Assembly (NCBI RefSeq): GCF_900104775.1
Contig: NZ_FNSA01000003.1
Location: forward strand, 868,001 to 932,000
Direction of reading: 5' to 3'
Length of the DNA stretch: 64,000 nt
Source: Tsukamurella tyrosinosolvens
GTDB lineage: Bacteria > Actinomycetota > Actinomycetes > Mycobacteriales > Mycobacteriaceae
Shown piece after piece: positions 1 to 64,000 of the stretch. The position numbers were made by a program, and so were the translations under genes. The notes under the pieces are model-generated. The model ran no database searches, was not told the origin of the DNA, and worked only from the letters and a program-made list of their open reading frames with translations. Position 1 is the stretch's first letter. Every line of letters begins with the position of its first letter.

Positions 1-77
1 TGGTAGGCGAGGGCACCGCCGACGGCGGTACGCAGGGCGAGGAGTCCGAGGTCACGTGCGGTGTTGTTCTGTCCCAT
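1..77 (-). CDS. DoxX-like membrane protein, N-terminal fragment
   Basis: Only the first 25 codons lie inside the window; the gene continues beyond position 1. The peptide starts MGQNNTARDLGLLALRTAVG, which resembles the N-terminus of DoxX-family small membrane proteins (a short polar segment followed by a first helix rich in L, R and G). The ATG at 77 is preceded by a GGAAGGGA-type ribosome binding site. It is a start without a body, so the family call is tentative. Confidence 0.45.
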   Translation of the reverse strand, partial: MGQNNTARDLGLLALRTAVGGALAY

Positions 78-164
78 GTCGGGTGGTCCCTTCCAGCGGA
101 GGTCGTCGGTTCTGCAGACGTTCAACCGGACCGTGGTCCCGATGATTCCGCGGAGTGGCCCACT

Positions 165-1610
165 TCACACGACGAGCTGGCCCTCCAGGTCCGGCATGGT
201 CGCGCCGCCGGTCGCGCGACGGTAGGCGGTGCCCACCAGTTCGATGGCCTGGGAGAGCTGGTCGGGCGGGAGCGAGTAGGGGATGCGGATGTTGCGCTCG
301 AGGGCACCGTCGACCCCGAAGGCGGAGCCGGCGGCGATGCGCACGCCGAGCCCGGCGGCGGCCGCGGCGGTCGCGGTCCCGACGGGCCGCGGCAGCGTCA
401 CCCACAGGCACAGCCCGCCCACGCCGGGGGAGATCGTCGCGCCGGGCTGGTGCTCCGCGACCGCGTCCCGCGCGACCGCCCGCGCAGCCCGCAGCGAATC
501 CAGCCGCCCGGGCAGGAAGTCGGCGAGGTGGTCGAGGGCGTAGCCGGCCGCGAGCTGCTCGAAGACGGCGCCGGCGAGGTCCATGTCGTACCGGGCGGCG
601 GTGAGCGAATCGGGGGAGGTCTCGGTGCGGATCCAGCCCACCCGCAGGCCCGCCCAGATGGTCTTGCTCGCGGACCCCAGCGTGATGATCCGGGCGCCGC
701 GAGGCGCGAAGGACGCGACGGGCGGGGGAGCGGGAACGTCGAGGGCCAGCTCGGACATCGTCTCGTCGACCACCACGGGCACCCGGTAGCGCGCGGAGAT
801 CTCGCCGAGCCGCCGCCGTCCGGCCTCGTCGAGGAGGAGTCCCGTCGGGTTGTGGAAGTCGGGGATGGTGAAGATGATCTGCGGATTCTGCTGCTTCACG
901 ACGGCCTCCAACTGGTCGAGGTCCCAGCCGTGCTCCGGGTGCAGTCCCACGGCGACGGGCCGCGCGTTGTGCCGGCGCAGCGCCAGGATGGTGCCGTGGT
1001 GCGTCGGCTGCTCGATGACCACGCGGTCGCCGGGGTGCACCAGCGTGTCCAGCACGACGCGCAGCGCGTGCTGCGCGCCGGAGGTGACCAGCACCTGCTC
1101 GGACGACGTCGGCAGCCCGCGGTCGGTGTACCGCCGCGCGATCGCCTCGCGCAGCGCCAGCACGCCGCCGGGGTAGAGGCCGATCCCGGCGAGGTACGGC
1201 GGCGCGCACTCGAGGGCGTGCCGGTAGCCGTCGTGCACGATCTGGTCCGGGGCCGACGGTGCCGCGATGTTCAGCCGGATCAGGTCGGCTTCGGGCCCGG
1301 TGTCCGCGGGCTCGGCGGGCACGGCGTGCGGCAGCGAGAGGACGCTGCGAGCGCCCTGCCGCGACTGCAGGTGCCCGCTGTCGCGCAGTTCGGCGTAGGC
1401 GGTGGTCACGGTCGTGCGGCTGACCTCGAGGTGCGCGGCCAGGGCGCGCTCGCTCGGCAGCGCCGTCCCGACGGGGACCCGGCCGTCGAGGACGAGCAGG
1501 CGCAGCGCCTCGGCGAGCGCGAGGTAGGCCGGGCGCGGACCGTCGGGCTTCCAGGAGCCGAGCTGGCGGACCAGGGCGGCCGCGCCGACAGTGCCAGTTG
1601 AGGGGAACAT
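165..1610 (-). CDS. MocR-type (GntR/aminotransferase-like) transcriptional regulator, YczR-like
   Basis: A 481-residue MocR-subfamily regulator. It has an N-terminal GntR winged helix-turn-helix (about residues 25-95, with the SERALAAHLEVSRTTV recognition segment) joined to a fold-type I aminotransferase-like domain (about 120-470). The PLP-lysine region reads LGSASKTIWAGLRVGW, so PLP binding is likely. It is divergent from a YczE-type membrane protein gene 61 bp away, and the yczR-yczE pairing is a known arrangement for this subfamily. The likely target is therefore the yczE neighbour and itself. The start at 1610 has no clear ribosome binding site, but GATACT lies 6-7 nt upstream, which fits a leaderless transcript. 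The sensed ligand is unknown. Confidence 0.85.
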   Translation of the reverse strand: MFPSTGTVGAAALVRQLGSWKPDGPRPAYLALAEALRLLVLDGRVPVGTALPSERALAAHLEVSRTTVTTAYAELRDSGHLQSRQGARSVLSLPHAVPAEPADTGPEADLIRLNIAAPSAPDQIVHDGYRHALECAPPYLAGIGLYPGGVLALREAIARRYTDRGLPTSSEQVLVTSGAQHALRVVLDTLVHPGDRVVIEQPTHHGTILALRRHNARPVAVGLHPEHGWDLDQLEAVVKQQNPQIIFTIPDFHNPTGLLLDEAGRRRLGEISARYRVPVVVDETMSELALDVPAPPPVASFAPRGARIITLGSASKTIWAGLRVGWIRTETSPDSLTAARYDMDLAGAVFEQLAAGYALDHLADFLPGRLDSLRAARAVARDAVAEHQPGATISPGVGGLCLWVTLPRPVGTATAAAAAGLGVRIAAGSAFGVDGALERNIRIPYSLPPDQLSQAIELVGTAYRRATGGATMPDLEGQLVV

Positions 1611-1671
1611 GAGGCCAGTATCTCAGAACTGGCTATGGATTGCCATGCCACTTGGCGCCAAGGTGGGTGTC
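1611..1671. promoter_or_regulatory. Divergent mocR/yczE promoter-operator region
   Basis: This 61-bp interval separates two divergent start codons. It contains a perfect inverted repeat, GCCAGT (1614-1619), 8 bp, ACTGGC (1628-1633). A third GCCAGT occurs at 1593-1598 inside the regulator's first codons. The minus-strand GATACT hexamer just upstream of the mocR ATG overlaps the palindrome, which suggests autoregulation. An AAGGTGGG ribosome binding site (1660-1667) serves yczE. Confidence 0.5.
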
Positions 1672-2424
1672 ATGATGATTCGACTCGTGAAGCTGTTCGT
1701 GGGCCTGTGGCTGTACGGCACGGCGATGGTCGCGATCCTGCGCGCCGGCCTCGGCAACATGCCGTGGGACGTGCTGCACCAGGGACTCGCGGCAAAGGTC
1801 GGCCTGTCGGTGGGGGTGACGTCGATCGTCGTCGGCGCGCTGGTGCTGCTCGCGTGGATCCCGATCCGGCAGAAGCCGGGCTTCGGCACCGTCGCCAACG
1901 TGATCGTCATCGGCGTCGCCTTCGACACCATGGCGCCGCTGTTCCCGGAGAATCCCGCGCTCGTCGTCGCGGTCCCGATGATGCTCGGCGGCATCGTGCT
2001 CAACGCCTTCGCGACGGTGCTCTACATCGGGGCCGGCATGGGCCCCGGCCCGCGCGACGGCCTGATGACGGGGCTCGTCGCCCGGACCGGCGGCTCGGTG
2101 CGGGTGGTGCGCACGTCGATGGAGGTCCTGGTCGTGCTCGTGGGCTTCCTGCTCGGTGGGACGCTGGGCATCGGCACCGTGCTGTACGCGGTGGGCGTCG
2201 GCCCGCTGATCCAGCTGTTCGCGCGGACGGGCCTCGGCGGCCCGGCCCTGGCCCGCGGCGACGCGCACGGCGCGGACCGTGACGACGCGCACGGCGACGC
2301 CGCCACCGGCGCGGACGCCCACGCCGTGGATAAGGTGGGGGAATGCGGATCCTCATCACCGGAGCCAGCTCCGGTCTCGGCGAAGGCATGGCTCGGACGT
2401 ATGCGGAGCGCGGCGAGGACGTAG
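1672..2424 (+). CDS. YczE/YyaS/YitT-family integral membrane protein
   Basis: A 250-residue multi-pass protein. It starts MMIRLVKLFVGLWLYG and carries the family features RAGLGNMPWDVLHQGL near residue 30 and GMGPGPRDGLMTGL near residue 120, with about five hydrophobic segments. The ATG at 1672 is chosen because AAGGTGGG sits 5-12 nt upstream; the in-frame ATG at 1591 would lie inside the divergent regulator. The tail after the last helix is odd: an Asp/His/Ala-rich stretch (DAHGADRDDAHGD) that then runs 82 bp out of frame into the next gene. The substrate of this family is not established. Pairing with the divergent MocR regulator supports the assignment. Confidence 0.75.
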   Translation: MMIRLVKLFVGLWLYGTAMVAILRAGLGNMPWDVLHQGLAAKVGLSVGVTSIVVGALVLLAWIPIRQKPGFGTVANVIVIGVAFDTMAPLFPENPALVVAVPMMLGGIVLNAFATVLYIGAGMGPGPRDGLMTGLVARTGGSVRVVRTSMEVLVVLVGFLLGGTLGIGTVLYAVGVGPLIQLFARTGLGGPALARGDAHGADRDDAHGDAATGADAHAVDKVGECGSSSPEPAPVSAKAWLGRMRSAART

Positions 2425-3080
2425 GGCTCCTCGCCCGCCGCCTCGACCGGCTGGAGGCCCTGCGCGCCGAGCTCAGCTCCTGCCCCAAGGCGGGCGCCGT
2501 GGAGATCGGCCGGCTCGACGTCACGGACTTCGACGCCGTTCCCGTCGCCATCGCCGACGTGGTGGAGCGGCTCGGCGGCCTCGACCGCGCGATCATCAAC
2601 GCCGGCGTCGGCAAGGGCGCGCCGCTCGGGACGGGCAAGGCGCACGCCAACCTGGAGACCGTGCAGACCAACCTCACCGGCGCGCTCGCGCAGGCCGAGG
2701 CGGTGCTCGAGGTCTTCCGCGCGCAGGGCCGCGGCCACCTCGTCCTCATCAGCTCCATCGCGGGACAGCGCGGCATGCCGAAGGCGCAGGCCGCCTACTC
2801 CGCCAGCAAGGCCGGTCTCACCGCCCTCGGTGAGGGGCTGCAGGCGGAGTTCGCGGGCAGCGACATCACGGTCACCGTCATCAAGCCCGGCTTCATCGAG
2901 ACCGACATCAACAAGGGCGTGAAGACGTCCATGAAGTCCTCGCTCGACGACGGCGTGAAGGCGCTCGTCAAGGCCATCGACCGCGAGCCCAAGGAGGCGG
3001 CCGTCCCGTCGTGGCCGTGGACCCCGCTCGGCGCCGTGCTGCGCCACGCGCCCGACGAGCTCACTCGCCGCTTGATCTGA
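2343..3080 (+). CDS. Short-chain dehydrogenase/reductase (SDR), Rv0945-like
   Basis: A 245-residue classical SDR. It has the cofactor motif TGASSGLG at residues 6-13, NAG at 86-88, and the catalytic pair YSASK with Tyr152 and Lys156, with Ser137/138 upstream. These support an NAD(P)-dependent oxidoreductase; the substrate cannot be read from the sequence. AAGGTGGGG (2332-2340) lies directly before the ATG. The gene starts inside the last 82 bp of the YczE gene, so the two are probably co-transcribed. Position beside pgi and the chorismate mutase/uvrD block matches Rv0945 in M. tuberculosis. Confidence 0.85.
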   Translation: MRILITGASSGLGEGMARTYAERGEDVGLLARRLDRLEALRAELSSCPKAGAVEIGRLDVTDFDAVPVAIADVVERLGGLDRAIINAGVGKGAPLGTGKAHANLETVQTNLTGALAQAEAVLEVFRAQGRGHLVLISSIAGQRGMPKAQAAYSASKAGLTALGEGLQAEFAGSDITVTVIKPGFIETDINKGVKTSMKSSLDDGVKALVKAIDREPKEAAVPSWPWTPLGAVLRHAPDELTRRLI

Positions 3081-3242
3081 GTCCGCGCCGTCGGCGCCGC
3101 CCGCGCCACGTGCGCCGCGAGGGGTCCCCCGGAAGGACTAGGGGGTGAGCCCTGAGAGGCCGCCCGCAAACGTGGGGGCCCGGCCCGGATGTGCCGCGAC
3201 ACCGCAGTTCCTAGCGTTAGCAGGGACGAAAGGTGGTGCGAA

Positions 3243-3470
3243 ATGCGCACATTCATCAAGACAGCCACGATCGCCTCCGCAGCCGGAGTCGCCCTCATCG
3301 TCGCCGCGGCCCCCGCCCACGCTGACCCGGACATCAGCGACTACGCCCGCGGCAGCATCGGCGAGAGCTGCGCCGGATACGCCGTCGGCAAGCTCGCGCT
3401 CGAGCGCAGCCAGGGCTTCGTGCTCAGCTGCAACGCCAACGGCACCTGGCAGATCCCCAAGGAGCCGTGA
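3243..3470 (+). CDS. Small secreted protein with two cysteines
   Basis: A 75-residue protein with a clear Sec signal peptide: basic start MRTFIK, a hydrophobic core, then APAHA with likely cleavage after Ala27. The mature chain is about 48 residues with two cysteines (Cys43 and Cys63), which could form one disulfide. The ATG at 3243 follows a GAAAGG ribosome binding site about 11 nt upstream. It ends 4 bp from the convergent dehydrogenase gene. I do not recognise the family. The short cysteine-containing exported form resembles small DUF732-like mycobacterial proteins, but this is not established. Confidence 0.7.
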   Translation: MRTFIKTATIASAAGVALIVAAAPAHADPDISDYARGSIGESCAGYAVGKLALERSQGFVLSCNANGTWQIPKEP

Positions 3471-3474
3471 GCCG

Positions 3475-4371
3475 CTACTCCGGTGCCCGACGCTCGGCCA
3501 CGAACCGCCGGGTGACGGACATGTCGCGCTCGCCCAGCCCGGCGGCGACGATCTCCTCGAACTCCGCCAACAGGGCGGGCAGCAGCGCCGCCTCCGTACC
3601 GGTGGCGGCCGCGACCTCCGCGCCCGACTTCAGGTCCTTGAGCAGGTACTTCGCCATCCCCGACGGGGCGTCGTCGCCGGTGACCAGCTTCTCCTTGCGC
3701 GTGTCCAGCAGGCGCGAGGCGGCGTAGCCCCCGCCGAGCAGGTCCCACATCGTGCCCAGGTCGATGCCCGACCGGTCGGCCAGCACCGTCGCCTCGCCCA
3801 GGGCGGCGATCGTCGCGGCGACCACCAACTGATTGCAGGCCTTCGCGACCTGCCCCGCCCCGAGCGGCCCGAGCCGCACCGGGGTGCCGCAGGGCGCCAG
3901 CACCGCCGCGGCGAGGGCGCAGTCCTCCTCGGCGCCGCCCATCATGATCGACAGGGTGCCGGCGATCGCGCCGTCGTCGCCGCCCGAGACGGGGGCGTCG
4001 ACGACGCGGACCCGGCCGCCGGTCTCCCGGTCGAGCCGCTCCGCGAGCGCCCGGACGCCGGGCGCGGAGGACGTCGACCCGATGAGGAGCAGCAGGGGTC
4101 GGTCGCCCGCGAGCAGCCCGTCCGCGAGGACCTCCTCCACTTCGGGCAGATCTGGCAGCATGAGGAGCACGACGTCGGCGACGGCGGCGAGCGCCGCGGC
4201 GTCGTCGTGCTGGACGGCCCCGTCGGCGACGAGGTCGGGGCGCGGCCGCCGGGCGGTGATGTGCACGCTCCCGTGCCCGCGGGCCAGGTGTCGCGCCATG
4301 GGGGCGCCCATGGCGCCGAGTCCGATCACGCCGACCGTCACCCCGCGTAAGGGGATCGAAACCTCCGTCAT
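3475..4371 (-). CDS. NAD(P)-dependent beta-hydroxyacid dehydrogenase (3-hydroxyisobutyrate dehydrogenase family)
   Basis: A 298-residue enzyme of the 3-hydroxyisobutyrate / tartronate-semialdehyde reductase family. The Rossmann signature GLGAMGAPMA starts at residue 17. The substrate-binding DAPVSGG motif is at about 125-131. The catalytic lysine is in GAGQVAKACNQ (Lys177). It is divergent, 56 bp away, from a D-2-hydroxyacid dehydrogenase that is followed by an IclR regulator, so all three may serve one small hydroxyacid/aldehyde pathway. The substrate is not determinable from the sequence. Confidence 0.85.
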   Translation of the reverse strand: MTEVSIPLRGVTVGVIGLGAMGAPMARHLARGHGSVHITARRPRPDLVADGAVQHDDAAALAAVADVVLLMLPDLPEVEEVLADGLLAGDRPLLLLIGSTSSAPGVRALAERLDRETGGRVRVVDAPVSGGDDGAIAGTLSIMMGGAEEDCALAAAVLAPCGTPVRLGPLGAGQVAKACNQLVVAATIAALGEATVLADRSGIDLGTMWDLLGGGYAASRLLDTRKEKLVTGDDAPSGMAKYLLKDLKSGAEVAAATGTEAALLPALLAEFEEIVAAGLGERDMSVTRRFVAERRAPE

Positions 4372-4393
4372 TCGTCCAACCTAGCGAATTGCG

Positions 4394-4421
4394 TTCAACA
4401 TATTGGCCGATTGGCTAGACT
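4394..4421 (+). promoter_or_regulatory. Leaderless promoter of the 2-hydroxyacid dehydrogenase gene
   Basis: TTCAAC (4394-4399) and TAGACT (4416-4421) form a -35/-10 pair with a 16-bp spacer. The start codon at 4428 lies 7 nt after the -10, so the message would begin at the ATG. Between the hexamers ATTGGC is directly repeated, which could be an IclR contact. Confidence 0.5.
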
Positions 4422-4427
4422 CGCGGC

Positions 4428-5480
4428 ATGACCTCCACGCTCCGCGTCGCGCTCGCAGTCGACCTGCCCGAGGACGACTGCCAGCTCATCGAGCGGCTCG
4501 AACCCCGCGTCGAGCTGCTGCGCGACCACACGCTCAACCGGCCCGCCCGGTGGGACGCCGACTGGGAGGGTGACCCCGCGTTCGCCCGCACCCCCGCGCA
4601 GGAGGAGGCCTTCACCGCCCTCCTCGACGGCGCCGACGCCCTATTCGGCATCCCCGACGTGCAGCCCGCGCGGCTGGCCGCGACCGTCCGCGCCAACCCG
4701 TCGCTGCGCTGGGTGCACGCGACCGCGGCCGGCGGCGGCGCCCAGGTCCGCGCCGCGGGCCTGACCCCGGCCGAGCTGGAGCGCGTCGCCTTCACCACCA
4801 GTGCGGGCGTGCACGGCTCCACCCTCGCCGAGTTCGCCCTGTTCGGGATCCTCGCCGGCGCCAAGGACCTGCGCCGCCTCGAGGCCGACCAGGCCGCCCG
4901 GCACTGGCCCGCCGAGCGCTGGGCGATGCGCCACCTGGACGAGATGACGGTGCTCATCGTGGGCCTCGGCGGCATCGGCGCCGCGACGGCCGCCCGGTTC
5001 AAGGCCTGCGGATCGACGGTCTGGGGCACCTCCCGCAGCGGCCGCCCCGTCGACGGCGTCGACCGCGTGATCCCGCTCGACGAGCTCGCCGCCGCGGCCG
5101 CGCAGGCCGACGCCATCGTCGTGACCCTGCCCGGGACCGCCGCCACCGAGAAGCTCATCGGCGCCGAGCTCCTCGCCGGCGTACGCCCCGGCACCCTGCT
5201 CACCAACGTGGGCCGCGGCACCGTCATCGACGAGGACGCGCTGCTCACGGCCCTCGACGACGGGCGGATCGCCTTCGCCGCCCTCGACGTCTTCGCGACC
5301 GAGCCGCTCCCGCAGCAGAGCCCGCTCTGGGGCCACCCGCGGGTGCTCGCCAGCCCGCACACCGCGGCGCTCAGCCGGCAGGAGGGCACCCGCATCGCCC
5401 GCCTCTTCGCCCGCAACGCCACCGCCCTGCTCGACGGTGCGCCGATGGCGAACGTCGTCGACACGGTGGAGTTCTACTGA
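4428..5480 (+). CDS. D-isomer-specific 2-hydroxyacid dehydrogenase
   Basis: A 350-residue NAD(P)-dependent enzyme of the D-2-hydroxyacid dehydrogenase family (glyoxylate/hydroxypyruvate reductase type). The nucleotide-binding GLGGIG lies at 179-184. The catalytic Arg, Glu and His are all present: Arg263 in NVGRG, Glu292 in ATEPLP and His311 in SPHTA. The stop codon overlaps the ATG of the following IclR gene by one base (TGATG), so the two are translationally linked. The substrate may be hydroxypyruvate, glyoxylate or another 2-oxoacid; the sequence does not decide this. Confidence 0.88.
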   Translation: MTSTLRVALAVDLPEDDCQLIERLEPRVELLRDHTLNRPARWDADWEGDPAFARTPAQEEAFTALLDGADALFGIPDVQPARLAATVRANPSLRWVHATAAGGGAQVRAAGLTPAELERVAFTTSAGVHGSTLAEFALFGILAGAKDLRRLEADQAARHWPAERWAMRHLDEMTVLIVGLGGIGAATAARFKACGSTVWGTSRSGRPVDGVDRVIPLDELAAAAAQADAIVVTLPGTAATEKLIGAELLAGVRPGTLLTNVGRGTVIDEDALLTALDDGRIAFAALDVFATEPLPQQSPLWGHPRVLASPHTAALSRQEGTRIARLFARNATALLDGAPMANVVDTVEFY

Positions 5481-6277
5481 TGGCCTCGCCGGAGGGGACG
5501 CGGGCCCCGGCGCCCGCCGTGACCCGCGCGATCGGCATCCTCGCGCTGCTCGCCGAGTCCGAGAGCCCCGCCCTGAGTCTCAGCGACCTCGCCCGCGGCC
5601 TCGGCATCGCCAAGTCCTCGTGCGCCAACCTGTGCCAGGCCCTCGAGGACGGCGACATGATCCGCCGCGTGCCCGGCGGCTTCTCCCTGGGCCGCCGCAC
5701 CGCGGAGATCGGCGGCGCCTACGCGCTGCAGTTCAACCAGGTCCGCGAGTTCTTCCCGGTGATCTCCGCATCGCCGGTGCTGCACCGCGAGCTGGTCCAG
5801 ATCACCATGCTCGACGGGGCCCACGCCCTCTACCTCGCGCGACACGAGGGCCGCGTGCCGTACCGGTTCGGCACGCCGCTCGGCTCCCGGCTGCCCGCGG
5901 TCTTCACGGCGTCCGGCAAGGCGCTCCTCGCCGGCCTGCCCGACGACGAGCTCGACGCGATCCTCGCGACCGCCGTGCCCGCGCGCAGCGCCGTCGACGG
6001 CACCGAGATCACCGGCGCCGCGCTCCGCGCCGACCTGGCGCGTGTCCGCGAGCGCGGCTACGCGCTCGATCCGGGCAGCGGCACGCTGGGCCTCACCGGC
6101 ATCGCCGTCGCGCTGCCCGCGTGGGCGCCGGGCGACCCGCCGCTGGCCCTGGGCGTCGCCGTTCCGTCGGAGCAGGCCGACGAGGCGCGGGTCGCGACCG
6201 TCGCCGAGGCGCTGGCGGAGGCCGCGGGACGGCTCACCAACCCGTGGCGCGAGCGCGCGGCCACCGAACGGCCCTAG
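5480..6277 (+). CDS. IclR-family transcriptional regulator
   Basis: A 265-residue IclR-type regulator. The N-terminal winged helix-turn-helix (LSLSDLARGLGIAKSSCANL, about residues 32-51) is followed by an IclR effector domain with the family patch around LPAVFTASGKALLAGL. It overlaps the upstream dehydrogenase stop by one base and probably controls it and the divergent 3-hydroxyisobutyrate-type dehydrogenase. The effector is unknown; small carboxylic acids are usual for the family. Confidence 0.85.
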   Translation: MASPEGTRAPAPAVTRAIGILALLAESESPALSLSDLARGLGIAKSSCANLCQALEDGDMIRRVPGGFSLGRRTAEIGGAYALQFNQVREFFPVISASPVLHRELVQITMLDGAHALYLARHEGRVPYRFGTPLGSRLPAVFTASGKALLAGLPDDELDAILATAVPARSAVDGTEITGAALRADLARVRERGYALDPGSGTLGLTGIAVALPAWAPGDPPLALGVAVPSEQADEARVATVAEALAEAAGRLTNPWRERAATERP

Positions 6278-6286
6278 ACCTGCGGC

Positions 6287-7945
<1,659 letters not shown>

Positions 7946-8056
7946 GGCGTCAGCCTAGTGTCCGGAGCGCTCGCGCGGGCGGTTCACGGGCGAGGTCACA
8001 GCGGGTGCCGGGACAAGGCCCTGCGCGCGCCCTCGGCGCGGAGCTAGGGTGGCGGT
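7946..8056. promoter_or_regulatory. Divergent pgi / aldehyde dehydrogenase promoters, both leaderless type
   Basis: The minus-strand hexamer TAGGCT (7957-7952) and the plus-strand hexamer TAGGGT (8045-8050) each end exactly 6 nt before their ATG. Both transcripts are therefore predicted to start at the start codon. No clear -35 elements are seen. Confidence 0.5.
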
Positions 8057-9520
8057 ATGGCAACCGAGCAGCGCGTCCGTGACCTCCTCGACCGCATCCC
8101 CACCGGGATCTTCGTGAACGGTGCGTTCCGCGATTCGAGTTCGGGCGCAACCTTTCCGGTGCACGATCCGGCGACAGAGGAGGTCCTGGTCGAGGTCGCC
8201 GACGCCACGCCCGAGGACGGCGCCGCCGCCCTCGACGCCGCCGTCGCGGCGGGACCGGCGTGGGCCGCGACGCCCGCCCGCGAGCGCGCCGAGATCCTCC
8301 GCGCCGCCTACGAGGGCCTCCACGCCCGCGCCGACGACTTCGCGCTCCTGATGACGCTCGAGATGGGCAAGGCCCTGCCCGAATCGGCCAACGAGCTCAA
8401 GTACGGCGCCGAGTTCTTCCGCTGGTTCTCCGAGGAGGCCGTCCGCATCGCCGGCCGGTACACGCCCGCGCCGGCCGGCACCGGCCGGATCCTGGTGAGC
8501 AAGGCCCCCGTCGGGCCGTGCCTCGCGATCACCCCGTGGAACTTCCCCCTCGCGATGGGCACCCGCAAGATCGGGCCCGCGCTCGCGGCCGGCGCGACGA
8601 TGGTGGTCAAGCCCGCGGGCCTCACGCCGCTGACGATGCTGCTGCTCGCCGAGGTGCTGAAGGAGGCCGGCGTCCCGGACGGCGTGATCTCGGTGCTGCC
8701 CACCTCGAAGTCCGGCGCGCTGACGGGGCCGTTGCTCGCCGACCCGCGGCTGCGCAAGCTCACCTTCACCGGCTCGACGGAGGTGGGCGCCGCGCTCGTC
8801 GCGCAGTCGGCGCCCGGGATCCTGCGCACGTCGATGGAACTGGGCGGCAACGCGCCGTTCGTCGTCTTCGACGACGCCGACGTCGACCACGCCGTCGCGC
8901 AGGCCCTGCTCGCCAAGCTGCGCAACGGCGGCGAGGCGTGCACCGCCGCCAACCGCTTCCACGTGCACGAGTCGGTGCTCGAGGAGTTCACCACGAAGCT
9001 CGTGGACGGGATGGCGAAGTACGTCCTGGGCCGCGGCATCGACGACGGCGTGACCATCGGGCCGCTCGTCTCCGCCGACCAGCAGGCCACCGTCTCCGAG
9101 CTGGTGCAGGACGCGGTCGCGAAGGGCGCGTCGCTGCGGCTCGGCGGGGTCGCGCCCGAGGGGCCCGGCCACTTCTTCCCGCCGACGGTGCTCGCCGACG
9201 TCCCCGCCGACGCCCGGATCCTCACCGAGGAGGTCTTCGGCCCCGTCGCGCCCATCGTCTCCTTCGCGGACGAGGACGCGGGCGTCGCCGCCGCCAACGC
9301 CACCGAGTACGGGCTGGCGGCGTACATCTTCACGAAGGACCTGGACCGCGCGCTGCGCGTCGCCGACCGGATCGAGGCCGGCATGGTCGGCGTGAACCGC
9401 GGCGTCATCTCCGACCCCGCCGGCCCGTTCGGCGGCGTCAAGGCCTCCGGCTTCGGCCGCGAGGGCGGCAGCGAGGGCATCGAGGAGTACCTGGAGACCC
9501 GCTACATCGCCCTGCAGTGA
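8057..9520 (+). CDS. NAD(P)-dependent aldehyde dehydrogenase, succinate-semialdehyde dehydrogenase type
   Basis: A 487-residue aldehyde dehydrogenase. The general-base Glu261 sits in MELGGNAP and the catalytic Cys295 in GGEACTAANRF. The cofactor loop TFTGSTEVG lies just before, and the C-terminal GPFGGVKASGFGREGG is typical of GabD-like succinate-semialdehyde dehydrogenases. GabD-type activity (succinate semialdehyde to succinate) is the best call, but related semialdehyde substrates are possible. Leaderless-type start with TAGGGT 6 nt upstream. No partner aminotransferase (gabT) is nearby. Confidence 0.85.
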   Translation: MATEQRVRDLLDRIPTGIFVNGAFRDSSSGATFPVHDPATEEVLVEVADATPEDGAAALDAAVAAGPAWAATPARERAEILRAAYEGLHARADDFALLMTLEMGKALPESANELKYGAEFFRWFSEEAVRIAGRYTPAPAGTGRILVSKAPVGPCLAITPWNFPLAMGTRKIGPALAAGATMVVKPAGLTPLTMLLLAEVLKEAGVPDGVISVLPTSKSGALTGPLLADPRLRKLTFTGSTEVGAALVAQSAPGILRTSMELGGNAPFVVFDDADVDHAVAQALLAKLRNGGEACTAANRFHVHESVLEEFTTKLVDGMAKYVLGRGIDDGVTIGPLVSADQQATVSELVQDAVAKGASLRLGGVAPEGPGHFFPPTVLADVPADARILTEEVFGPVAPIVSFADEDAGVAAANATEYGLAAYIFTKDLDRALRVADRIEAGMVGVNRGVISDPAGPFGGVKASGFGREGGSEGIEEYLETRYIALQ

Positions 9521-9531
9521 CCGCCCATCGG

Positions 9532-9593
9532 AATTGAACACCGTTTACGATCACCGCGACCTGCGGTTTCTCTGTCGGAAACAGTGTTCAATT
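9532..9593. promoter_or_regulatory. Long inverted-repeat operator upstream of the sulfatase gene
   Basis: Two 15-bp arms (9532-9546, AATTGAACACCGTTT, and 9579-9593, AAACAGTGTTCAATT) match as reverse complements at 14 of 15 positions across a 32-bp spacer. Each arm is itself dyad-like (TTGAAC-N3-GTTTAC and GGAAAC-N3-GTTCAA), so this looks like two operator sites centred 43 bp apart. A second, shorter inverted pair, CGATCACC (9548-9555) and GGTGATCG (9602-9609), is interleaved. It lies between the aldehyde dehydrogenase stop and the sulfatase start. Confidence 0.5.
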
Positions 9594-9651
9594 GCAGTCG
9601 GGGTGATCGCAAAGCTCGCCGCGGCGGGGCGGTCTGTGGCAGCGTCGGGGT

Positions 9652-11097
9652 GTGGTGGACGAGCAGGCGGGTAGCGGCACGCGGGAGAACGTGATCCTGG
9701 TGCACTGGCACGACCTGGGCCGCCACCTCGCCTGCTACGGCGCGGAGGGCGTGATCAGCCCGAACCTCGACCGGCTCGCTGCCGAGGGCATCCGGTTCAC
9801 CGACGCGCACGCGACGGCGCCGCTCTGCTCGCCCGCGCGCGGCTCGCTGTTCACGGGCCTGCACCCGCACCGCAACGGCCTCGTCGGGCTGGCGCACCAC
9901 GGCTTCGAGTACCGCGATCACGTGCGCACCCTGCCGACGCTGCTCGGCGAGGCGGGCTACCGCAGCGCCCTGTTCGGCATGCAGCACGAGAGTGCGGACC
10001 CGACCAGGCTCGGCTTCGACACCGCCGACGTCTCGGACTCCCTGTGCGACTACGTCGTGGCGCAGTCGCAGGAGTGGCTGGCCGACGCTGCCACGCGCGA
10101 CGAGCCCTTCTTCCTCACCGCGGGCTTCTTCGAGACGCACCGCCCGTACCCCGCGGACCAGTACGCGCCCGCCGACCCGGACGCCATCGGCGTGCCCGGC
10201 TTCCTGCCCGACACCCCGCAGGTCCGCGACGACCTCGCCGGGCTGCACGGCAGCATCACGCAGGCCGACGCCGCGGTCGGGCGGCTGCTCGACACCGTCG
10301 ACGAGCTCGGACTGGCCGAGAGCACGTGGATCCTCTTCATCACGGACCACGGCCTCGCCTTCCCGCGCGCGAAGTCCACGCTCTACGGCGAGGGCACCGG
10401 CGTCGCGTTCATCGCGCGCCCGCCCCGTGCCCTCGGCCTCGCGCCGCGCGTCTACGACGACCTGTTCTCGGGCGTCGACCTGACCCCGACGGTGCTCGAC
10501 CTCCTCGGCCTGCCCCTGCCGGAGGACGTCGACGGCGAGACCCACGCGGCCGAACTCCTCGAGCCGACGGGCGAGCAGGTGCGCGCCGGGCTGTTCACGC
10601 AGAAGACCTACCACGACGCCTACGACCCGATCCGCGCCGTGCGCACCAAGCAGTTCAGCTACATCGAGAACTACGCCGACCGGCCCGCGTTGCTGCTCCC
10701 GCTCGACATCGCGGACAGCTCCTCCGCCGCCTCACTCGACCCCTACGAGACGGCCGCGCCGCGGCCCCGTCGGGAGCTGTACGACCTGGTCGTGGACCCG
10801 TACGAGCGGCACAACGTGGTCGACGAGCCCGCCTACCAGTGGGTGGCCCGCCGCCTCGCCGGCGTCCTCGCGACGTGGCGCGAGGAGACCGGCGACGTGC
10901 TGCCCTCCGAGGCCGAGGGCACCGCGATCGCCGAGGCCTTCATGGCCGCGTTCTTCGCCGGCCGCGCGCAGCCCGATGCCGACCAGACACCTCTGCCCTC
11001 GCGCCGCCCACAGGGCGCCCGCCGCGAGCTGGCCCCGTCCGAGGTAGACGTGCGCGAGTCGGCCGCGCGGGCCCGCGCCGACGCCGCGAACGCCTGA
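9652..11097 (+). CDS. Type I (formylglycine-dependent) sulfatase
   Basis: A 481-residue sulfatase with the CSPAR activation motif at residues 59-63, whose Cys59 would be oxidised to formylglycine. The N-terminal metal-binding strand ends in HWHDLG (Asp21) and the second metal site is in ITDHG near residue 226. The sequence resembles the arylsulfatase/N-sulfoglucosamine sulfohydrolase branch; the natural sulfate ester is unknown. No signal peptide is visible, so a cytoplasmic enzyme is likely. GTG at 9652 is preceded by CAGCGT with a 6-nt gap, consistent with a leaderless message. The formylglycine-generating enzyme encoded at 11801-12730 is the obvious maturation partner. It ends 1 bp from the convergent vapC gene. 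Confidence 0.9.
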   Translation: MVDEQAGSGTRENVILVHWHDLGRHLACYGAEGVISPNLDRLAAEGIRFTDAHATAPLCSPARGSLFTGLHPHRNGLVGLAHHGFEYRDHVRTLPTLLGEAGYRSALFGMQHESADPTRLGFDTADVSDSLCDYVVAQSQEWLADAATRDEPFFLTAGFFETHRPYPADQYAPADPDAIGVPGFLPDTPQVRDDLAGLHGSITQADAAVGRLLDTVDELGLAESTWILFITDHGLAFPRAKSTLYGEGTGVAFIARPPRALGLAPRVYDDLFSGVDLTPTVLDLLGLPLPEDVDGETHAAELLEPTGEQVRAGLFTQKTYHDAYDPIRAVRTKQFSYIENYADRPALLLPLDIADSSSAASLDPYETAAPRPRRELYDLVVDPYERHNVVDEPAYQWVARRLAGVLATWREETGDVLPSEAEGTAIAEAFMAAFFAGRAQPDADQTPLPSRRPQGARRELAPSEVDVRESAARARADAANA

Positions 11098-11098
11098 T

Positions 11099-11527
11099 CT
11101 ACACCCGCACCTGCCGGAACTCCGGCGCGACCTCCGCGATCCGCTCGTAGTCGCTGTCGCGATGCACCACCACGGCGTCGTGACGGATCGCGATCGCCGC
11201 GATCATCGTGTCGACGGGGCCGGCCGCGCGTACCTTGCCGGAGTGCCAGAGTCGGCGCTGCAGCTCGACGGAGACGGCGTGAGTTTCGACGCCAGGATGC
11301 AGCACGTCGAGGAACTCCCAGTTCGTGGCGTATTCGGACTCCCACTCGCGAGGAGAACGTGTGGAGTAGAGCGCTTCGAGGAGCTGCGGCGCGCATGCCG
11401 CGAGGAAGTTCCCGCCGACCGTGAATGATTCCAGGGCGGTCCCGCGGATCTGGCCGATCTGGATCCTCGACCATACGGAGTTGTCGACGATGTGGGGAAC
11501 CGGTCGCTCGTCGAAGGGGAGTGTCAC
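11099..11527 (-). CDS. vapC: PIN-domain ribonuclease toxin, VapC family
   Basis: A 142-residue PIN-domain protein with the complete acidic site: Asp15 (IVDNSVW), Glu51, Asp106 (PVDTMIAAIA) and Asp124/Asp126 (HRDSDY). VapC toxins are Mg2+-dependent RNases that inhibit translation by cutting tRNA or rRNA. The ATG overlaps the stop of the upstream vapB by 4 bp (ATGA), the normal toxin-antitoxin arrangement. The RNA target cannot be inferred. Confidence 0.88.
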   Translation of the reverse strand: MTLPFDERPVPHIVDNSVWSRIQIGQIRGTALESFTVGGNFLAACAPQLLEALYSTRSPREWESEYATNWEFLDVLHPGVETHAVSVELQRRLWHSGKVRAAGPVDTMIAAIAIRHDAVVVHRDSDYERIAEVAPEFRQVRV

Positions 11528-11775
11528 CGCCTCACCTCCTTGAGGAACTCAGGATCCGCCAGTGCGGCGTAGGGACCGTCCGGGTTCGAAGCGATCCGCT
11601 TGATCATGTCCCGCTGGAGCTTCTGCTTGAGCGCCAGCTCGACGAGGCTGACCACCATGTCTTGATTGGAGGCGTAGCCCAACTCCTCCCGCGCCCGGTC
11701 GAAGAGCCCTTCGGGCGCGCGCAGGGACGTCAGCTTGAGTGGAGCGTCGCGGAACTCAGGTAGCGATACGGACAT
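11524..11775 (-). CDS. vapB: VapB-type antitoxin
   Basis: An 83-residue antitoxin directly upstream of, and overlapping, the PIN-domain toxin. The middle of the protein (LGYASNQDMVVSLVELALKQ) looks like the dimerising ribbon-helix or helix segment of VapB proteins, and the C-terminal part (NPDGPYAALADPEF) would wrap the toxin. A strong GGAGGTG ribosome binding site precedes the ATG. It starts 26 nt after the stop of the FGE gene on the same strand, so read-through from the sulfur operon is possible as well as its own promoter. Confidence 0.8.
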   Translation of the reverse strand: MSVSLPEFRDAPLKLTSLRAPEGLFDRAREELGYASNQDMVVSLVELALKQKLQRDMIKRIASNPDGPYAALADPEFLKEVRR

Positions 11776-11821
11776 GTCGCACCTCCGGTGTATATCAGAT
11801 CTATGGGATCACGATATCAGA
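11776..11821 (-). promoter_or_regulatory. vapBC promoter/operator region with direct repeats
   Basis: The 8-mer TCTGATAT (minus strand) is repeated at 11799-11792 and 11821-11814, 22 bp apart (two helical turns). The proximal copy overlaps a TATACA -10-like hexamer. This AT-rich patch covers the last codons of the FGE gene and would suit autoregulation by the VapBC complex. It is an inference from spacing and context. Confidence 0.4.
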
Positions 11822-12730
11822 ATCGGACACGGTGCGGAATCCGATGTTGCTCGCCGTCGAGGTCGGGGTGTTGTGGCTACGGGCCGCCGTGCGGTAGCGG
11901 TAGCAGTACGAGTCGTGGCACAGGTGGCTCCCGCCGCGCAGCACTCGGGCGGTGCCGCGGTCGGGCCCCGTCGGCGACACCTCCGGTGACGCACGGTAGT
12001 AGCGCGCCGAGAACCGGTCGGCGCACCACTCCCACACGTTCCCCACCGCCTGGTACAGGCCGTAGCCGTTCGGCTCGTACTCTGCGGCCGGCACCGTCCC
12101 GACGGGGCCGGCGGGCTCGGGGAAGGCGCCGACGAAGACGTTGCAGTCCCGGCCGGGCACCGGGTGCTCGTCGCCCCAGGGGTAGCGGGCGCCGTCGAGG
12201 CCGCCGCGTGCCGCGTACTCCCACTGCGCCTCGGTCGGCAGCGCCCGGCCGGCCCACGCGCAGTAGGCGAGGGCGTCCGCGTGCGAGACGTGCACGACGG
12301 GATGGTCGTCGAGGGCGACGGTGCCCGGCCCGCCCGGCGCGCGGAACGTCGCGCCCGGCACCGTCAGCCACCACGGCGTGCCGGGGACCGGCACGCCCGC
12401 GGACGGGTCCGCGGCGCAGGCGTGGAAGACCGCGGACGCGCCGAACCGCTCGGCGTCGGTGACGTGCCCCGTCGCGTCGGCGAAGGCCGCGAACGCGGCG
12501 ACGGTCACCGTCGTCGCGTCGATCGCGAAGCCCGGCAGCACGACCCGGTGCACGGGCAGCTCGCCGTCGGCGCGGTAGCCGTCGCCGTGCTGATCCCCCA
12601 TGGCGAACGCGCCGGCGGGGACGCGGGCCTGGGGGATCGGGTGCGCGCCGCCGCCCGGCACCGCGCCGCCGCCCGGCACCGCGCCGGCGTGCGGCGGCAG
12701 GTCCGGGCCGTCGGGCGTGCAGCAGCTCAC
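11801..12730 (-). CDS. Formylglycine-generating enzyme (sulfatase-modifying factor)
   Basis: A 309-residue aerobic FGE that converts the Cys of CxPxR motifs to formylglycine. The chain starts VSCCTPDG, then enters the SUMF1 fold at RVPAGAFAMGDQHGDGYRAD and keeps the family blocks TGHVTDAERFGASAVFH, LPTEAQWEYAARGG and NVWEWCADRF. The two copper-binding catalytic cysteines are present as Cys271 and Cys276 in GGSHLCHDSYCYRYR, as in the Streptomyces enzyme. The GTG start overlaps the cysNC stop by 4 bp (GTGA), so it is translated from the sulfate-activation message. A Gly/Pro spacer (residues 17-32) links the N-terminal tag to the domain. Confidence 0.95.
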   Translation of the reverse strand: MSCCTPDGPDLPPHAGAVPGGGAVPGGGAHPIPQARVPAGAFAMGDQHGDGYRADGELPVHRVVLPGFAIDATTVTVAAFAAFADATGHVTDAERFGASAVFHACAADPSAGVPVPGTPWWLTVPGATFRAPGGPGTVALDDHPVVHVSHADALAYCAWAGRALPTEAQWEYAARGGLDGARYPWGDEHPVPGRDCNVFVGAFPEPAGPVGTVPAAEYEPNGYGLYQAVGNVWEWCADRFSARYYRASPEVSPTGPDRGTARVLRGGSHLCHDSYCYRYRTAARSHNTPTSTASNIGFRTVSDSDIVIP

Positions 12731-14616
12731 GCCTCGAGTATTCCCCGCTCGACGAGCAGCGCGATCACCCGCTGCGCCAGCTCGTCGGTGTCGGCGCCGG
12801 TGGTGTCGAAGCGCAGGTCCGGGTCCTCGGGCTTCTCGTACGGCCCGTCGACGCCGGTGAGGCCGCGGAGCTCGCCGCGGTCCGCGCGGGCGTAGAGGCC
12901 CTTCGGGTCGCGCTTGCGGCATTCCGAGACCGGCGTCGAGACGTGCACCTCGAGGAAGTCGATCTCCGCCGCCACGTTCAGCTCCCGGGCGATCTCCCGG
13001 TCCGAGCGCAACGGCGAGACCAGCGACGCGATCGAGATCACCCCGGCGTCGGCGAACAGGCGCGTCAGGTGGCCCACGCGGCGGATGTTCTCGGCCCGGT
13101 CGCCGGGGGAGAAGCCCAGGTCGTCGGAGATGCCGTGGCGGATGTTGTCGCCGTCGATGAGGTAGGCGACGCGGCCCCGCGAGACCAGCGCCCGCTCCAG
13201 CGCGACCGCCACCGTCGACTTGCCGGACGCGGGCAGGCCCGTGAACCACACCGTCGCGCCGCGCTGCCCCGTGCGGGCCCAGCGCTCGGCGCGGCCCAGG
13301 GAACTGGGGTGCCAGCGGATGTCGTTGCGGGTGGCCTGCCCCGGGACCACCTCGCGGGCGACGGCGATCGTGCCCGCGCCGACGGTGTCGTTGCTCGCCT
13401 CGTCGATGAGGATCAGCGCGCCGGTGTCCCGGTTCTGCGCGTAGGGGTCGGCCACGACGACCGACGAGGTCCGCAGGGTCACCGTCCCGATGTCGTTGAG
13501 CGCCAGCTCGCTCGGGCCGACCTGCTCGATGAGCGTCTCGGGGTCCAGGCGCCGCTCCAGCGACTGCACGGTCGCGCGGACCGTCGCCGTGGCGTGCTTG
13601 AGGGCCACGCGGTCCCCGGCACGCAGCGGCTTCTCGGCCAGCCAGCAGACGGTGACCTCCAGCTCGCGGGCGCTCACCGGCAGGTGCGCGCCCTCGGCGC
13701 CGGAGACGAGGACGTCGCCGCGGCCCACGTCGATGTCGTCGGCCAGTTCGACCGACACCGACAGCGGCGCGACGGCCGTGGCGCGGTCGTCGTCGAGGGT
13801 GTCCAGCGCGGTCACCGTCGACCTGCTCCCGGACGGCAGCGCCAGCACCTCGTCGCCCACCGTCAGCGTGCCGGCGGCGACGCGTCCGGCGTACCGTCGG
13901 CGCCGCTCGGCGGTGGGCCGGGAGACCCACTGGACCGGCAGGCGCAGTTCCGTGGCCACGGCCGACGGTGCCCGCAGCGGCACGGCCTCCAGGTGCTCGA
14001 GCAGCGTGGGCCCGTCGTACCAGGGGGTGTGCTCCGAGCGGTGCACCACGTTGTCGCCGAGCTTGGCGGCCAGCGGGATCGCGGGGATCGCGTCCAGCCC
14101 GAGCCGGACCGCGAGCTCGGCGAGCTCCGCCTCGACCTCCGCGAACCGCTCCGCGGAGAAGCCTACGAGGTCGATCTTGTTCACCGCGGCGATGACGTGC
14201 GGCACGCCGAGGAGCGTCGCGATGCGGGCGTGCCGGCGGGTCTGGCGCAGGACGCCCTTGCGGGCGTCCACCAGCAGGATGGCGACGTGCGCGTTCGAGG
14301 CGCCGGTGAACATGTTGCGGGTGTACCGCTCGTGGCCGGGCGTGTCGGCGAGCACGTAGCTGCGGGACTCGGTGGAGAAGAAGCGGTAGGCCACGTCGAT
14401 GGTGATGCCCTGCTCGCGCTCGGCCCGCAGGCCGTCGGAGAGCGCCGCGAGGTCCACCTCGTCGCCGTCGGTGACGGCGTCCAGATGGTCGGTCGGGAGG
14501 CTGCCGGTGTCGTGCAGCAGCCGGCCGATGAGCGTCGACTTGCCGTCGTCGACGGACCCCGCCGTGGCGAGGCGCAGCAGCTGCCGCGTGGTCGGTGGTG
14601 CCAGTACGTCGGTCAT
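12727..14616 (-). CDS. cysNC: Bifunctional sulfate adenylyltransferase large subunit / adenylylsulfate kinase
   Basis: About 629 residues in two parts. The first is an EF-Tu-like GTPase (P-loop GSVDDGKS at 20-27, DTPGHERYTRNM switch region, NKID) that drives ATP sulfurylase. The second is a C-terminal APS kinase (P-loop GLPASGKST near residue 460, then IDGDNIRHGISDDLGFS). With CysD it makes APS, and the kinase domain makes PAPS. ATG 14616 is preferred (GGGGTG about 10 nt upstream); a GTG at 14625 is the alternative. It lies downstream of stf0 and cysD, which indicates PAPS supply for sulfation. The 3' end overlaps the FGE gene. Confidence 0.95.
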   Translation of the reverse strand: MTDVLAPPTTRQLLRLATAGSVDDGKSTLIGRLLHDTGSLPTDHLDAVTDGDEVDLAALSDGLRAEREQGITIDVAYRFFSTESRSYVLADTPGHERYTRNMFTGASNAHVAILLVDARKGVLRQTRRHARIATLLGVPHVIAAVNKIDLVGFSAERFAEVEAELAELAVRLGLDAIPAIPLAAKLGDNVVHRSEHTPWYDGPTLLEHLEAVPLRAPSAVATELRLPVQWVSRPTAERRRRYAGRVAAGTLTVGDEVLALPSGSRSTVTALDTLDDDRATAVAPLSVSVELADDIDVGRGDVLVSGAEGAHLPVSARELEVTVCWLAEKPLRAGDRVALKHATATVRATVQSLERRLDPETLIEQVGPSELALNDIGTVTLRTSSVVVADPYAQNRDTGALILIDEASNDTVGAGTIAVAREVVPGQATRNDIRWHPSSLGRAERWARTGQRGATVWFTGLPASGKSTVAVALERALVSRGRVAYLIDGDNIRHGISDDLGFSPGDRAENIRRVGHLTRLFADAGVISIASLVSPLRSDREIARELNVAAEIDFLEVHVSTPVSECRKRDPKGLYARADRGELRGLTGVDGPYEKPEDPDLRFDTTGADTDELAQRVIALLVERGILEA

Positions 14617-14638
14617 CGGACGCACCCCGCAGCGGTGT

Positions 14639-14659
14639 CCGCGACCGATCCGGTCGCGG
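14639..14659. other. Intercistronic hairpin between cysD and cysNC
   Basis: A perfect 9-bp inverted repeat, CCGCGACCG-ATC-CGGTCGCGG, lies in the 61-nt gap between the cysD stop and the cysNC start. It has a 3-nt loop and no following T-tract, so it looks more like an RNA processing/stability element or partial attenuator than a full terminator. Confidence 0.45.
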
Positions 14660-14677
14660 GGTTCGGAACGCGATTCA

Positions 14678-15619
14678 TCAGAAGTAGCCCTCTTTCTTCC
14701 GGTCCTCCATGGCCGCGGCGGACGTGCGGTCGTCGGCGCGGGTCTCGCCCCGCTCGGAGACCGTGGCGGCGGAGATCTCCGCGATGACGTCGTGGATCTC
14801 GGTGGCGCGGCTGCGGACCGCGCCGGTGATGGTCAGGTCGCCGACGGTGCGGTACCGCACCCACTCCCGGCGCGCCGTCTCGCCGTCACGCGGCCGCGTG
14901 AACTCCGAGACGGCGAGCAGGATCCCGTCGCGCTCGAAGACCTCCCGCTCGCTCGCGTAGTAGATCGGCGGCAGCTCCAGGCCCTCGAGCTCGATGTAGC
15001 GCCAGATGTCGAGCTCGGTCCAGTTGGACAGGGGGAACACCCGGACGGACTCGCCGCGCCGGATGCGGCCGTTGTAGAGCGACCAGGGCTCGGGGCGCTG
15101 TGCCCGCGGGTCCCACTGGCCGAACTCGTTGCGGAAGCTGAAGACCCGCTCCTTGGCGCGGGCCCGCTCCTCGTCGCGCCGGGCGCCGCCGAACGCGGCG
15201 TCGAAGTTCCCGGCCTCCAGCGCGTCGAGCAGGGTGCGGGTCTGCAGCCGGTTCCGCGAGCCGGAGGACTCCGTCGACTCGGCGACGCGGCCGCTGTCGA
15301 TCGACTCCTGGACCGACGCGACGATGAGCTCGATCCCGTCGGGGTTCTCCGCCGTCGGGGCCACCCGGCGGTCGCGGAAGTCGATCACCTCGGGGAAGTT
15401 GTGGCCGGTGTCCACGTGCAGGATCGGGAAGGGCAGCGGCGACGGCCGGAACGCCTTCTCCGCGAGCCGCAGCAGCACGATCGAGTCCTTGCCACCGGAG
15501 AACAGCAGTACCGGGCGCTCCAGCTCGGCGGCCACCTCGCGGATGATGTGGACGGCCTCGGCCTCGAGGACGCGCAGCTCGTCGACGGCGGCGATCGGTT
15601 CGGGCGTCACTGTGCTCAT
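14678..15619 (-). CDS. cysD: Sulfate adenylyltransferase small subunit
   Basis: A 313-residue PP-loop ATP sulfurylase subunit. The PP-loop SGGKDS is at 41-46, and the family block [16 protein letters not shown] follows. With CysN it forms APS from sulfate and ATP. The internal ATG at 15619 (MSTVTPEP) is chosen because it overlaps the upstream sulfotransferase stop by 4 bp (ATGA) and gives the normal family length. The C-terminus ends KKEGYF, typical for CysD. Confidence 0.95.
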
Positions 15620-16413
15620 AGGGGGTATCCGTTCTCGGCGGCGTCGGCGCGGTAGCGCTCCGCCCACTCCTTGGAGCGGTCGTTGGACTGGGGCTTCAGC
15701 GGCGGCGGGGGCGCGAGGTCCGGGTCCTGCCCGATCGCGTCGAGGACGCGGGCCGTCGTCTTCCGGGGGTCGGCGGTCAGCTCGTGGAAGTCGATCTCGA
15801 GGGGGGTGATGCCCTCGAACGCGAACCACGCCCGCCACGACCGCTCCTGCTCGCGCAGGATCCCGGCCAGGTGGGCGATCCCATCGGCGCGGTACACGGC
15901 GCGCTCGTCGCGCTCACGGTCGTGATCGGGGTCGTCCCGCCAGACGCGGGTCTGCACGGCGCGCCACATCGACACGGCCTGCGCGACCACGTCGGGCCGG
16001 TGGACGTGGACGTACAGGGGGTCGGCACCGTCGAACAGCGAGCGGATGGCCGTCCGCACCGACCCCGAGGCGATCCGGGTGCGGGTCACGAGGACGGGCG
16101 TCTGGTTCCACATGAGCTTGCCGCCCCAGACGCCGTTCGGCGTCCGGCCCTCGCGCAGCACGTCGTCGCGCCACTGCGCGGGGCCGCGCGGGTCGACGGT
16201 GCCCGGATCGATCGGGTCGAGCAGGTCGAGCAGCGACGGATCGTCGACGCCGGCGAACCACTCGCGCGGCTGCGGCGACAGCGACGAGGACGGGTAGTAC
16301 TGGAAGAACTCCTGCGGCCGCCCGGCGACGCCGGTGGCCGCGAGCGACTCCACGAGGAGGGTGCTCCCGCTGCGCTGGCTGGCGCACACGAGATAGTCGT
16401 CAGGGCTGGGCAT
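15616..16413 (-). CDS. stf0: Stf0-type sulfotransferase (trehalose 2-sulfotransferase family)
   Basis: A 265-residue PAPS-dependent sulfotransferase. The 5'-phosphosulfate loop SQRSGSTLL lies at 12-20, followed by the Stf0 blocks GRPQEFFQY and WGGKLMWNQ. The [17 protein letters not shown] segment carries the 3'-phosphate-binding residues. Stf0 of mycobacteria sulfates trehalose at the 2-position, the first step of sulfolipid-1 synthesis, and the length here (265) fits. It heads the operon stf0-cysD-cysNC-FGE. CAGACT lies 7 nt before the ATG, suggesting a leaderless start. No pks2-like or papA gene is in the window, so the final product is unknown. Confidence 0.88.
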
Positions 16414-16508
16414 GCCCGTCAGTCTGGCGCAGAAAGGCCTTCCGACCTGGGGTTCGATGGCAGCGTGAACGTGATCCTTGACGGATCGCGGCCGGTGTGG
16501 TGCGGCCG

Positions 16509-17171
16509 CTACAGGGTGTCGATTCCCGCCAGGAGGAGGTCGAGCCCGGCGAGGAACTGGGCGCGATCGTCGTGGTCCGCCATGGTCGCGGCGATGCGGC
16601 GCAGGTACGGGAACTCGTCGGGATCCAGCTGCTCGATGCGGGCCGCGACGCCGCCCAGCAGTTCCTCGCGGCTGGGGCCGCTGCGGGCGAGCGGCGAGCG
16701 GGCGTTCGCGGCGTTCTGGGCCGCCGACCCGAGCACGTAGCCGACGATCGCGGTGGCGGCGTCGAACAGGGCCTCCTCCGGAGTGCCCATCGCCAGCACG
16801 GCCCCGCCGATCCGCTCGCTCAGCAGCAGGTTCGCCGGCCGGCCCGGATCGGCCATCACCTGCGCGGCGAGCCACGGGTGCTCGTCGACCGTGTCGAACA
16901 GCGCCAGCGCCAGCGCGCGGATCGCCGCGCGGGGATCGTCGCCTCCCGCGGCCGCCGCGAGGATCGGCCGCAGGACGGCGTCGGTGGCGGCGGCGAGGAG
17001 CTCGTCCTTGCCGGCGACGTGGTGGTAGATCGCCCCGCTTCCCGTGTCGAGGGCGCCGCCGAGCGCGCGGAAGGTCAGCGCGTCGGCGCCGCTCGCGTCG
17101 AGCAGGTCGATCGCGGCGTCCACGATGCGGTCGCGGGAGAGGGCGTCGGTGCGGCGGCTGCGGGGTGGCAC
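16509..17171 (-). CDS. TetR-family repressor of the TetX-like monooxygenase
   Basis: A 220-residue TetR-type repressor. The HTH ([28 protein letters not shown]) covers about residues 30-60, and an all-helical ligand domain follows. GTG at 17171 is chosen because GGAG lies just upstream and the family N-terminus follows. It is divergent from a flavin monooxygenase, with two perfect operator palindromes in between, so it very likely represses both genes and is released by a small-molecule substrate of the monooxygenase. Confidence 0.88.
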
Positions 17172-17190
17172 GGCTCCATCTTGACACGAC

Positions 17191-17228
17191 TGGAACGATG
17201 TTCCAAACTCGTATGGAACATCGTTCCA
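17191..17228. promoter_or_regulatory. Double TetR operator between tetR and the monooxygenase gene
   Basis: TGGAACGATGTTCCA (17191-17205) and TGGAACATCGTTCCA (17214-17228) are each dyads (TGGAAC-N3-GTTCCA), and each is the exact reverse complement of the other, with 8 bp between. Their centres are 23 bp apart, about two helical turns. A TTGACA hexamer (17181-17186) immediately precedes the first site, so a bound repressor would cover the plus-strand promoter. Confidence 0.85.
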
Positions 17229-17244
17229 ACGAAAGGGGAGCGCC

Positions 17245-18372
17245 ATGGAGACACCCATCACGATCATCGGCGCCGGACTCGGCGGCCTCGCCCTGGCCCG
17301 CGTCCTGCACGTCCACGGCATCGACGCCGTGATCCACGAGGCCGAGCCGACGCCCATGGCGCGCACGCAGGGCGGCCAGCTCGACATCCACGAGGCCGAC
17401 GGCCAGGCCGCCATCGAGGCGGCCGGCCTCACCGCGCAGTTCCGAGCGCTGATCCACGAGGGCGGCGAGGCCACCCGCGCCCTCGGCCGCGACGGCACCG
17501 TCCTGCTCGACCTCCCGGACGACGGCGACGGCGGCCGCCCCGAAGTGCTCCGCGGCGAGCTGCGGCAGCTCCTCATCGACTCCCTGCCGGAAGGCGCCAT
17601 CCGTTGGGGCGCGAAGGTCACGGCGGTCCGCGCGCTCGGCGGCGGGCGGCACGCGCTCACCTTCGCCGACGGGGCCACCGTCGCGACCGGGCTGCTGGTC
17701 GGGGCCGACGGTGCCTGGTCCAAGGTGCGCGCCCTGGTGACGGAGGCGGCACCGTCGTACTACGGCACCACCTACGTCGAGACCTACCTGCACGATGTGG
17801 AGCGTCGCCACCCCGGCATCGCCGAGCTGGTGGGGGAGGGCGCCATGTTCGCCCTCGCGCCCGGCCGCGGGATCAGCACGCACGCGGAGGCGGGCGGCAT
17901 CGTCCACACCTACGCGCAACTGCACGTCCCCGAGGACTGGGCGGACGGGATCGACTGGTCGGACCCGGCGGCGGCCGAGCGCGTGATCGCCGAGTATCCG
18001 GGCTGGTCGGAGGACCTGATCCGGCTCATCGGCGAGTCGGATACGCCGCTCGTGCCGCGGCGGCTCCACACGCTGCCCGTCGGGCTGCGCTGGGAGCACG
18101 TCCCCGGCGTCACGCTGGTCGGCGACGCCGCGCACGTCAGCCCGCCCGCCGGTGAGGGCGCCAACATCGCGCTGTTCGACGGTGCCGAGCTGGCCCGGCA
18201 CATCGTCGAGAACCCCGGCGACCTCGACGGCGCGCTCGCCGCCTACGAGCGGGAGATGTTCGACCGCGCGGAGGAATCCGCGGCGTCCGCGGACGAGATG
18301 GCGACCCTGATGCTGGGCGACGACGCGCCGAACAGCCTGCTGGAGTTCTTCGCGGGGGTCGGTCGGGGTTGA
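17245..18372 (+). CDS. FAD-dependent monooxygenase, TetX-like
   Basis: A 375-residue class A flavoprotein monooxygenase. The FAD GXGXXG motif is GAGLGG at 9-14. The [20 protein letters not shown] block resembles the TetX family, and the second FAD motif [15 protein letters not shown] starts at 293. [20 protein letters not shown] near the C-terminus also matches TetX-type proteins. It would hydroxylate an aromatic or polyketide substrate using NAD(P)H and O2; tetracycline inactivation is possible but not shown. A GAAAGGGGAG ribosome binding site precedes the ATG. It is controlled by the divergent TetR with the double operator. Confidence 0.85.
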
Positions 18373-18378
18373 GGGCCG

Positions 18379-18663
18379 CTACCGGCCGAGCGGGCCCCGG
18401 CCGAGGCGCAGGAGGAGCATCGCGAGGGTGTGGCCCTCGCGGCCGAGCTCGGAGAACCGCTCGAGCACCTTCATCTCCCGCGAATGCACCAGGCGCGTGC
18501 CGCCGGACGCCATGCGCGTGCGGCCGATGATCTGCGAGACCTCGCTGCGGCGCTTGATCGCGGCCAGGATCTCCGCGTCGAGGCGGTCGATCTCCTCGCG
18601 CAGGGCCTGGATCTCCTCGTCGGCGAGCGGCGTCTCGGCGCCGGTGTCGTCCGGTGTGCTCAT
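18379..18663 (-). CDS. Chorismate mutase, intracellular AroQ type (Rv0948c-like)
   Basis: A 94-residue AroQ-class chorismate mutase converting chorismate to prephenate for Phe/Tyr synthesis. The family block LREEIDRLDAEILAAIKRRSEV is followed by ASGGTRLVHSREMKVLERF and a C-terminal LLLRLGRGPLGR. M. tuberculosis Rv0948c has the same ending and needs docking to DAHP synthase for full activity; the C-terminal tail that mediates this is conserved here. The ATG at 18663 is preferred over an upstream in-frame ATG at 18705, because the latter would abut the divergent gene. Confidence 0.93.
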   Translation of the reverse strand: MSTPDDTGAETPLADEEIQALREEIDRLDAEILAAIKRRSEVSQIIGRTRMASGGTRLVHSREMKVLERFSELGREGHTLAMLLLRLGRGPLGR

Positions 18664-18706
18664 GGGTTCAAGTTTTCCACAGCCGCGGGATCTACCATCG
18701 AGCACC

Positions 18707-20530
18707 GTGCTCCGTACGTCGCGACTCCCCGCTCCGCGGCGACAGCTGTGGATCGGGGCGGCGGTGCTCGTCGTCCTCCAGCTCGCGGTCCGCGGGTACG
18801 TGCTCGCGCGCGGGAACTTCTACTGGGACGACGTGGCCTTCATCGGCCGGGCGTCGCGCCCGCTCACCGACCTCGGAGCGTGGTTCGTCGATTACGACGG
18901 CCACTTCATGCCCGGCACGCTGGTCGCGGCCGCCGCGATCACCAAGGTCGCGCCGCTGAGCTGGCCGGCGGCCGCCGCGTCGATCCTCGTCCTGCAGCTG
19001 GCGGCCTCGGTGCTCACCCTGCGCACGCTCGTGATCGTCGCGGGACGTCGCCCGGTGGTGCTGGTCCCGTTCGTCTTCCTGCTGTTCAGCCCGCTCACGC
19101 TCACGGCGACGGCCTGGTGGGCCTCGGCGCTCAACGCGCTGCCGCTGCAGATCGGGCTCGCGGTGGTCGTGGCCGAGACGGTGCGGTATCTGCGCGGCCG
19201 CCGGCGCTCCGGCGCGTACGCCGTCGCGGCCCTGCTGGCCTCGCTGCTCTTCTTCGAGAAGGCGCTGGTCATCCCGTTCGTCGCGCTCGCGGCGGCCTGC
19301 CTGCTGCCGTACGTGCGCGGGCACCGCCGGCCCGTCCGGACGGTGCTGCGCCGCGGCCGGTGGCTGTGGGCGGCGTTCGCCCTGGTGGTCGTGGCCTGGA
19401 TGGTGCTGTGGCTGTCGGTCACGGCGTCGCGGCCGGGCACGCACACCGTCGGGTTCACGGCGCGGGTGCTGTGGCGGTCGGTGAACGCGGTGCTCGCGCC
19501 CGCCGCGGTGGGCGGGCCGTGGACGTGGCGACGCGAGAACCCGGGCCCGCCGCTCGTGGTCACCGACGTGACGATCACGGTCGTGGGGCTGGTCGCGATC
19601 GTCGCGATCCTGGCGGTCACCTGGTGGCGCACGCCGCGGGGGCTCGCGGTGTGGGGCGCGGCCGCCGCCTACTTCCTCGGCGCCTCGTCGACGGTCTTCT
19701 TCCTGCGCAGCTCCGAGTACACGTCGGCGCTGCTGCCGCTCTCGCTGCGCTACTTCGCGGACTTCGCGTGGGTGCTCACCCTCGCCGCGGCCATCGTGCT
19801 GCGTTGTGAAACCGGCGGAATTCGGGGTCGCGAGGCCGGATTCGGCCTCGTGAGGTCGACAGTCGCCGGATTCACGACGGACCGTCGCCTGCGGGCCGCC
19901 GTCGTGGTCGTCTTCGCGCTGAGCGGCACCGTCTCCGCCGTCCGCTTCGCGCCCCCGTGGCACGACAATCCGACCGGCCCCTACCTGCAGAACCTCCGCG
20001 CCGGGGCCGCCGCCTACGCGGATCGCGAGGTGCTCGACCAGGAGGTCCACGGCGACATCCTGGCCCGGCTCGCCGCCCCGAACAACCGGCTCTCGCGGAT
20101 CCTCGCCACGCAGCCCGCGCACCCGCGGTTCGCGGAGTACGCGGGGGAGACGACGGTCGTCGACCAGCAGGGACGCTTCCAGCCCGGCCGGGTCACCCGC
20201 GTGCGGAGCCTGCCGCTCGGACCGTTCCCGTGCGGCACCCGCGTCGATGACACCGCTTCGGCCGTCCTCGCGTACGAGGGGCCGCTGGCGTTCTGGGACT
20301 GGGTCGTGGAGCTCAACTACCTCGCCTCGTCCGACGGGGTGGTCGTGCTGCAGCAGCAGCGCGGCGCGACACCGGTCCGGGTGCCCGTCCGCAGGGGTGC
20401 GCACACCGTCTACGCCCGGGTGACGGGCACCGGCGACGGCCTCGTCGCGCGCGCGGAGACGCCGGGGCTGGTCGCGTGCGTGGGGAGCGGTCCGGTCGGT
20501 CTGTTGGTCCCGGCGTCGGCCGCCCGCTGA
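18707..20530 (+). CDS. Polytopic membrane protein, GT-C glycosyltransferase-like
   Basis: A 607-residue protein with roughly ten transmembrane helices in its first two thirds and a soluble, probably extracytoplasmic C-terminal third (after about residue 405). An acidic motif FYWDDVAF lies after the first helix, in the position where GT-C polyprenyl-phosphate-sugar transferases carry catalytic acidic residues, so a glycosyltransferase role is plausible but unproven. The GTG at 18707 is preceded by TACCAT with 8 nt between, a leaderless-type start. The coding region carries a 70-bp concentric palindrome (19806-19875) between two helices, described separately. Confidence 0.65.
   Translation: MLRTSRLPAPRRQLWIGAAVLVVLQLAVRGYVLARGNFYWDDVAFIGRASRPLTDLGAWFVDYDGHFMPGTLVAAAAITKVAPLSWPAAAASILVLQLAASVLTLRTLVIVAGRRPVVLVPFVFLLFSPLTLTATAWWASALNALPLQIGLAVVVAETVRYLRGRRRSGAYAVAALLASLLFFEKALVIPFVALAAACLLPYVRGHRRPVRTVLRRGRWLWAAFALVVVAWMVLWLSVTASRPGTHTVGFTARVLWRSVNAVLAPAAVGGPWTWRRENPGPPLVVTDVTITVVGLVAIVAILAVTWWRTPRGLAVWGAAAAYFLGASSTVFFLRSSEYTSALLPLSLRYFADFAWVLTLAAAIVLRCETGGIRGREAGFGLVRSTVAGFTTDRRLRAAVVVVFALSGTVSAVRFAPPWHDNPTGPYLQNLRAGAAAYADREVLDQEVHGDILARLAAPNNRLSRILATQPAHPRFAEYAGETTVVDQQGRFQPGRVTRVRSLPLGPFPCGTRVDDTASAVLAYEGPLAFWDWVVELNYLASSDGVVVLQQQRGATPVRVPVRRGAHTVYARVTGTGDGLVARAETPGLVACVGSGPVGLLVPASAAR
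19806..19875. repeat. 70-bp concentric palindrome embedded in the GT-C-like gene
   Basis: Outer arms GTGAAACCGGCG (19806-19817) and CGCCGGATTCAC (19864-19875) match at 11 of 12. Inner arms CGAGGCCG (19831-19838) and CGGCCTCG (19843-19850) are perfect. Both pairs share the same centre at 19840.5. CCGGATTC-like words recur three times. It encodes a polar loop in the protein and looks like an inserted palindromic element that kept the frame open. Confidence 0.5.
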
Positions 20531-20612
20531 TCCCTCGTCGCCCCGTCTGACGAGACGTGACCTGCGGTTTACCCACAGCGTGGATTCTTCGGTGCGACAC
20601 ATCAACGTCTGA

Positions 20613-20722
20613 TGTCGCAAAGTTTCCGAAATTCGGGCGTAAATCCACGGTGTGGGTTGTATGGTGCGCTGGTCCGGATCTCCTGTGATCGGACTCACTC
20701 CAGCCGAAGGGTGCTGCCTGAA
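20613..20722 (+). promoter_or_regulatory. Conserved leader of secreted paralogue A, with CRP-like site
   Basis: This 110-bp leader shares ordered blocks with the leader of the next gene: TGTCGCAAAG (20613-20622), ATCCACGG-GTGGG, a TATGGT -10-like hexamer (20661-20666) and CACTCCAG plus GAAGGGTG before the ATG. TGTGA-N6-TCACT (20685-20700) matches 9 of 10 defined positions of the mycobacterial CRP consensus TGTGA-N6-TCACA. A further dyad, ACATCA-N5-TGATGT (20599-20615), abuts its 5' end. Confidence 0.6.
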
Positions 20723-22531
20723 ATGCAAGCCGTCGTCCGTCGATCCGTCTCGCGCCGCTACGCCGGTGCCTCCCTCGCCATGGTCACCGCCGCCGCGATC
20801 GCCGTCGCGCCCGTGACCGCCTCCGTCGGCGCCGTCACCGCGCCCGCCTCCACCGTGCTCGTGAACCCCGCGAAGCTCGTGAACCTGCAGACGCAGGTCG
20901 CCGGCTCCGTCGCGAACCTCCTGCCCCGCGCAGCCGGACCCACCGCTGCTGCGGCCGCTCCGACGTGGGGCTGGGGCGACGTGACCTTCCTCGCGGACAC
21001 GCTGCAGGAGGCCTTCAAGCAGGTCCAGGCCAGCCTCGCCGGCGAGTTCGGCGGCGGCGTGCAGAAGTCCTTCGAGCAGGCGCTCGAGGCGCTCAAGGCC
21101 GGCAGTGTCGCCGGCGCGTACCGGCCGATCGGCAGCCTGGTCGAGACCACCGCGATGATCGGGATGATGGCCGTCCTGTTCCCCATTTCGGGGGAGTTCA
21201 ATCCGAAGCTCGGAGCGCTCGGCAAGGGCCTCGACGCCGCCTTCCCGTACCTCATTCCGCTCGGCCAGTCCGCGCTCGCGCTCACCACGCGCCTGCCCTA
21301 CGAGGTGCTCGCGGCGGGCGAGAGCATCGTCAAGGCGATGCTCTCCGGCGACGTCACGAAGATCGGTGCGGCGGTTTCGGCCGGCGTCGCGGGCATCGGG
21401 AAGTTCCTCGAGGCCAACATCACCAACGCGGCGACGGGGCTCATTCCCAACCTGGTCAAGGCCGGTTCCGCGGTGCTCGGCGAGCTGATCCCGAAGCTGC
21501 CCGCCTCCGCTCAGGCCGACGCCATGGCGGCCCGCGCCGCCGTAGCCTCCGCGCCGGCGCTCGGGATGCCGGACTTCGCGACGCTGTTCGAGGCCTGGAA
21601 GGCGGGCTTCGAGATGTTCGCCGCGAGCGTCAAGGGCGACCAGTGGACGCCCGGCGTCCTGAAGACGATCACCGACGCGTTCGGCAAGCTCGGCAAGGGC
21701 GACCCGGCCGGTGCGATCGGCGAGGTCGCCGACAAGGCGAAGGCGCTGTCGATCATCGTGCTGCTGGGCGGGATCATGCCGATCACCGACCTCGTCAACC
21801 CCTACCTCGGCCCGATCGGCGTCGGTCTCACGAACTCCCAGGCGGACTTCATCGGCCTCGGGAACTCGGCGCTGGCGGTGCTCTTCGACACCCCGGGCAA
21901 GGTGGTGGCGATCGGCCAGAACCTGGTGACCGCGCTGCTCTCCGGCGATCCGGCCAAGGCGCTCACCGGCCTCGCGACGGACGTCGGCGCGCTGACGACG
22001 TTCCTCAACGACCGCCTGTTCGTCGCCAAGGACAATCCGTTCGACAACGCGGTCTTCCCGGGGTTGGCGAACATCGGCAAGAACATCCTCGACGCGTTCA
22101 AGCCCGCCGCGGAGTCGCCGAAGCCCGCCGCCGACACCGTCGCGACGACCGACGTGCCCGCGACGACCGACGTCGCCGTCGAGGCGTCGACGCCGTCCGC
22201 CGGCACTCCCACCGCCGGCACTCCCGCCGTCGGTACCCCGGCGACGGGCGGCACCGTCGTCGACGACGTCCCTGCGCCGACGGTGCCGTCGACCCCCGTC
22301 GAGCCGGCCACCCCCGCGGAGCCGGCCACCCCCGCGGAGCCGACCACGCCCGCGGAGCCGACCGCGCCGGCGGAGCCGACGACCCCGGCCGAGCCGACTG
22401 CGCCCGCCGAGCCCACGGCCGAGGATCCGGCGGAGTCGGAGGCGGGCGCATCGACGGGTGCCGGCGAGGACTCGTCGGACGCCGGCGCGGACGACGCCAC
22501 GGCGGCCTCGGAGGCCACCACCGGCGCCTGA
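20723..22531 (+). CDS. Secreted paralogue A: two-repeat domain protein with Pro/Ala/Glu/Thr-rich tail
   Basis: A 602-residue exported protein I do not recognise. An N-terminal signal peptide (basic MQAVVRRSVSRR, then an Ala/Val-rich core ending near ASVGA) is followed by two related hydrophobic segments. Each contains an 'FNPKLGALGKGL...' or 'VNPYLGPIGVGL...' block and a 'LLSGD' turn. They are followed by a disordered tail with repeated PAEPT/PAEPA units from about residue 525. GAAGGGTG precedes the ATG. The next gene is a clear paralogue with the same layout and leader. The two-repeat amphipathic core with an extended acidic tail suggests a cell-envelope protein. Confidence 0.7.
   Translation: MQAVVRRSVSRRYAGASLAMVTAAAIAVAPVTASVGAVTAPASTVLVNPAKLVNLQTQVAGSVANLLPRAAGPTAAAAAPTWGWGDVTFLADTLQEAFKQVQASLAGEFGGGVQKSFEQALEALKAGSVAGAYRPIGSLVETTAMIGMMAVLFPISGEFNPKLGALGKGLDAAFPYLIPLGQSALALTTRLPYEVLAAGESIVKAMLSGDVTKIGAAVSAGVAGIGKFLEANITNAATGLIPNLVKAGSAVLGELIPKLPASAQADAMAARAAVASAPALGMPDFATLFEAWKAGFEMFAASVKGDQWTPGVLKTITDAFGKLGKGDPAGAIGEVADKAKALSIIVLLGGIMPITDLVNPYLGPIGVGLTNSQADFIGLGNSALAVLFDTPGKVVAIGQNLVTALLSGDPAKALTGLATDVGALTTFLNDRLFVAKDNPFDNAVFPGLANIGKNILDAFKPAAESPKPAADTVATTDVPATTDVAVEASTPSAGTPTAGTPAVGTPATGGTVVDDVPAPTVPSTPVEPATPAEPATPAEPTTPAEPTAPAEPTTPAEPTAPAEPTAEDPAESEAGASTGAGEDSSDAGADDATAASEATTGA
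22298..22424 (+). repeat. In-frame PAEP-type coding repeats
   Basis: Tandem 15- to 18-bp coding units specify (T/A)PAEP steps, varying at the Thr/Ala codon, within the C-terminal tail of paralogue A. Similar (A)ETPA/GTPA units occur in paralogue B at about 24357-24495. Confidence 0.7.
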
Positions 22532-22543
22532 CGGCGCTCGCGC

Positions 22544-22603
22544 TCCGCTCCCCAGCGCCGACCCGTGGAACTACCGGCCACGACGTCGCCGCTGGGGAGC
22601 GGA
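22544..22603 (+). terminator. Hairpin after secreted paralogue A
   Basis: Perfect 14-bp arms TCCGCTCCCCAGCG (22544-22557) and CGCTGGGGAGCGGA (22590-22603) enclose 32 nt that contain a smaller CGTGG/CCACG stem. It starts 13 nt after the stop codon. There is no T-tract, so it is terminator-like rather than canonical. Confidence 0.55.
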
Positions 22604-22620
22604 CTCGTCTCCGGCGGAGA

Positions 22621-22644
22621 AACATGCCCGTGACCTGGCATGTT
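22621..22644. promoter_or_regulatory. Inverted repeat upstream of secreted paralogue B
   Basis: AACATGCC (22621-22628) and GGCATGTT (22637-22644) form a perfect 8-bp dyad around 8 nt, between the hairpin of gene A and the leader of gene B. It could be an operator or a second weak hairpin. Confidence 0.4.
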
Positions 22645-22684
22645 CAGAAACGTGCAGACCGCATTGAGACAGATTGACGTGTGG

Positions 22685-22793
22685 TGTCGCAAAGCTTCTT
22701 CGAAAGCGGTCCGAATATCCACGGCGTGGGCGTATGTTCCGTTCGTCCGGTTCGTGTGTGATCCGGCTCACTCCAGTTGAAGGGTGTTTCTCC
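22685..22793 (+). promoter_or_regulatory. Conserved leader of secreted paralogue B, with CRP-like site
   Basis: It has the same order of blocks and nearly the same length (109 bp from TGTCGCAAAG to the ATG) as the leader of paralogue A. It includes a TATGTT hexamer (22733-22738) and TGTGA-N6-TCACT at 22757-22772. The duplicated leader implies that the genes were copied with their control region and respond to the same signal. Confidence 0.6.
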
Positions 22794-24620
22794 ATGCTCG
22801 CAGCAGATCCTCGGTCCTCCCACCGTCGTTACGCCGCACCCGCCGTCGCCCTGGCCGCGGCGGCGGCCGTCGCGGTCGCGCCCGTCGCCACGTCGATGGG
22901 CGCGGTGACGGCACCGTCGCTCCCGCCGATCGTCCAGGACCTCGGCGGCGCGGCCAGTGCCGTCGCGAACTGGGCCACGGCGATGGGCCTGAAGTTCGTG
23001 ACGGACCCGGTCACCGGCCTGACGAAGCTGGTGCAGGACCAGCTCGCCACCGCCGGCACCGTCGCCGGCGCGGCGGGCGACGCCGGCCAGGCCTTCTTCG
23101 AATACCTCGAGGACAATCTGCTGGTGAACCTGGAGAAGATCCAGGCCGATCTCGCCGCGGGCAAACTGGGCGACGCGTGGACGACCTTCGCCACGACGAT
23201 CACCGGCGCGATCCTCACGCCCGCGATCAGCCTGCTTCCCGTGATGGACGCGATCGGCGGCCAGCTCGGGCCGATCGGCGACGGGCTGACGGCCGCGCTG
23301 GGGCCGCTCCTGGGGCTCGCGCTCGGTCCACTCCAGGCGGGCGTCGAGGTGCCGGCGCTCCTCGCCGACGGCGTCACCGCCGCCCTCAAGGCGCTGAGCA
23401 CCGGCGGCCCCGCCGCGGCGCTGACGTCGCTGTTCGGCACGGCGTCCGCCGTGAACGAGAAGGCGATCGGTGCGCTGTTCGGCGAGTACGGCGCGATCCC
23501 CAGCCTGATCAACCTGCTCCCGACGATCCTCGGCGGGATCGCCGGCTCGGACTGGGCGAACGCGGGACCGTTCACGCTGCCGACGGGCACCAAGGTCACC
23601 TTCACGTCCGCATCCGCGTCCACGCTCGCGGCGTCGCCGACCGCGCTGCCCGACTTCGGTGCGATCGGCGGGATCTGGACGGACACGCTGACCCGGATCG
23701 TGACGAACCTCGCCGGACCCGACGGCGTGCAGCGGATCCTCAGTACCCTGCTCACCGGCGTTCCGGCCGGCACGTGGGCCGACTCCTACGAGGTCATCCA
23801 CGGCATCCTGGCCGCGCCGCTGCTCGAGCTCGGCGGCGCCGTGCTCCAGACCGGCGACATCATCAACCCGATCCTCGGCCCGCTCGGCAAGGGGCTCGAC
23901 GGTGCCGCGGAGCCCCTGCTGTACCTGACCCTCGGCCTGTACAACGCCACCCGCATGGTTCCGTCGACGGCCTTCACCGGTCTCGAGAACGTCGTGAAGG
24001 CGCTCGGCACCGGCGACCCGATCGCCGCGATCAACGCCGCGGTGGCGGGGCTGGGGAGCACGCTGACCGCCGGCAACGACGCGCTGTTCTCCGACAACCC
24101 GTTCACCATCGGCCTGCTCCCGGGCCTGCTGGGCGTCGGGACCGGCTTCCTCGACGGGCTCACCGGCAAGACCGCGCCGTCGGCCGATGCCACGAGCCTC
24201 GCTGACGCGCCGGCGAAGGCCGCGGTCGAGACCTCGGTCGTGAAGACCTCGGACGGCAGCGCCTCCGGGGCGCCGACGGGTGGCGCCGCCCAGCCCTCGT
24301 CCCCGACGGTGCCCGACGCGGACGCTCCGGTGGCCGGAACGCCGACCACCGAGGCCCCGGCCGAGACTCCCGCCGAGACACCTGCAACCGGGACCCCGGC
24401 CGCCGGGACCCCGGCCGCCGAGACCCCGGCCGCCGAGACACCGGCCGCCGAGACGCCGGCCACGGAGACTCCGGCGGAGACGCCCGCCGAGGAGGCGACG
24501 GACGAAACCGCCGCGTCCGAGGGCGCCGCGGGCACCGACGCCACCGCTGGTGCGGACGCGTCGGACACCGAGGAGTCGGCCGGCGCCGACACCGGGGAGG
24601 CGGCTCCCGCCGCCGCCTGA
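22794..24620 (+). CDS. Secreted paralogue B: two-repeat domain protein with Pro/Glu/Thr/Ala-rich tail
   Basis: A 608-residue exported protein, paralogous to the preceding gene. The signal region (MLAADPRSSHRRYAAPAVAL, then an Ala/Val core ending near SMGA) matches gene A, including the shared GAVTAP just after it. Two hydrophobic repeat segments follow, the second with IINPILGPLGKGLDGA and a DNPFTIGLLPGLLGVG ending that parallels gene A. The tail from about residue 500 is built from ETPA/GTPA units. No enzyme motif is visible. An envelope role is inferred from export, amphipathic repeats and a wall-spanning type of tail. Confidence 0.7.
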   Translation: MLAADPRSSHRRYAAPAVALAAAAAVAVAPVATSMGAVTAPSLPPIVQDLGGAASAVANWATAMGLKFVTDPVTGLTKLVQDQLATAGTVAGAAGDAGQAFFEYLEDNLLVNLEKIQADLAAGKLGDAWTTFATTITGAILTPAISLLPVMDAIGGQLGPIGDGLTAALGPLLGLALGPLQAGVEVPALLADGVTAALKALSTGGPAAALTSLFGTASAVNEKAIGALFGEYGAIPSLINLLPTILGGIAGSDWANAGPFTLPTGTKVTFTSASASTLAASPTALPDFGAIGGIWTDTLTRIVTNLAGPDGVQRILSTLLTGVPAGTWADSYEVIHGILAAPLLELGGAVLQTGDIINPILGPLGKGLDGAAEPLLYLTLGLYNATRMVPSTAFTGLENVVKALGTGDPIAAINAAVAGLGSTLTAGNDALFSDNPFTIGLLPGLLGVGTGFLDGLTGKTAPSADATSLADAPAKAAVETSVVKTSDGSASGAPTGGAAQPSSPTVPDADAPVAGTPTTEAPAETPAETPATGTPAAGTPAAETPAAETPAAETPATETPAETPAEEATDETAASEGAAGTDATAGADASDTEESAGADTGEAAPAAA

Positions 24621-24634
24621 GCCAGGGCACATCT

Positions 24635-24686
24635 TTCGAAGCGTTCTGCGAGGTTCCCGCGCTGGAATCTCGCAGAACGCTTCGAA
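24635..24686. terminator. 18-bp perfect hairpin after secreted paralogue B
   Basis: Arms TTCGAAGCGTTCTGCGAG (24635-24652) and CTCGCAGAACGCTTCGAA (24669-24686) are exact reverse complements around a 16-nt loop, 14 nt after the stop codon. It is longer and less GC-rich than most actinobacterial terminators and has no T-tract. It isolates the paralogue pair from the helicase gene. Confidence 0.65.
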
Positions 24687-24784
24687 TGTTTCGCCGTCGG
24701 CCACGCCGCTCGCGTCCTCGCCTCGCTCTCCCGCGGAGCGCGGCGCACGAAACTGTCAGGCCTCCCGGCTACTCTGGACGGGAG

Positions 24785-27217
24785 ATGAGTAACCCAGCAC
24801 CGCAGCAGTCCGGACTCCGCCAGCGCCAGCCCTTCTCCCGCCCGAAAGCGCAGGTGGAGCGGAAGGAACGCGGCCAGGAACTGCTGGAGGGGCTGAACCC
24901 GCAGCAGCGTGCGGCGGTGCTGCACGAGGGCTCGCCGCTCCTCATCGTCGCGGGCGCGGGCTCGGGCAAGACGGCCGTGCTCACGCGCCGCATCGCCTAC
25001 CTGTTGGCCGCCCGCAACATGCACCCGGGCCAGATCCTCGCGATCACCTTCACCAACAAGGCGGCCGCGGAGATGCGGGAGCGCGTCGCCGGCATCGTCG
25101 GCAACCGCGCCAAGATCATGTGGGTCTCCACGTTCCACTCCACGTGCGTGCGCATCCTCCGCGCGCAGGCCGGCCTGCTGCCGGGCATGAACTCGAACTT
25201 CTCCATCTACGACGCGGACGATTCCCGCCGCCTGCTCACCATGATCGTCAAGGACATGGGACTGGACGCGAAGAAGTTCGCGCCGCGGGCGCTTGCCACC
25301 CACATCAGCAACCTCAAGAACGAGCTGATCGATCCGGAGCAGGCCTCCGCGGACGCGGCGAAGACGGGGGAGCCGTTCGCGGTCACCGTCGCCGAGGTCT
25401 ACGGCACCTACCAGTCCCGCCTGCGCGGCGCGAACGCCTTCGACTTCGACGATCTCATCGGGGAGACGGTGGCGCTGCTGCAGTCGCACCCCAACGTCGC
25501 GCAGTACTACCGCCGCCGCTTCCGCCACGTGATGGTCGACGAGTACCAGGACACCAACCACGCCCAGTACGTGCTGGTCCGCGAGCTGGTGGGCCTCGAG
25601 ACCGATGCGGACGGCGTCGAGCCCAGCGAGCTGTGCGTGGTGGGTGACGCGGACCAGTCGATCTACGCCTTCCGCGGCGCGACGATCCGCAACATCGAGG
25701 AGTTCGAGCGGGACTTCCCGAACGCGGAGACCATCCTGCTGGAGCAGAACTACCGCTCCACCCAGACCATCCTCTCCGCGGCCAACGCGGTCATCTCCCG
25801 CAACGCCGGCCGCCGCGAGAAGAAGCTGTGGACCGACCAGGGCGACGGTGACCTCATCACCGGCTACGTCGCCGACAACGAGCACGACGAGGCGAGCTTT
25901 GTGGTCTCGGAGATCGACGCGCTGGCCGACAAGGGCGTCAAGTACAGCGACGTGGCGGTCTTCTACCGCACCAACACCGCCGCGCGCGTGCTGGAGGAGG
26001 TCTTCATCCGCCACGGCGTGCCCTACAAGGTGGTCGGCGGCGTCCGCTTCTACGAGCGCAAGGAGGTGCGCGACCTCGTCGCGTACCTGCGCGCCATCGA
26101 CAACCCGAACGACACCGTCAGCCTGCAGCGCATCGTCAACACCCCGCGCCGCGGCATCGGCGACCGCGCGCAGGCCTGCCTCACGGTGCACGCCGAGAAC
26201 CGCGGGGGAACGTTCAGCACCGCGATCGAGGACGCGGTCGACGGCACCGTCGCCATGCTGAACCCGCGCTCGCGCAACGCGATCGCCACGTTCGCGGGCC
26301 TCATGGCCGACCTGCGTCGCACCGCAGCCGACGAGGATCAGGACCTCGGCGACCTGCTCGAGGCCGTCGTCGAGAAGACGGGCTACCGGGCCGAGCTGGA
26401 GGGCTCGTCGGACCCGCAGGACGGCGCGCGCCTGGAGAACATCGAGGAGCTCATCAGCGTCGCGCGGGAGTTCTCCGCCCAGGACTTCACCGACGTCGTC
26501 GTCGACGAGGGCGCGCCCGAGCCCGGCTCGCTGGCGGCCTTCCTGGAGCGCGTCTCGCTGGTCGCGGACGCCGACCAGGTCCCCGACAGCGACGCGGGCG
26601 TCGTGACCATGATGACCCTGCACACCGCGAAGGGCCTCGAGTTCCCCGTGGTCTTCGTGACCGGCTGGGAGGACGGGCAGTTCCCGCACATGCGCGCGCT
26701 CGGCGACGAGGCGGAACTCGCCGAGGAGCGGCGCCTCGCCTACGTCGGCATCACCCGCGCCCGCGAGCGCCTCTACCTCTCCCGCGCGATGATCCGCGCC
26801 ACCTGGGGCGATCCGATGCAGAACCCGGAGTCGCGGTTCCTCGCCGAGATCCCGCAGCACCTCATCGACTGGCGCCGCCTCGAACCGAAGCGCAGCCAGT
26901 TCGGCGGCTCCCGCGGCGTCTTCGGGCAGGACCGCCCGTCCTGGGGCGGCCAGAACGGGGGCGGCCAGTACGGCGGCCGGGGCCGGTCCTCGGGGTCCGA
27001 CGGTGGCTGGACGCCCAAGCGGGCTCCCAAGCCCACGCGCCGCGCCAACAAGCTCTCGCTCGCGGTGGGCGACCGGGTCTCGCACGACTCGTTCGGACTC
27101 GGCACGGTCACCGCGGTCACGGGTGCGGGGCCGATGGAGCGCGCGACGTTCGACTTCGGCTCGTCGGGCACCGTCACCCTGATGACCTTCGGCGGCCTGC
27201 CGATGGAGAAGCTGTAG
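24785..27217 (+). CDS. uvrD1: ATP-dependent DNA helicase UvrD1/PcrA
   Basis: An 810-residue superfamily 1A 3'-5' helicase used in nucleotide excision repair and replication-fork maintenance. The Q-motif LNPQQRAAV is followed by Walker A GAGSGKT (57-63), TFTNKAA (Ia), VDEYQDTN (II), GDADQSIYAFRGA (III), QNYRST (IV), TLHTAKGLEFPVVF (V) and VGITRARERLY (VI). A Gly-rich linker near 720-745 precedes a C-terminal Tudor-like domain (GDRVSHDSFGLGTV), as in Rv0949, the domain that contacts Ku or RNA polymerase in relatives. The ATG at 24785 has GGGAG just upstream. Confidence 0.96.
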   Translation: MSNPAPQQSGLRQRQPFSRPKAQVERKERGQELLEGLNPQQRAAVLHEGSPLLIVAGAGSGKTAVLTRRIAYLLAARNMHPGQILAITFTNKAAAEMRERVAGIVGNRAKIMWVSTFHSTCVRILRAQAGLLPGMNSNFSIYDADDSRRLLTMIVKDMGLDAKKFAPRALATHISNLKNELIDPEQASADAAKTGEPFAVTVAEVYGTYQSRLRGANAFDFDDLIGETVALLQSHPNVAQYYRRRFRHVMVDEYQDTNHAQYVLVRELVGLETDADGVEPSELCVVGDADQSIYAFRGATIRNIEEFERDFPNAETILLEQNYRSTQTILSAANAVISRNAGRREKKLWTDQGDGDLITGYVADNEHDEASFVVSEIDALADKGVKYSDVAVFYRTNTAARVLEEVFIRHGVPYKVVGGVRFYERKEVRDLVAYLRAIDNPNDTVSLQRIVNTPRRGIGDRAQACLTVHAENRGGTFSTAIEDAVDGTVAMLNPRSRNAIATFAGLMADLRRTAADEDQDLGDLLEAVVEKTGYRAELEGSSDPQDGARLENIEELISVAREFSAQDFTDVVVDEGAPEPGSLAAFLERVSLVADADQVPDSDAGVVTMMTLHTAKGLEFPVVFVTGWEDGQFPHMRALGDEAELAEERRLAYVGITRARERLYLSRAMIRATWGDPMQNPESRFLAEIPQHLIDWRRLEPKRSQFGGSRGVFGQDRPSWGGQNGGGQYGGRGRSSGSDGGWTPKRAPKPTRRANKLSLAVGDRVSHDSFGLGTVTAVTGAGPMERATFDFGSSGTVTLMTFGGLPMEKL

Positions 27218-27238
27218 TCGTCCCACCCCGAACGACGC

Positions 27239-27270
27239 GAAAGGCGCCCCGGTGATCCGGGGCGCCTTTC
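27239..27270. terminator. Bidirectional terminator between uvrD1 and the M23 gene
   Basis: Perfect 14-bp arms GAAAGGCGCCCCGG and CCGGGGCGCCTTTC surround a TGAT loop. Flanking A and T runs on either side make it usable for both convergent genes. Confidence 0.88.
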
Positions 27271-27289
27271 AGCGTTCGTGGGGTGCGAG

Positions 27290-28297
27290 CTAGACGCGGA
27301 TGCCGCGCTCGGCGAGCCAAGCCTGCGGATCCAGCTTCGCGCCGCCGGCGCCGTGGACCTCGAAGTGCAGGTGCGGGCCGGTGGAGTAGCCGTTGTTGCC
27401 GACCCAGCTGATGAGGTCGCCCGCCTTGACCGTCTGGCCGGCCTGGACGTTCACGTTGTACATGTGGCCGTAGACCAGCACGGTGCCGTCCGAGAGGCGG
27501 ATCTTGATCCAGATGCCGAAGCCCGAGGCGGGACCGGCGTCGGTGACCACGCCGTCGGCGGCCGCGAACAGCGGGGTGCCGAGCGGGGCGGCCAGGTCGA
27601 GGCCGCCGTGCATGGCGCCCCAGCGGGTGCCGAAGTTCGAGGTGAGGGTGGCGCCGTTCACGGGGGCGGTCACCTTCGGGCGCATCGAGTCGATGATGCG
27701 CTTGTCGTCCGCGTCCTTGCGGGCCTTGCCGCCGGCGAGACCGGCGGCGAACTGCTCGGTGTCCTGCGCGGCGGGCAGGGGCGCCTGGCGGCCGGCGTTG
27801 AACTCGGGCCCGGCGGGCGGGACGATCGGCTGCTGCGAGGTCGACGGGGCGTCGCTGCCGGTGGCGTTGACCACGGCGGCACCGGCGACGCTGGCGCCCG
27901 CGGCGAGCGCGAGCAGGGCGGCGCGGCCCTTGAGGGCGTGCGGCGCGGTGGGGACCCGGTGCTTGCCGACCTTGCGGACGGGCGTGGGGAGGAGCTCGGG
28001 GGCGGCCTCCGGCGAGCCGAGGAGTGCGGTCTCCTCGAGCTCGTCCAGGTCGGGCTCGTCGAGCTCGGTGTCCCCGGTGAACAGCACCTCGGGGATCATG
28101 AGGTCCTGCGTGACCTCGGAGCTGGAGGGGCGGTAGACCAGCGCGGTGTCGTCCGGCGCGTCGGTCCAGGTCTCGGAATAGGCCTCCTCGAGACGTGTCT
28201 CGAGCTCATCCAGCGGGATGATCGCGGTGATCGACTCATCATCGAGGACCTGCGTGCCGCCTTGCCAGCGCACGTGGTTCTCGCGACTCCGTGTCAT
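27290..28297 (-). CDS. M23-family (LytM) metallopeptidase, Rv0950c-like, membrane-anchored
   Basis: A 335-residue protein with an acidic cytoplasmic N-terminus (about 1-115), one transmembrane segment ([18 protein letters not shown]) and a C-terminal peptidase M23 domain. The zinc ligands are visible as HGGLDLAAP (His and Asp) and HLHFEVH. It should act on peptidoglycan peptides outside the membrane, or activate an amidase as LytM proteins do. The ATG at 28297 is chosen with a GGAG upstream; a GTG at 28327 is the alternative. Its position opposite uvrD1 matches Rv0950c. Confidence 0.88.
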   Translation of the reverse strand: MTRSRENHVRWQGGTQVLDDESITAIIPLDELETRLEEAYSETWTDAPDDTALVYRPSSSEVTQDLMIPEVLFTGDTELDEPDLDELEETALLGSPEAAPELLPTPVRKVGKHRVPTAPHALKGRAALLALAAGASVAGAAVVNATGSDAPSTSQQPIVPPAGPEFNAGRQAPLPAAQDTEQFAAGLAGGKARKDADDKRIIDSMRPKVTAPVNGATLTSNFGTRWGAMHGGLDLAAPLGTPLFAAADGVVTDAGPASGFGIWIKIRLSDGTVLVYGHMYNVNVQAGQTVKAGDLISWVGNNGYSTGPHLHFEVHGAGGAKLDPQAWLAERGIRV

Positions 28298-28391
28298 ATC
28301 TCGCCTACTCCAACCGTAAAACCGCACTTCGGACCACGTGGTGATCCGACGATGTCCTCATCGTGACCGCTTCGTGATCCGCGTCCCGTCG

Positions 28392-28420
28392 ACGATAACG
28401 AAATGATTGCGGCGAGACAA
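28392..28420 (-). promoter_or_regulatory. Promoter of the M23 peptidase gene
   Basis: On the minus strand TTGTCT (28420-28415) and TATCGT (28397-28392) are separated by 17 bp, a good sigma-70-type spacing. The predicted start leaves a 5' untranslated region of roughly 85-90 nt. Confidence 0.5.
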
Positions 28421-28455
28421 CCTCTAGGGGGGCGGTTCGGATGATTGTGTGCTTG

Positions 28456-28472
28456 GTCACAATGCGATCACA
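28456..28472 (+). promoter_or_regulatory. Candidate MtrA-type direct repeat upstream of the M23 gene
   Basis: GTCACA (28456-28461) and ATCACA (28467-28472) form a direct repeat with an 11-bp period, about 36 bp upstream of the -35. Direct GTnACA-type repeats are the reported MtrA recognition pattern in actinobacteria, and cell-wall hydrolases are known MtrA targets. This is inferred from pattern and context only. Confidence 0.4.
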
Positions 28473-28493
28473 AAGCTGTGGATCACGATGGTG

Positions 28494-29801
28494 TCATCGC
28501 TGGTCGAGCCGGATCCGATCGGCGTCGGCGTCGTAGTCGTAGAGCTCCGCGTACCGGCCCCAATCGATCGCCAGCCGCATCTGGCGCTCGGCGTCCTCCG
28601 GGCCGAAGCCGCGGCGGAGCAGGTCGACGAAGAAGCCGAGCCGGACCGCCCCGTCCTTCGCCGCGCGCAGGGTGCGGAGGACCGTCCGCACGAGCGGTGC
28701 GCGAGCCGCGGCCTGTCGCGCGAAGACCTCCTTCGCCTCGGTGAGCGGCACCGTCACATAGGTGCGGCCCTCGTCGGTGATGCTGATGTCGTTGCCCTCG
28801 ACCACCACGAATCCCAGCATCGCCGCCGCATCCACCAGCGGCATGATGTCGTCGAGCTCGAAGTTCAGGTCCGCCGCGAGGTCCGGGAGGTCGGCGTGGT
28901 CGTCGTGCGCGTGCACGAGTTCGACGAGGCCGGCCAGCCCGCCGACGGTGGCGTCGGGCAGGGGCCGGCTCACGGGCGTCGCGTCGCTCGGGTCCGGGGC
29001 GTGCTCGATCTCCGCGCTGCGCCCCGTCAGGGCCTCGTACAGCTCGTCGACGACGGCCTCGAACTCCGGTGCGGTCCGGTCGCGGGGCCGGGCGAGCGGG
29101 ATGGAGGTCTCGTGCACGATGCGGCCGGGCTTGGAGCCGAGGACCACGACGCGGTCGGCCAGCAGCACCGCCTCCTCGATGTTGTGGGTCACGATGCAGA
29201 CGCTGCGCGTCGGGAAGTCGTCCTGCCCCCACAGCTCGACGATCTCGTTGCGCAGGTTCTCGGCGGTCAGCACGTCCAGCGCGGAGAAGGGCTCGTCCAT
29301 GAGCAGCAGGTCGGGCTCGAGGACGAGGGCGCGCGCGAATCCGACGCGCTGGCGCATCCCGCCGGACAGTTCGCGGGGGTAGGCCGACGCGAAGCCGTCC
29401 AGGCCGATCGTGTCGATCGCCGCCAGCGCGCGGGCCCGCCGGTCGTCGTGCGCGACGTTCCGGGCGATCAGCCCCAACTCCACGTTGTCCTGCACCGTCA
29501 GCCAGGGCATGAGCGCGAAGGACTGGAAGATCATCGCGGTGCCCGGGTTGGGGCCGGACAGGGCGGCCCCGTCGGCCTCGACGGTGCCGGACGTGGCGGG
29601 GATGAGCCCGGCGATGATCCGCAGGAGGGTCGACTTGCCCGAGCCCGAGCGGCCCAGCAGGGCGACGATCTCGCCCGGGCGGATCGTGAGCTCGATGTCG
29701 TCGAGCACGGTGAGGGCCTCGCCGGTGGCGCCCTCGAAGCTCTTGGTGAGGCCGGAGAGGTGGATCAGAGGCCGGTCGCCGGGACGGGTCACGGTGGTCA
29801 T
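28494..29801 (-). CDS. ABC transporter ATP-binding protein with AAA-associated C-terminal domain
   Basis: A 435-residue ATPase of the nitrate/sulfonate/bicarbonate-type ABC family. Walker A GRSGSGKST is at 50-58, the signature LSGGMRQRV at 145-153, and Walker B LLLMDEP ends near 171. After the nucleotide-binding domain (about 1-265) comes an extra domain of about 170 residues (VDAAAMLGFVVVEGNDISITDEGRTYV and onward) matching the AAA-associated C-terminal domain. A strong AGGAGG precedes the ATG. It is the last gene of an M-box-led mgtC operon and has no substrate-binding protein gene beside it. Confidence 0.9.
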   Translation of the reverse strand: MTTVTRPGDRPLIHLSGLTKSFEGATGEALTVLDDIELTIRPGEIVALLGRSGSGKSTLLRIIAGLIPATSGTVEADGAALSGPNPGTAMIFQSFALMPWLTVQDNVELGLIARNVAHDDRRARALAAIDTIGLDGFASAYPRELSGGMRQRVGFARALVLEPDLLLMDEPFSALDVLTAENLRNEIVELWGQDDFPTRSVCIVTHNIEEAVLLADRVVVLGSKPGRIVHETSIPLARPRDRTAPEFEAVVDELYEALTGRSAEIEHAPDPSDATPVSRPLPDATVGGLAGLVELVHAHDDHADLPDLAADLNFELDDIMPLVDAAAMLGFVVVEGNDISITDEGRTYVTVPLTEAKEVFARQAAARAPLVRTVLRTLRAAKDGAVRLGFFVDLLRRGFGPEDAERQMRLAIDWGRYAELYDYDADADRIRLDQR

Positions 29802-29839
29802 GGGATGCCTCCTAGTAATAAGGGGTCGGAGAAAGAGGT

Positions 29840-31606
29840 CTAGAGGGAGTAGCGGCGCTCGGCCAGGCGGTACAGGCGGCGCCAGAGGGCGGCGTTGGTC
29901 CCGACCACGAACAGGCACATGACGACGATGCCCAGTAGCAGGTGTGCCGTGTGCTCGACGCCGGTCGCCGCGGTGGCCCGCGCGATGTAATCGCCGAGGC
30001 CGTACGCGTGGTACTCCCGGCCGTCGTAGGAGACGACCTCGGCGACGATCGAGGCGTTCCACGCGCCGCCGGCGGCGGTGATGCCGCCGGTCACGTAGCC
30101 GGCGAAGACGCCGGGCAGCAGCACGTACCGCCACGTCATCAGCCGCGGCAGCCGCATGTCGTCGGCGGCTTCGAGCAGGTCGCCGGGGATCGCGCTGGCG
30201 GCGGCGATGACGTTGAACAGGATGTACCACTGGGTGCCGAGCGCCATGAGCACGATGCCGCCGACGTTCAGGGGGATGCTCCACGCGACGAAGACGGCCG
30301 TGACCACGGGGAACAGGAAGTTCGCGGGAAAGCTCGCGAAGATCTGGATGAACGGCTGAAGCGCGCGGCTCAGCGCCGGGTTCAGGCCGATGATCACGCC
30401 GATCGGTACCCACACGACGGTCGCGACCAGCATCACCACCGCGACGCGCGACAGGGTCGCCAGGCCGAGCAACAGGACGTGGCCGACCTCGGCGAGGCCG
30501 GCGTCGCGCAGGATCACCTCGACGCACCGGTAGAGGCCGTAGCCGAGGAGCGCGAGCACGACGGCGGCGAACAGCAGGTCGCCGAGGCGGCGCCGGGCCG
30601 GTGCGACGACGGTCGCCGTCCCGGACCGTCCGCCGAGGGACCCGAAGACGCGGTCGCAGACCGCGACGACCGGCGCGAGCGCGCGCCCGACGACCGCGCT
30701 GACGTGCGAGCGGCGCAGCAGGGTGAGCACCGCCGACTTCGGCTCGCGCCCCGTCGCCGAGTCCTCCAGCCGGAAACGCTCGGCCCAGGCGGTGAGGGGG
30801 CTCCAGAACAGGAGGTTGACGGCGACGATCACCACGATCATCGCGAGGACGGCCCAGCCGACGCGGCCGAGGTCACCGTCGGTGGAGGCGGACGCGACGT
30901 ACGCGCCGATGCCCGGGAGCGCGTACTCCTTGCCCGCCACCGACACGGCCTCGGAGGCGGTGAGGAAGAACCAGCCGCCGCCGAAGCTCATCATCGCGTT
31001 CCAGACCAGGGGGATCATGCCGCCGGGCACGTCCAGGCGCCAGAACCGCTGCCACCGGGACAGGCCGAGGTTCTCGGCCGCCTCGCCGAGCTCGCGGGGC
31101 TGGCTGATCAGGCTCTGGTAGAAGGCGAAGGTCATGTTCCACGCCTGCGAGGTGAAGATCGCGAAGATCGCGGCGCACTCGAGGCCCAGGGTGGAGCCCG
31201 GGAACAGCGCGATGAACAGCGTCACCGTGACCGACAGGAAGCCGAGGATCGGCACCGATTGCAGCACGTCGAGGAGGGGCATGAGCACGGCCCGTGCCCG
31301 GCGTGAGCGCGCGGCGAGCGTGGCGTAGACGAAGGTGAAGACGAGCGACGCCGCGAGCGCGAGGAACATCCGCAGCAGCGATCGGGCCGCGTAGTAGGGG
31401 AGCTGCGCGGGGTCGGTGTCGATGCCGGCCTGCGCGTGGGACAGGTCGACGGGGGCGTTCATGCCCTGCCCGACCCGGATCACGAGCCAGATCAGGGCGG
31501 CCGCCCCGAGGACGACGAGGACGTCGGCGGCGATGCCCGCCCCGCGCGTGCGCCCGGCGCGGCCGCGTGCCGAGAGCACGCCGCCCGCAAGGGGAGTGGT
31601 GGTCAC
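29840..31606 (-). CDS. Fused two-domain ABC transporter permease
   Basis: A 588-residue protein in which two binding-protein-dependent permease domains are joined in one chain. The first EAA loop is EAAENLGLSRWQRFWRLDVP and the second EAADDMRLPRLMTWRYVLLP, each facing the partner ATPase. Roughly six helices lie in each half, with a soluble linker near 330-375. GTG 31606 overlaps the mgtC stop by 4 bp (GTGA) and has GAGGAGG upstream. Fusion makes the permease a single-chain pore for a homodimeric ATPase. The substrate is unknown; operon context with MgtC and a Mg2+ riboswitch points to magnesium homeostasis. Confidence 0.88.
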   Translation of the reverse strand: MTTTPLAGGVLSARGRAGRTRGAGIAADVLVVLGAAALIWLVIRVGQGMNAPVDLSHAQAGIDTDPAQLPYYAARSLLRMFLALAASLVFTFVYATLAARSRRARAVLMPLLDVLQSVPILGFLSVTVTLFIALFPGSTLGLECAAIFAIFTSQAWNMTFAFYQSLISQPRELGEAAENLGLSRWQRFWRLDVPGGMIPLVWNAMMSFGGGWFFLTASEAVSVAGKEYALPGIGAYVASASTDGDLGRVGWAVLAMIVVIVAVNLLFWSPLTAWAERFRLEDSATGREPKSAVLTLLRRSHVSAVVGRALAPVVAVCDRVFGSLGGRSGTATVVAPARRRLGDLLFAAVVLALLGYGLYRCVEVILRDAGLAEVGHVLLLGLATLSRVAVVMLVATVVWVPIGVIIGLNPALSRALQPFIQIFASFPANFLFPVVTAVFVAWSIPLNVGGIVLMALGTQWYILFNVIAAASAIPGDLLEAADDMRLPRLMTWRYVLLPGVFAGYVTGGITAAGGAWNASIVAEVVSYDGREYHAYGLGDYIARATAATGVEHTAHLLLGIVVMCLFVVGTNAALWRRLYRLAERRYSL

Positions 31607-32325
31607 AGGTCCGCCTCCTCGGGCTCCGTGAGGACGTTCCAGCGGACGGCGGTGACCGACGGTTCCATGCTCAGTTGGCTGATCGCGGATTCGAGGGCGC
31701 GGTCGTCCCGGCCGTCCGCGGCCAGGGTGGCGCGCACCTCGACGAGACCGTCGTCGACGTTGTTGCTGCTGATCGATTGGAGGTGGAAGACGGTGCGGCT
31801 CAAAGCCTGCACGAGCATGACGCGCACGTGCGCTTCGTTCTCGTCGCGGGTCACGGCGACGAACTCGTAGCGGCTCGGTGCCTCCTTGCCGGTGTCCGGC
31901 GCCTTGTCGACGACGTGGCCGACCGACCGCAGCGCCGTGTTGACGGCGATCACGACGGCGGTGCCGACGGCGGCGGCGAAGTACAGCCCCGATCCGGCGA
32001 GGGCGCCCACCGCGGCGGAGCACCACAGGGTGGCGGCCGTGTTGAGGCCGCGCACCGTGAGGCCGTCGCGGAGGATCACGCCGCCGCCGAGGAAGCCGAT
32101 GCCCGAGACGATCTGCGCCGCGACGCGGGTGGGGTCGCCGCCCTCGAAGCCGAAGGCGGACAACACCACGAACAGCGCGGAGCCGACCGAGACCAGCGCG
32201 TTGGTGCGCAGGCCGGCCATGCGGGCGCGGTACTGCCGCTCGAGGCCGATCAGGGTGCCGAAGCCGACGCCCGCGGCGATCCGCAACAGGATGTCGAGCT
32301 GAGTGATGGTCGAGGTGGCGTGCAT
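31603..32325 (-). CDS. mgtC: MgtC/SapB-family inner-membrane protein
   Basis: A 240-residue MgtC protein. About five N-terminal helices (residues 10-150) include the family signature GLERQYRARMAGLRTNALVS and the SGIGFLGGGVILRDG block. The C-terminal 85 residues form a soluble ACT-like domain. MgtC proteins support growth at low Mg2+ and survival in macrophages, in part by lowering F1Fo-ATPase activity; they are not Mg2+ transporters themselves. GAGGGAGAG precedes the ATG. The gene is led by an M-box and a leader peptide ORF and is translationally coupled to the ABC permease. Confidence 0.93.
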   Translation of the reverse strand: MHATSTITQLDILLRIAAGVGFGTLIGLERQYRARMAGLRTNALVSVGSALFVVLSAFGFEGGDPTRVAAQIVSGIGFLGGGVILRDGLTVRGLNTAATLWCSAAVGALAGSGLYFAAAVGTAVVIAVNTALRSVGHVVDKAPDTGKEAPSRYEFVAVTRDENEAHVRVMLVQALSRTVFHLQSISSNNVDDGLVEVRATLAADGRDDRALESAISQLSMEPSVTAVRWNVLTEPEEADL

Positions 32326-32475
32326 GGTTCTCTCCCTCGTCGGGACACGCGGGATCGCACCACGACGACGGGTCGCGGCGTGCCACTGCGTGTGATGAGC
32401 GCGGTCTGAGGGCAGCGCGCGGCCACCGGCGGGTCGTCGCCGGGGCGGTGTCGTGCTACCCGAAGGGGTTGGGGC
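32326..32475 (-). other. Structured segment between leader ORF and mgtC
   Basis: A gene-free 150-nt leader stretch. It can form a CCGGCG-N6-CGCCGG hairpin (about 32426-32443) and other GC-rich stems. It could act as an attenuator read by the leader ORF, but no T-tract terminator is evident. Confidence 0.35.
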
Positions 32476-32538
32476 TCAGCGGATCTCCGGAGCGATGCGG
32501 GAAACGCCGAGCGGGAGACTATGACTGTCGTCGGGCAT
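32476..32538 (-). CDS. Candidate 20-residue leader peptide between the M-box and mgtC
   Basis: A short ORF, MPDDSHSLPLGVSRIAPEIR, has a near-perfect Shine-Dalgarno (GGAGGTG at 32550-32544, 5 nt before the ATG), better than that of most genes here. It contains prolines at 2, 9 and 17. It ends 150 nt before the mgtC ATG. Enterobacterial mgtA and mgtC leaders also encode short proline-containing peptides whose translation tunes the downstream gene. That parallel is an inference; expression of this ORF is not shown. Confidence 0.55.
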   Translation of the reverse strand: MPDDSHSLPLGVSRIAPEIR

Positions 32539-32604
32539 TGCATCACCTCCGTGTCGGGAAGACCACGCGCCGATGGAGGGAGGGTGAAGACTGAGCGCCC
32601 CTCC

Positions 32605-32763
32605 ACGTCAGACCTTCAGCACTTCGCGGCGTGAACCCGTACGAGCAGTACGGGAGCCAATCGGGGAGCACCCTTAAGCCGGATGCGCCTGTCCTGACCC
32701 GGGGCGTCTCTCGACGTTCGGGGTCGCTGGCCTGTTTCCGCGAAGGAGCCTCAGCGAACGAAT
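32605..32763 (-). ncRNA. M-box (ykoK) magnesium riboswitch
   Basis: Reading the minus strand from 32763, the conserved M-box landmarks occur in order: ATTCGTT-N2-CTGAGGCTCCT; ACCCCGAACGTCGAGAGACGCC followed by GGGTCAGGACAGG; the GCATCC-N2-CTTAAGGGTGC stem-loop; a CCCGTAC/GTACGGG hairpin (32655-32637); and AGTGCTGAAGGTCTGACG at the 3' end. These line up with the Bacillus mgtE M-box. The element lies 280 nt upstream of mgtC. Mg2+ binding would compact the domain and lower expression. Immediately 3', GGAGGGG (32604-32598) can pair with CCCTCC in the tract at 32586-32575, which could otherwise mask the leader ORF ribosome binding site. Confidence 0.85.
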
Positions 32764-32779
32764 GGCGCCTTACCGAACA

Positions 32780-32808
32780 AGCATGACACGCGTCCTGGGG
32801 CGGGGCAA
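32780..32808 (-). promoter_or_regulatory. Promoter of the M-box/mgtC operon
   Basis: On the minus strand TTGCCC (32808-32803) and CATGCT (32785-32780) are spaced by 17 bp. The predicted start near 32773 is about 10 nt before the first conserved M-box bases. It overlaps the promoter of the divergent tetR gene. Confidence 0.5.
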
Positions 32809-32828
32809 GCCGAGTAGTGTGGCCCGCC

Positions 32829-33443
32829 ATGGAGGTACCGACGACCGGCCGGGCCGGCACGGCAGGGCCCGAGGCGGGGACGGCGCGCGAGCGTGCCAAG
32901 GCGGCCCGCCGCCGCGAACTGCTCGCCGCCGCGGCGGCGCTCATGGCCGAGCGCGGCTTCGCCGGCGTGCGCCTCGAGGACATCGGCGCGGCGGCGGGCG
33001 TCTCCGGCCCCGCCATGTACCGCCATTTCGCGGGCAAGCAGGACGTGCTCGCCGCGCTCCTGGTCGAGATCTCCGAGTACCTGTACGACGGTGGCCGCCG
33101 GGTCGCGGAGGAGCGTGCCGGGGACCCGCGGCAGGCGCTGCACGACCTGGTGGACTTCCACGTGGACTTCGCGGCCTCCGAGCCCGACCTGATCCGCGTG
33201 CAGTACCGCGACATGTGGTCGCTGGCGCCGGAATCGGCGCGTCGCGTGCGACGGCTGCAGCGGCAGTACGTGGAGATCTGGACCGATGCGCTCACCGCCC
33301 TCGGCGGCGACCCCGTGGACAACCGCGCCGTCGTGCACGCCGTCTTCGGGCTGATCAACGCGGCCCCGAGCCTCCCGGCGCTGCCGCAGCCGCGGCTCCG
33401 CGCGCTGCTGCGCGACAAGGCCCTCGCGGCCCTCGGCGTCTGA
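32829..33443 (+). CDS. TetR-family regulator of the leucine catabolic operon (Rv2506-like)
   Basis: A 204-residue TetR regulator. The HTH (VRLEDIGAAAGVSGPAMYRHFAGKQDVL) is near residues 46-73. It lies directly upstream of and parallel to accD1-accA1-fadE19, as Rv2506 lies beside the same operon in M. tuberculosis, so an acyl-CoA or related leucine intermediate is the probable ligand. The ATG at 32829 is preferred; TAGTGT ends 8 nt before it, which suggests a leaderless transcript. An in-frame GTG at 32817 would overlap that hexamer. Confidence 0.85.
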   Translation: MEVPTTGRAGTAGPEAGTARERAKAARRRELLAAAAALMAERGFAGVRLEDIGAAAGVSGPAMYRHFAGKQDVLAALLVEISEYLYDGGRRVAEERAGDPRQALHDLVDFHVDFAASEPDLIRVQYRDMWSLAPESARRVRRLQRQYVEIWTDALTALGGDPVDNRAVVHAVFGLINAAPSLPALPQPRLRALLRDKALAALGV

Positions 33444-33560
33444 GTCCGCCGACCTTCGCAAACCGCCTCGCGGAAGCTACCGCCGAGTAAGACTGGACAC
33501 GGTGGCCGGGGTCACATACTCTCGTTTTCAGTTAATGGTGAATAACCCAAAGGAGCGGGC
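33444..33560 (+). promoter_or_regulatory. accD1 operon promoter region
   Basis: This 117-bp gap holds an AT-rich patch (about 33523-33548) with an imperfect dyad, TTCA-N8-TGAA, and flanking GTT/AAC words. That is a plausible operator for the TetR just upstream. AAGGAGCGG precedes the GTG start of accD1. Confidence 0.35.
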
Positions 33561-35093
<1,533 letters not shown>

Positions 35094-35135
35094 GGCATGT
35101 CCATGAGCAGAGGGCACGAAACAAGAGGAACCGAC

Positions 35136-37124
35136 ATGCGCACTGATGTGGCACGTGGCAGAAAAATCGAGAAGGTCCTGATCGCGAACCGCGGCGAGAT
35201 CGCCTGCCGCGTCATCGACACCCTGCGCACCCTGGGCATCGCCAGCGTCGCGGTGTACTCCGACGCGGACGCCGACGCCCGGCACGTGAAGCTCGCCGAC
35301 GAGGCCGTGCGCCTCGGCCCGGCGGCCGCGACCGAGAGCTACCTGCGCATCGACAAGGTCGTCGAGGCCGCCCGTGCCACCGGCGCCGACGCCGTGCACC
35401 CCGGCTACGGCTTCCTCTCCGAGAACGCCGCCTTCGCGCGGGCGCTCGCGGAGGCGGGCATCGAATTCCTCGGCCCGCCCGTCGAATCCATCGAGACGAT
35501 GGGTGACAAGATCACGGCGCGCGCCGCGGTCGTCGAGCGCGACGTGCCGGTGGTCCCCGGCATCAGCCGCCCGGGCCTCACGGACGCCGACCTCATCGGC
35601 GCGGCCGAGGGCATCGGCTTCCCCGTCCTCATCAAGCCCAGCGCCGGCGGCGGTGGCAAGGGCATGCACCGGGTGGAGAACCCGGCGGACCTGCCCGCCG
35701 CGGTCGCCGCGGCCCGCCGGGAGGCCGCCGCCGCGTTCGGCGACGACACGCTCTTCATGGAGCACTTCGTCGACACGCCGCGCCACATCGAGGTGCAGGT
35801 GCTGGCGGACAAGCACGGCAACGTGATCCACCTGGGCGAGCGCGAGTGCTCGCTGCAGCGCCGCCACCAGAAGGTGATCGAGGAGGCCCCGTCGGCCCTC
35901 CTCGACGAGGCCACGCGCGCCGAGATCGGCCGCGCCGCCTGCGACGCCGCGCGTTCCGTCGGCTACACCGGCGTGGGCACCGTCGAGTTCATCGTCTCGG
36001 CCAAGCGTCCCGACGCCTTCTTCTTCATGGAGATGAACACCCGCCTGCAGGTCGAGCACCCCGTCACCGAGCTGGTGACCGGAGTCGACCTGGTGGAGCA
36101 GCAGATCCGCGTCGCCAACGGCGAGGAGCTGTCGCTCACGCAGGACGACATCGTGCTCACCGGCCACGCCGTCGAGGCCCGCGTCTACGCCGAGGATCCG
36201 GCATCGGGCTTCCTGCCCACCGGCGGCACCGTGACGGCGCTGCGGTACCCGCGCAGCGACCGCCGGGGCCCCGTCCGCGTCGACACCGGCATCGAGTCCG
36301 GCAGTGTCGTCGGCAGCGACTACGACCCCATGCTCGCCAAGGTGATCGTGCACGCCGACGACCGCGAGCAGGCCCTGCGGCGGCTCGACGAGGCGCTCGC
36401 CGGCACCCAGCTGACGGGCCTGCGCACCAACGTCGACTTCTGCCGGTTCGTCCTCGCCGACGCCGACGTCGTCTCCGGCAGGCTCGACACCGAACTCCTG
36501 GATCGCCTGGCGCCCACCTACACCCGCCCCGAGCCGACGGTCCGCGCGTACGCCGCCGCCGCGGTCTCGGCGGTCGCCGCCTCCCGCGGAGAGGGCCCGT
36601 GGGGCACGGAGACCGGCTGGCGCATCGGGGGCGCGCGGCCCACCGTCGTCCGGTTCGACGGTGTCGACGCGTCCGTCCTGGGCGACGCGGTGACGGTGCG
36701 CAGCACCGGCGACGAGCCCCGCCTGGACTGGTCGGGCACGGCCCGGATCGTCGGCGAGCGCCTGGTGGTGGACGGCTTCTCCACGCCGGTCACCGTCGCG
36801 CTCGATCGCGGAACCTACTGGGTCAGTGGGGAGGACGGCACGTACGAGCTGCCGCTCGCGAAGTCGACGTCGAAGGACCGCGACGGCGCCCACGGCGGCG
36901 ACGTCGTGAGCCCCATGCCGGGCGCCGTGGTCGCGGTGCCGGTGGAGGACGGCCAGGCGGTGACCAAGGGCGAGACCCTGGTGATCATCGAGGCGATGAA
37001 GATGGAGCAACCGCTGACCGCGCCGCACGACGGTGTCGTGTCCATCGCGGTGCGCGCAGGAGACAAGGTGACCGCGGCCCAGGTGCTCGCGACCGTCACG
37101 GCCACGGAAACGGAAGAGAGCTGA
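35136..37124 (+). CDS. accA1: Acyl-CoA carboxylase alpha subunit (biotin carboxylase and biotin carrier)
   Basis: A 662-residue subunit. The N-terminal biotin carboxylase domain ([14 protein letters not shown] at about 13, ATP-grasp loop [13 protein letters not shown], then [14 protein letters not shown]) is followed by a C-terminal biotin carrier domain with the attachment Lys622 in EAMKME. ATG 35136 (RBS AGAGGAA) is chosen; an in-frame ATG at 35097, 3 bp after the accD1 stop, would add 13 residues. It functions with AccD1 as methylcrotonyl-CoA carboxylase. Confidence 0.93.
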
Positions 37125-37125
37125 C

Positions 37126-38274
37126 ATGGAACTGACTCAGGACTACGCCGACCTGCGGGACACGGTGCGCGACTTCGCGAACCAGGTGGTCGCGCCCGTC
37201 TCGGCCAAGCACGACGAGGAGCACTCCTTCCCGTACGAGGTCGTCAAGCAGATGGGGCAGATGGGCCTGTTCGGCCTGCCCTTCCCCGAGGAGTACGGCG
37301 GCATGGGTGGCGACTACTTCGCCCTCGCCCTCGCTCTGGAGGAGCTCGGTCGCGTCGACCAGTCGGTCGCCATGACGGTCGAGGCCGGCGTCGGTCTCGG
37401 TGCCATGCCGATCTACAAGTTCGGCACCGAGGAGCAGAAGCAGAAGTACCTGCCCTCCCTGGCTGCGGGCGAGAACCTGGCCGGCTTCGGCCTCACCGAG
37501 CCCGGCTGCGGCTCGGACGCCTCGGGCACGCAGACCACCGCCAAGGTCGACGGCGACGAGTGGGTCATCAACGGCTCCAAGCAGTTCATCACCAACTCGG
37601 GCACCGACATCACCAGCCTGGTGACGGTGACCGCGGTGACCGGCACCAAGCCGGACGGCCGCAAGCAGATCTCCACGATCATCGTGCCCAGCGGCACGCC
37701 CGGCTTCACCGTGGAGCCCGCGTACAACAAGGTGGGCTGGAACGCCTCCGACACGCACCCGCTGAGCTTCTCCGACGTGCGCGTGCCGAAGGAGAATCTG
37801 CTGGGCGAGGAGGGCCGCGGCTACGCGAACTTCCTCTCCATCCTCGACGAGGGGCGCATCGCCATCGCCGCCGTCGCGACCGGCGCCGCGCAGGGCTGCG
37901 TCGACGAGTCGGTGAAGTACGCCAAGGAGCGCAACGCCTTCGGCAAGCCGATCGGCGAGTTCCAGTCGATCGCGTTCGCCATCGCGCGGATGGAGGCGCG
38001 GGCGCACACCTCGCGCGTCGCCTACTACGAGGCGGCCCGCCTCATGCTGGCCGGCAAGCCCTTCAAGAAGGAGGCCGCCATCGCGAAGATGATCTCCTCG
38101 GAGGCGGCGATGGACAACGCGCGCATGGCCACCCAGATCCACGGCGGCTACGGCTTCATGAACGAGTACCCCGTCGCGCGGCACTACCGCGACTCGAAGA
38201 TCCTCGAGATCGGCGAGGGCACCACCGAGGTCCAGCTCATGCTGATCGCCCGCTCGCTGGGGCTGAACTCGTGA
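37126..38274 (+). CDS. fadE19: Acyl-CoA dehydrogenase, isovaleryl-CoA dehydrogenase type
   Basis: A 382-residue FAD acyl-CoA dehydrogenase. [17 protein letters not shown] (about 121-137) and [16 protein letters not shown] are family signatures, and the C-terminal [13 protein letters not shown] carries the usual catalytic Glu region. It starts 1 bp after the accA1 stop. In this operon it should oxidise isovaleryl-CoA to 3-methylcrotonyl-CoA, giving the carboxylase its substrate; other short branched acyl-CoAs remain possible. Confidence 0.92.
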
Positions 38275-38774
38275 GCGAGCAGGAGCCCGTGCGGCGGGTC
38301 ACCCAGCGCGGCCTGTGGTTCGACGAGTTCGAGGACGGCGTGCTCTACGAGCACCGGCCCGGCGTTACGGTGACCGAGGCCGACAACATGCTGTTCACCA
38401 AGCTGACCATGAACACGCAGGCGCTGCACCTGGACGCCCACTGGTCGGCGCAGCAGCCCGGCTTCGGCGGTCAGCGCCTGGTGAACTCGATGTACACGCT
38501 CTCCACCCTGGTGGGCCTGTCCGTCGCGCAGCTCACCCAGGGCACGCTGGTCGCGAACCTGGGCTTCTCCGAGATCGCCTTCCCCGCACCGGTCTTCGCC
38601 GGCGACACCCTGTACGCGGAGACGCTGTGCACGGGCAAGCGGGAGTCGAAGTCCCGGCCGGGCGAGGGCATCGTCAACCTGCGGCACGTCGCGCGGAACC
38701 AGGACGGCGCCGTCGTGGCCGTGGCCGAGCGGTCCACGCTGGTGCGCCGGGCACCGTCGGGCGAGGGGGAGTAG
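38271..38774 (+). CDS. MaoC-family hydratase (Rv2499c-like)
   Basis: A 167-residue MaoC-like hot-dog protein. The catalytic-type motif is altered to [22 protein letters not shown], with the preceding [10 protein letters not shown] block typical of the operon-specific MaoC homologues. It probably hydrates an unsaturated CoA ester such as 3-methylglutaconyl-CoA or a mesaconyl/itaconyl-type CoA. GTG 38271 overlaps the fadE19 stop by 4 bp (GTGA). The gene order fadE19-MaoC-citE matches Rv2500c-Rv2498c. Confidence 0.88.
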
Positions 38775-39617
38775 ATGTTCCACCACGACGGGCGCGACGC
38801 CCCCGCCTGGCAGCCGCCCGGCCCCGCCATCCTGTTCTGCCCCGCCGACCGGCCCGAGCGGTACGCCAAGGCGGCCGAGCGCGCCGACGCCGTGATCCTC
38901 GACCTCGAGGACGCCGTCACCGCCGACGCGCGGCCCGCGGCCCGCGAGGCGCTGATCGACAACGACCTGGACCCGGCGACGACGATCGTGCGGGTGAACG
39001 CCTTCGGCACCTACGACTTCGCCGAAGACATCGAGGCGCTGCGCCGCACGGCCTATCGTGTGGTCATGCTCGCCAAGACCGAGTCGGCGCACCAGCTGGA
39101 CAAGCTGGCGCAGGTCGACGGCCTGCAGGTGATCGCGCTCATCGAGACGCCCCTCGGCGCGGTGAACGTGAACGAGATCGCGGCGCACCCGCGGTGCATC
39201 GGCCTCATGTGGGGCGCGGAGGACCTGGTCGCCGCGATGGGCGGGCGGTCCAGCCGATTCGCCGACGCGACCTACCGCGACGTCCCGCGGCACGTCCGCT
39301 CGGCGACCCGGCTCGCGGCCGCCGCGCACGGCAAGTTCGCCCTCGACGCGGTGCACATCGACATCGCCGACACCGAGGGCCTCGCCGCGGAGGCCGAGGA
39401 CGCGGTGGCACTCGGCTTCGCCGCCACCGTCTGCATCCACCCCTCGCAGTCGGCCGTGATCCGGGCCGCCTACCGGCCCACGGACGACGAGATCGCCTGG
39501 GCCCGCGAGGTACTCGAGGCCGAGGCCGGCAACAACGGTGTCTACCAGGTGCGTGGTCGGATGATCGACGCGCCGCTGCTCGCCCAGGCCCGCGCGATCG
39601 TCGCCCGGGCCGACTGA
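38775..39617 (+). CDS. citE: HpcH/HpaI aldolase, CitE-like beta-hydroxyacyl-CoA lyase (Rv2498c-like)
   Basis: A 280-residue CitE-like TIM-barrel lyase. It has [28 protein letters not shown] at the N-terminus, and metal-binding acids in [10 protein letters not shown] and [14 protein letters not shown]. It starts directly after the MaoC stop codon. The M. tuberculosis counterpart Rv2498c is described as a stereospecific lyase for beta-hydroxyacyl-CoAs such as hydroxymethylglutaryl-CoA, used in leucine and itaconate breakdown. It would release acetyl-CoA and acetoacetate, which the last gene of this cluster can activate. No other citrate lyase subunits are present. Confidence 0.9.
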
Positions 39618-39640
39618 AGAAAATCAGTAGGAGTGAAGAG

Positions 39641-41266
39641 ATGACCACCCCGTCCTACGATCGCGGCGAGGCCGAGCCCGCGCTGCTGACCGCCACGATC
39701 GGTGCCCAGCTCGAGATGACGACCGACCGGTTCGGCGAGCGTACCGCGCTCGTCGACGTGCCCTCGGGCCGCCGCTGGACCTACGACGAGCTGCTCGCCG
39801 ACTCCCGCGCGTTCGCGGCGGGACTGCTGCGGGGCGGGATCCGCCGCGGCGATCGCGTGGGCGTGTGGGCGCCCAACACCCCCGAGTGGGTCATCGTGCA
39901 GTTCGGCACGGCGCTCGCCGGCGTGATCCTGGTCAACCTCAACCCCTCCTACCGGCAGCGCGAGCTGGAGTACGCCCTCAACCAGTCGGGCATCGTGGCG
40001 GTGTTCACGATGACCAGCTTCAAGACCTCCGAGTACGCGGCGATGCTGGAGGCCGCGCGCCCCGAGGCGCCCGCGCTGCGGGACGTGGTGACCTTCGGCT
40101 CGCCCGAGTGGGAGGCGTACCTGGCGGCACCGTCGGACGACGAGCTCGACGCCCTCGCCGACCTCGGCGACGAGCTGCGCGCGGACGACCCGATCAACAT
40201 CCAGTACACCTCGGGAACCACCGGATTCCCCAAGGGCGCCACGCTGACCCACGGGAACATCCTTAACAACGGCTACCTCGTGGGTGAGCTGCTCGACTAC
40301 ACGGAGCAGGACTCGATCTGCATCCCCGTGCCCTTCTACCACTGCTTCGGCATGGTGATGGGCAACCTCGCGGCCATCACCCACGGCGCCGCCATGGTGA
40401 TCCCCGGTCCCGCCTTCGTGCCGGAAGACGCGCTCGCCGCCGTCGCCGCGGAGAAGTGCACCAGCCTCTACGGCGTGCCCACCATGTTCATCGCCGAGCT
40501 CGCCCTCGCGACCTTCGACACTTACGACCTGTCCAGCCTGCGCACCGGCATCATGGCCGGCTCGCCGTGCCCGGAGGAGGTCATGCGCAAGGTGGTCGAC
40601 CGGATGGGCATGAGCGAGGTCTCGATCTGCTACGGCATGACGGAGACCTCGCCCGTGTCCACGCAGACCCGGGTCGACGACGCGCTCGAGCTGCGCGTCG
40701 GCACCGTCGGGCGGGTGGGACCGCACCTGGAGATCCAGGTGATCGACCCGCTCGACGGCACCGTGTTGCCGCGCGGCGAGGTCGGGGAGCTGTGCACCCG
40801 TGGCTATTCCGTGATGAAGGGCTACTGGAACAACGAGGAGAAGACCGCCGAGGCCATCGACGCCGACGGTTGGATGCACACCGGCGACCTCGCGACGATG
40901 GACGAGAACGGCTACGTGCGGGTCACCGGCCGGATCAAGGACATGGTGATCCGCGGCGGCGAGAACATCTACCCGCGGGAGATCGAGGAGTTCCTCTACA
41001 CCCACCCGGACATCCTCGACGCGCAGGTGATCGGCGTGCCCGACGAGAAGTACGGCGAGGAGCTGATGGCCTGGATCCAGCTCCGCGAGGGCGTGCAGTC
41101 CTTCACCGTCGACGACCTCCGAGCCTTCGCGGACGGGAAGATCGCGCGCCACAAGATCCCGCGCTACGTGCACGTGGTATCGGCCTTCCCTATGACGGTA
41201 TCGGGAAAGATCCGCAAGGTGCAGATGCGAGAAGAGTCCGTGACGCTGCTCGGTCTGGAAGGCTGA
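39641..41266 (+). CDS. Acyl-CoA synthetase (FadD35-like AMP-binding enzyme)
   Basis: A 541-residue ANL-superfamily ligase. The P-loop [18 protein letters not shown], the [17 protein letters not shown] adenine motif, the hinge [21 protein letters not shown] and a C-terminal catalytic Lys in [12 protein letters not shown] are all present. It would activate a medium- or branched-chain acid to its CoA ester. TAGGAGTGA precedes the ATG. In M. tuberculosis fadD35 (Rv2505c) sits in the same neighbourhood, so a branched-chain acid such as isovalerate is a reasonable candidate. Confidence 0.88.
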
Positions 41267-41270
41267 CGGG

Positions 41271-43133
41271 GTGCATTCGATCGATCGCTTCGCAGAATCC
41301 GTCGGCCTCCCCACGGGGAACTACGACGCCGTGTACCAGTGGTCCGTGTCCGAGCCCGAGGCGTTCTGGGGAGCGGTGTGGGACTTCTTCGAGCTGGGGG
41401 AGCGGACCGGTCCGGTGCTGGCGGCGCGGGAGATGCCCGGCGCCCGCTGGTTCCCGGAGGTGGAACTGAACTACGTCGACCGCGTGCTGCGGTTCGCGTC
41501 GCTCCCGGGGAACGCGATCGTCGGCCTCTCGGACGACGGTGCGCGGGTGGAGATCCCGTGGTCGGAGTTGCCGGCGCGGGTGTCCGCGATCGCGGAGCTG
41601 CTGCGCTCGCTGGGCGTGGGAGTGGGCGACACGGTCGCGGCGTACCTGCCGGACGAGCCGTTCGCGGTGCTCGCGTTCCTCGCGACGGCGTCGATCGGCG
41701 CCGTGTGGTCGGGGTGCGGGCAGGACTACGCGCCGGAGGGCGCCGCCGGCCGAATGGCGCAGCTGGAGCCGAAGGTGCTCTTCGCCCGCGACGGCTACGC
41801 CTTCGGTGATAAGCAGGTCGACAAGCGCGCCGACACGGCCGAACTCGCCGGACTGCTGGGGGTTCCGGCCTCGCACGTCATCACGGAGCTGCCGGAGCCG
41901 GGCCCGGACACCCCCGAGCTGAAGCCCGTCCAGGTGCCGTTCGATCACCCGCTGTGGGTGTTGTTCTCGTCGGGCACCACGGGCAAGCCGAAGGGCATCG
42001 TGCAGGGCCACGGCGGCATCCTCGTCGAGCACGTGAAGGTGCTGGGCCTGCACAACGAGATCGGCCCCGGCGACGTCTTCTTCTGGCACACCGCCTTGTC
42101 GTGGATGATGTGGAACTACCAGGTCGCGGGGCTGCTGGTGGGCGCCACGATCGTCACCTTCTCCGGGCACCCGCTGGCGCCGACGGCGGACCGTCTGTGG
42201 CAGGTGTGCGAGGACGAGAAGGTCACCTTCTTCGGCACCAGCCCCGGCCAGCTGCAGGCCTCCCGCAAGGCCGACCTGAACCCGGGCACCGAGCACTCGT
42301 TGGTGCTCAAGACGATCGGCAGCACCGGCTCGCCGCTGGCGCCGGACCTGTTCACCTGGGTCGATGAGCACGTCGCCGCCGGGCTGCCGGTGAGCTCCGT
42401 CTCCGGCGGCACCGACGTGTGCAGTGCCTTCTGCGGCGGCACCGCCTCGGTGCCGCACGTGCCGGGCGAGCTGACGGTCCGCTACCTCGGCTGCGCGCTG
42501 CAGGCATGGGCCCCGGACCGGACGCCGCTGATCGACGAGGTCGGCGAAATGGTCATCACCGTGCCGATGCCGTCGATGCCCACGAACTTCTGGAACGACC
42601 CCGGCGATGCCAAGTACCGCGCCGCGTACTTCGAGCACGAGTGGACGGACGGCATCGCGCCGAACCTGTGGCGGCACGGCGACTGGGTGGAGCTGACCGA
42701 CCGCGGGTCGATCACCATCCACGGCCGCAGCGACGCGACCCTGAACCGCAACGGGATCCGCATGGGCTCGGCCGACATCTACGAGGTGGTCGAGGCCGTG
42801 CCGGAGGTCGCGGAGGCCATGGTCGTCGGCGTCGACGGGCCGGACGCGAAGTACTGGATGCCGATGTTCCTCACCCTCGTCCCCGGCAAGGAGCTGACGG
42901 ACGAGTTGGTGCAGCGCATCCGCACCGACGTCCGCACCCGGCTCTCCCCGCGGCACGTCCCCGACGAAGTGATTCTGGCGCCGGGCATCCCGCACACCAA
43001 GACGGGGAAGAAGCTGGAGATCCCCGTGACCGGCATGCTCGCCGGCCGCGACGTGAACGTCGACCCCAAGTCGGTCGACGACCCGGACCTGCTCGGCTGG
43101 TACGAGGAGCAGGGCCGCGCCCACGCGTGGTGA
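41271..43133 (+). CDS. Acetoacetyl-CoA synthetase
   Basis: A 620-residue ligase of the acetoacetyl-CoA synthetase branch. The N-terminal FAESVGLPTGNYDAVYQWSV block is family-specific; the P-loop is FSSGTTGKPKGIVQGHGG and the hinge HGRSDATLNRNGIRMGSADIYEVVE. It makes acetoacetyl-CoA from acetoacetate, CoA and ATP. Starting 4 bp after the fadD gene, it closes the leucine pathway by reactivating the acetoacetate made by the lyase. M. tuberculosis uses a CoA-transferase (scoAB) at this place instead. It abuts the convergent lipoprotein gene without a gap. Confidence 0.92.
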   Translation: MHSIDRFAESVGLPTGNYDAVYQWSVSEPEAFWGAVWDFFELGERTGPVLAAREMPGARWFPEVELNYVDRVLRFASLPGNAIVGLSDDGARVEIPWSELPARVSAIAELLRSLGVGVGDTVAAYLPDEPFAVLAFLATASIGAVWSGCGQDYAPEGAAGRMAQLEPKVLFARDGYAFGDKQVDKRADTAELAGLLGVPASHVITELPEPGPDTPELKPVQVPFDHPLWVLFSSGTTGKPKGIVQGHGGILVEHVKVLGLHNEIGPGDVFFWHTALSWMMWNYQVAGLLVGATIVTFSGHPLAPTADRLWQVCEDEKVTFFGTSPGQLQASRKADLNPGTEHSLVLKTIGSTGSPLAPDLFTWVDEHVAAGLPVSSVSGGTDVCSAFCGGTASVPHVPGELTVRYLGCALQAWAPDRTPLIDEVGEMVITVPMPSMPTNFWNDPGDAKYRAAYFEHEWTDGIAPNLWRHGDWVELTDRGSITIHGRSDATLNRNGIRMGSADIYEVVEAVPEVAEAMVVGVDGPDAKYWMPMFLTLVPGKELTDELVQRIRTDVRTRLSPRHVPDEVILAPGIPHTKTGKKLEIPVTGMLAGRDVNVDPKSVDDPDLLGWYEEQGRAHAW

Positions 43134-44378
43134 TCAGTTCTCGCCGACAGCCTTGTTGATCAGGTACGAGGCGGAGATGGCCTGGCGGGCGAGTTCGAGC
43201 GATACGAAACTCGCGTGCAGTGCGTACCGGCCGACGGTGGCGTAGCAGGTGTACGGCGTCTGCGCGCCGGAGTCGTAGTCGCAGCCGGCTTGGTCCGGGG
43301 ACAACCCGGGCACGCTGTAGGCGAAGGTGGAGTAGGGGCCGTTGCGGATCTCGACCACGTACGACGTCGCCGCGGCCCGGTCGCGTGCCCGCAGCACACC
43401 GGTGCGGTTCGTCTTGCCGATGAGATCGACACCGCTGCGGGTGGCTGCGGTGAGCCAGCGCGGATTGCGGTTGATCAGGTACGCCGTGCGCGCGGTGAAG
43501 TATCCGTCGCCGTGCTCGAAGCCGCTGGAGAAGCCGTAGGCCGTCCGGGTCCTGTGCTGGTTGTCGTTCTGCGACTCGATCGTGCGCGACATGATCCCGT
43601 CGCGGTCCATCGGAATGGCCGGGATCGCGCGAGCCGAGAGCGCGATCGACGGGCGATACGTGCGGGCGCGCTCCAGCTGGGAGGTGAGCCCGCGGATCGC
43701 CAGGTCCTCGCTGTCGGTGCCGCGGGTGGTCGCCCACACGAGGGCGACGAGGTTGTTCACCGGCGCCGCGACGACGGTCTTGGTCACCCCGCCCCCGCCC
43801 CCGCTCGTGCTCGACACGAGGACGGCGCCGGGGATCCGCGTGAGCCGGGCGGGCGGGGGCGCGTCCGCGCGGAGCGTCGTCATCGCCGTCTCGGCCGCCG
43901 CATCGGTGGTGAAGCGGAGGAGCGCAGCCGAGAACTGCGTCTTCGGCGTGGTCGGCGCGTCGCCCGCGGTACTCATGAATCCGACGTCGAACTTGGTGTT
44001 CAGTTCCAGTTGCGCGGCCTTGGCCGGCGGGATCCCGCCGGTGGGTACACCGCGCGCGTTGTTCCGCTCGACGAGCTGGCCGATCCTCAGGAGCGGCCCG
44101 CCGGCACCCTCGAACTCGTCCGTGACCACCGCCGTCAGGGCGGCGTCGATGTCGGACGGTGCGATGACGGAGTCCGCGAGGATCATGCCCTCCTGCTGCC
44201 ACGCGTCGGCCGCGGACTGCGCCGTGACGGTGCGGGGCGTCGTCGGGAAGTTCCCCGGGTCGATCTTCGACACGGTGGTCTCGGCGACCGGCGTGCCCGC
44301 CACCACGGTGGAACAGGCGGACAGCAGCGCGGCAGCGAGAGCGATGGCGGCCGGTGCGGCGCCGAGACGTGTGTTCAT
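43134..44378 (-). CDS. DUF7373-type lipoprotein 1
   Basis: A 414-residue lipoprotein. The lipobox LLSAC puts the acylated cysteine at about residue 22. The mature N-terminus STVVAGTPV and the FPTTPRTV block are shared with the two neighbouring genes on the other strand. The C-terminal part has a cysteine pair (AGCDYDSGAQTPYTCYATVGRY). No enzyme motif is visible. The fold probably consists of two repeated alpha/beta halves, as in other DUF7373-like proteins. The start is the ATG at 44378. Confidence 0.75.
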   Translation of the reverse strand: MNTRLGAAPAAIALAAALLSACSTVVAGTPVAETTVSKIDPGNFPTTPRTVTAQSAADAWQQEGMILADSVIAPSDIDAALTAVVTDEFEGAGGPLLRIGQLVERNNARGVPTGGIPPAKAAQLELNTKFDVGFMSTAGDAPTTPKTQFSAALLRFTTDAAAETAMTTLRADAPPPARLTRIPGAVLVSSTSGGGGGVTKTVVAAPVNNLVALVWATTRGTDSEDLAIRGLTSQLERARTYRPSIALSARAIPAIPMDRDGIMSRTIESQNDNQHRTRTAYGFSSGFEHGDGYFTARTAYLINRNPRWLTAATRSGVDLIGKTNRTGVLRARDRAAATSYVVEIRNGPYSTFAYSVPGLSPDQAGCDYDSGAQTPYTCYATVGRYALHASFVSLELARQAISASYLINKAVGEN

Positions 44379-44536
44379 GGTCCCCCCGGAACTCGGACAC
44401 ATCGAGTATTCGGGCCGGCGACCGAGGGCGCCCGGGGAGCCGGACATTCGTGTTCGAATCGCAACAGTGCGCCTGTCAGGCCTTGGGGCACGCTGAAGTC
44501 CGGCTTGCACGCCTGGTGCCAGAGGCTCGCGGCGGA

Positions 44537-45700
44537 ATGCCCGATCAGGGCGCAATACGGACTGTGCACCGCGCCCCACTCGTGATCGCCACGCTCGCGG
44601 CCCTGCTGCTCGCGGGGTGTGCGACCACTGTCGACGGGACCGCGACCGCCCCGGCGTCGATCTCGTCATCCTCTCCGATTCCGTCCGGATTGGACACGGG
44701 GGACTTCCCGACCGAGCCCGCGACAGTGCTCCAGGGCGACGGCGACACCGCGTGGATCACCGAGGGCAGCCGGATGCTGGCGGCCATCGTTCTGCCGTCG
44801 GACGTGGACCCGGCGCTCGTGGCGGAGGTGGCCGGGCAGGAGGCGGCGCCCGCGTTGACGACGTCCGACGTGACATCCGTGCCGGACGCTCTGCGCTCGC
44901 CGCTGACTCGGATGAAGGTCGGGGTCGCGTTGTCCAGGGCGGACCGCCCTCAGGGGGCGGAGAAGGAGCTGCGGATCGGGCTGTACCGGTTCGACGACTC
45001 CTCGATCGCGCGCCAGGTCCTCGACTCCGAGGCCTTCGAGCAGCGTCCTCTGCCCCGGGTGACCCTCGCCGGAGTGGGGGAGGGCGCCGCCGCCGAGACC
45101 ACGCCGGGCACCGTCGATGCGTTCGTGGCGTTCGGCCCCCTCGTCGTGCACATCCACGCGCGGGCGAAGGACACCGCATCGGCCGCGGTGCTCGCGGAGC
45201 GGGCCGTGGCCCGGCAGATGCCCGTGCTGCGGGTGTTCACGCCGACTCCGGTGGAACGAATCGGGGCCCTCCCCGTCGACGAGCCCGGAGTGTTGCGGCG
45301 CACGGTGTGGATGACCGGCGCGCCCGACGTCGCGATTCGGTGGATCGGCGCGATGACGATGCCGATGTACGAGCGGAGGGTGGGCGATCCCGCCGGCGTG
45401 GAGAAGCTCCGCGCGGCCGGGGTGGACGCCGTCGGATGGAACATCGGCCGGCTCTACCGGGCACGGGATGAGGCGGCGGCCCGCGGTTTGCGTCCGGATC
45501 CCTCGCGGAATCCGGCGATCACCGCGGTCGGCGGAGTGCCGCAGCTCGGCGACGCGGTGGCCTGCTACTCGCAGCAGGCAGGTGACCCGTTCTGCGACGT
45601 CGTCGTCGGACGGTACTTCGCCCGGATACCGGCGGGATCGTTGACGTTCGCCAGGGAAGCCGCTGCAGCGCAATGGGTCATCTTGACCAGGAATCCGTAG
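44537..45700 (+). CDS. DUF7373-type lipoprotein 2
   Basis: A 387-residue paralogue of the divergent gene. The lipobox LLLAGC places the lipidated Cys at about residue 28, followed by ATTVDGTATAP and DTGDFPTEPATV, the shared signature. C-terminal cysteines (VACYSQQAGDPFCDVVVGRY) match those of gene 1. The start is uncertain: ATG 44537 (with GGCGGA just upstream) or GTG 44564, which would give a tighter signal peptide. It is 12 bp from the third copy and probably co-transcribed with it. Confidence 0.72.
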   Translation: MPDQGAIRTVHRAPLVIATLAALLLAGCATTVDGTATAPASISSSSPIPSGLDTGDFPTEPATVLQGDGDTAWITEGSRMLAAIVLPSDVDPALVAEVAGQEAAPALTTSDVTSVPDALRSPLTRMKVGVALSRADRPQGAEKELRIGLYRFDDSSIARQVLDSEAFEQRPLPRVTLAGVGEGAAAETTPGTVDAFVAFGPLVVHIHARAKDTASAAVLAERAVARQMPVLRVFTPTPVERIGALPVDEPGVLRRTVWMTGAPDVAIRWIGAMTMPMYERRVGDPAGVEKLRAAGVDAVGWNIGRLYRARDEAAARGLRPDPSRNPAITAVGGVPQLGDAVACYSQQAGDPFCDVVVGRYFARIPAGSLTFAREAAAAQWVILTRNP

Positions 45701-45712
45701 GAGGACCACATC

Positions 45713-46888
45713 ATGAGCCGACGCAGTCGCACGGCGCTCTCGATCGCGGTGGCCGCTGCCCTTGCCGCGGGCTGCAGCTCGACCGTGGCGGGCAACGCCG
45801 TGCCGGATCCGAACGATCCGGTGGTCAAGCTGGATACCGGCGGCATCTCCACCGAGCCGCGCACGGTGGAGACCTCGGAGGGACAGCAGAAGGTTCTGGC
45901 GTCGAACATCCTGGCGCAGAAGGCGCTGTACGCCTGGGACATCGATCCGACCTTCGTCGTGCTCCGGTCGTTCGGAGTGCGCGCCGTCGCCCTGGCGTCC
46001 AACCTGTCGGACACGGTGGACGAGGCGGACAGCGCCGCGCTCGACAGGCGGGGTCTGCTGTACGGCTTCGTCTCCGGCAGGACGGACGATGCCGCGGGCG
46101 AGTGGGACGGACTCGCCTCGGCAGTACTTCGAATGACCGATGACGCAGCGGCGCGCGGCGCTCTCGACGACCACCGGACGCGTGTGGGTGACGCGGCCGA
46201 GAAGATCGGCGACCGGTCCGACATCGTCGTGACCAGGGTCGCGCCGAGCGGCTCCGCCACGGCCACCCGCTACCAGGCGCAAGCCGTCGCCGGGGCGCAC
46301 CTCATCGTGATCAACGCCAAGGCGAAGGACGCGGGCAAGGCGCGCGACCGGGCGGTCGCGGCAGCGGACAGGCAGCGAGATCTGCTCGCCGGGTTCGCCT
46401 CTCCCGGAGGAGATCGCATTGCGTCTCTGCCGGCCGACAAGGACGGGATCGTGAGCCGCACGGTCGCACCGGATGCGCTGGAGCAGGGCACGATGACCCT
46501 CGAATACGGATTCCGGGAGGGGCGTGCGCCGTTGCACTGGGACAGCGAGCCCATCGCCTCGGCGCGTCTGTTCGAGGACTCCGGCGTCGATTTGACCGGC
46601 GTGGGCCGCAACTACGTCTACCGGGCGAAGGATGCGTCGGCGGCCGACCGGTTCGCTGACGGAGCGATCAAGCTGGTCGGCACGGAGGAGGGCGCGACCG
46701 AGTTCTCCATCGACGGTCTGCCGACCGCGACGTGCCGCTCGTACAAGGTGAAGGTACTGCTCGACATGGAATCCCGGCACACCTGCTACGTGACCAGCGG
46801 TCGTTACGTGTCCGAGTACACGGACACGCAGATCGCTCGGGTGAAGCAGGTGACCTCCGCCGGGTACCTCATCCTGCGGCACGCGTAG
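45713..46888 (+). CDS. DUF7373-type lipoprotein 3
   Basis: A 391-residue lipoprotein, third of the local family. The lipobox ALAAGC (Cys at about 20), SSTVAGNAVPD and LDTGGISTEPRTV reproduce the shared N-terminal pattern, and ATCRSYKVKVLLDMESRHTCYVTSGRY the C-terminal one. A GTAGGAGGA ribosome binding site lies about 8 nt before the ATG. Function unknown; surface exposure is likely. Confidence 0.75.
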   Translation: MSRRSRTALSIAVAAALAAGCSSTVAGNAVPDPNDPVVKLDTGGISTEPRTVETSEGQQKVLASNILAQKALYAWDIDPTFVVLRSFGVRAVALASNLSDTVDEADSAALDRRGLLYGFVSGRTDDAAGEWDGLASAVLRMTDDAAARGALDDHRTRVGDAAEKIGDRSDIVVTRVAPSGSATATRYQAQAVAGAHLIVINAKAKDAGKARDRAVAAADRQRDLLAGFASPGGDRIASLPADKDGIVSRTVAPDALEQGTMTLEYGFREGRAPLHWDSEPIASARLFEDSGVDLTGVGRNYVYRAKDASAADRFADGAIKLVGTEEGATEFSIDGLPTATCRSYKVKVLLDMESRHTCYVTSGRYVSEYTDTQIARVKQVTSAGYLILRHA

Positions 46889-46894
46889 GCGCGC

Positions 46895-48049
46895 TCAGGA
46901 GAAGGCCGCGCGCAGCGCTTCCCACGCGGGCTTCGGCCGGTAGTCGCGGTCGAGGAGGTTGGCGCTGCCGTAGCCGGAGAACGTGTCCGGGTAGTCGGTG
47001 ATCCACGAGCGGCGGTCGGTGAAGCCCCACACCGTCATCCCTATGCAACGGTCCAGCTCGAGGCACAGGCCCGCCATCGTGGAGTACACGCGTGCCTGCC
47101 GCTGCAGGTCGGCGTCGGCGGCGCGGCCCTTGTCCGTGGGGATCCGGACGTCGAGCTCGGTGAACCGGATGTCGAGGCCCAGGTCGGTGAAGCGGCGCAG
47201 GTTCTTCCGCATGTCCTCGGTGCTCGGCTGCTGGTCGGCCCCGCCCAGCATGTGCGCCTGGAAGCCGACGCCGTCGAGCAGCGGGCGCCGCTCGGTCCGC
47301 CCGTCGACGGTCACCTCGACGGTCTCGTCGCGCAGCGTCCGCGCCAGCGCGAGCAGGGCGGTCGACTTGTCGCTCACCGTCTCCGCGCTGTGCTCGTTGA
47401 GGTACAGCTTCATCGACGGCGCGGCCAGCCGCGCCGCGCGGAAGGCGTCCACGATGTACCGCTCCCCGGAGGTGGTGCGCCACCACGCGTTCCGCTGCAG
47501 CACGCCGCGCTGATCGAACGGCTCGTTGACCACCGTCACAGCACTCGCGCGCCCCGCGTACCGCTGCACCACCCGCGTGACCAGATCCGTCATGAACCGG
47601 TGCCGCTGCGGATCGGACAGCGTCCGCACGTACTCGGGCACGATGCCCCAGCCCTGCTGATCGAGCGGATCCCAGATCAGGGAGTGGATCTGGAAATCCT
47701 GGCCGTGCCGCCGCGCGAGGTCCGCGACCGCGTCGGCCTCGCGGAAGTCGAACCGGCCCGCCTCCGGCGCGACCGTGTTCGTCATCGTGCCGATCTCCGT
47801 GGTCAGCGAACCGAACTCGCGCCCGGCGACCTCCTCGTAGCAGGGATCTCCCGCGGCGAAGGTGGAGCGATAGGCGGTGCCGATCGTCTTTCCGCGCGCC
47901 GCGGCGTGTTCCCGCAGGCTGGGCGAGGGGAGCGGACAGGCACCGTCGGACATCGACGGTGACGGCCCGGCGGGCTCCGGCGCACTGCCGCACCCCGCGG
48001 CCGCGAGGGCGACGACGAGCAGGCCGGGCAGCACGGTTCTGGGCGTCAC
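46895..48049 (-). CDS. GH10 endo-beta-1,4-xylanase-like lipoprotein
   Basis: A 384-residue glycoside hydrolase family 10 protein anchored as a lipoprotein (LAAAGC, lipidated Cys20). The catalytic acid/base is Glu176 in VVNEPF and the nucleophile Glu298 in RFTELDVRIP; the HSLIWDP and GFQAHMLGG blocks are typical of GH10. It would cut beta-1,4-xylan or a related glucan outside the cell. It ends 6 bp from lipoprotein 3, convergent. A surface xylanase is unusual for the surrounding housekeeping genes and could be used on plant material. Confidence 0.9.
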   Translation of the reverse strand: MTPRTVLPGLLVVALAAAGCGSAPEPAGPSPSMSDGACPLPSPSLREHAAARGKTIGTAYRSTFAAGDPCYEEVAGREFGSLTTEIGTMTNTVAPEAGRFDFREADAVADLARRHGQDFQIHSLIWDPLDQQGWGIVPEYVRTLSDPQRHRFMTDLVTRVVQRYAGRASAVTVVNEPFDQRGVLQRNAWWRTTSGERYIVDAFRAARLAAPSMKLYLNEHSAETVSDKSTALLALARTLRDETVEVTVDGRTERRPLLDGVGFQAHMLGGADQQPSTEDMRKNLRRFTDLGLDIRFTELDVRIPTDKGRAADADLQRQARVYSTMAGLCLELDRCIGMTVWGFTDRRSWITDYPDTFSGYGSANLLDRDYRPKPAWEALRAAFS

Positions 48050-48071
48050 TTCCGCGAGCGTACCGAGAACG

Positions 48072-48109
48072 GCGGGGGCGGCACCGTCGTACGACGATGC
48101 CGCCCCCGC
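48072..48109. terminator. Hairpin between the GH10 and DUF4189 genes
   Basis: Nineteen-base arms (48072-48090 and 48091-48109) are complementary except for one G:U pair and have no spacer; the stem is GCGGGGGCGGC-rich. It follows the DUF4189 stop on the minus strand by 15 nt and probably ends the lprG-like/DUF4189 message. Confidence 0.75.
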
Positions 48110-48124
48110 GCTACCGGACCCGGG

Positions 48125-48508
48125 TCAGAGGTGGCCGGAGGTGCACTGCCACACCTTGATGTACCCGCCGCCGGCGAGCGAGGTCGCGCTGCGCTGGGCC
48201 GCGTACAGCGAGCGGCCGGTGCCGCCCTGGAAGCGGGTGCGGGTCTCCGCGACGGCGCCGCAGCCGTTCGCGAAGGAGGCCAGGACCCGGCAGCTGCCCC
48301 AGCCGCAGGAGTTGAGGGCGGCGCGCTCGGCGGCGGCGCGGGACGGGTAGTCCCAGGCCCGGCCCGACGCGCCGTTGCTCGCGACGGCGATGGCGCCGAA
48401 GTTGACCGCGGCGTTGGCGGCCGGGGCCGCGGCGGCGACCTGGATCCCGCCAGCGATGCTCGCGGTGGCGACGGCGGCGACGAACGCCTTCGGGGTGAAC
48501 GTCTTCAT
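48125..48508 (-). CDS. Secreted DUF4189 protein
   Basis: A 127-residue exported protein. The signal peptide runs to about residue 34 (cleavage near AANA), then comes a DUF4189 domain: GAIAVASNG, a tyrosine-serine-rich AWDYPSRAAAERAALNSCG segment, then CGAVAETRTRF and a final KVWQCTSG. Four cysteines could form two disulfides. ATG 48508 is preceded by AGAAAGG about 9 nt upstream. It lies 56 nt downstream of the LprG-like gene on the same strand. The role of this domain is not known. Confidence 0.82.
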   Translation of the reverse strand: MKTFTPKAFVAAVATASIAGGIQVAAAAPAANAAVNFGAIAVASNGASGRAWDYPSRAAAERAALNSCGWGSCRVLASFANGCGAVAETRTRFQGGTGRSLYAAQRSATSLAGGGYIKVWQCTSGHL

Positions 48509-48564
48509 GGTGGTGCCTTTCTCAGGACTCTCGGGGGAGAGGTGGGGACATCGTTGGTGGGTGA

Positions 48565-49350
48565 TCAGCGCGGCAGGGACTCGCCGGCTTCGGGCTTGTC
48601 GGTGGCCTCGATCGGGGTCACGTTCGGCTTGGTGACGGTGACCTTCTCGCCCCACTTCGAGAACGTGAGCGTGATGGTGCCTTCGGTGGAGGGCTTGACC
48701 TCGATGCGGACGAGCTGCTTGTCGCCGGAGTTCTGGATCCACAGGGTGGTCGGGACCGGGACGCTCTTGTCGGGGTCGACGCGGGAGCCGGAGATCGCGG
48801 CGATCTCGGTGGCGGGCACGGTGCCGGTGATCTTGGTGGTCTCCTGGCCGTCGATCGTCTCGGTGCCCGCGGCCTTCGCGCCGGTCACCTTGGTCAGGAT
48901 GTTCGGGATGCCGCGCTTCTCGTCGAAGAGCGCCGAGACGTCGTAGATCGAGGCGCCGTCGCCGTAGTCGACGTACTTGTCGCCGAGGATCGCGGCGTAC
49001 ATCTTCCCGTCGATGTAGGTGAACTTGCCCTCGGACGCGCCGCCGATGTCGATGGTGGCGGTGCCGGTGGCCTGCGTGACGGGCTTGACCTGGAGGTCAC
49101 CGTCGACCTTGGTGACGGGGAGGTTGGGCACCTTGCCGTCCACCGCGACGGTGAAGTGGGCGCTCGTGACCTTCTTCGAGGCCTCGGCGGCGGAGGACAG
49201 CAGCGCGGGGGCGTCCGCGGTCGAGGCGGAGGCGGCGGGCGTGTCCGAGCCGGCGGTCGTGGTGCCCTTGTCGGCGCAGCCGGTGAGCACGACGCTCAGC
49301 GCGACGGCTGCCGAGGCCGCGATGAGGGCGGGACGGGAAGTGCGCTTCAT
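48565..49350 (-). CDS. LppX/LprAFG-family lipoprotein (LprG-like)
   Basis: A 261-residue lipoprotein. The lipobox VLTGC gives lipidated Cys25, followed by a Thr/Ser/Ala linker and an LppX_LprAFG domain (SAHFTVAVDGKVPNLPVTKVDGDLQ, later TYIDGKMYAAILGDKYVDYG and TLWIQNSGDKQLVRIEV). These proteins have a hydrophobic pocket and carry lipids such as lipoarabinomannan precursors or triacylglycerides to the outer membrane. The LprG-type efflux partner (P55) is not adjacent, so the exact paralogue is uncertain. Confidence 0.85.
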   Translation of the reverse strand: MKRTSRPALIAASAAVALSVVLTGCADKGTTTAGSDTPAASASTADAPALLSSAAEASKKVTSAHFTVAVDGKVPNLPVTKVDGDLQVKPVTQATGTATIDIGGASEGKFTYIDGKMYAAILGDKYVDYGDGASIYDVSALFDEKRGIPNILTKVTGAKAAGTETIDGQETTKITGTVPATEIAAISGSRVDPDKSVPVPTTLWIQNSGDKQLVRIEVKPSTEGTITLTFSKWGEKVTVTKPNVTPIEATDKPEAGESLPR

Positions 49351-49461
49351 GGGTGTGGTTCTCCTTCAGTGGGACTGAGGAGAGCTTCGACGGCCGGGCT
49401 TAACCCGCGCTTGCAACTGCCTGAAGCGGACTTCGGGGGTCCTTTGCCTGCGCCGATCCAA

Positions 49462-49481
49462 AACTTACCGACGGGTAGGTT
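49462..49481. promoter_or_regulatory. TetR-type operator-like dyad upstream of sucCD
   Basis: AACTTACC (49462-49469) and GGTAGGTT (49474-49481) match as reverse complements at 7 of 8 positions around GACG. It lies 142 bp before sucC and 112 bp before the divergent lprG-like start, so it could control either. The regulator is not in the window. Confidence 0.45.
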
Positions 49482-49622
49482 GCCGGGACTGATAACCGCA
49501 GGTCAAGTGAGATACGTCATTGAACAAGGGTCGGCGCCCGGGCGGATTCGCGGAGGCATAGAGTCGACCCCGGACCCGTGAAGAATGCGGGTGGACCGAG
49601 TAACCAGACAGATGGTGAGCTG

Positions 49623-50786
49623 ATGGATCTCTTCGAATACCAAGCGAAGGAACTGTTCGTCAAGCACGGCGTGCCTACCTCGGCCGGCCGCGTGACGGAC
49701 AATGTCGCCGACGCCCGCGCGATCGCCGAGGAAATCGGCAAGCCGGTGATGGTCAAGGCGCAGGTCAAGGTGGGTGGCCGCGGCAAGGCCGGCGGCGTGA
49801 AGTACTCCGCCGACGCCGATGCGGCGCAGGCCAACGCCGAGGCCATCCTGGGCCTGGACATCAAGGGTCACGTCGTCAAGAAGCTGCTCGTGGCCGAGGC
49901 GAGCGACATCGCCGAGGAGTACTACATCTCCTTCCTGCTCGACCGCGCGAACCGCACCTACCTGGCCATGTGCTCGGTCGAGGGCGGCGTGGAGATCGAG
50001 GTCACCGCCGAGGAGAACCCGGACGCGCTGGCGAAGATCGCCGTGGACGCGACCAAGGGCGTCGACCTCGCCGCCGCCCGCGCGATCGCCGAGGCCGGCA
50101 AGCTGCCCGCCGAGGTGCTCGACGCCGCGGCCGTGACCATCCAGAAGCTGTGGGAGGTCTTCGTCGCCGAGGACGCCACCCTGGTCGAGGTCAACCCGCT
50201 CGTCCGCACCCCGGACGACCAGATCCTCGCGCTGGACGGCAAGGTCTCGCTCGACGAGAACGCCGACTTCCGCCACCCCGATCACGCGGCCTTCGCCGAC
50301 GCCGGCTCCACCGACCCGCTCGAGCTCAAGGCCAAGGAGAACGACCTCAACTACGTCAAGCTCGACGGTCAGGTCGGCGTCATCGGTAACGGTGCGGGCC
50401 TGGTCATGTCGACCCTCGACGTGGTCGCCTACGCCGGTGAGAACCACGGCGGCGTCAAGCCCGCCAACTTCCTCGACATCGGCGGCGGCGCCTCGGCCGA
50501 GGTCATGGCCGCCGGCCTCGACGTCATCCTCGGCGACGAGCAGGTCAAGAGCGTGTTCGTCAACGTCTTCGGCGGCATCACCGCGTGCGACGCGGTCGCC
50601 AACGGCATCGTCGGCGCCCTGAACACGCTGGGCGACACGGCCTCCAAGCCGCTCGTCGTGCGTCTCGACGGCAACAAGGTCGAGGAGGGCCGGGCGATCC
50701 TGGCCGCTGCGAACCACCCGCTGGTGACCCTCGCGCAGACCATGGACGAAGGCGCCGACAAGGCCGCCGAGCTGGCGAACAAGTAA
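49623..50786 (+). CDS. sucC: Succinyl-CoA synthetase (ligase) beta subunit
   Basis: A 387-residue ATP-grasp subunit of the TCA cycle enzyme that converts succinyl-CoA to succinate while making ATP or GTP. It starts [18 protein letters not shown] and contains [28 protein letters not shown] and the [18 protein letters not shown] block. The ATG at 49623 gives the normal length. It is followed after 16 bp by sucD. The order matches Rv0951-Rv0952. Confidence 0.97.
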
Positions 50787-50802
50787 GGGAGACAACAGAA
50801 AA

Positions 50803-51705
50803 ATGGCTATCTTCCTGACCAAGGACAACAAGGTCATCGTCCAGGGCATCACCGGCGGCGAGGGCACCAAGCACACCGCGCTGATGCTCAAGGCCGGGAC
50901 GAACGTCGTGGGCGGCGTGAACGCGCGCAAGGCGGGCACCACCGTCAAGCACGTCGACAAGGACGGCAACGACATCGAGCTCCCCGTCTTCGGCTCCGTC
51001 GCCGAGGCCATGGAGAAGACCGGCGCCGACACGTCGATCGCCTTCGTGCCGCCGGCGTTCTCCAAGGACGCCATCGTCGAGGCCATCGACGCCGAGATCC
51101 CGCTCCTGGTGGTCATCACCGAGGGCATCCCCGTGCAGGACTCGGCGTACGCCTGGGCCTACAACGTGGAGAAGGGCCAGAAGACCCGCATCATCGGCCC
51201 GAACTGCCCCGGCATCATCACCCCGGGCGAGGCCCTCGTCGGCATCACCCCGGCCAACATCACCGGCACCGGCCCCGTCGGCCTCGTGTCGAAGTCGGGC
51301 ACGCTGACCTACCAGATGATGTACGAGCTGCGCGATTTCGGCTTCTCGACCGCCATCGGCATCGGCGGCGACCCGGTCATCGGCACCACGCACATCGACG
51401 CCATCGAGGCCTTCGAGAAGGACCCCGAGACCAAGGTCATCGTCATGATCGGCGAGATCGGCGGCGACGCCGAGGAGCGCGCCGCGGCGTACATCCAGGC
51501 CAACGTCACCAAGCCCGTCGTGGGCTACGTGGCCGGCTTCACCGCTCCCGAGGGCAAGACCATGGGCCACGCCGGCGCCATCGTCTCCGGCTCCTCTGGC
51601 ACGGCCGCCGCGAAGAAGGAGGCCCTCGAGGCCGCCGGCGTCAAGGTGGGCAAGACCCCGTCCGAGACCGCCGCTCTCGCTCGCGAGATCCTGCAGTCGC
51701 TGTAA
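50803..51705 (+). CDS. sucD: Succinyl-CoA synthetase (ligase) alpha subunit
   Basis: A 300-residue alpha subunit. The CoA-binding motif [11 protein letters not shown] lies near the start, [12 protein letters not shown] in the middle, and the phosphorylated His256 lies in [15 protein letters not shown]. It acts with SucC and has a GGGAGA ribosome binding site. A clear terminator follows the stop. Confidence 0.97.
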
Positions 51706-51725
51706 CCGCAGCGCATTCGGTCCAC

Positions 51726-51755
51726 GACCCCGTCTCCCGTCAGGGAGGCGGGGTC
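51726..51755 (+). terminator. sucCD terminator
   Basis: Arms GACCCCGTCTCCC and GGGAGGCGGGGTC (51726-51738, 51743-51755) pair with one T-G wobble around GTCA, 21 nt after the sucD stop, and are followed by a T/C-rich stretch. Confidence 0.85.
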
Positions 51756-51788
51756 GTCCCGTTTCTCGGGCCCGACGGTGCCCGGGGC

Positions 51789-53003
51789 CTAGGCCGACGG
51801 TGCGCGCTCGACGCCCCGGAACACCAGGTACAGCACGAGGGCCGCGGCGGCGAGGCCCGCGCCCAGTAGGCACGCGCCGGTCCAGCCCGCGAGCGGCCAC
51901 AGCGCGGCCGTCGCCGCGGACCCCAGTGTGCCGCCGAGGAAGAACGTGCCCATGAAGACCGCGTTGATGCGTCCGCGCGCCTCCGGCCGGAGCGAGTAGA
52001 TCACCGCCTGCGACGAATTGAGCACCGCCTGCTGGCCGATGCCGAGCACCACGAGGCCGACGATCAGTGCGGGAAGGCCGACGGGACCGTCCGCGAGGAG
52101 CATCGCCGTCCACGCGATCGGCTGAGCGATCAACCCCCCGAGGGTGAGGAGCGGACCGTGCCCGCGGTCGACGATCCGGCCGATCGTCGGGCCCGAGAGG
52201 GCGCCCACGGCGCCGAGTAGTCCGATGGTGCCGATCGCCGTCGGGGTCCAGCCGAAGCGCGGGCCCGCGAGGAGGAAGGTGACCGCGGCGCCCTGGACGA
52301 CGAACGAGGCGAGCGTGAGGGCCGCGAGCACGGACCGCAGGCGCAGCGCCGGGAACTCGCGGATCAGCGCGACCATCGAGACGAGCAGGCCGCGGTACCT
52401 CTCGGCGGTGAGCCCGGGGCGCCCCGGATCGTGCCGTGGCATGGTGCGCGCCAGGCCGGCCGCGGCGAGGACGAGCGCGCCCGCCAGCACGAAGTACGGA
52501 GTCCGCCAGCCGAACGCGTCGGTCAGGACACCGGAGAGGAACCGGCTCAGCAGGCCGCCCAGGATCACGCCGCTCATGACGACGCCGACCGCGTGGGCCT
52601 GCTCCCGGGGGCCCGCCAGCTCGGCAGCGTAGGGCACGATCACCTGCGCGCCGACGGCGGTGATCGCGGCGAGCGCGGAGGCGGCGAGGAGCACCGACCC
52701 CGACGGTGCCGCGCCCGCGACGACGAGCGCCGCGGCGGTGAGTGCGAGCAGCGTGAGCGCGAGCGGGCGGCGGCGCACGACGTCGGACACCGGCACCAGG
52801 AAGACGAGCCCGGCGGCGTAGCCCGCCTGCGCCACCGTCACGAGGAGGCCCGCGGTGGTGTCGGACATCCCGAAGTGGTCCCGCAGCAGGTCCAGGATCG
52901 GGTACGCGACGTACAGGCTCGCCGCCGACAGTCCGGTGGCGACCGCCATGAGGCGGAGGAGTCCGCTGCCGGCTGTCGTGGGGCGGGGTGACGTGGTGGT
53001 CAT
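51789..53003 (-). CDS. Major facilitator superfamily transporter
   Basis: A 404-residue, twelve-helix MFS protein of the drug/sugar-efflux (AraJ/arabinose-efflux-like) type. The loop motif DVVRRRPLAL lies after helix 2 and a similar IVDRGHGPLL after helix 8. It is divergent from a LysR regulator with a dyad operator between, so it is probably an inducible exporter. Substrate unknown. Confidence 0.85.
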   Translation of the reverse strand: MTTTSPRPTTAGSGLLRLMAVATGLSAASLYVAYPILDLLRDHFGMSDTTAGLLVTVAQAGYAAGLVFLVPVSDVVRRRPLALTLLALTAAALVVAGAAPSGSVLLAASALAAITAVGAQVIVPYAAELAGPREQAHAVGVVMSGVILGGLLSRFLSGVLTDAFGWRTPYFVLAGALVLAAAGLARTMPRHDPGRPGLTAERYRGLLVSMVALIREFPALRLRSVLAALTLASFVVQGAAVTFLLAGPRFGWTPTAIGTIGLLGAVGALSGPTIGRIVDRGHGPLLTLGGLIAQPIAWTAMLLADGPVGLPALIVGLVVLGIGQQAVLNSSQAVIYSLRPEARGRINAVFMGTFFLGGTLGSAATAALWPLAGWTGACLLGAGLAAAALVLYLVFRGVERAPSA

Positions 53004-53026
53004 GTCTCTACTGTCGTCGCCCGCGC

Positions 53027-53057
53027 ATCATGCGTCCAACGTATGATTTCGATCGAA
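53027..53057. promoter_or_regulatory. LysR/MFS divergent operator
   Basis: ATCATGCGT (53027-53035) and ACGTATGAT (53039-53047) match as reverse complements at 8 of 9 around CCA. They are followed directly by the perfect palindrome TTCGATCGAA (53048-53057). The T-N11-A form expected for LysR boxes can be drawn in the first dyad. Confidence 0.55.
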
Positions 53058-53079
53058 TGATCTGTCAGGGAGATGGTCG

Positions 53080-53946
53080 ATGGAGCTGCAGCAGCTGCGG
53101 TACGTGATCGCGGTGTCCGAGACGCTGAACTTCACGCGCGCCGCCGAGCGCTGCCACGTCGTGCAGTCCGCGCTCAGCCACCGCGTCGCGGCGCTGGAGA
53201 AGGAGCTCGGTGCGCGGCTGTTCGACCGCACCAACCGGTCCGTCCGGCTCACGAGGGCGGGGGAGGCCTTCCTGCCGCAGGCCCGCGCCGCGCTCGCCGC
53301 CACCGAACGCGCCGCCGACGAGGTGGCCGCCACGCTCGGCGGCGTCCGCGGCACCGTCACCGTCGGGATGATCCCCACCTTCACCGCCTTCGACGTGGTC
53401 GACGTCCTGCGCACGTACCGCGCCGCTTACCCCGACGCGACCGTCCGGCTGCGGAGCGGCGCCAGCGAGACCCTCATCGAGGACGTGCGTACCGGCACCG
53501 TCGACCTGGCTCTTCTCGGCGTCCCGGACGGCTTCTCCACCGCCGGCGTCGTCGCCCGGCGGCTCGCCGTCGACCACCTCGTCCTCGTCGTGCCCGAGGC
53601 CGAGCGGGTCGACGGTCCCCTCACCCTCGCCGCGACCGCCGACCGCCCGTTCGCCGACTACCCCGCGGGCGGCGCCGGCCGCGCGGAATCCGACCAGGCC
53701 TTCGAGCGCGCCGGCGTGCGGCGCACCGTCGCCTTCGAGGTGGACCGGTCCGAGACCATGCTCGAGTTGATCGCCGCGGGGCTGTGCGTCGGGACGGCCG
53801 CGCGGGAGACGGTGCCCGACGGTGCCGGGCTCGCCGTCGTGCCGCTCGTCGACGGCCCCACCCGCTCCCAGCTGCTGGTGCACTCGAAGCTGCTGAGCCC
53901 GGCGGCGCGCGCCTTGCTCACCGTCGTGGACCAGCACACTCGATGA
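53080..53946 (+). CDS. LysR-family transcriptional regulator
   Basis: A 288-residue LTTR. The N-terminal HTH is LQQLRYVIAVSETLNFTRAAERCHVVQSALSHRVAALEKELG (split across residues 3-45), followed by the periplasmic-binding-like effector domain. It is divergent from the MFS gene and is the probable activator or repressor of that exporter. Confidence 0.87.
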   Translation: MELQQLRYVIAVSETLNFTRAAERCHVVQSALSHRVAALEKELGARLFDRTNRSVRLTRAGEAFLPQARAALAATERAADEVAATLGGVRGTVTVGMIPTFTAFDVVDVLRTYRAAYPDATVRLRSGASETLIEDVRTGTVDLALLGVPDGFSTAGVVARRLAVDHLVLVVPEAERVDGPLTLAATADRPFADYPAGGAGRAESDQAFERAGVRRTVAFEVDRSETMLELIAAGLCVGTAARETVPDGAGLAVVPLVDGPTRSQLLVHSKLLSPAARALLTVVDQHTR

Positions 53947-54034
53947 GCTGAATCCCGTTGACGTCGGAGTCCGTGTATAGGGTGGTGGCGTACTGGCTCC
54001 GTGCGGAGCCGCGTCGACCTTCGGGGAGAAGAAC

Positions 54035-55159
54035 ATGACCTACTCAGGTGGAGGGTACGGGCAGCAGCCGGGCCAGGGGGGCTACGGGCAGCCGGATTAC
54101 TCGCAGCAGGGCTACGGCCAGCAAGGATTCGGTCAGCCGGGCCAGCAGGGCTACGGCCAGCCGGCGCAGCAGCCCGCCCAGCAGGGCGGCTACGGTCAGC
54201 AGCCCGCGCAGCAGGGCTACGGCCAGCAGCCCGATTATTCGCAGCAGGGCTACGGCCAGCAGGGGTACGGGCAGGGCTACCCGCAGCAGCAGGGCTACGG
54301 CCAGCAGTACGGCGGCTTCCCGCAGGCCCCGGCCGCGCCGTCGAAGCCGCTGGACCTTGCGCTGGTGCTGTCCATCGCCACCGCCGCGCTGGGTGTCATC
54401 ACCTTCCTCCTCGGCTTCCTGACGTTCGCCGAGCGCGAGATCGGCCTCGGCTCGACCACGATCAGCGTCAACGGCTTCGAGCACAGCGCGCTGATCGGTC
54501 TCACCCTGGCGCTCGTCGCTGGCATCTCGGCGGGGCTGAGTCTCATCGCCCGCGGCAACACCGGCCGCACGCCGGCCGCGGCGCTGGCGCTCGGTGCCTT
54601 CGTTTCGCTGCTCTTCGGCCTCTTCACCTGGACCGATCTCGCTTACGGATTCTGGATCGCCTTCGCGTTCTCCCTGTTCACCGCGGCCGCCGCGGTGGTG
54701 CTGGTGCTCGTTGACGCGGGCATCGTGAAGAACCCGGCCGCCGCGGAGACCGCGACGGCTGACGCCGCCGCGACCCCCGCCGCGACCGCTGCTCCGGCCA
54801 CCGACGCGCCGTCGGCCCCGTCGAACCCGGCCGTCCCGACCGCGGCCCCGGTTCAGCAGGAGCAGCAGGCCCCGCAGGCGCAGGGCCAGTCGCAGTGGCC
54901 CTCCTACGGCGGCTACCAGGCGCCGGCCTCGTCGGGCTACCAGGCTCCCGCCTCGACCCCGTCGACCCCCGCGGCCCCGGCCACGACGGGCTTCCCGTCG
55001 AGCGCACCGTCCAACCCGGGCGCCTCGGCCTCCGGCGACGAGGTGACCACCGCCTTCGGCCAGGCCTCCACCGCCAGCACGCAGGCGTTCGGCAGCCCGT
55101 CGACGCCGCAGTACGGCTCGCACTCGTCCGAGGACGAGAACAAGCCGCAGGGTCAGTAG
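54035..55159 (+). CDS. Four-helix membrane protein with Q/G/Y-rich N-terminus (Rv0954-like)
   Basis: A 374-residue protein. Residues 1-95 are a low-complexity region built from QQGYGQ / QPGQQ-type units. Four transmembrane helices follow (about 105-235), then a Pro/Ala/Gln-rich disordered tail to the end. The first residues MTYSGG and the layout are those of Rv0954, which has been linked to the mycobacterial divisome; perM lies directly downstream, as there. TATAGG occurs about 55 nt upstream. The tail may also act as a phase-separating or scaffold segment, which is an inference. Confidence 0.82.
54060..54312 (+). repeat. GYGQQ-type coding repeats
   Basis: Short in-frame units based on GGCTACGG(C/T)CAGCAG repeat about a dozen times with variants ([10 protein letters not shown]), giving a prion-like Q/G/Y-rich protein segment. 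Confidence 0.75.
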
Positions 55160-55208
55160 TCCCCGCCAGCGGCGCGCCTGAGCCACCATCGGCCACTGCG
55201 ATGTCACA

Positions 55209-56666
55209 GTGGTGAAGATGATCGACTCAGCGCGCGCCGCCGGGCCGGGCCCGAGCGAGACCCGGCCGCTGTTCGTGATGGCCTTCGGGCCGTCGCTCGT
55301 GACCCTCGCGTCCACCCTGCTGGTGGGCGTGGTGGTCCTGCTCACCACGTCGACGGGGCTCGGGGCCATCGCCCCGACCGTCGCCGGACTGTGGCTGGCC
55401 GTGCACCAGGTGCCGGTCACCATCAGCGACATCACCCTCGGGGTGCTGCCCCTGATCCCCACGATCGCGCTGGTCGCGGGCGTCGCCCGGGCCGCGCGCC
55501 GCGCCGGCGGCGAGGGCCGCCCGCTCGCGGACCTGCGCTCCGTGCTGCTGTGCGCGATCGCCGGACCCGCTCTCTTCACCGCCATCGCGCTGGCCGTCGT
55601 CAACGACGCCGCGGGGCGGTTCACGATCGGCACACCGCCGCCGCTCACCGCCTTCGTCGCGACCGTCGCGGTGCACCTCGGCGCCGCTCTGATCGGCCTC
55701 GCACCCGCCTACTGGCGCGACGTCGCGCGCTTCCTCCACGTCCCCACATGGGTCGACGACTGCGCCCGCCTCGCCGGCCGCGCGCTGCTCACCTTCGGCG
55801 CCGTGGGGCTGGCCATCGTCGTGGTCCGCCTCGTGATCCGCTGGGAGACCGTGTTCGAGCTCGTCCGCTCCGGCAACGACGGCGTCGGCATGGTCTCGCT
55901 GGTCCTGCTCTCGCTGCTGTACCTGCCCAACGCGGTCATCAGCGCCGCCGCGCTGCCGCTCGGCGCGACCGTGGACCTCGGCCCGATCTCGATGAGCGTC
56001 TTCTCCGCCGTCCCCGGCCGCGCGCCCGGCATCCCGATCCTCGCGGTGCTGCCCCAGGGCCCGTCGCCCTGGTACCTGCTGCCCCTGCTCGCCGTGCCCG
56101 CCTTCGTGGCGGTCCGGGTGGGCCGACGGTGCGCCGCCCGCTCCCTCGACCTCGGGCCGACGGTGACCGCCGTCGCCGCGACCGCGGCGCTCTCGGCGGC
56201 CGGGTTCGCCGTGGCCGCGTTCCTCGCCGGCGGCGAACTCGGCGGCTTCGGCTACGCCGGTGCCGACCTGCTGCAGGTCTTCGGCTTCACCCTCGGCTGG
56301 ATCGGCCTCGTCGGCGTGCTGGCGGCGCTGGTACTGCAGCAGGCGGGCGAGTCCCGCGCCGTGCGCGCCGCGCGCCGCGCCGAGGAGGAGGCACCGTCGG
56401 GCTACACCACCTACGCCGACGAGGCGGACGTGATCGACGACGGCGTGACCGTGGAGATCGAGCCCGCGGAGCGCGACGAGCACGACGACGACCGGCCCGA
56501 ATCCGACGACGACGCGGCCGACACCGGCGACTTCGACGCCCTCGCCGACCAGCCCACCGAGGAGGTGCGGCCGGTCTCCCGGCAGCCCGTCGGGCCCGCC
56601 GCCACGAAGCGCGAGCGCGACATAGCAGACATCGAGGAACTCGACAGCTACACCTTCGGGCAGTAG
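55209..56666 (+). CDS. perM: PerM-like integral membrane protein (DUF6350)
   Basis: A 485-residue protein of about ten transmembrane segments (residues 20-395) with an acidic cytoplasmic tail of Asp/Glu-rich sequence ending DIADIEELDSYTFGQ. In M. tuberculosis the gene at this place, Rv0955/perM, is needed for persistence and for cell division at low magnesium. The neighbours Rv0954-like upstream and purN downstream keep that order. GTG 55209 and ATG 55218 are both possible starts. Confidence 0.82.
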   Translation: MVKMIDSARAAGPGPSETRPLFVMAFGPSLVTLASTLLVGVVVLLTTSTGLGAIAPTVAGLWLAVHQVPVTISDITLGVLPLIPTIALVAGVARAARRAGGEGRPLADLRSVLLCAIAGPALFTAIALAVVNDAAGRFTIGTPPPLTAFVATVAVHLGAALIGLAPAYWRDVARFLHVPTWVDDCARLAGRALLTFGAVGLAIVVVRLVIRWETVFELVRSGNDGVGMVSLVLLSLLYLPNAVISAAALPLGATVDLGPISMSVFSAVPGRAPGIPILAVLPQGPSPWYLLPLLAVPAFVAVRVGRRCAARSLDLGPTVTAVAATAALSAAGFAVAAFLAGGELGGFGYAGADLLQVFGFTLGWIGLVGVLAALVLQQAGESRAVRAARRAEEEAPSGYTTYADEADVIDDGVTVEIEPAERDEHDDDRPESDDDAADTGDFDALADQPTEEVRPVSRQPVGPAATKRERDIADIEELDSYTFGQ

Positions 56667-56710
56667 TACCCGGGCGCGGCGCTAGGCTGTTGCCGAATCG
56701 TCCCTCTGCG

Positions 56711-57357
56711 ATGGAGTGCATCCTGACCACGCCCAGCCCCACGGTCGTGCCGCCGTGCGCGCCCGCCCGGATCGTCGTGCTGGCGTCCGGCACCGGTTCG
56801 CTGCTCGAGGCGTTGCTCGCCGCGGCGGCGGCACCCGGGTACCCCGGATCCGTGGTCGGCGTCGTCGCGGACCGGTCGTGCCGCGCCCTGGAGATCGCCG
56901 CGGCCGCCGGCATCGAGTCGGCCGAGGTGCCCGTGCGCGCCTACGACGACCGGGCCGCATGGGACGAGGCGCTGACCGCCGCCGTCGGCGAGCTGGAGCC
57001 GCACCTGGTGGTCGCGGCCGGCTTCATGAAGATCCTCGGCCCCGCCTTCCTCGCCGCGTTCGGAGGCCGCGTCATCAACGCGCACCCCGCGCTGCTGCCC
57101 GCCTTCCCGGGCGCCCACGCCGTTCCCGCCGCCCTCGAGCACGGAGTCAAGCTCACCGGCTCCACCGTGCATCTCGTCGACGCGGGGCTCGACACCGGAC
57201 CGATCCTCGCGCAGGAGGCGGTCGCGGTGCAGCCGGGGGACACAGAGGAGACCCTGCACGAACGGATCAAGGTCGTTGAGCGCCGGCTTCTGACAGAGGT
57301 CGTCGCCGCAGTCGCCCGCCAGGGCTACAGCACGGATGGACGAAAGGTCACCATTCC

Positions 57358-57361
<4 letters not shown>
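56711..57361 (+). CDS. purN: Phosphoribosylglycinamide formyltransferase (10-formyl-THF dependent)
   Basis: A 216-residue GART-family enzyme that formylates GAR in purine synthesis. The catalytic residues Asn123 and His125 are in [16 protein letters not shown] and Asp161 is in GLDTGPI. An N-terminal extension of about 17 residues ([16 protein letters not shown]) precedes the Rossmann strand [11 protein letters not shown]. The stop overlaps the purH ATG by 4 bp (ATGA). Confidence 0.95.
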
Positions 57362-58905
<1,544 letters not shown>

Positions 58906-58915
58906 TCCGCGCGTA

Positions 58916-58957
58916 GCGAACGCCTCCGGGGTGAATCATGACCCCGGGGGCGTTCGC
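58916..58957 (+). terminator. purNH terminator
   Basis: Seventeen-base arms (58916-58932, GCGAACGCC start; 58941-58957, GGCGTTCGC end) pair with a single T-G wobble around an 8-nt loop, 10 nt after the purH stop, followed by CGTTTCC. Confidence 0.88.
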
Positions 58958-59008
58958 CGTTTCCGCTCCCTCGGCGCGCGCCGCGCCGGACCGCCGGAGG
59001 AGATGTCG

Positions 59009-59824
59009 ATGCAGGTGCCCGCCGAATACCTACCGCTGCTCGAGGCCGCCGTCGGGCCGATGCCCGAGAACGCCGAGTTGCCGCTGCCGCCCATGGGGTT
59101 GTCGGTGGCGGAGGAGCGCGAGCAGCGCAAGCGCGACCTCGCCGTGGCCTTCCGCGTCTTCGGGCGATTGGGCTTCTCCGAGGGCGTCGCCGGGCACATC
59201 ACCGCCCGCGACCCCGAGGATCCGGGGCTGTTCTGGGTGAACCCGTTCGGCATGAGCTTCAACCAGATCCGCGTCTCCGACCTGATCTGCGTGGATCACA
59301 ACGGTGTCGTCGTGCACGGGCGGCGGCCGGTGAACCGGGCCGCGTTCGTCATCCACGCGCAGGTGCACGACGCGCGGCCCGACGCCGTGGCCGCGGCGCA
59401 CGCGCACTCGGTGCACGGCAAGGCGTTCTCGTCGCTGGGCATCCCGCTGGCGCCGCTCACGCAGGACGCCTGCGCCTTCTACGAGGACCACGGCATCTAC
59501 GACGACTACGCGGGCGTGGTCAACGAGACCGTCGAGGGCAAGCGGGTCGCGGCGGCGATCGGCGACTACAAGGCCGCGATCCTCAAGAATCACGGGCTCA
59601 TCACCGTCGGCGGCTCGGTGTCGTCCGCGGCCTGGTGGTTCGTGACGATGGAGCGCTCCTGCCAGGCCCAGCTGCTCGCCATGGCCGCCGGGACGCCGCA
59701 CGAGATCGATCCCGCGACCGCGCGGCTCACCCACTCGCAGGTCGGCGGCGACATCGCCGGCTGGTTCCAGTTCCGCCCGCTGTGGGAGCAGACGGTCGCC
59801 TCCTCTCCGGACGTCTTCGACTAG
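59009..59824 (+). CDS. Class II aldolase/adducin family protein
   Basis: A 271-residue aldolase II domain. Metal-binding histidines are visible in HAHSVHGKAFSSLG and again in LKNHGLITVGGSVSSAAW. The N-terminal FGRLGFSEGVAGHITARDPEDPGLFWVNPFGM is typical of L-fuculose-phosphate-aldolase-like and decarboxylase-like proteins. GGAGG (58996-59000) gives the best spacing to ATG 59009; ATG 59003 is possible. The substrate is unknown. Confidence 0.85.
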   Translation: MQVPAEYLPLLEAAVGPMPENAELPLPPMGLSVAEEREQRKRDLAVAFRVFGRLGFSEGVAGHITARDPEDPGLFWVNPFGMSFNQIRVSDLICVDHNGVVVHGRRPVNRAAFVIHAQVHDARPDAVAAAHAHSVHGKAFSSLGIPLAPLTQDACAFYEDHGIYDDYAGVVNETVEGKRVAAAIGDYKAAILKNHGLITVGGSVSSAAWWFVTMERSCQAQLLAMAAGTPHEIDPATARLTHSQVGGDIAGWFQFRPLWEQTVASSPDVFD

Positions 59825-59827
59825 GCC

Positions 59828-59942
59828 GACGCGGCGTGGGGGAGGTCGACGCCGCGTGGGGGAGGGTTCGTCCCCCATGAAACGAGCGGCTTCCGGTGGG
59901 GGAGGGAACGTGGCGCGCGCCCCGTCGACGCCGCGTGGGGGA
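59828..59942. repeat. GACGCCGCGTGGGGGA direct repeats between convergent genes
   Basis: Three copies of GAC-GC(C/G)GCGTGGGGGA occur at 59828, 59848 (20-bp period) and 59927, and a GGTGGGGGAGGG relative lies between them at about 59895. Runs of five G recur on the plus strand, so a G-quadruplex is possible. No gene is seen in this 160-bp stretch between the aldolase and arsR-like genes. Confidence 0.6.
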
Positions 59943-59984
59943 CGACGTCTCCCTGTGCGGCCGCCACCCCCCCAGCCAGCCGGT

Positions 59985-60335
59985 TCAGTCGCGGGTGAGG
60001 TCGTCGAGGAGGGACACCGCCGCGCGGGCGTACTCGCCGATCCAGCGGTCGTGGATGCGCTTGATGGGGACGGGCGCCAGCGTGAGGTGACGCTCGCGCC
60101 CTACCTTCCGGCCGATCACGAGTTCCGCGCGTTCGAGGACGCGCAGGTGCTGCAGCACCGTGGTGCGATCCAGGTCGGGGAACTGCGCGCACAGGTCGCC
60201 GGTGGTGCGGGGTGACTCCTTGAGCACGTCCAGCATGCGGCGGCGCGTGGCGTTGGCGAGCGCCTTGAACACGGCGTCGTCCGCGTCCTCGTCGCCGGCG
60301 GGTTCCGCGGAGCCCTTGCGATCGCTCGTAGACAT
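59985..60335 (-). CDS. ArsR-family winged-helix regulator
   Basis: A 116-residue ArsR-type repressor. The wHTH reads LANATRRRMLDVLKESPRTTGDLCAQF and then TTVLQHLRVLERAELV, near residues 27-74. No metal-binding cysteine motif is present. It is divergent from an SRPBCC gene that starts 16 bp away within a shared palindrome; ArsR/SRPBCC pairs of this form are common in actinobacteria. The effector is unknown. Confidence 0.85.
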   Translation of the reverse strand: MSTSDRKGSAEPAGDEDADDAVFKALANATRRRMLDVLKESPRTTGDLCAQFPDLDRTTVLQHLRVLERAELVIGRKVGRERHLTLAPVPIKRIHDRWIGEYARAAVSLLDDLTRD

Positions 60336-60356
60336 GTTGTAGTTTTATCACATGTC
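60316..60356. promoter_or_regulatory. Shared arsR/SRPBCC operator with both start codons inside
   Basis: GACATGT (60331-60337) and ACATGTC (60350-60356) are perfect inverted arms 12 bp apart, and the CAT of arsR and the ATG of the SRPBCC gene lie within them. TTGCGA (60316-60321) and TAGTTT (60340-60345) form a plus promoter with an 18-bp spacer and a 6-nt gap to the ATG; minus-strand TAAAAC has the same 6-nt gap to the arsR ATG. Both messages look leaderless. Confidence 0.65.
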
Positions 60357-60819
60357 CGAACTCAACGAACTCTCCTTCACCGTCTCCGGCTACGTGGCGC
60401 GTCCCACCGCACAGGTCTACGAGGCCGTCGCCGACCCGGAGCAGCTGTCCAAGTACTTCACCACCGGCGGCGCCCGCGGCCGGCTGGAGCCGAACGCCGA
60501 GGTCACCTGGGACTTCGCCGACTTCCCCGGCGCCTTCCCCGTGCAGGTGCTCGAGGCGGACCCGCACTCGAAGATCGTGATCCGCTGGGAGGCCGAGGAC
60601 GCCGTCGCCGGCGACGGCCACACCACCACGACCTTCGAGTTCGCCCCGATCGACGGCGACACCCGCACGCTCGTCACCATCACCGAGTCGGCGTGGACCG
60701 CCACCGAGGCCGGCGCCAAGGGCGCCTTCGGCAACTGCATGGGCTGGACCGGCATGCTCGCCGCCATGAAGGCCTGGGTCGAGCACGGCATCAACCTGCG
60801 CGAGGGCTTCTACAAGTAG
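60352..60819 (+). CDS. SRPBCC (Aha1/AHSA1-like) domain protein
   Basis: A 155-residue helix-grip protein. It opens with YVARPTAQVYEAVADPEQLSKYF and carries WDFADFPGAFPVQV and a C-terminal GWTGMLAAMKAWVEHGINLREGFYK, typical of the AHSA1 family. These proteins bind hydrophobic ligands; none is indicated here. It is the likely target of the divergent ArsR. Confidence 0.88.
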   Translation: MSELNELSFTVSGYVARPTAQVYEAVADPEQLSKYFTTGGARGRLEPNAEVTWDFADFPGAFPVQVLEADPHSKIVIRWEAEDAVAGDGHTTTTFEFAPIDGDTRTLVTITESAWTATEAGAKGAFGNCMGWTGMLAAMKAWVEHGINLREGFYK

Positions 60820-60861
60820 CCCACCGTCGACATCCGGCGCGCGCCCTGACAGGGTGAGGGC

Positions 60862-61722
60862 ATGTCGGAGACAGCCGCCCTCGCCCGTCGCGCCTACGAG
60901 ACCGTCGAGCCCTTCCACGTCGTCGCCTACTTCAACCCCGGCATCCGGGAGGCGTGCAGCGATCTCGGGATCGACCAGCACGCGTTCTACGTCGGCGCCC
61001 GCGCGGCACCGATGGGTGAGGCCAACGCCGCGGTGGTCACCGCGGCGTTCTACAACTTCTCGCCCACCGTCATCGAGAACGGCTGGTCGCAGGCGCTGCA
61101 GGCGGGGCTCGCCGAGATCGACGACCGCCGCTACGCGATGCTCGCCGAGCAGTACGGCACGATCCTCGCCGGCATCGACCCCGCCGAGATCGAGGCGCTC
61201 GCTCAGGGATTCGGCACCGTCGTCGACGGGCTGCCGTTGGCCGGCCGGGCGCTGGCCTCCGCGTGGGCCGCGTCGCCCGTCCCCGATGCGCCCGCCCTCG
61301 CGCTCTGGCACCACGTCTCCGTCCTGCGCGAATGGCGCGGCGACAACCACCTCGCAGAGCTCATCGGGCACGGCCTCACGGGCCTCGAGGCCGGCGTCTT
61401 CCACGAGGCCGACCTCCCCGACCCGGCGGTCCGCCGCCGCGTCATGGGCCGCCGGTTCTTCCGCATCACCCGCGGCTGGAGCGAGGAGCAGTGGGGCGAG
61501 GCCGTCGCCCGGCTCACCGCGCGCGGCCTCGTCGAGGGCGAGCCGGAGGCGCACCGTCTGACCCCGGAGGGCATGGCCCTGTACGACGAGATCGAGGCGG
61601 GCACGGACGCCGTCAGCGGCGCCGCGTTCACGGACGCCGCGGAGGGGCTCATCGAGCGGATGCGGCCGGTCAGCAAGGCCGTGATCGACGCGGGCGTCCT
61701 CCCCGGGTCCAAGAAGGCCTAG
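60862..61722 (+). CDS. SCO6745-family protein
   Basis: A 286-residue helical protein of the SCO6745 type. It opens ARRAYETVEPFHVVAYFNPGIREACSDLGI and keeps the EANAAVVTAAFYNFSPTVIENG and LWHHVSVLREWRGDNHLAELIGHGLTG blocks. The C-terminal part (GWSEEQWGEAVARLTARGLVEGEPEAHRLTPEGM) looks like a winged-helix domain. Function unknown. CAGGGT with a 6-nt gap precedes the ATG, a leaderless-type start. Confidence 0.78.
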   Translation: MSETAALARRAYETVEPFHVVAYFNPGIREACSDLGIDQHAFYVGARAAPMGEANAAVVTAAFYNFSPTVIENGWSQALQAGLAEIDDRRYAMLAEQYGTILAGIDPAEIEALAQGFGTVVDGLPLAGRALASAWAASPVPDAPALALWHHVSVLREWRGDNHLAELIGHGLTGLEAGVFHEADLPDPAVRRRVMGRRFFRITRGWSEEQWGEAVARLTARGLVEGEPEAHRLTPEGMALYDEIEAGTDAVSGAAFTDAAEGLIERMRPVSKAVIDAGVLPGSKKA

Positions 61723-61797
61723 CTGCTTCGTATTCCCGGTTTCGCTGCGGGCGTACTCGCTAGGGCGGGGGCGGCGGATCGGCGTAGCGTTGTCTCC

Positions 61798-63210
61798 GTG
61801 AGCACTGCACGCGCTGATGTACGCACCGATCTGCCCGCCGAGCTCCCGGCCACGCTCGGCGAACTCAAGGCCTCCGGCCACGTCTACCGCGGGATCAAGG
61901 ACGAGCTCCGCAACAACCTGCTCGCCGCGCTGCGCGCCGACACCGACCCGTGGGACGGCATCCAGGGCTTCGACGACACCGTCATCCCGCAGCTCGAACG
62001 CGCCCTCCTCGCCGGCCACGACGTGGTCCTGCTCGGCGAGCGCGGCCAGGGCAAGACGCGCCTGATCCGCACCATCGTCGGCCTGCTCGACGAGTGGACC
62101 CCCGTGATCGACGGTGCCGAGCTCGGCGAGCACCCGTACCACCCGATCACCCCCGCCTCGATCCGCCGCGCGCAGGAGCTGGGCGACGACCTGCCCGTCG
62201 CGTGGAAGCACCGCGACGAGCGCTACTCGGAGAAGCTGGCGACGCCGGACACCTCCGTCGGCGACCTGGTCGGCGACGTGGACCCCGTCAAGGTGGCGCA
62301 GGGCCGCAGCCTGGGCGATCCCGAGACCATCCACTTCGGCCTCATCCCGCGGGCGCACCGCGGCATCGTCGCGGTCAACGAGCTGCCCGACCTGGCCGAA
62401 CGCATCCAGGTCGCGATGCTCAACGTGATGGAGGAGCGCGACATCCAGGTGCGCGGTTACACGCTGCGCCTCCCGCTCGACGTGCTGCTCCTCGCGTCGG
62501 CCAACCCCGAGGACTACACCAACCGCGGCCGCATCATCACGCCGCTCAAGGACCGCTTCGGCGCCGAGATCCGCACGCACTACCCGCTCGACCTCGAGGA
62601 CGAGGTCGCGGTCATCGAGCAGGAGGCCGACGTCGTCGCGTCCGTGCCGCAGTACCTCACCGAGGTGCTGGCCCGCTTCACCCGCGAGCTGCGCGAGTCG
62701 CCCGCCGTCGACCAGCGGTCCGGCGTCTCCGCCCGGTTCGCCATCGCGGCGCAGGAGACCATCGCCGCGGCGGCGCTGCACCGCGCGGCCGTGGGCGGCG
62801 AGGACCTGCCCGTCGCGCGCCCCGTCGACCTGATGACGGTGCCCGACGTGCTGCGCGGCAAGGTCGAGTTCGAGGCGGGCGAGGAAGGCCGCGAGATCGC
62901 GACGCTCGTGCACCTGCTGCGCCGCGCGACCGCCGAGACGATCAGCGAGTACCTGCTGGGCGTCGACCTGGGGCCGCTCGTGGAGGCCATCGAGGCGGGC
63001 GGGCCGATCGTCACGGGCGACGACGTGACCGCCGCCGAGCTGCTGGAGAACCTCCCCGAGGTGCCCGTGCTCGCCGAGGTCTACCGCCGGCTCGAGGCCG
63101 AGTCGCCGGGGGAGCGGGCCGCGGCCGCAGAGTTCGCGCTCGAGGGCCTGTACCTGGCCCGGCGGATCGGCAAGGAGTCCGACGACGAGGGGCAGACCGT
63201 CTATGGCTAG
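61798..63210 (+). CDS. MoxR-type AAA+ ATPase (Rv0958-like, magnesium-chelatase-related)
   Basis: A 470-residue AAA+ ATPase. Walker A GERGQGKT is at 80-87; the insert HRGIVAVNELPDLAERIQVAMLNVMEERDIQVRGY is characteristic of MoxR/ChlI proteins, and sensor-1 ASANPEDYTNRGRIITPLKDRFGAEI follows. It probably works as a chaperone with the VWA-type protein whose gene overlaps its end by 8 bp. GTG 61798 has TAGCGT 7 nt upstream (leaderless type). Order matches Rv0958-Rv0959. Confidence 0.88.
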   Translation: MSTARADVRTDLPAELPATLGELKASGHVYRGIKDELRNNLLAALRADTDPWDGIQGFDDTVIPQLERALLAGHDVVLLGERGQGKTRLIRTIVGLLDEWTPVIDGAELGEHPYHPITPASIRRAQELGDDLPVAWKHRDERYSEKLATPDTSVGDLVGDVDPVKVAQGRSLGDPETIHFGLIPRAHRGIVAVNELPDLAERIQVAMLNVMEERDIQVRGYTLRLPLDVLLLASANPEDYTNRGRIITPLKDRFGAEIRTHYPLDLEDEVAVIEQEADVVASVPQYLTEVLARFTRELRESPAVDQRSGVSARFAIAAQETIAAAALHRAAVGGEDLPVARPVDLMTVPDVLRGKVEFEAGEEGREIATLVHLLRRATAETISEYLLGVDLGPLVEAIEAGGPIVTGDDVTAAELLENLPEVPVLAEVYRRLEAESPGERAAAAEFALEGLYLARRIGKESDDEGQTVYG

Positions 63211-64000
63211 AGGCTCGCGGGAGGGACGGCGGGGGCATCTGGCCCGGTACCGCCGCTACACCGGCGGGCCCGATCCGCTGGCCCCGCCGGTGGACCTGCG
63301 GGACGCGCTCGACGAGATCGGCCGCGACGTGATGAGCGGCGTCTCCCCGCGCCGCGCGCTGCAGGAGTACCTGCGTCGCGGCGGCGAGAACCGGCGGGGC
63401 CTGGACAAGCTCGCGGAGCTGGCGAATCGCCGGCGACAGGAGTTGTTGCAGCGCAACAATCTCGGCAAGACCTTCGAGGACGTGCAGAAGCTGCTCGACG
63501 AGGCCGTGCTCGCGGAGCGCAAGGAGCTCGCGCGGGCGCTGGACGACGACGCCCGGTTCCAGGAGATGCGGATCTCGAACCTGCCGCCGTCGGCGGCGCA
63601 GGCCGTGCGCGAGCTGGGCGACTACGCGTGGCGCTCGCCCGAGGCCGCGCAGAAGTACGAGGAGATCCGGGACCTGCTCGGCCGCGAGCTCCTCGACCAG
63701 CAGTTCGCGGGGATCAAGCAGGCCCTCGAGGGCGCGACCGACGAGGACCGCGCGGCGATCCAGAAGATGCTCGACGACCTGAACACCCTGCTGGACAAGC
63801 ACAACGCCGGCGAGGCCACCCAGGACGATTTCGACGCCTTCATGGCCGAGCACGGCGCCTACTTCCCCGAGAACCCGCGGAACATCGACGAGCTCATCGA
63901 CGCCCTGGCCCAGCGGTCCGCCGCCGCCCAGCGGCTCTACAACAGCCTCACCCCCGAGCAGCGCGCGGAACTGGAGGAGCTGTCGCAGGCGGCCTTCGGC
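63203..64000 (+). CDS. VWA-domain partner protein (Rv0959-like), 5' part
   Basis: The first 266 residues of a protein that runs past the window end. It starts MARGSREGRRGHLARYRRYT, then GGPDPLAPPVD, and is highly charged and helical, with coiled-coil-like stretches (LRELGDYAWRSPEAAQKYEEIRDLLG and later). In Rv0959 the von Willebrand factor A domain lies in the C-terminal part, outside this window. It overlaps the MoxR gene by 8 bp, so the two products are likely made in balance. Confidence 0.85.
   Translation, partial: MARGSREGRRGHLARYRRYTGGPDPLAPPVDLRDALDEIGRDVMSGVSPRRALQEYLRRGGENRRGLDKLAELANRRRQELLQRNNLGKTFEDVQKLLDEAVLAERKELARALDDDARFQEMRISNLPPSAAQAVRELGDYAWRSPEAAQKYEEIRDLLGRELLDQQFAGIKQALEGATDEDRAAIQKMLDDLNTLLDKHNAGEATQDDFDAFMAEHGAYFPENPRNIDELIDALAQRSAAAQRLYNSLTPEQRAELEELSQAAFG

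Follow-up and report, generated by a model that had tools for sequence, protein, structure and literature searches.

In the window, a 64,000-nucleotide stretch of Tsukamurella tyrosinosolvens DNA (contig NZ_FNSA01000003.1, positions 868,001 to 932,000; coordinates below are those of the window), an operon of mgtC and ABC transporter genes is preceded by an M-box (Mg2+) riboswitch and, behind it, by a 20-codon upstream open reading frame (uORF). We moderately favor a reading in which the M-box serves as a translational OFF-switch on the uORF, which in turn gates the mgtC-ABC operon. Judging from sequence evolution, the uORF is probably a cis-acting translated gate, presumably a shield against Rho, rather than the source of a functional peptide. 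The basis for this reading consists of the anatomy of the leader, its conservation, an energy release found at the level of the genus, a rise of C over G near the uORF start, the lack of a terminator by scan and a uORF tail that shows no detectable protein-level selection. What comes as a surprise is that the uORF is so widespread and is conserved at the level of its codons; the M-box/uORF switch itself was recently described.

Leader of the mgtC operon

The leader lies on the minus strand, where a weak promoter-like block is followed in turn by the M-box, a GGAGGGG element within helix P1, a pyrimidine tract, a Shine-Dalgarno (SD) sequence, the uORF, a 150-nt spacer and mgtC. A covariance model search of the window placed Rfam RF00380 at 32594-32769 (minus strand) at 108.1 bits (E 3.9e-23), where the gathering score is 44. 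The match spans model positions 1-169, that is, the full length, and bears out the M-box that the initial annotation had recognized by its landmarks. The gene downstream is the Mg2+-related mgtC, as identified by Pfam, and the M-box of the window is real and ordinary. Covariance alignment and folding put the 5' strand of P1 (GCGCCATTC) at 32760-32768 and its 3' strand (GAGGGGCGC) at 32595-32603. The latter overlaps GGAGGGG (32598-32604), here called ααSD, at the M-box 3' edge, and the covariance alignment locates this element in P1. The αSD pyrimidine tract CACCCTCCCTCC (32575-32586, read from the sequence), the ribosome binding site GGAGGTG, or SD2 (32544-32550), and the uORF, which starts with ATG (MPDDSHSLPLGVSRIAPEIR, 32476-32538), follow on the same strand; the initial annotation had positioned all of these elements correctly.

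The sigma-70-type promoter proposed earlier fared less well. Although a -35-like TTGCCC (32803-32808, minus strand) and a -10-like CATGCT preceded by TGT (32780-32785, minus strand), the latter a weak consensus match, each recur in 12 of the 15 genus leaders on comparison by eye, a strict sigma-70 scan of the mgtC leader returned no promoter. A gene for a TetR-type regulator (32829-33443, plus strand) is oriented away from the M-box promoter and lies about 45 nt from the -10-like block. A TetR-type regulator also adjoins mgtC in all six Tsukamurella loci compared, so a protein may regulate the operon as well.

Between the uORF and mgtC lies a C-rich spacer (32326-32475, minus strand), termed rut-like on the basis of C/G windows, which contains the SD of mgtC, GAGGGAG (32332-32338, minus strand, read from the sequence). 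A terminator scan of the leader found no intrinsic terminator. The spacer had been described as a GC-rich structured segment of 150 nt; it is GC-rich, but its predicted folding is not significant (z of -1.50, with 16 of 200 shuffles folding equally well). The operon itself, on the minus strand, consists of mgtC (31603-32325; Pfam MgtC and MgtC_SapB_C), a fused ABC permease with two BPD_transp_1 stretches (29840-31606), the start of which overlaps the mgtC stop, and an ABC ATPase with an AAA_assoc_C domain, identified by domain search (28494-29801). A function of MgtC as a transporter is considered doubtful (PMC12810186). The same gene order of mgtC, fused ABC permease and AAA_assoc_C ATPase is also seen in Nocardia, Amycolatopsis and Mycolicibacterium, including loci where no M-box was found, and the ABC genes are absent within the 3 kb examined at two of six Tsukamurella mgtC loci (L051 and L052).

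Conservation and selection within Tsukamurella

RF00380 was found in 15 of 16 Tsukamurella genomes at 17 places, 15 of them before mgtC and two representing a second M-box (L032 and L033). The contig of the 16th genome breaks off about 50 nt ahead of mgtC and does not include the leader; the counts therefore refer to 15 genomes, in all of which an M-box and a uORF precede mgtC. The 20-codon ORF with a strong Shine-Dalgarno, as noted in the initial annotation, is present in the window, and comparison of the leader, ORF start and SD across relatives showed that the uORF and SD2 are kept in 15/15 mgtC-type genus leaders. GGAGGGG is identical in 14/15, and the αSD tract is variable but C/U-rich. 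In the genus alignment two 3-nt indels and a single -1/+1 pair, in which the shifts cancel out, leave the uORF frame intact, one further +1 change extends a uORF to 27 residues, and the lengths range from 18 to 27 residues. The window peptide starts MPDDSHS, with P2, D3, D4 and a Ser as residue 7. An SD-led uORF1 start behind the SD-like element is absent from the window and present in three of the 15 leaders (L036, L046 and L047). The second M-box of L032 and L033 is followed by a uORF of the mycobacterial type (MPSGDSPYSRPG, starting MPSGDSPY), so that two uORF types coexist in one genus.

The analyses of selection, synonymous identity, duplex energy and opening energy were carried out with an earlier set of 111 uORFs, the picking of which preferred AGT. 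The codon statistics given below come from a set picked by SD and spacing only; the two sets have the same starts in 15/15 Tsukamurella mgtC loci and in 108/110 overall.

Does the uORF encode a working peptide? A functional small protein, for instance one that modulates the Mg2+ stress machinery (the proposal made for Rv1805A), would explain the conserved N-terminus (pN/pS of 0.48 at codons 2-7 in Tsukamurella), and M. tuberculosis has an M-box-independent homologue, Rv0115A (PMC12810186). The remainder of the uORF points the other way. From codon 8 to the end pN/pS is 1.32 as compared with 0.19 for mgtC codons 21 to the end, although mgtC codons 2-20 also reach 0.83. The peptide varies in length within the genus and is single copy in its own genome at up to 3 mismatches. 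At codons 2-7 the synonymous identity is 96.4%, with a maximum of 92% among 183 mgtC windows of at least 80% residue identity. With six codons only, and with wide pS intervals that overlap those of mgtC, this value suggests, but does not prove, a constraint at the nucleotide level on codons 2-7 in Tsukamurella, and to that extent speaks against a small protein. We regard the small-protein reading as improbable, and a protein-level function of the whole peptide in Tsukamurella appears unlikely from these comparisons. The suggested role for the prolines or the peptide finds weak support: Pro2, the one proline largely kept in the genus, occurs in 13/15 (Thr in L034, Ser in L046), but the tail is without detectable protein-level constraint. 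As far as sequence comparison can tell, the features conserved in the uORF are its ribosome site, a short stretch of specific codons and an open frame.

Predicted opening of SD2 by the ααSD

The window has the order known from the M. tuberculosis pe20 leader, with the ααSD within P1, then the αSD tract and then SD2. The initial annotation had held that GGAGGGG and the SD of the uORF can both pair with the same pyrimidine tract, giving a ready-made switch. The complementarities are real, but on average they are no stronger than with shuffled C-rich linkers (mean z of +0.35 and -0.40 for the two duplexes in Tsukamurella). Since the duplex energies show no excess, we relied on predicted opening energies instead. 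Adding the ααSD lowered the opening energy of SD2 by a mean of 3.0 kcal/mol over the 15 genus loci, as compared with 0.93 kcal/mol with shuffled linkers (12 linker shuffles per locus). The release exceeded 0.5 kcal/mol in 14/15 loci and lay above the locus's own shuffle mean in 13/15. The two loci below their own shuffle mean are L035 and the window, where the release was 1.15 kcal/mol against a shuffled mean of 1.63, and folding leaves the SD2 of the window paired in both enforced states. The genus thus supports the switch, whereas this sequence alone does not: what stands of the ready-made switch is its conservation and the genus-level release, not the window's own fold. Beyond the 15 genus loci, the release was greater than 0.5 kcal/mol in 63/95 loci, with 0/3 in genus g50 of family f19, 0/2 in g26, 0/2 in g9, 0/1 in g14 and 4/11 in g22. 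A mutually exclusive arrangement of ααSD, αSD and SD2, as modeled, is supported by conservation and by the genus-level opening energies.

With P1 closed, and in linker-only folds, SD2 of the window is predicted to pair with a nearer CUUCC (32557-32561, minus strand) and not with the tract named above. A capture of GGCGCC in the P1 5' strand by a conserved GGCGCG in the linker was also considered and rejected, since SD2 remained closed when that strand was added (mean 8.31 versus 8.48 kcal/mol, 15 loci). In some long-linker leaders a short hairpin, for example GACGCCCCCGUGCGUC or GGCAUCCCCGUGUGCC, was seen by eye just before SD2, with what look like compensatory changes; such loci include some in g10, g22, g23, g26, g27 and g30, e.g., L005, L137 and L140.

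uORFs behind other actinobacterial M-boxes

The M-box sample comprised 127 places, of which 116 came from 72 of 301 genomes of the window's family (f1) and 11 from outside the family, the latter drawn from 394 genomes of the class, 26 of them with a match. A uORF was called from an SD and its spacing only, with a length of 8-60 residues and a location within 200 nt of the M-box. By this rule 110/127 M-boxes are followed by a uORF, a pooled count that is not made up of independent cases because the uORFs are related by descent. Four controls gave 6-9/127 (reverse complements 9, two shuffles 9 and 6, the stretch 800 nt further on 9), and their calls contained AGT at codons 4-9 in 0, 0, 0 and 1 cases. 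The calls were distributed as 100/116 in f1, 4/4 in f19, 3/4 in f20 and 3/3 in f22; at least one of the 110 (L129) looks less like a uORF than like the beginning of a disrupted mgtC. The peptides start, among others, with MSPGDSPYP, MPDDSHS, MSDGSH, MDDPPSRY (GTG start), MSPGHSPR and MTSGSSPQ. Pro7 occurs in 52/110 uORFs and in 26/33 of g30, which we take as Mycobacterium, as we take g23 as Nocardia, from PE-like genes and peptides. The start lies at +55 in the window, with a median of +55 in mgtC-type loci and +91 in other M-box loci. The uORF2 peptide was called specific for mycobacteria (PMC12810186); the uORF is not a mycobacterial speciality, and its far wider spread is new here.

A same-strand MgtC homologue was located downstream at 36/127 M-box loci, 30 of them within 900 nt, and a uORF was called in 25 of these 30. 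The other five (three in g19 and two in g10) have an SD-led mgtC start 49-131 nt behind the M-box, so that mgtC itself occupies the place of the uORF. We cite SD-led starts here, as the mgtC distances by tblastn are extrapolated (that of L190, a partial match, is negative). This substitution agrees with the gate reading. The five loci would also fit a reading in which M-box control acts straight on mgtC or on transcription, with an incidental uORF. Against the latter stand the excess of uORF calls over the controls, the presence of a uORF with a protected frame in 15/15 mgtC-type genus leaders and the absence of a terminator by scan, and we consider it highly improbable. From the side of mgtC, 20 loci were scanned of 80 retrieved. 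An M-box was present in the flank examined at nine of them (Tsukamurella 6/6, Nocardia 3/6), and none was found in the flank examined at three Amycolatopsis, three Mycolicibacterium/Mycobacterium, one Segniliparus and one Gordonia locus.

Codons at the start of the uORF

The constraint on the uORF start is most evident in its codons. Of 300 Ser codons at uORF codons 2-10, 69% are AGT; the share is 4% among 268 Ser codons further along these uORFs, 3% among 70 at gene starts and 4% among 2367 within gene bodies. Over uORF codons 2-10 Tyr is TAT in 56/56, and CGA and AGA together account for 72% of 72 Arg codons (gene bodies: 6% of 3001). The wobble bias does not extend evenly to Asp, which is GAT in only 38% of 134 codons (17% in gene bodies). 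AGT is found at codons 4-9 in 96/110 uORFs (89/100 in f1, 4/4 in f19, 3/3 in f20 and 0/3 in f22); the 14 without it include the three from f22, where AGT stands at codon 10 or 15. In 16 of 18 genera, half or more of the uORFs carry AGT at codons 4-9, and the AGT core is shared by at least three families of the class.

A free RNA motif could in principle lie behind this conservation. Within nt 10-27, however, 132 of 137 AGT triplets are in frame and five out of frame. The first AGT stands at codon 4, 5, 6 or 8 in the frame of the start codon, while the distance from SD2 to AGT takes all values modulo 3 (43/43/10). A free motif is less likely for this reason; an RNA motif inherited jointly with the start codon keeps some small probability as the cause.

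The residues are biased as well. Asp, Glu and Pro at residues 2-9 average 3.04 in the 110 uORFs versus 1.30 in 291 genes, and 74/110 uORFs have at least three of them as compared with 35/291 genes. The codons AGU, UAU, CAU and CGA are probably wobble-read. These features invite a reading in which the uORF, connected in series behind the M-box, is a further Mg2+ sensor that works through the ribosome, analogous to MgtL: Asp and Pro residues and wobble codons would cause the ribosome to pause or fall off at low Mg2+, altering downstream RNA folding or the access of Rho. Besides the residue excess, the AGT, TAT and CGA/AGA bias and the frame-locked AGT are in its favor, and there are enterobacterial precedents (PMC8092293, PMC11282234). 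On the other side, the excess of Asp, Glu and Pro is weak or absent in the four genera outside f1 (means of 1.0 to 2.0), with a value of 0 in g14; the share of GAT is low; and the five M-box/mgtC loci described above have no called uORF. In M. tuberculosis a uORF2-lacZ fusion is well expressed, at about 650 Miller units (PMC12810186), which indicates no strong abortion there under the conditions tested. By analogy a sensor is conceivable, and we regard it as doubtful. Its general form, in which actinobacterial M-box leaders would be two-stage Mg2+ sensors, the aptamer opening the uORF and the translating ribosome then testing Mg2+ on a cis codon device of Asp/Pro and frame-locked AGU, UAU, CAU and CGA, is put forward with still more reserve.

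C/G profile and the gate

The leader shows C>G and YC enrichment. In the window C/G reaches 1.94 in the 78-nt stretch starting at 32539, the 99th percentile of the window background being 1.80; measured against the sense-strand background, the uORF stretch has a C/G of 1.83 and lies at the 98th percentile. In 78-nt windows C/G rises from 30 nt before the uORF to the uORF start, from 1.14 to 1.40 in Tsukamurella and from 0.89 to 1.36 in the 95 other uORFs, with steps of 0.77 to 1.37 in g30 and 0.85 to 1.39 in g23. The maximum in Tsukamurella is in the spacer (1.75 at +90), not over the uORF, and uORF windows lie above the 95th percentile of C/G in 21/110 only. From this composition the untranslated uORF would be a plausible Rho loading site, and the translated uORF would be a partial shield.

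How might the translational switch and the uORF gate work together? We infer Mg2+ binding, the direction of the switch, the involvement of Rho and the shielding role of the uORF. When Mg2+ is bound, P1 would close and hold GGAGGGG; the SD2 region would stay paired within the linker and the uORF would not be translated. The C-rich, G-poor RNA from about the uORF start would then be open to Rho, and transcription would stop before mgtC. At low Mg2+, P1 would open, GGAGGGG would take the pyrimidine tract and SD2 would become free. Ribosomes on the uORF would shield the rut-like RNA and let the polymerase pass. Against such a gate, the 150-nt spacer behind the uORF would remain unshielded. Moreover, the main termination site in M. 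tuberculosis lies upstream of uORF2 (PMC12810186), so termination there need not depend on uORF2 translation.

Relation to known leaders

The combination of an M-box and a peptide ORF, which the initial annotation had pointed out, has a precedent. In the M. tuberculosis pe20 leader (PMC12810186, 2026), SD1 acts as the ααSD, a pyrimidine αSD and SD2 follow, and uORF2 (Rv1805A) and Rho-dependent termination complete the system, an architecture supported in M. tuberculosis by reporters, Term-seq and Rho depletion. The switch idea is therefore already known. The words Tsukamurella, Nocardia and AGT are absent from PMC12810186, and a search of the open-access literature, as far as its texts were available, turned up no paper dealing with Tsukamurella or Nocardia M-boxes or with the AGT codons of these uORFs. 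The window resembles pe20 in its M-box, the SD-like element at the aptamer 3' edge, the pyrimidine αSD, the strong SD2, the conserved uORF that comes first in an operon with mgtC and the lack of an intrinsic terminator. It differs in that the first full gene is mgtC, followed by the fused ABC permease and the ATPase, with no PE/PPE gene. The window peptide begins with MPDDS instead of MSPGDSPYP, lacks Pro7 and does not have the Rv1805A-type N-terminus.

The B. subtilis ykoK M-box, the archetype of RF00380, shares the aptamer class and a P1-linked expression platform (as summarized in PMC12810186). It uses an intrinsic terminator, whereas the scan found none in the window leader. The enterobacterial elements MgtL (EPDP), mgtQ (Asp2, Glu5) and MgtM/MgtP are likewise short ORFs that lie in the leaders of Mg2+ genes or in their intergenic regions. 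No RF00380 M-box is known in these enterobacterial systems. An acidic, Pro-rich nascent-chain start of the MgtL type is present in the window and enriched in its family, and no sequence relation is claimed. Acidic residues at the very start of MgtL and mgtQ destabilize ribosomes (PMC8092293, PMC11282234), an effect that has been demonstrated for these enterobacterial ORFs and is hypothetical for the uORF of the window. The only M-box/uORF switch that we found described, that of M. tuberculosis pe20, now extends beyond mycobacteria, and sequence evolution suggests that the uORF acts in cis. Should its codons indeed sense Mg2+, the leader would couple a riboswitch to a ribosome-based sensor in series and unite the Gram-positive M-box mechanism with that of enterobacterial mgtL.
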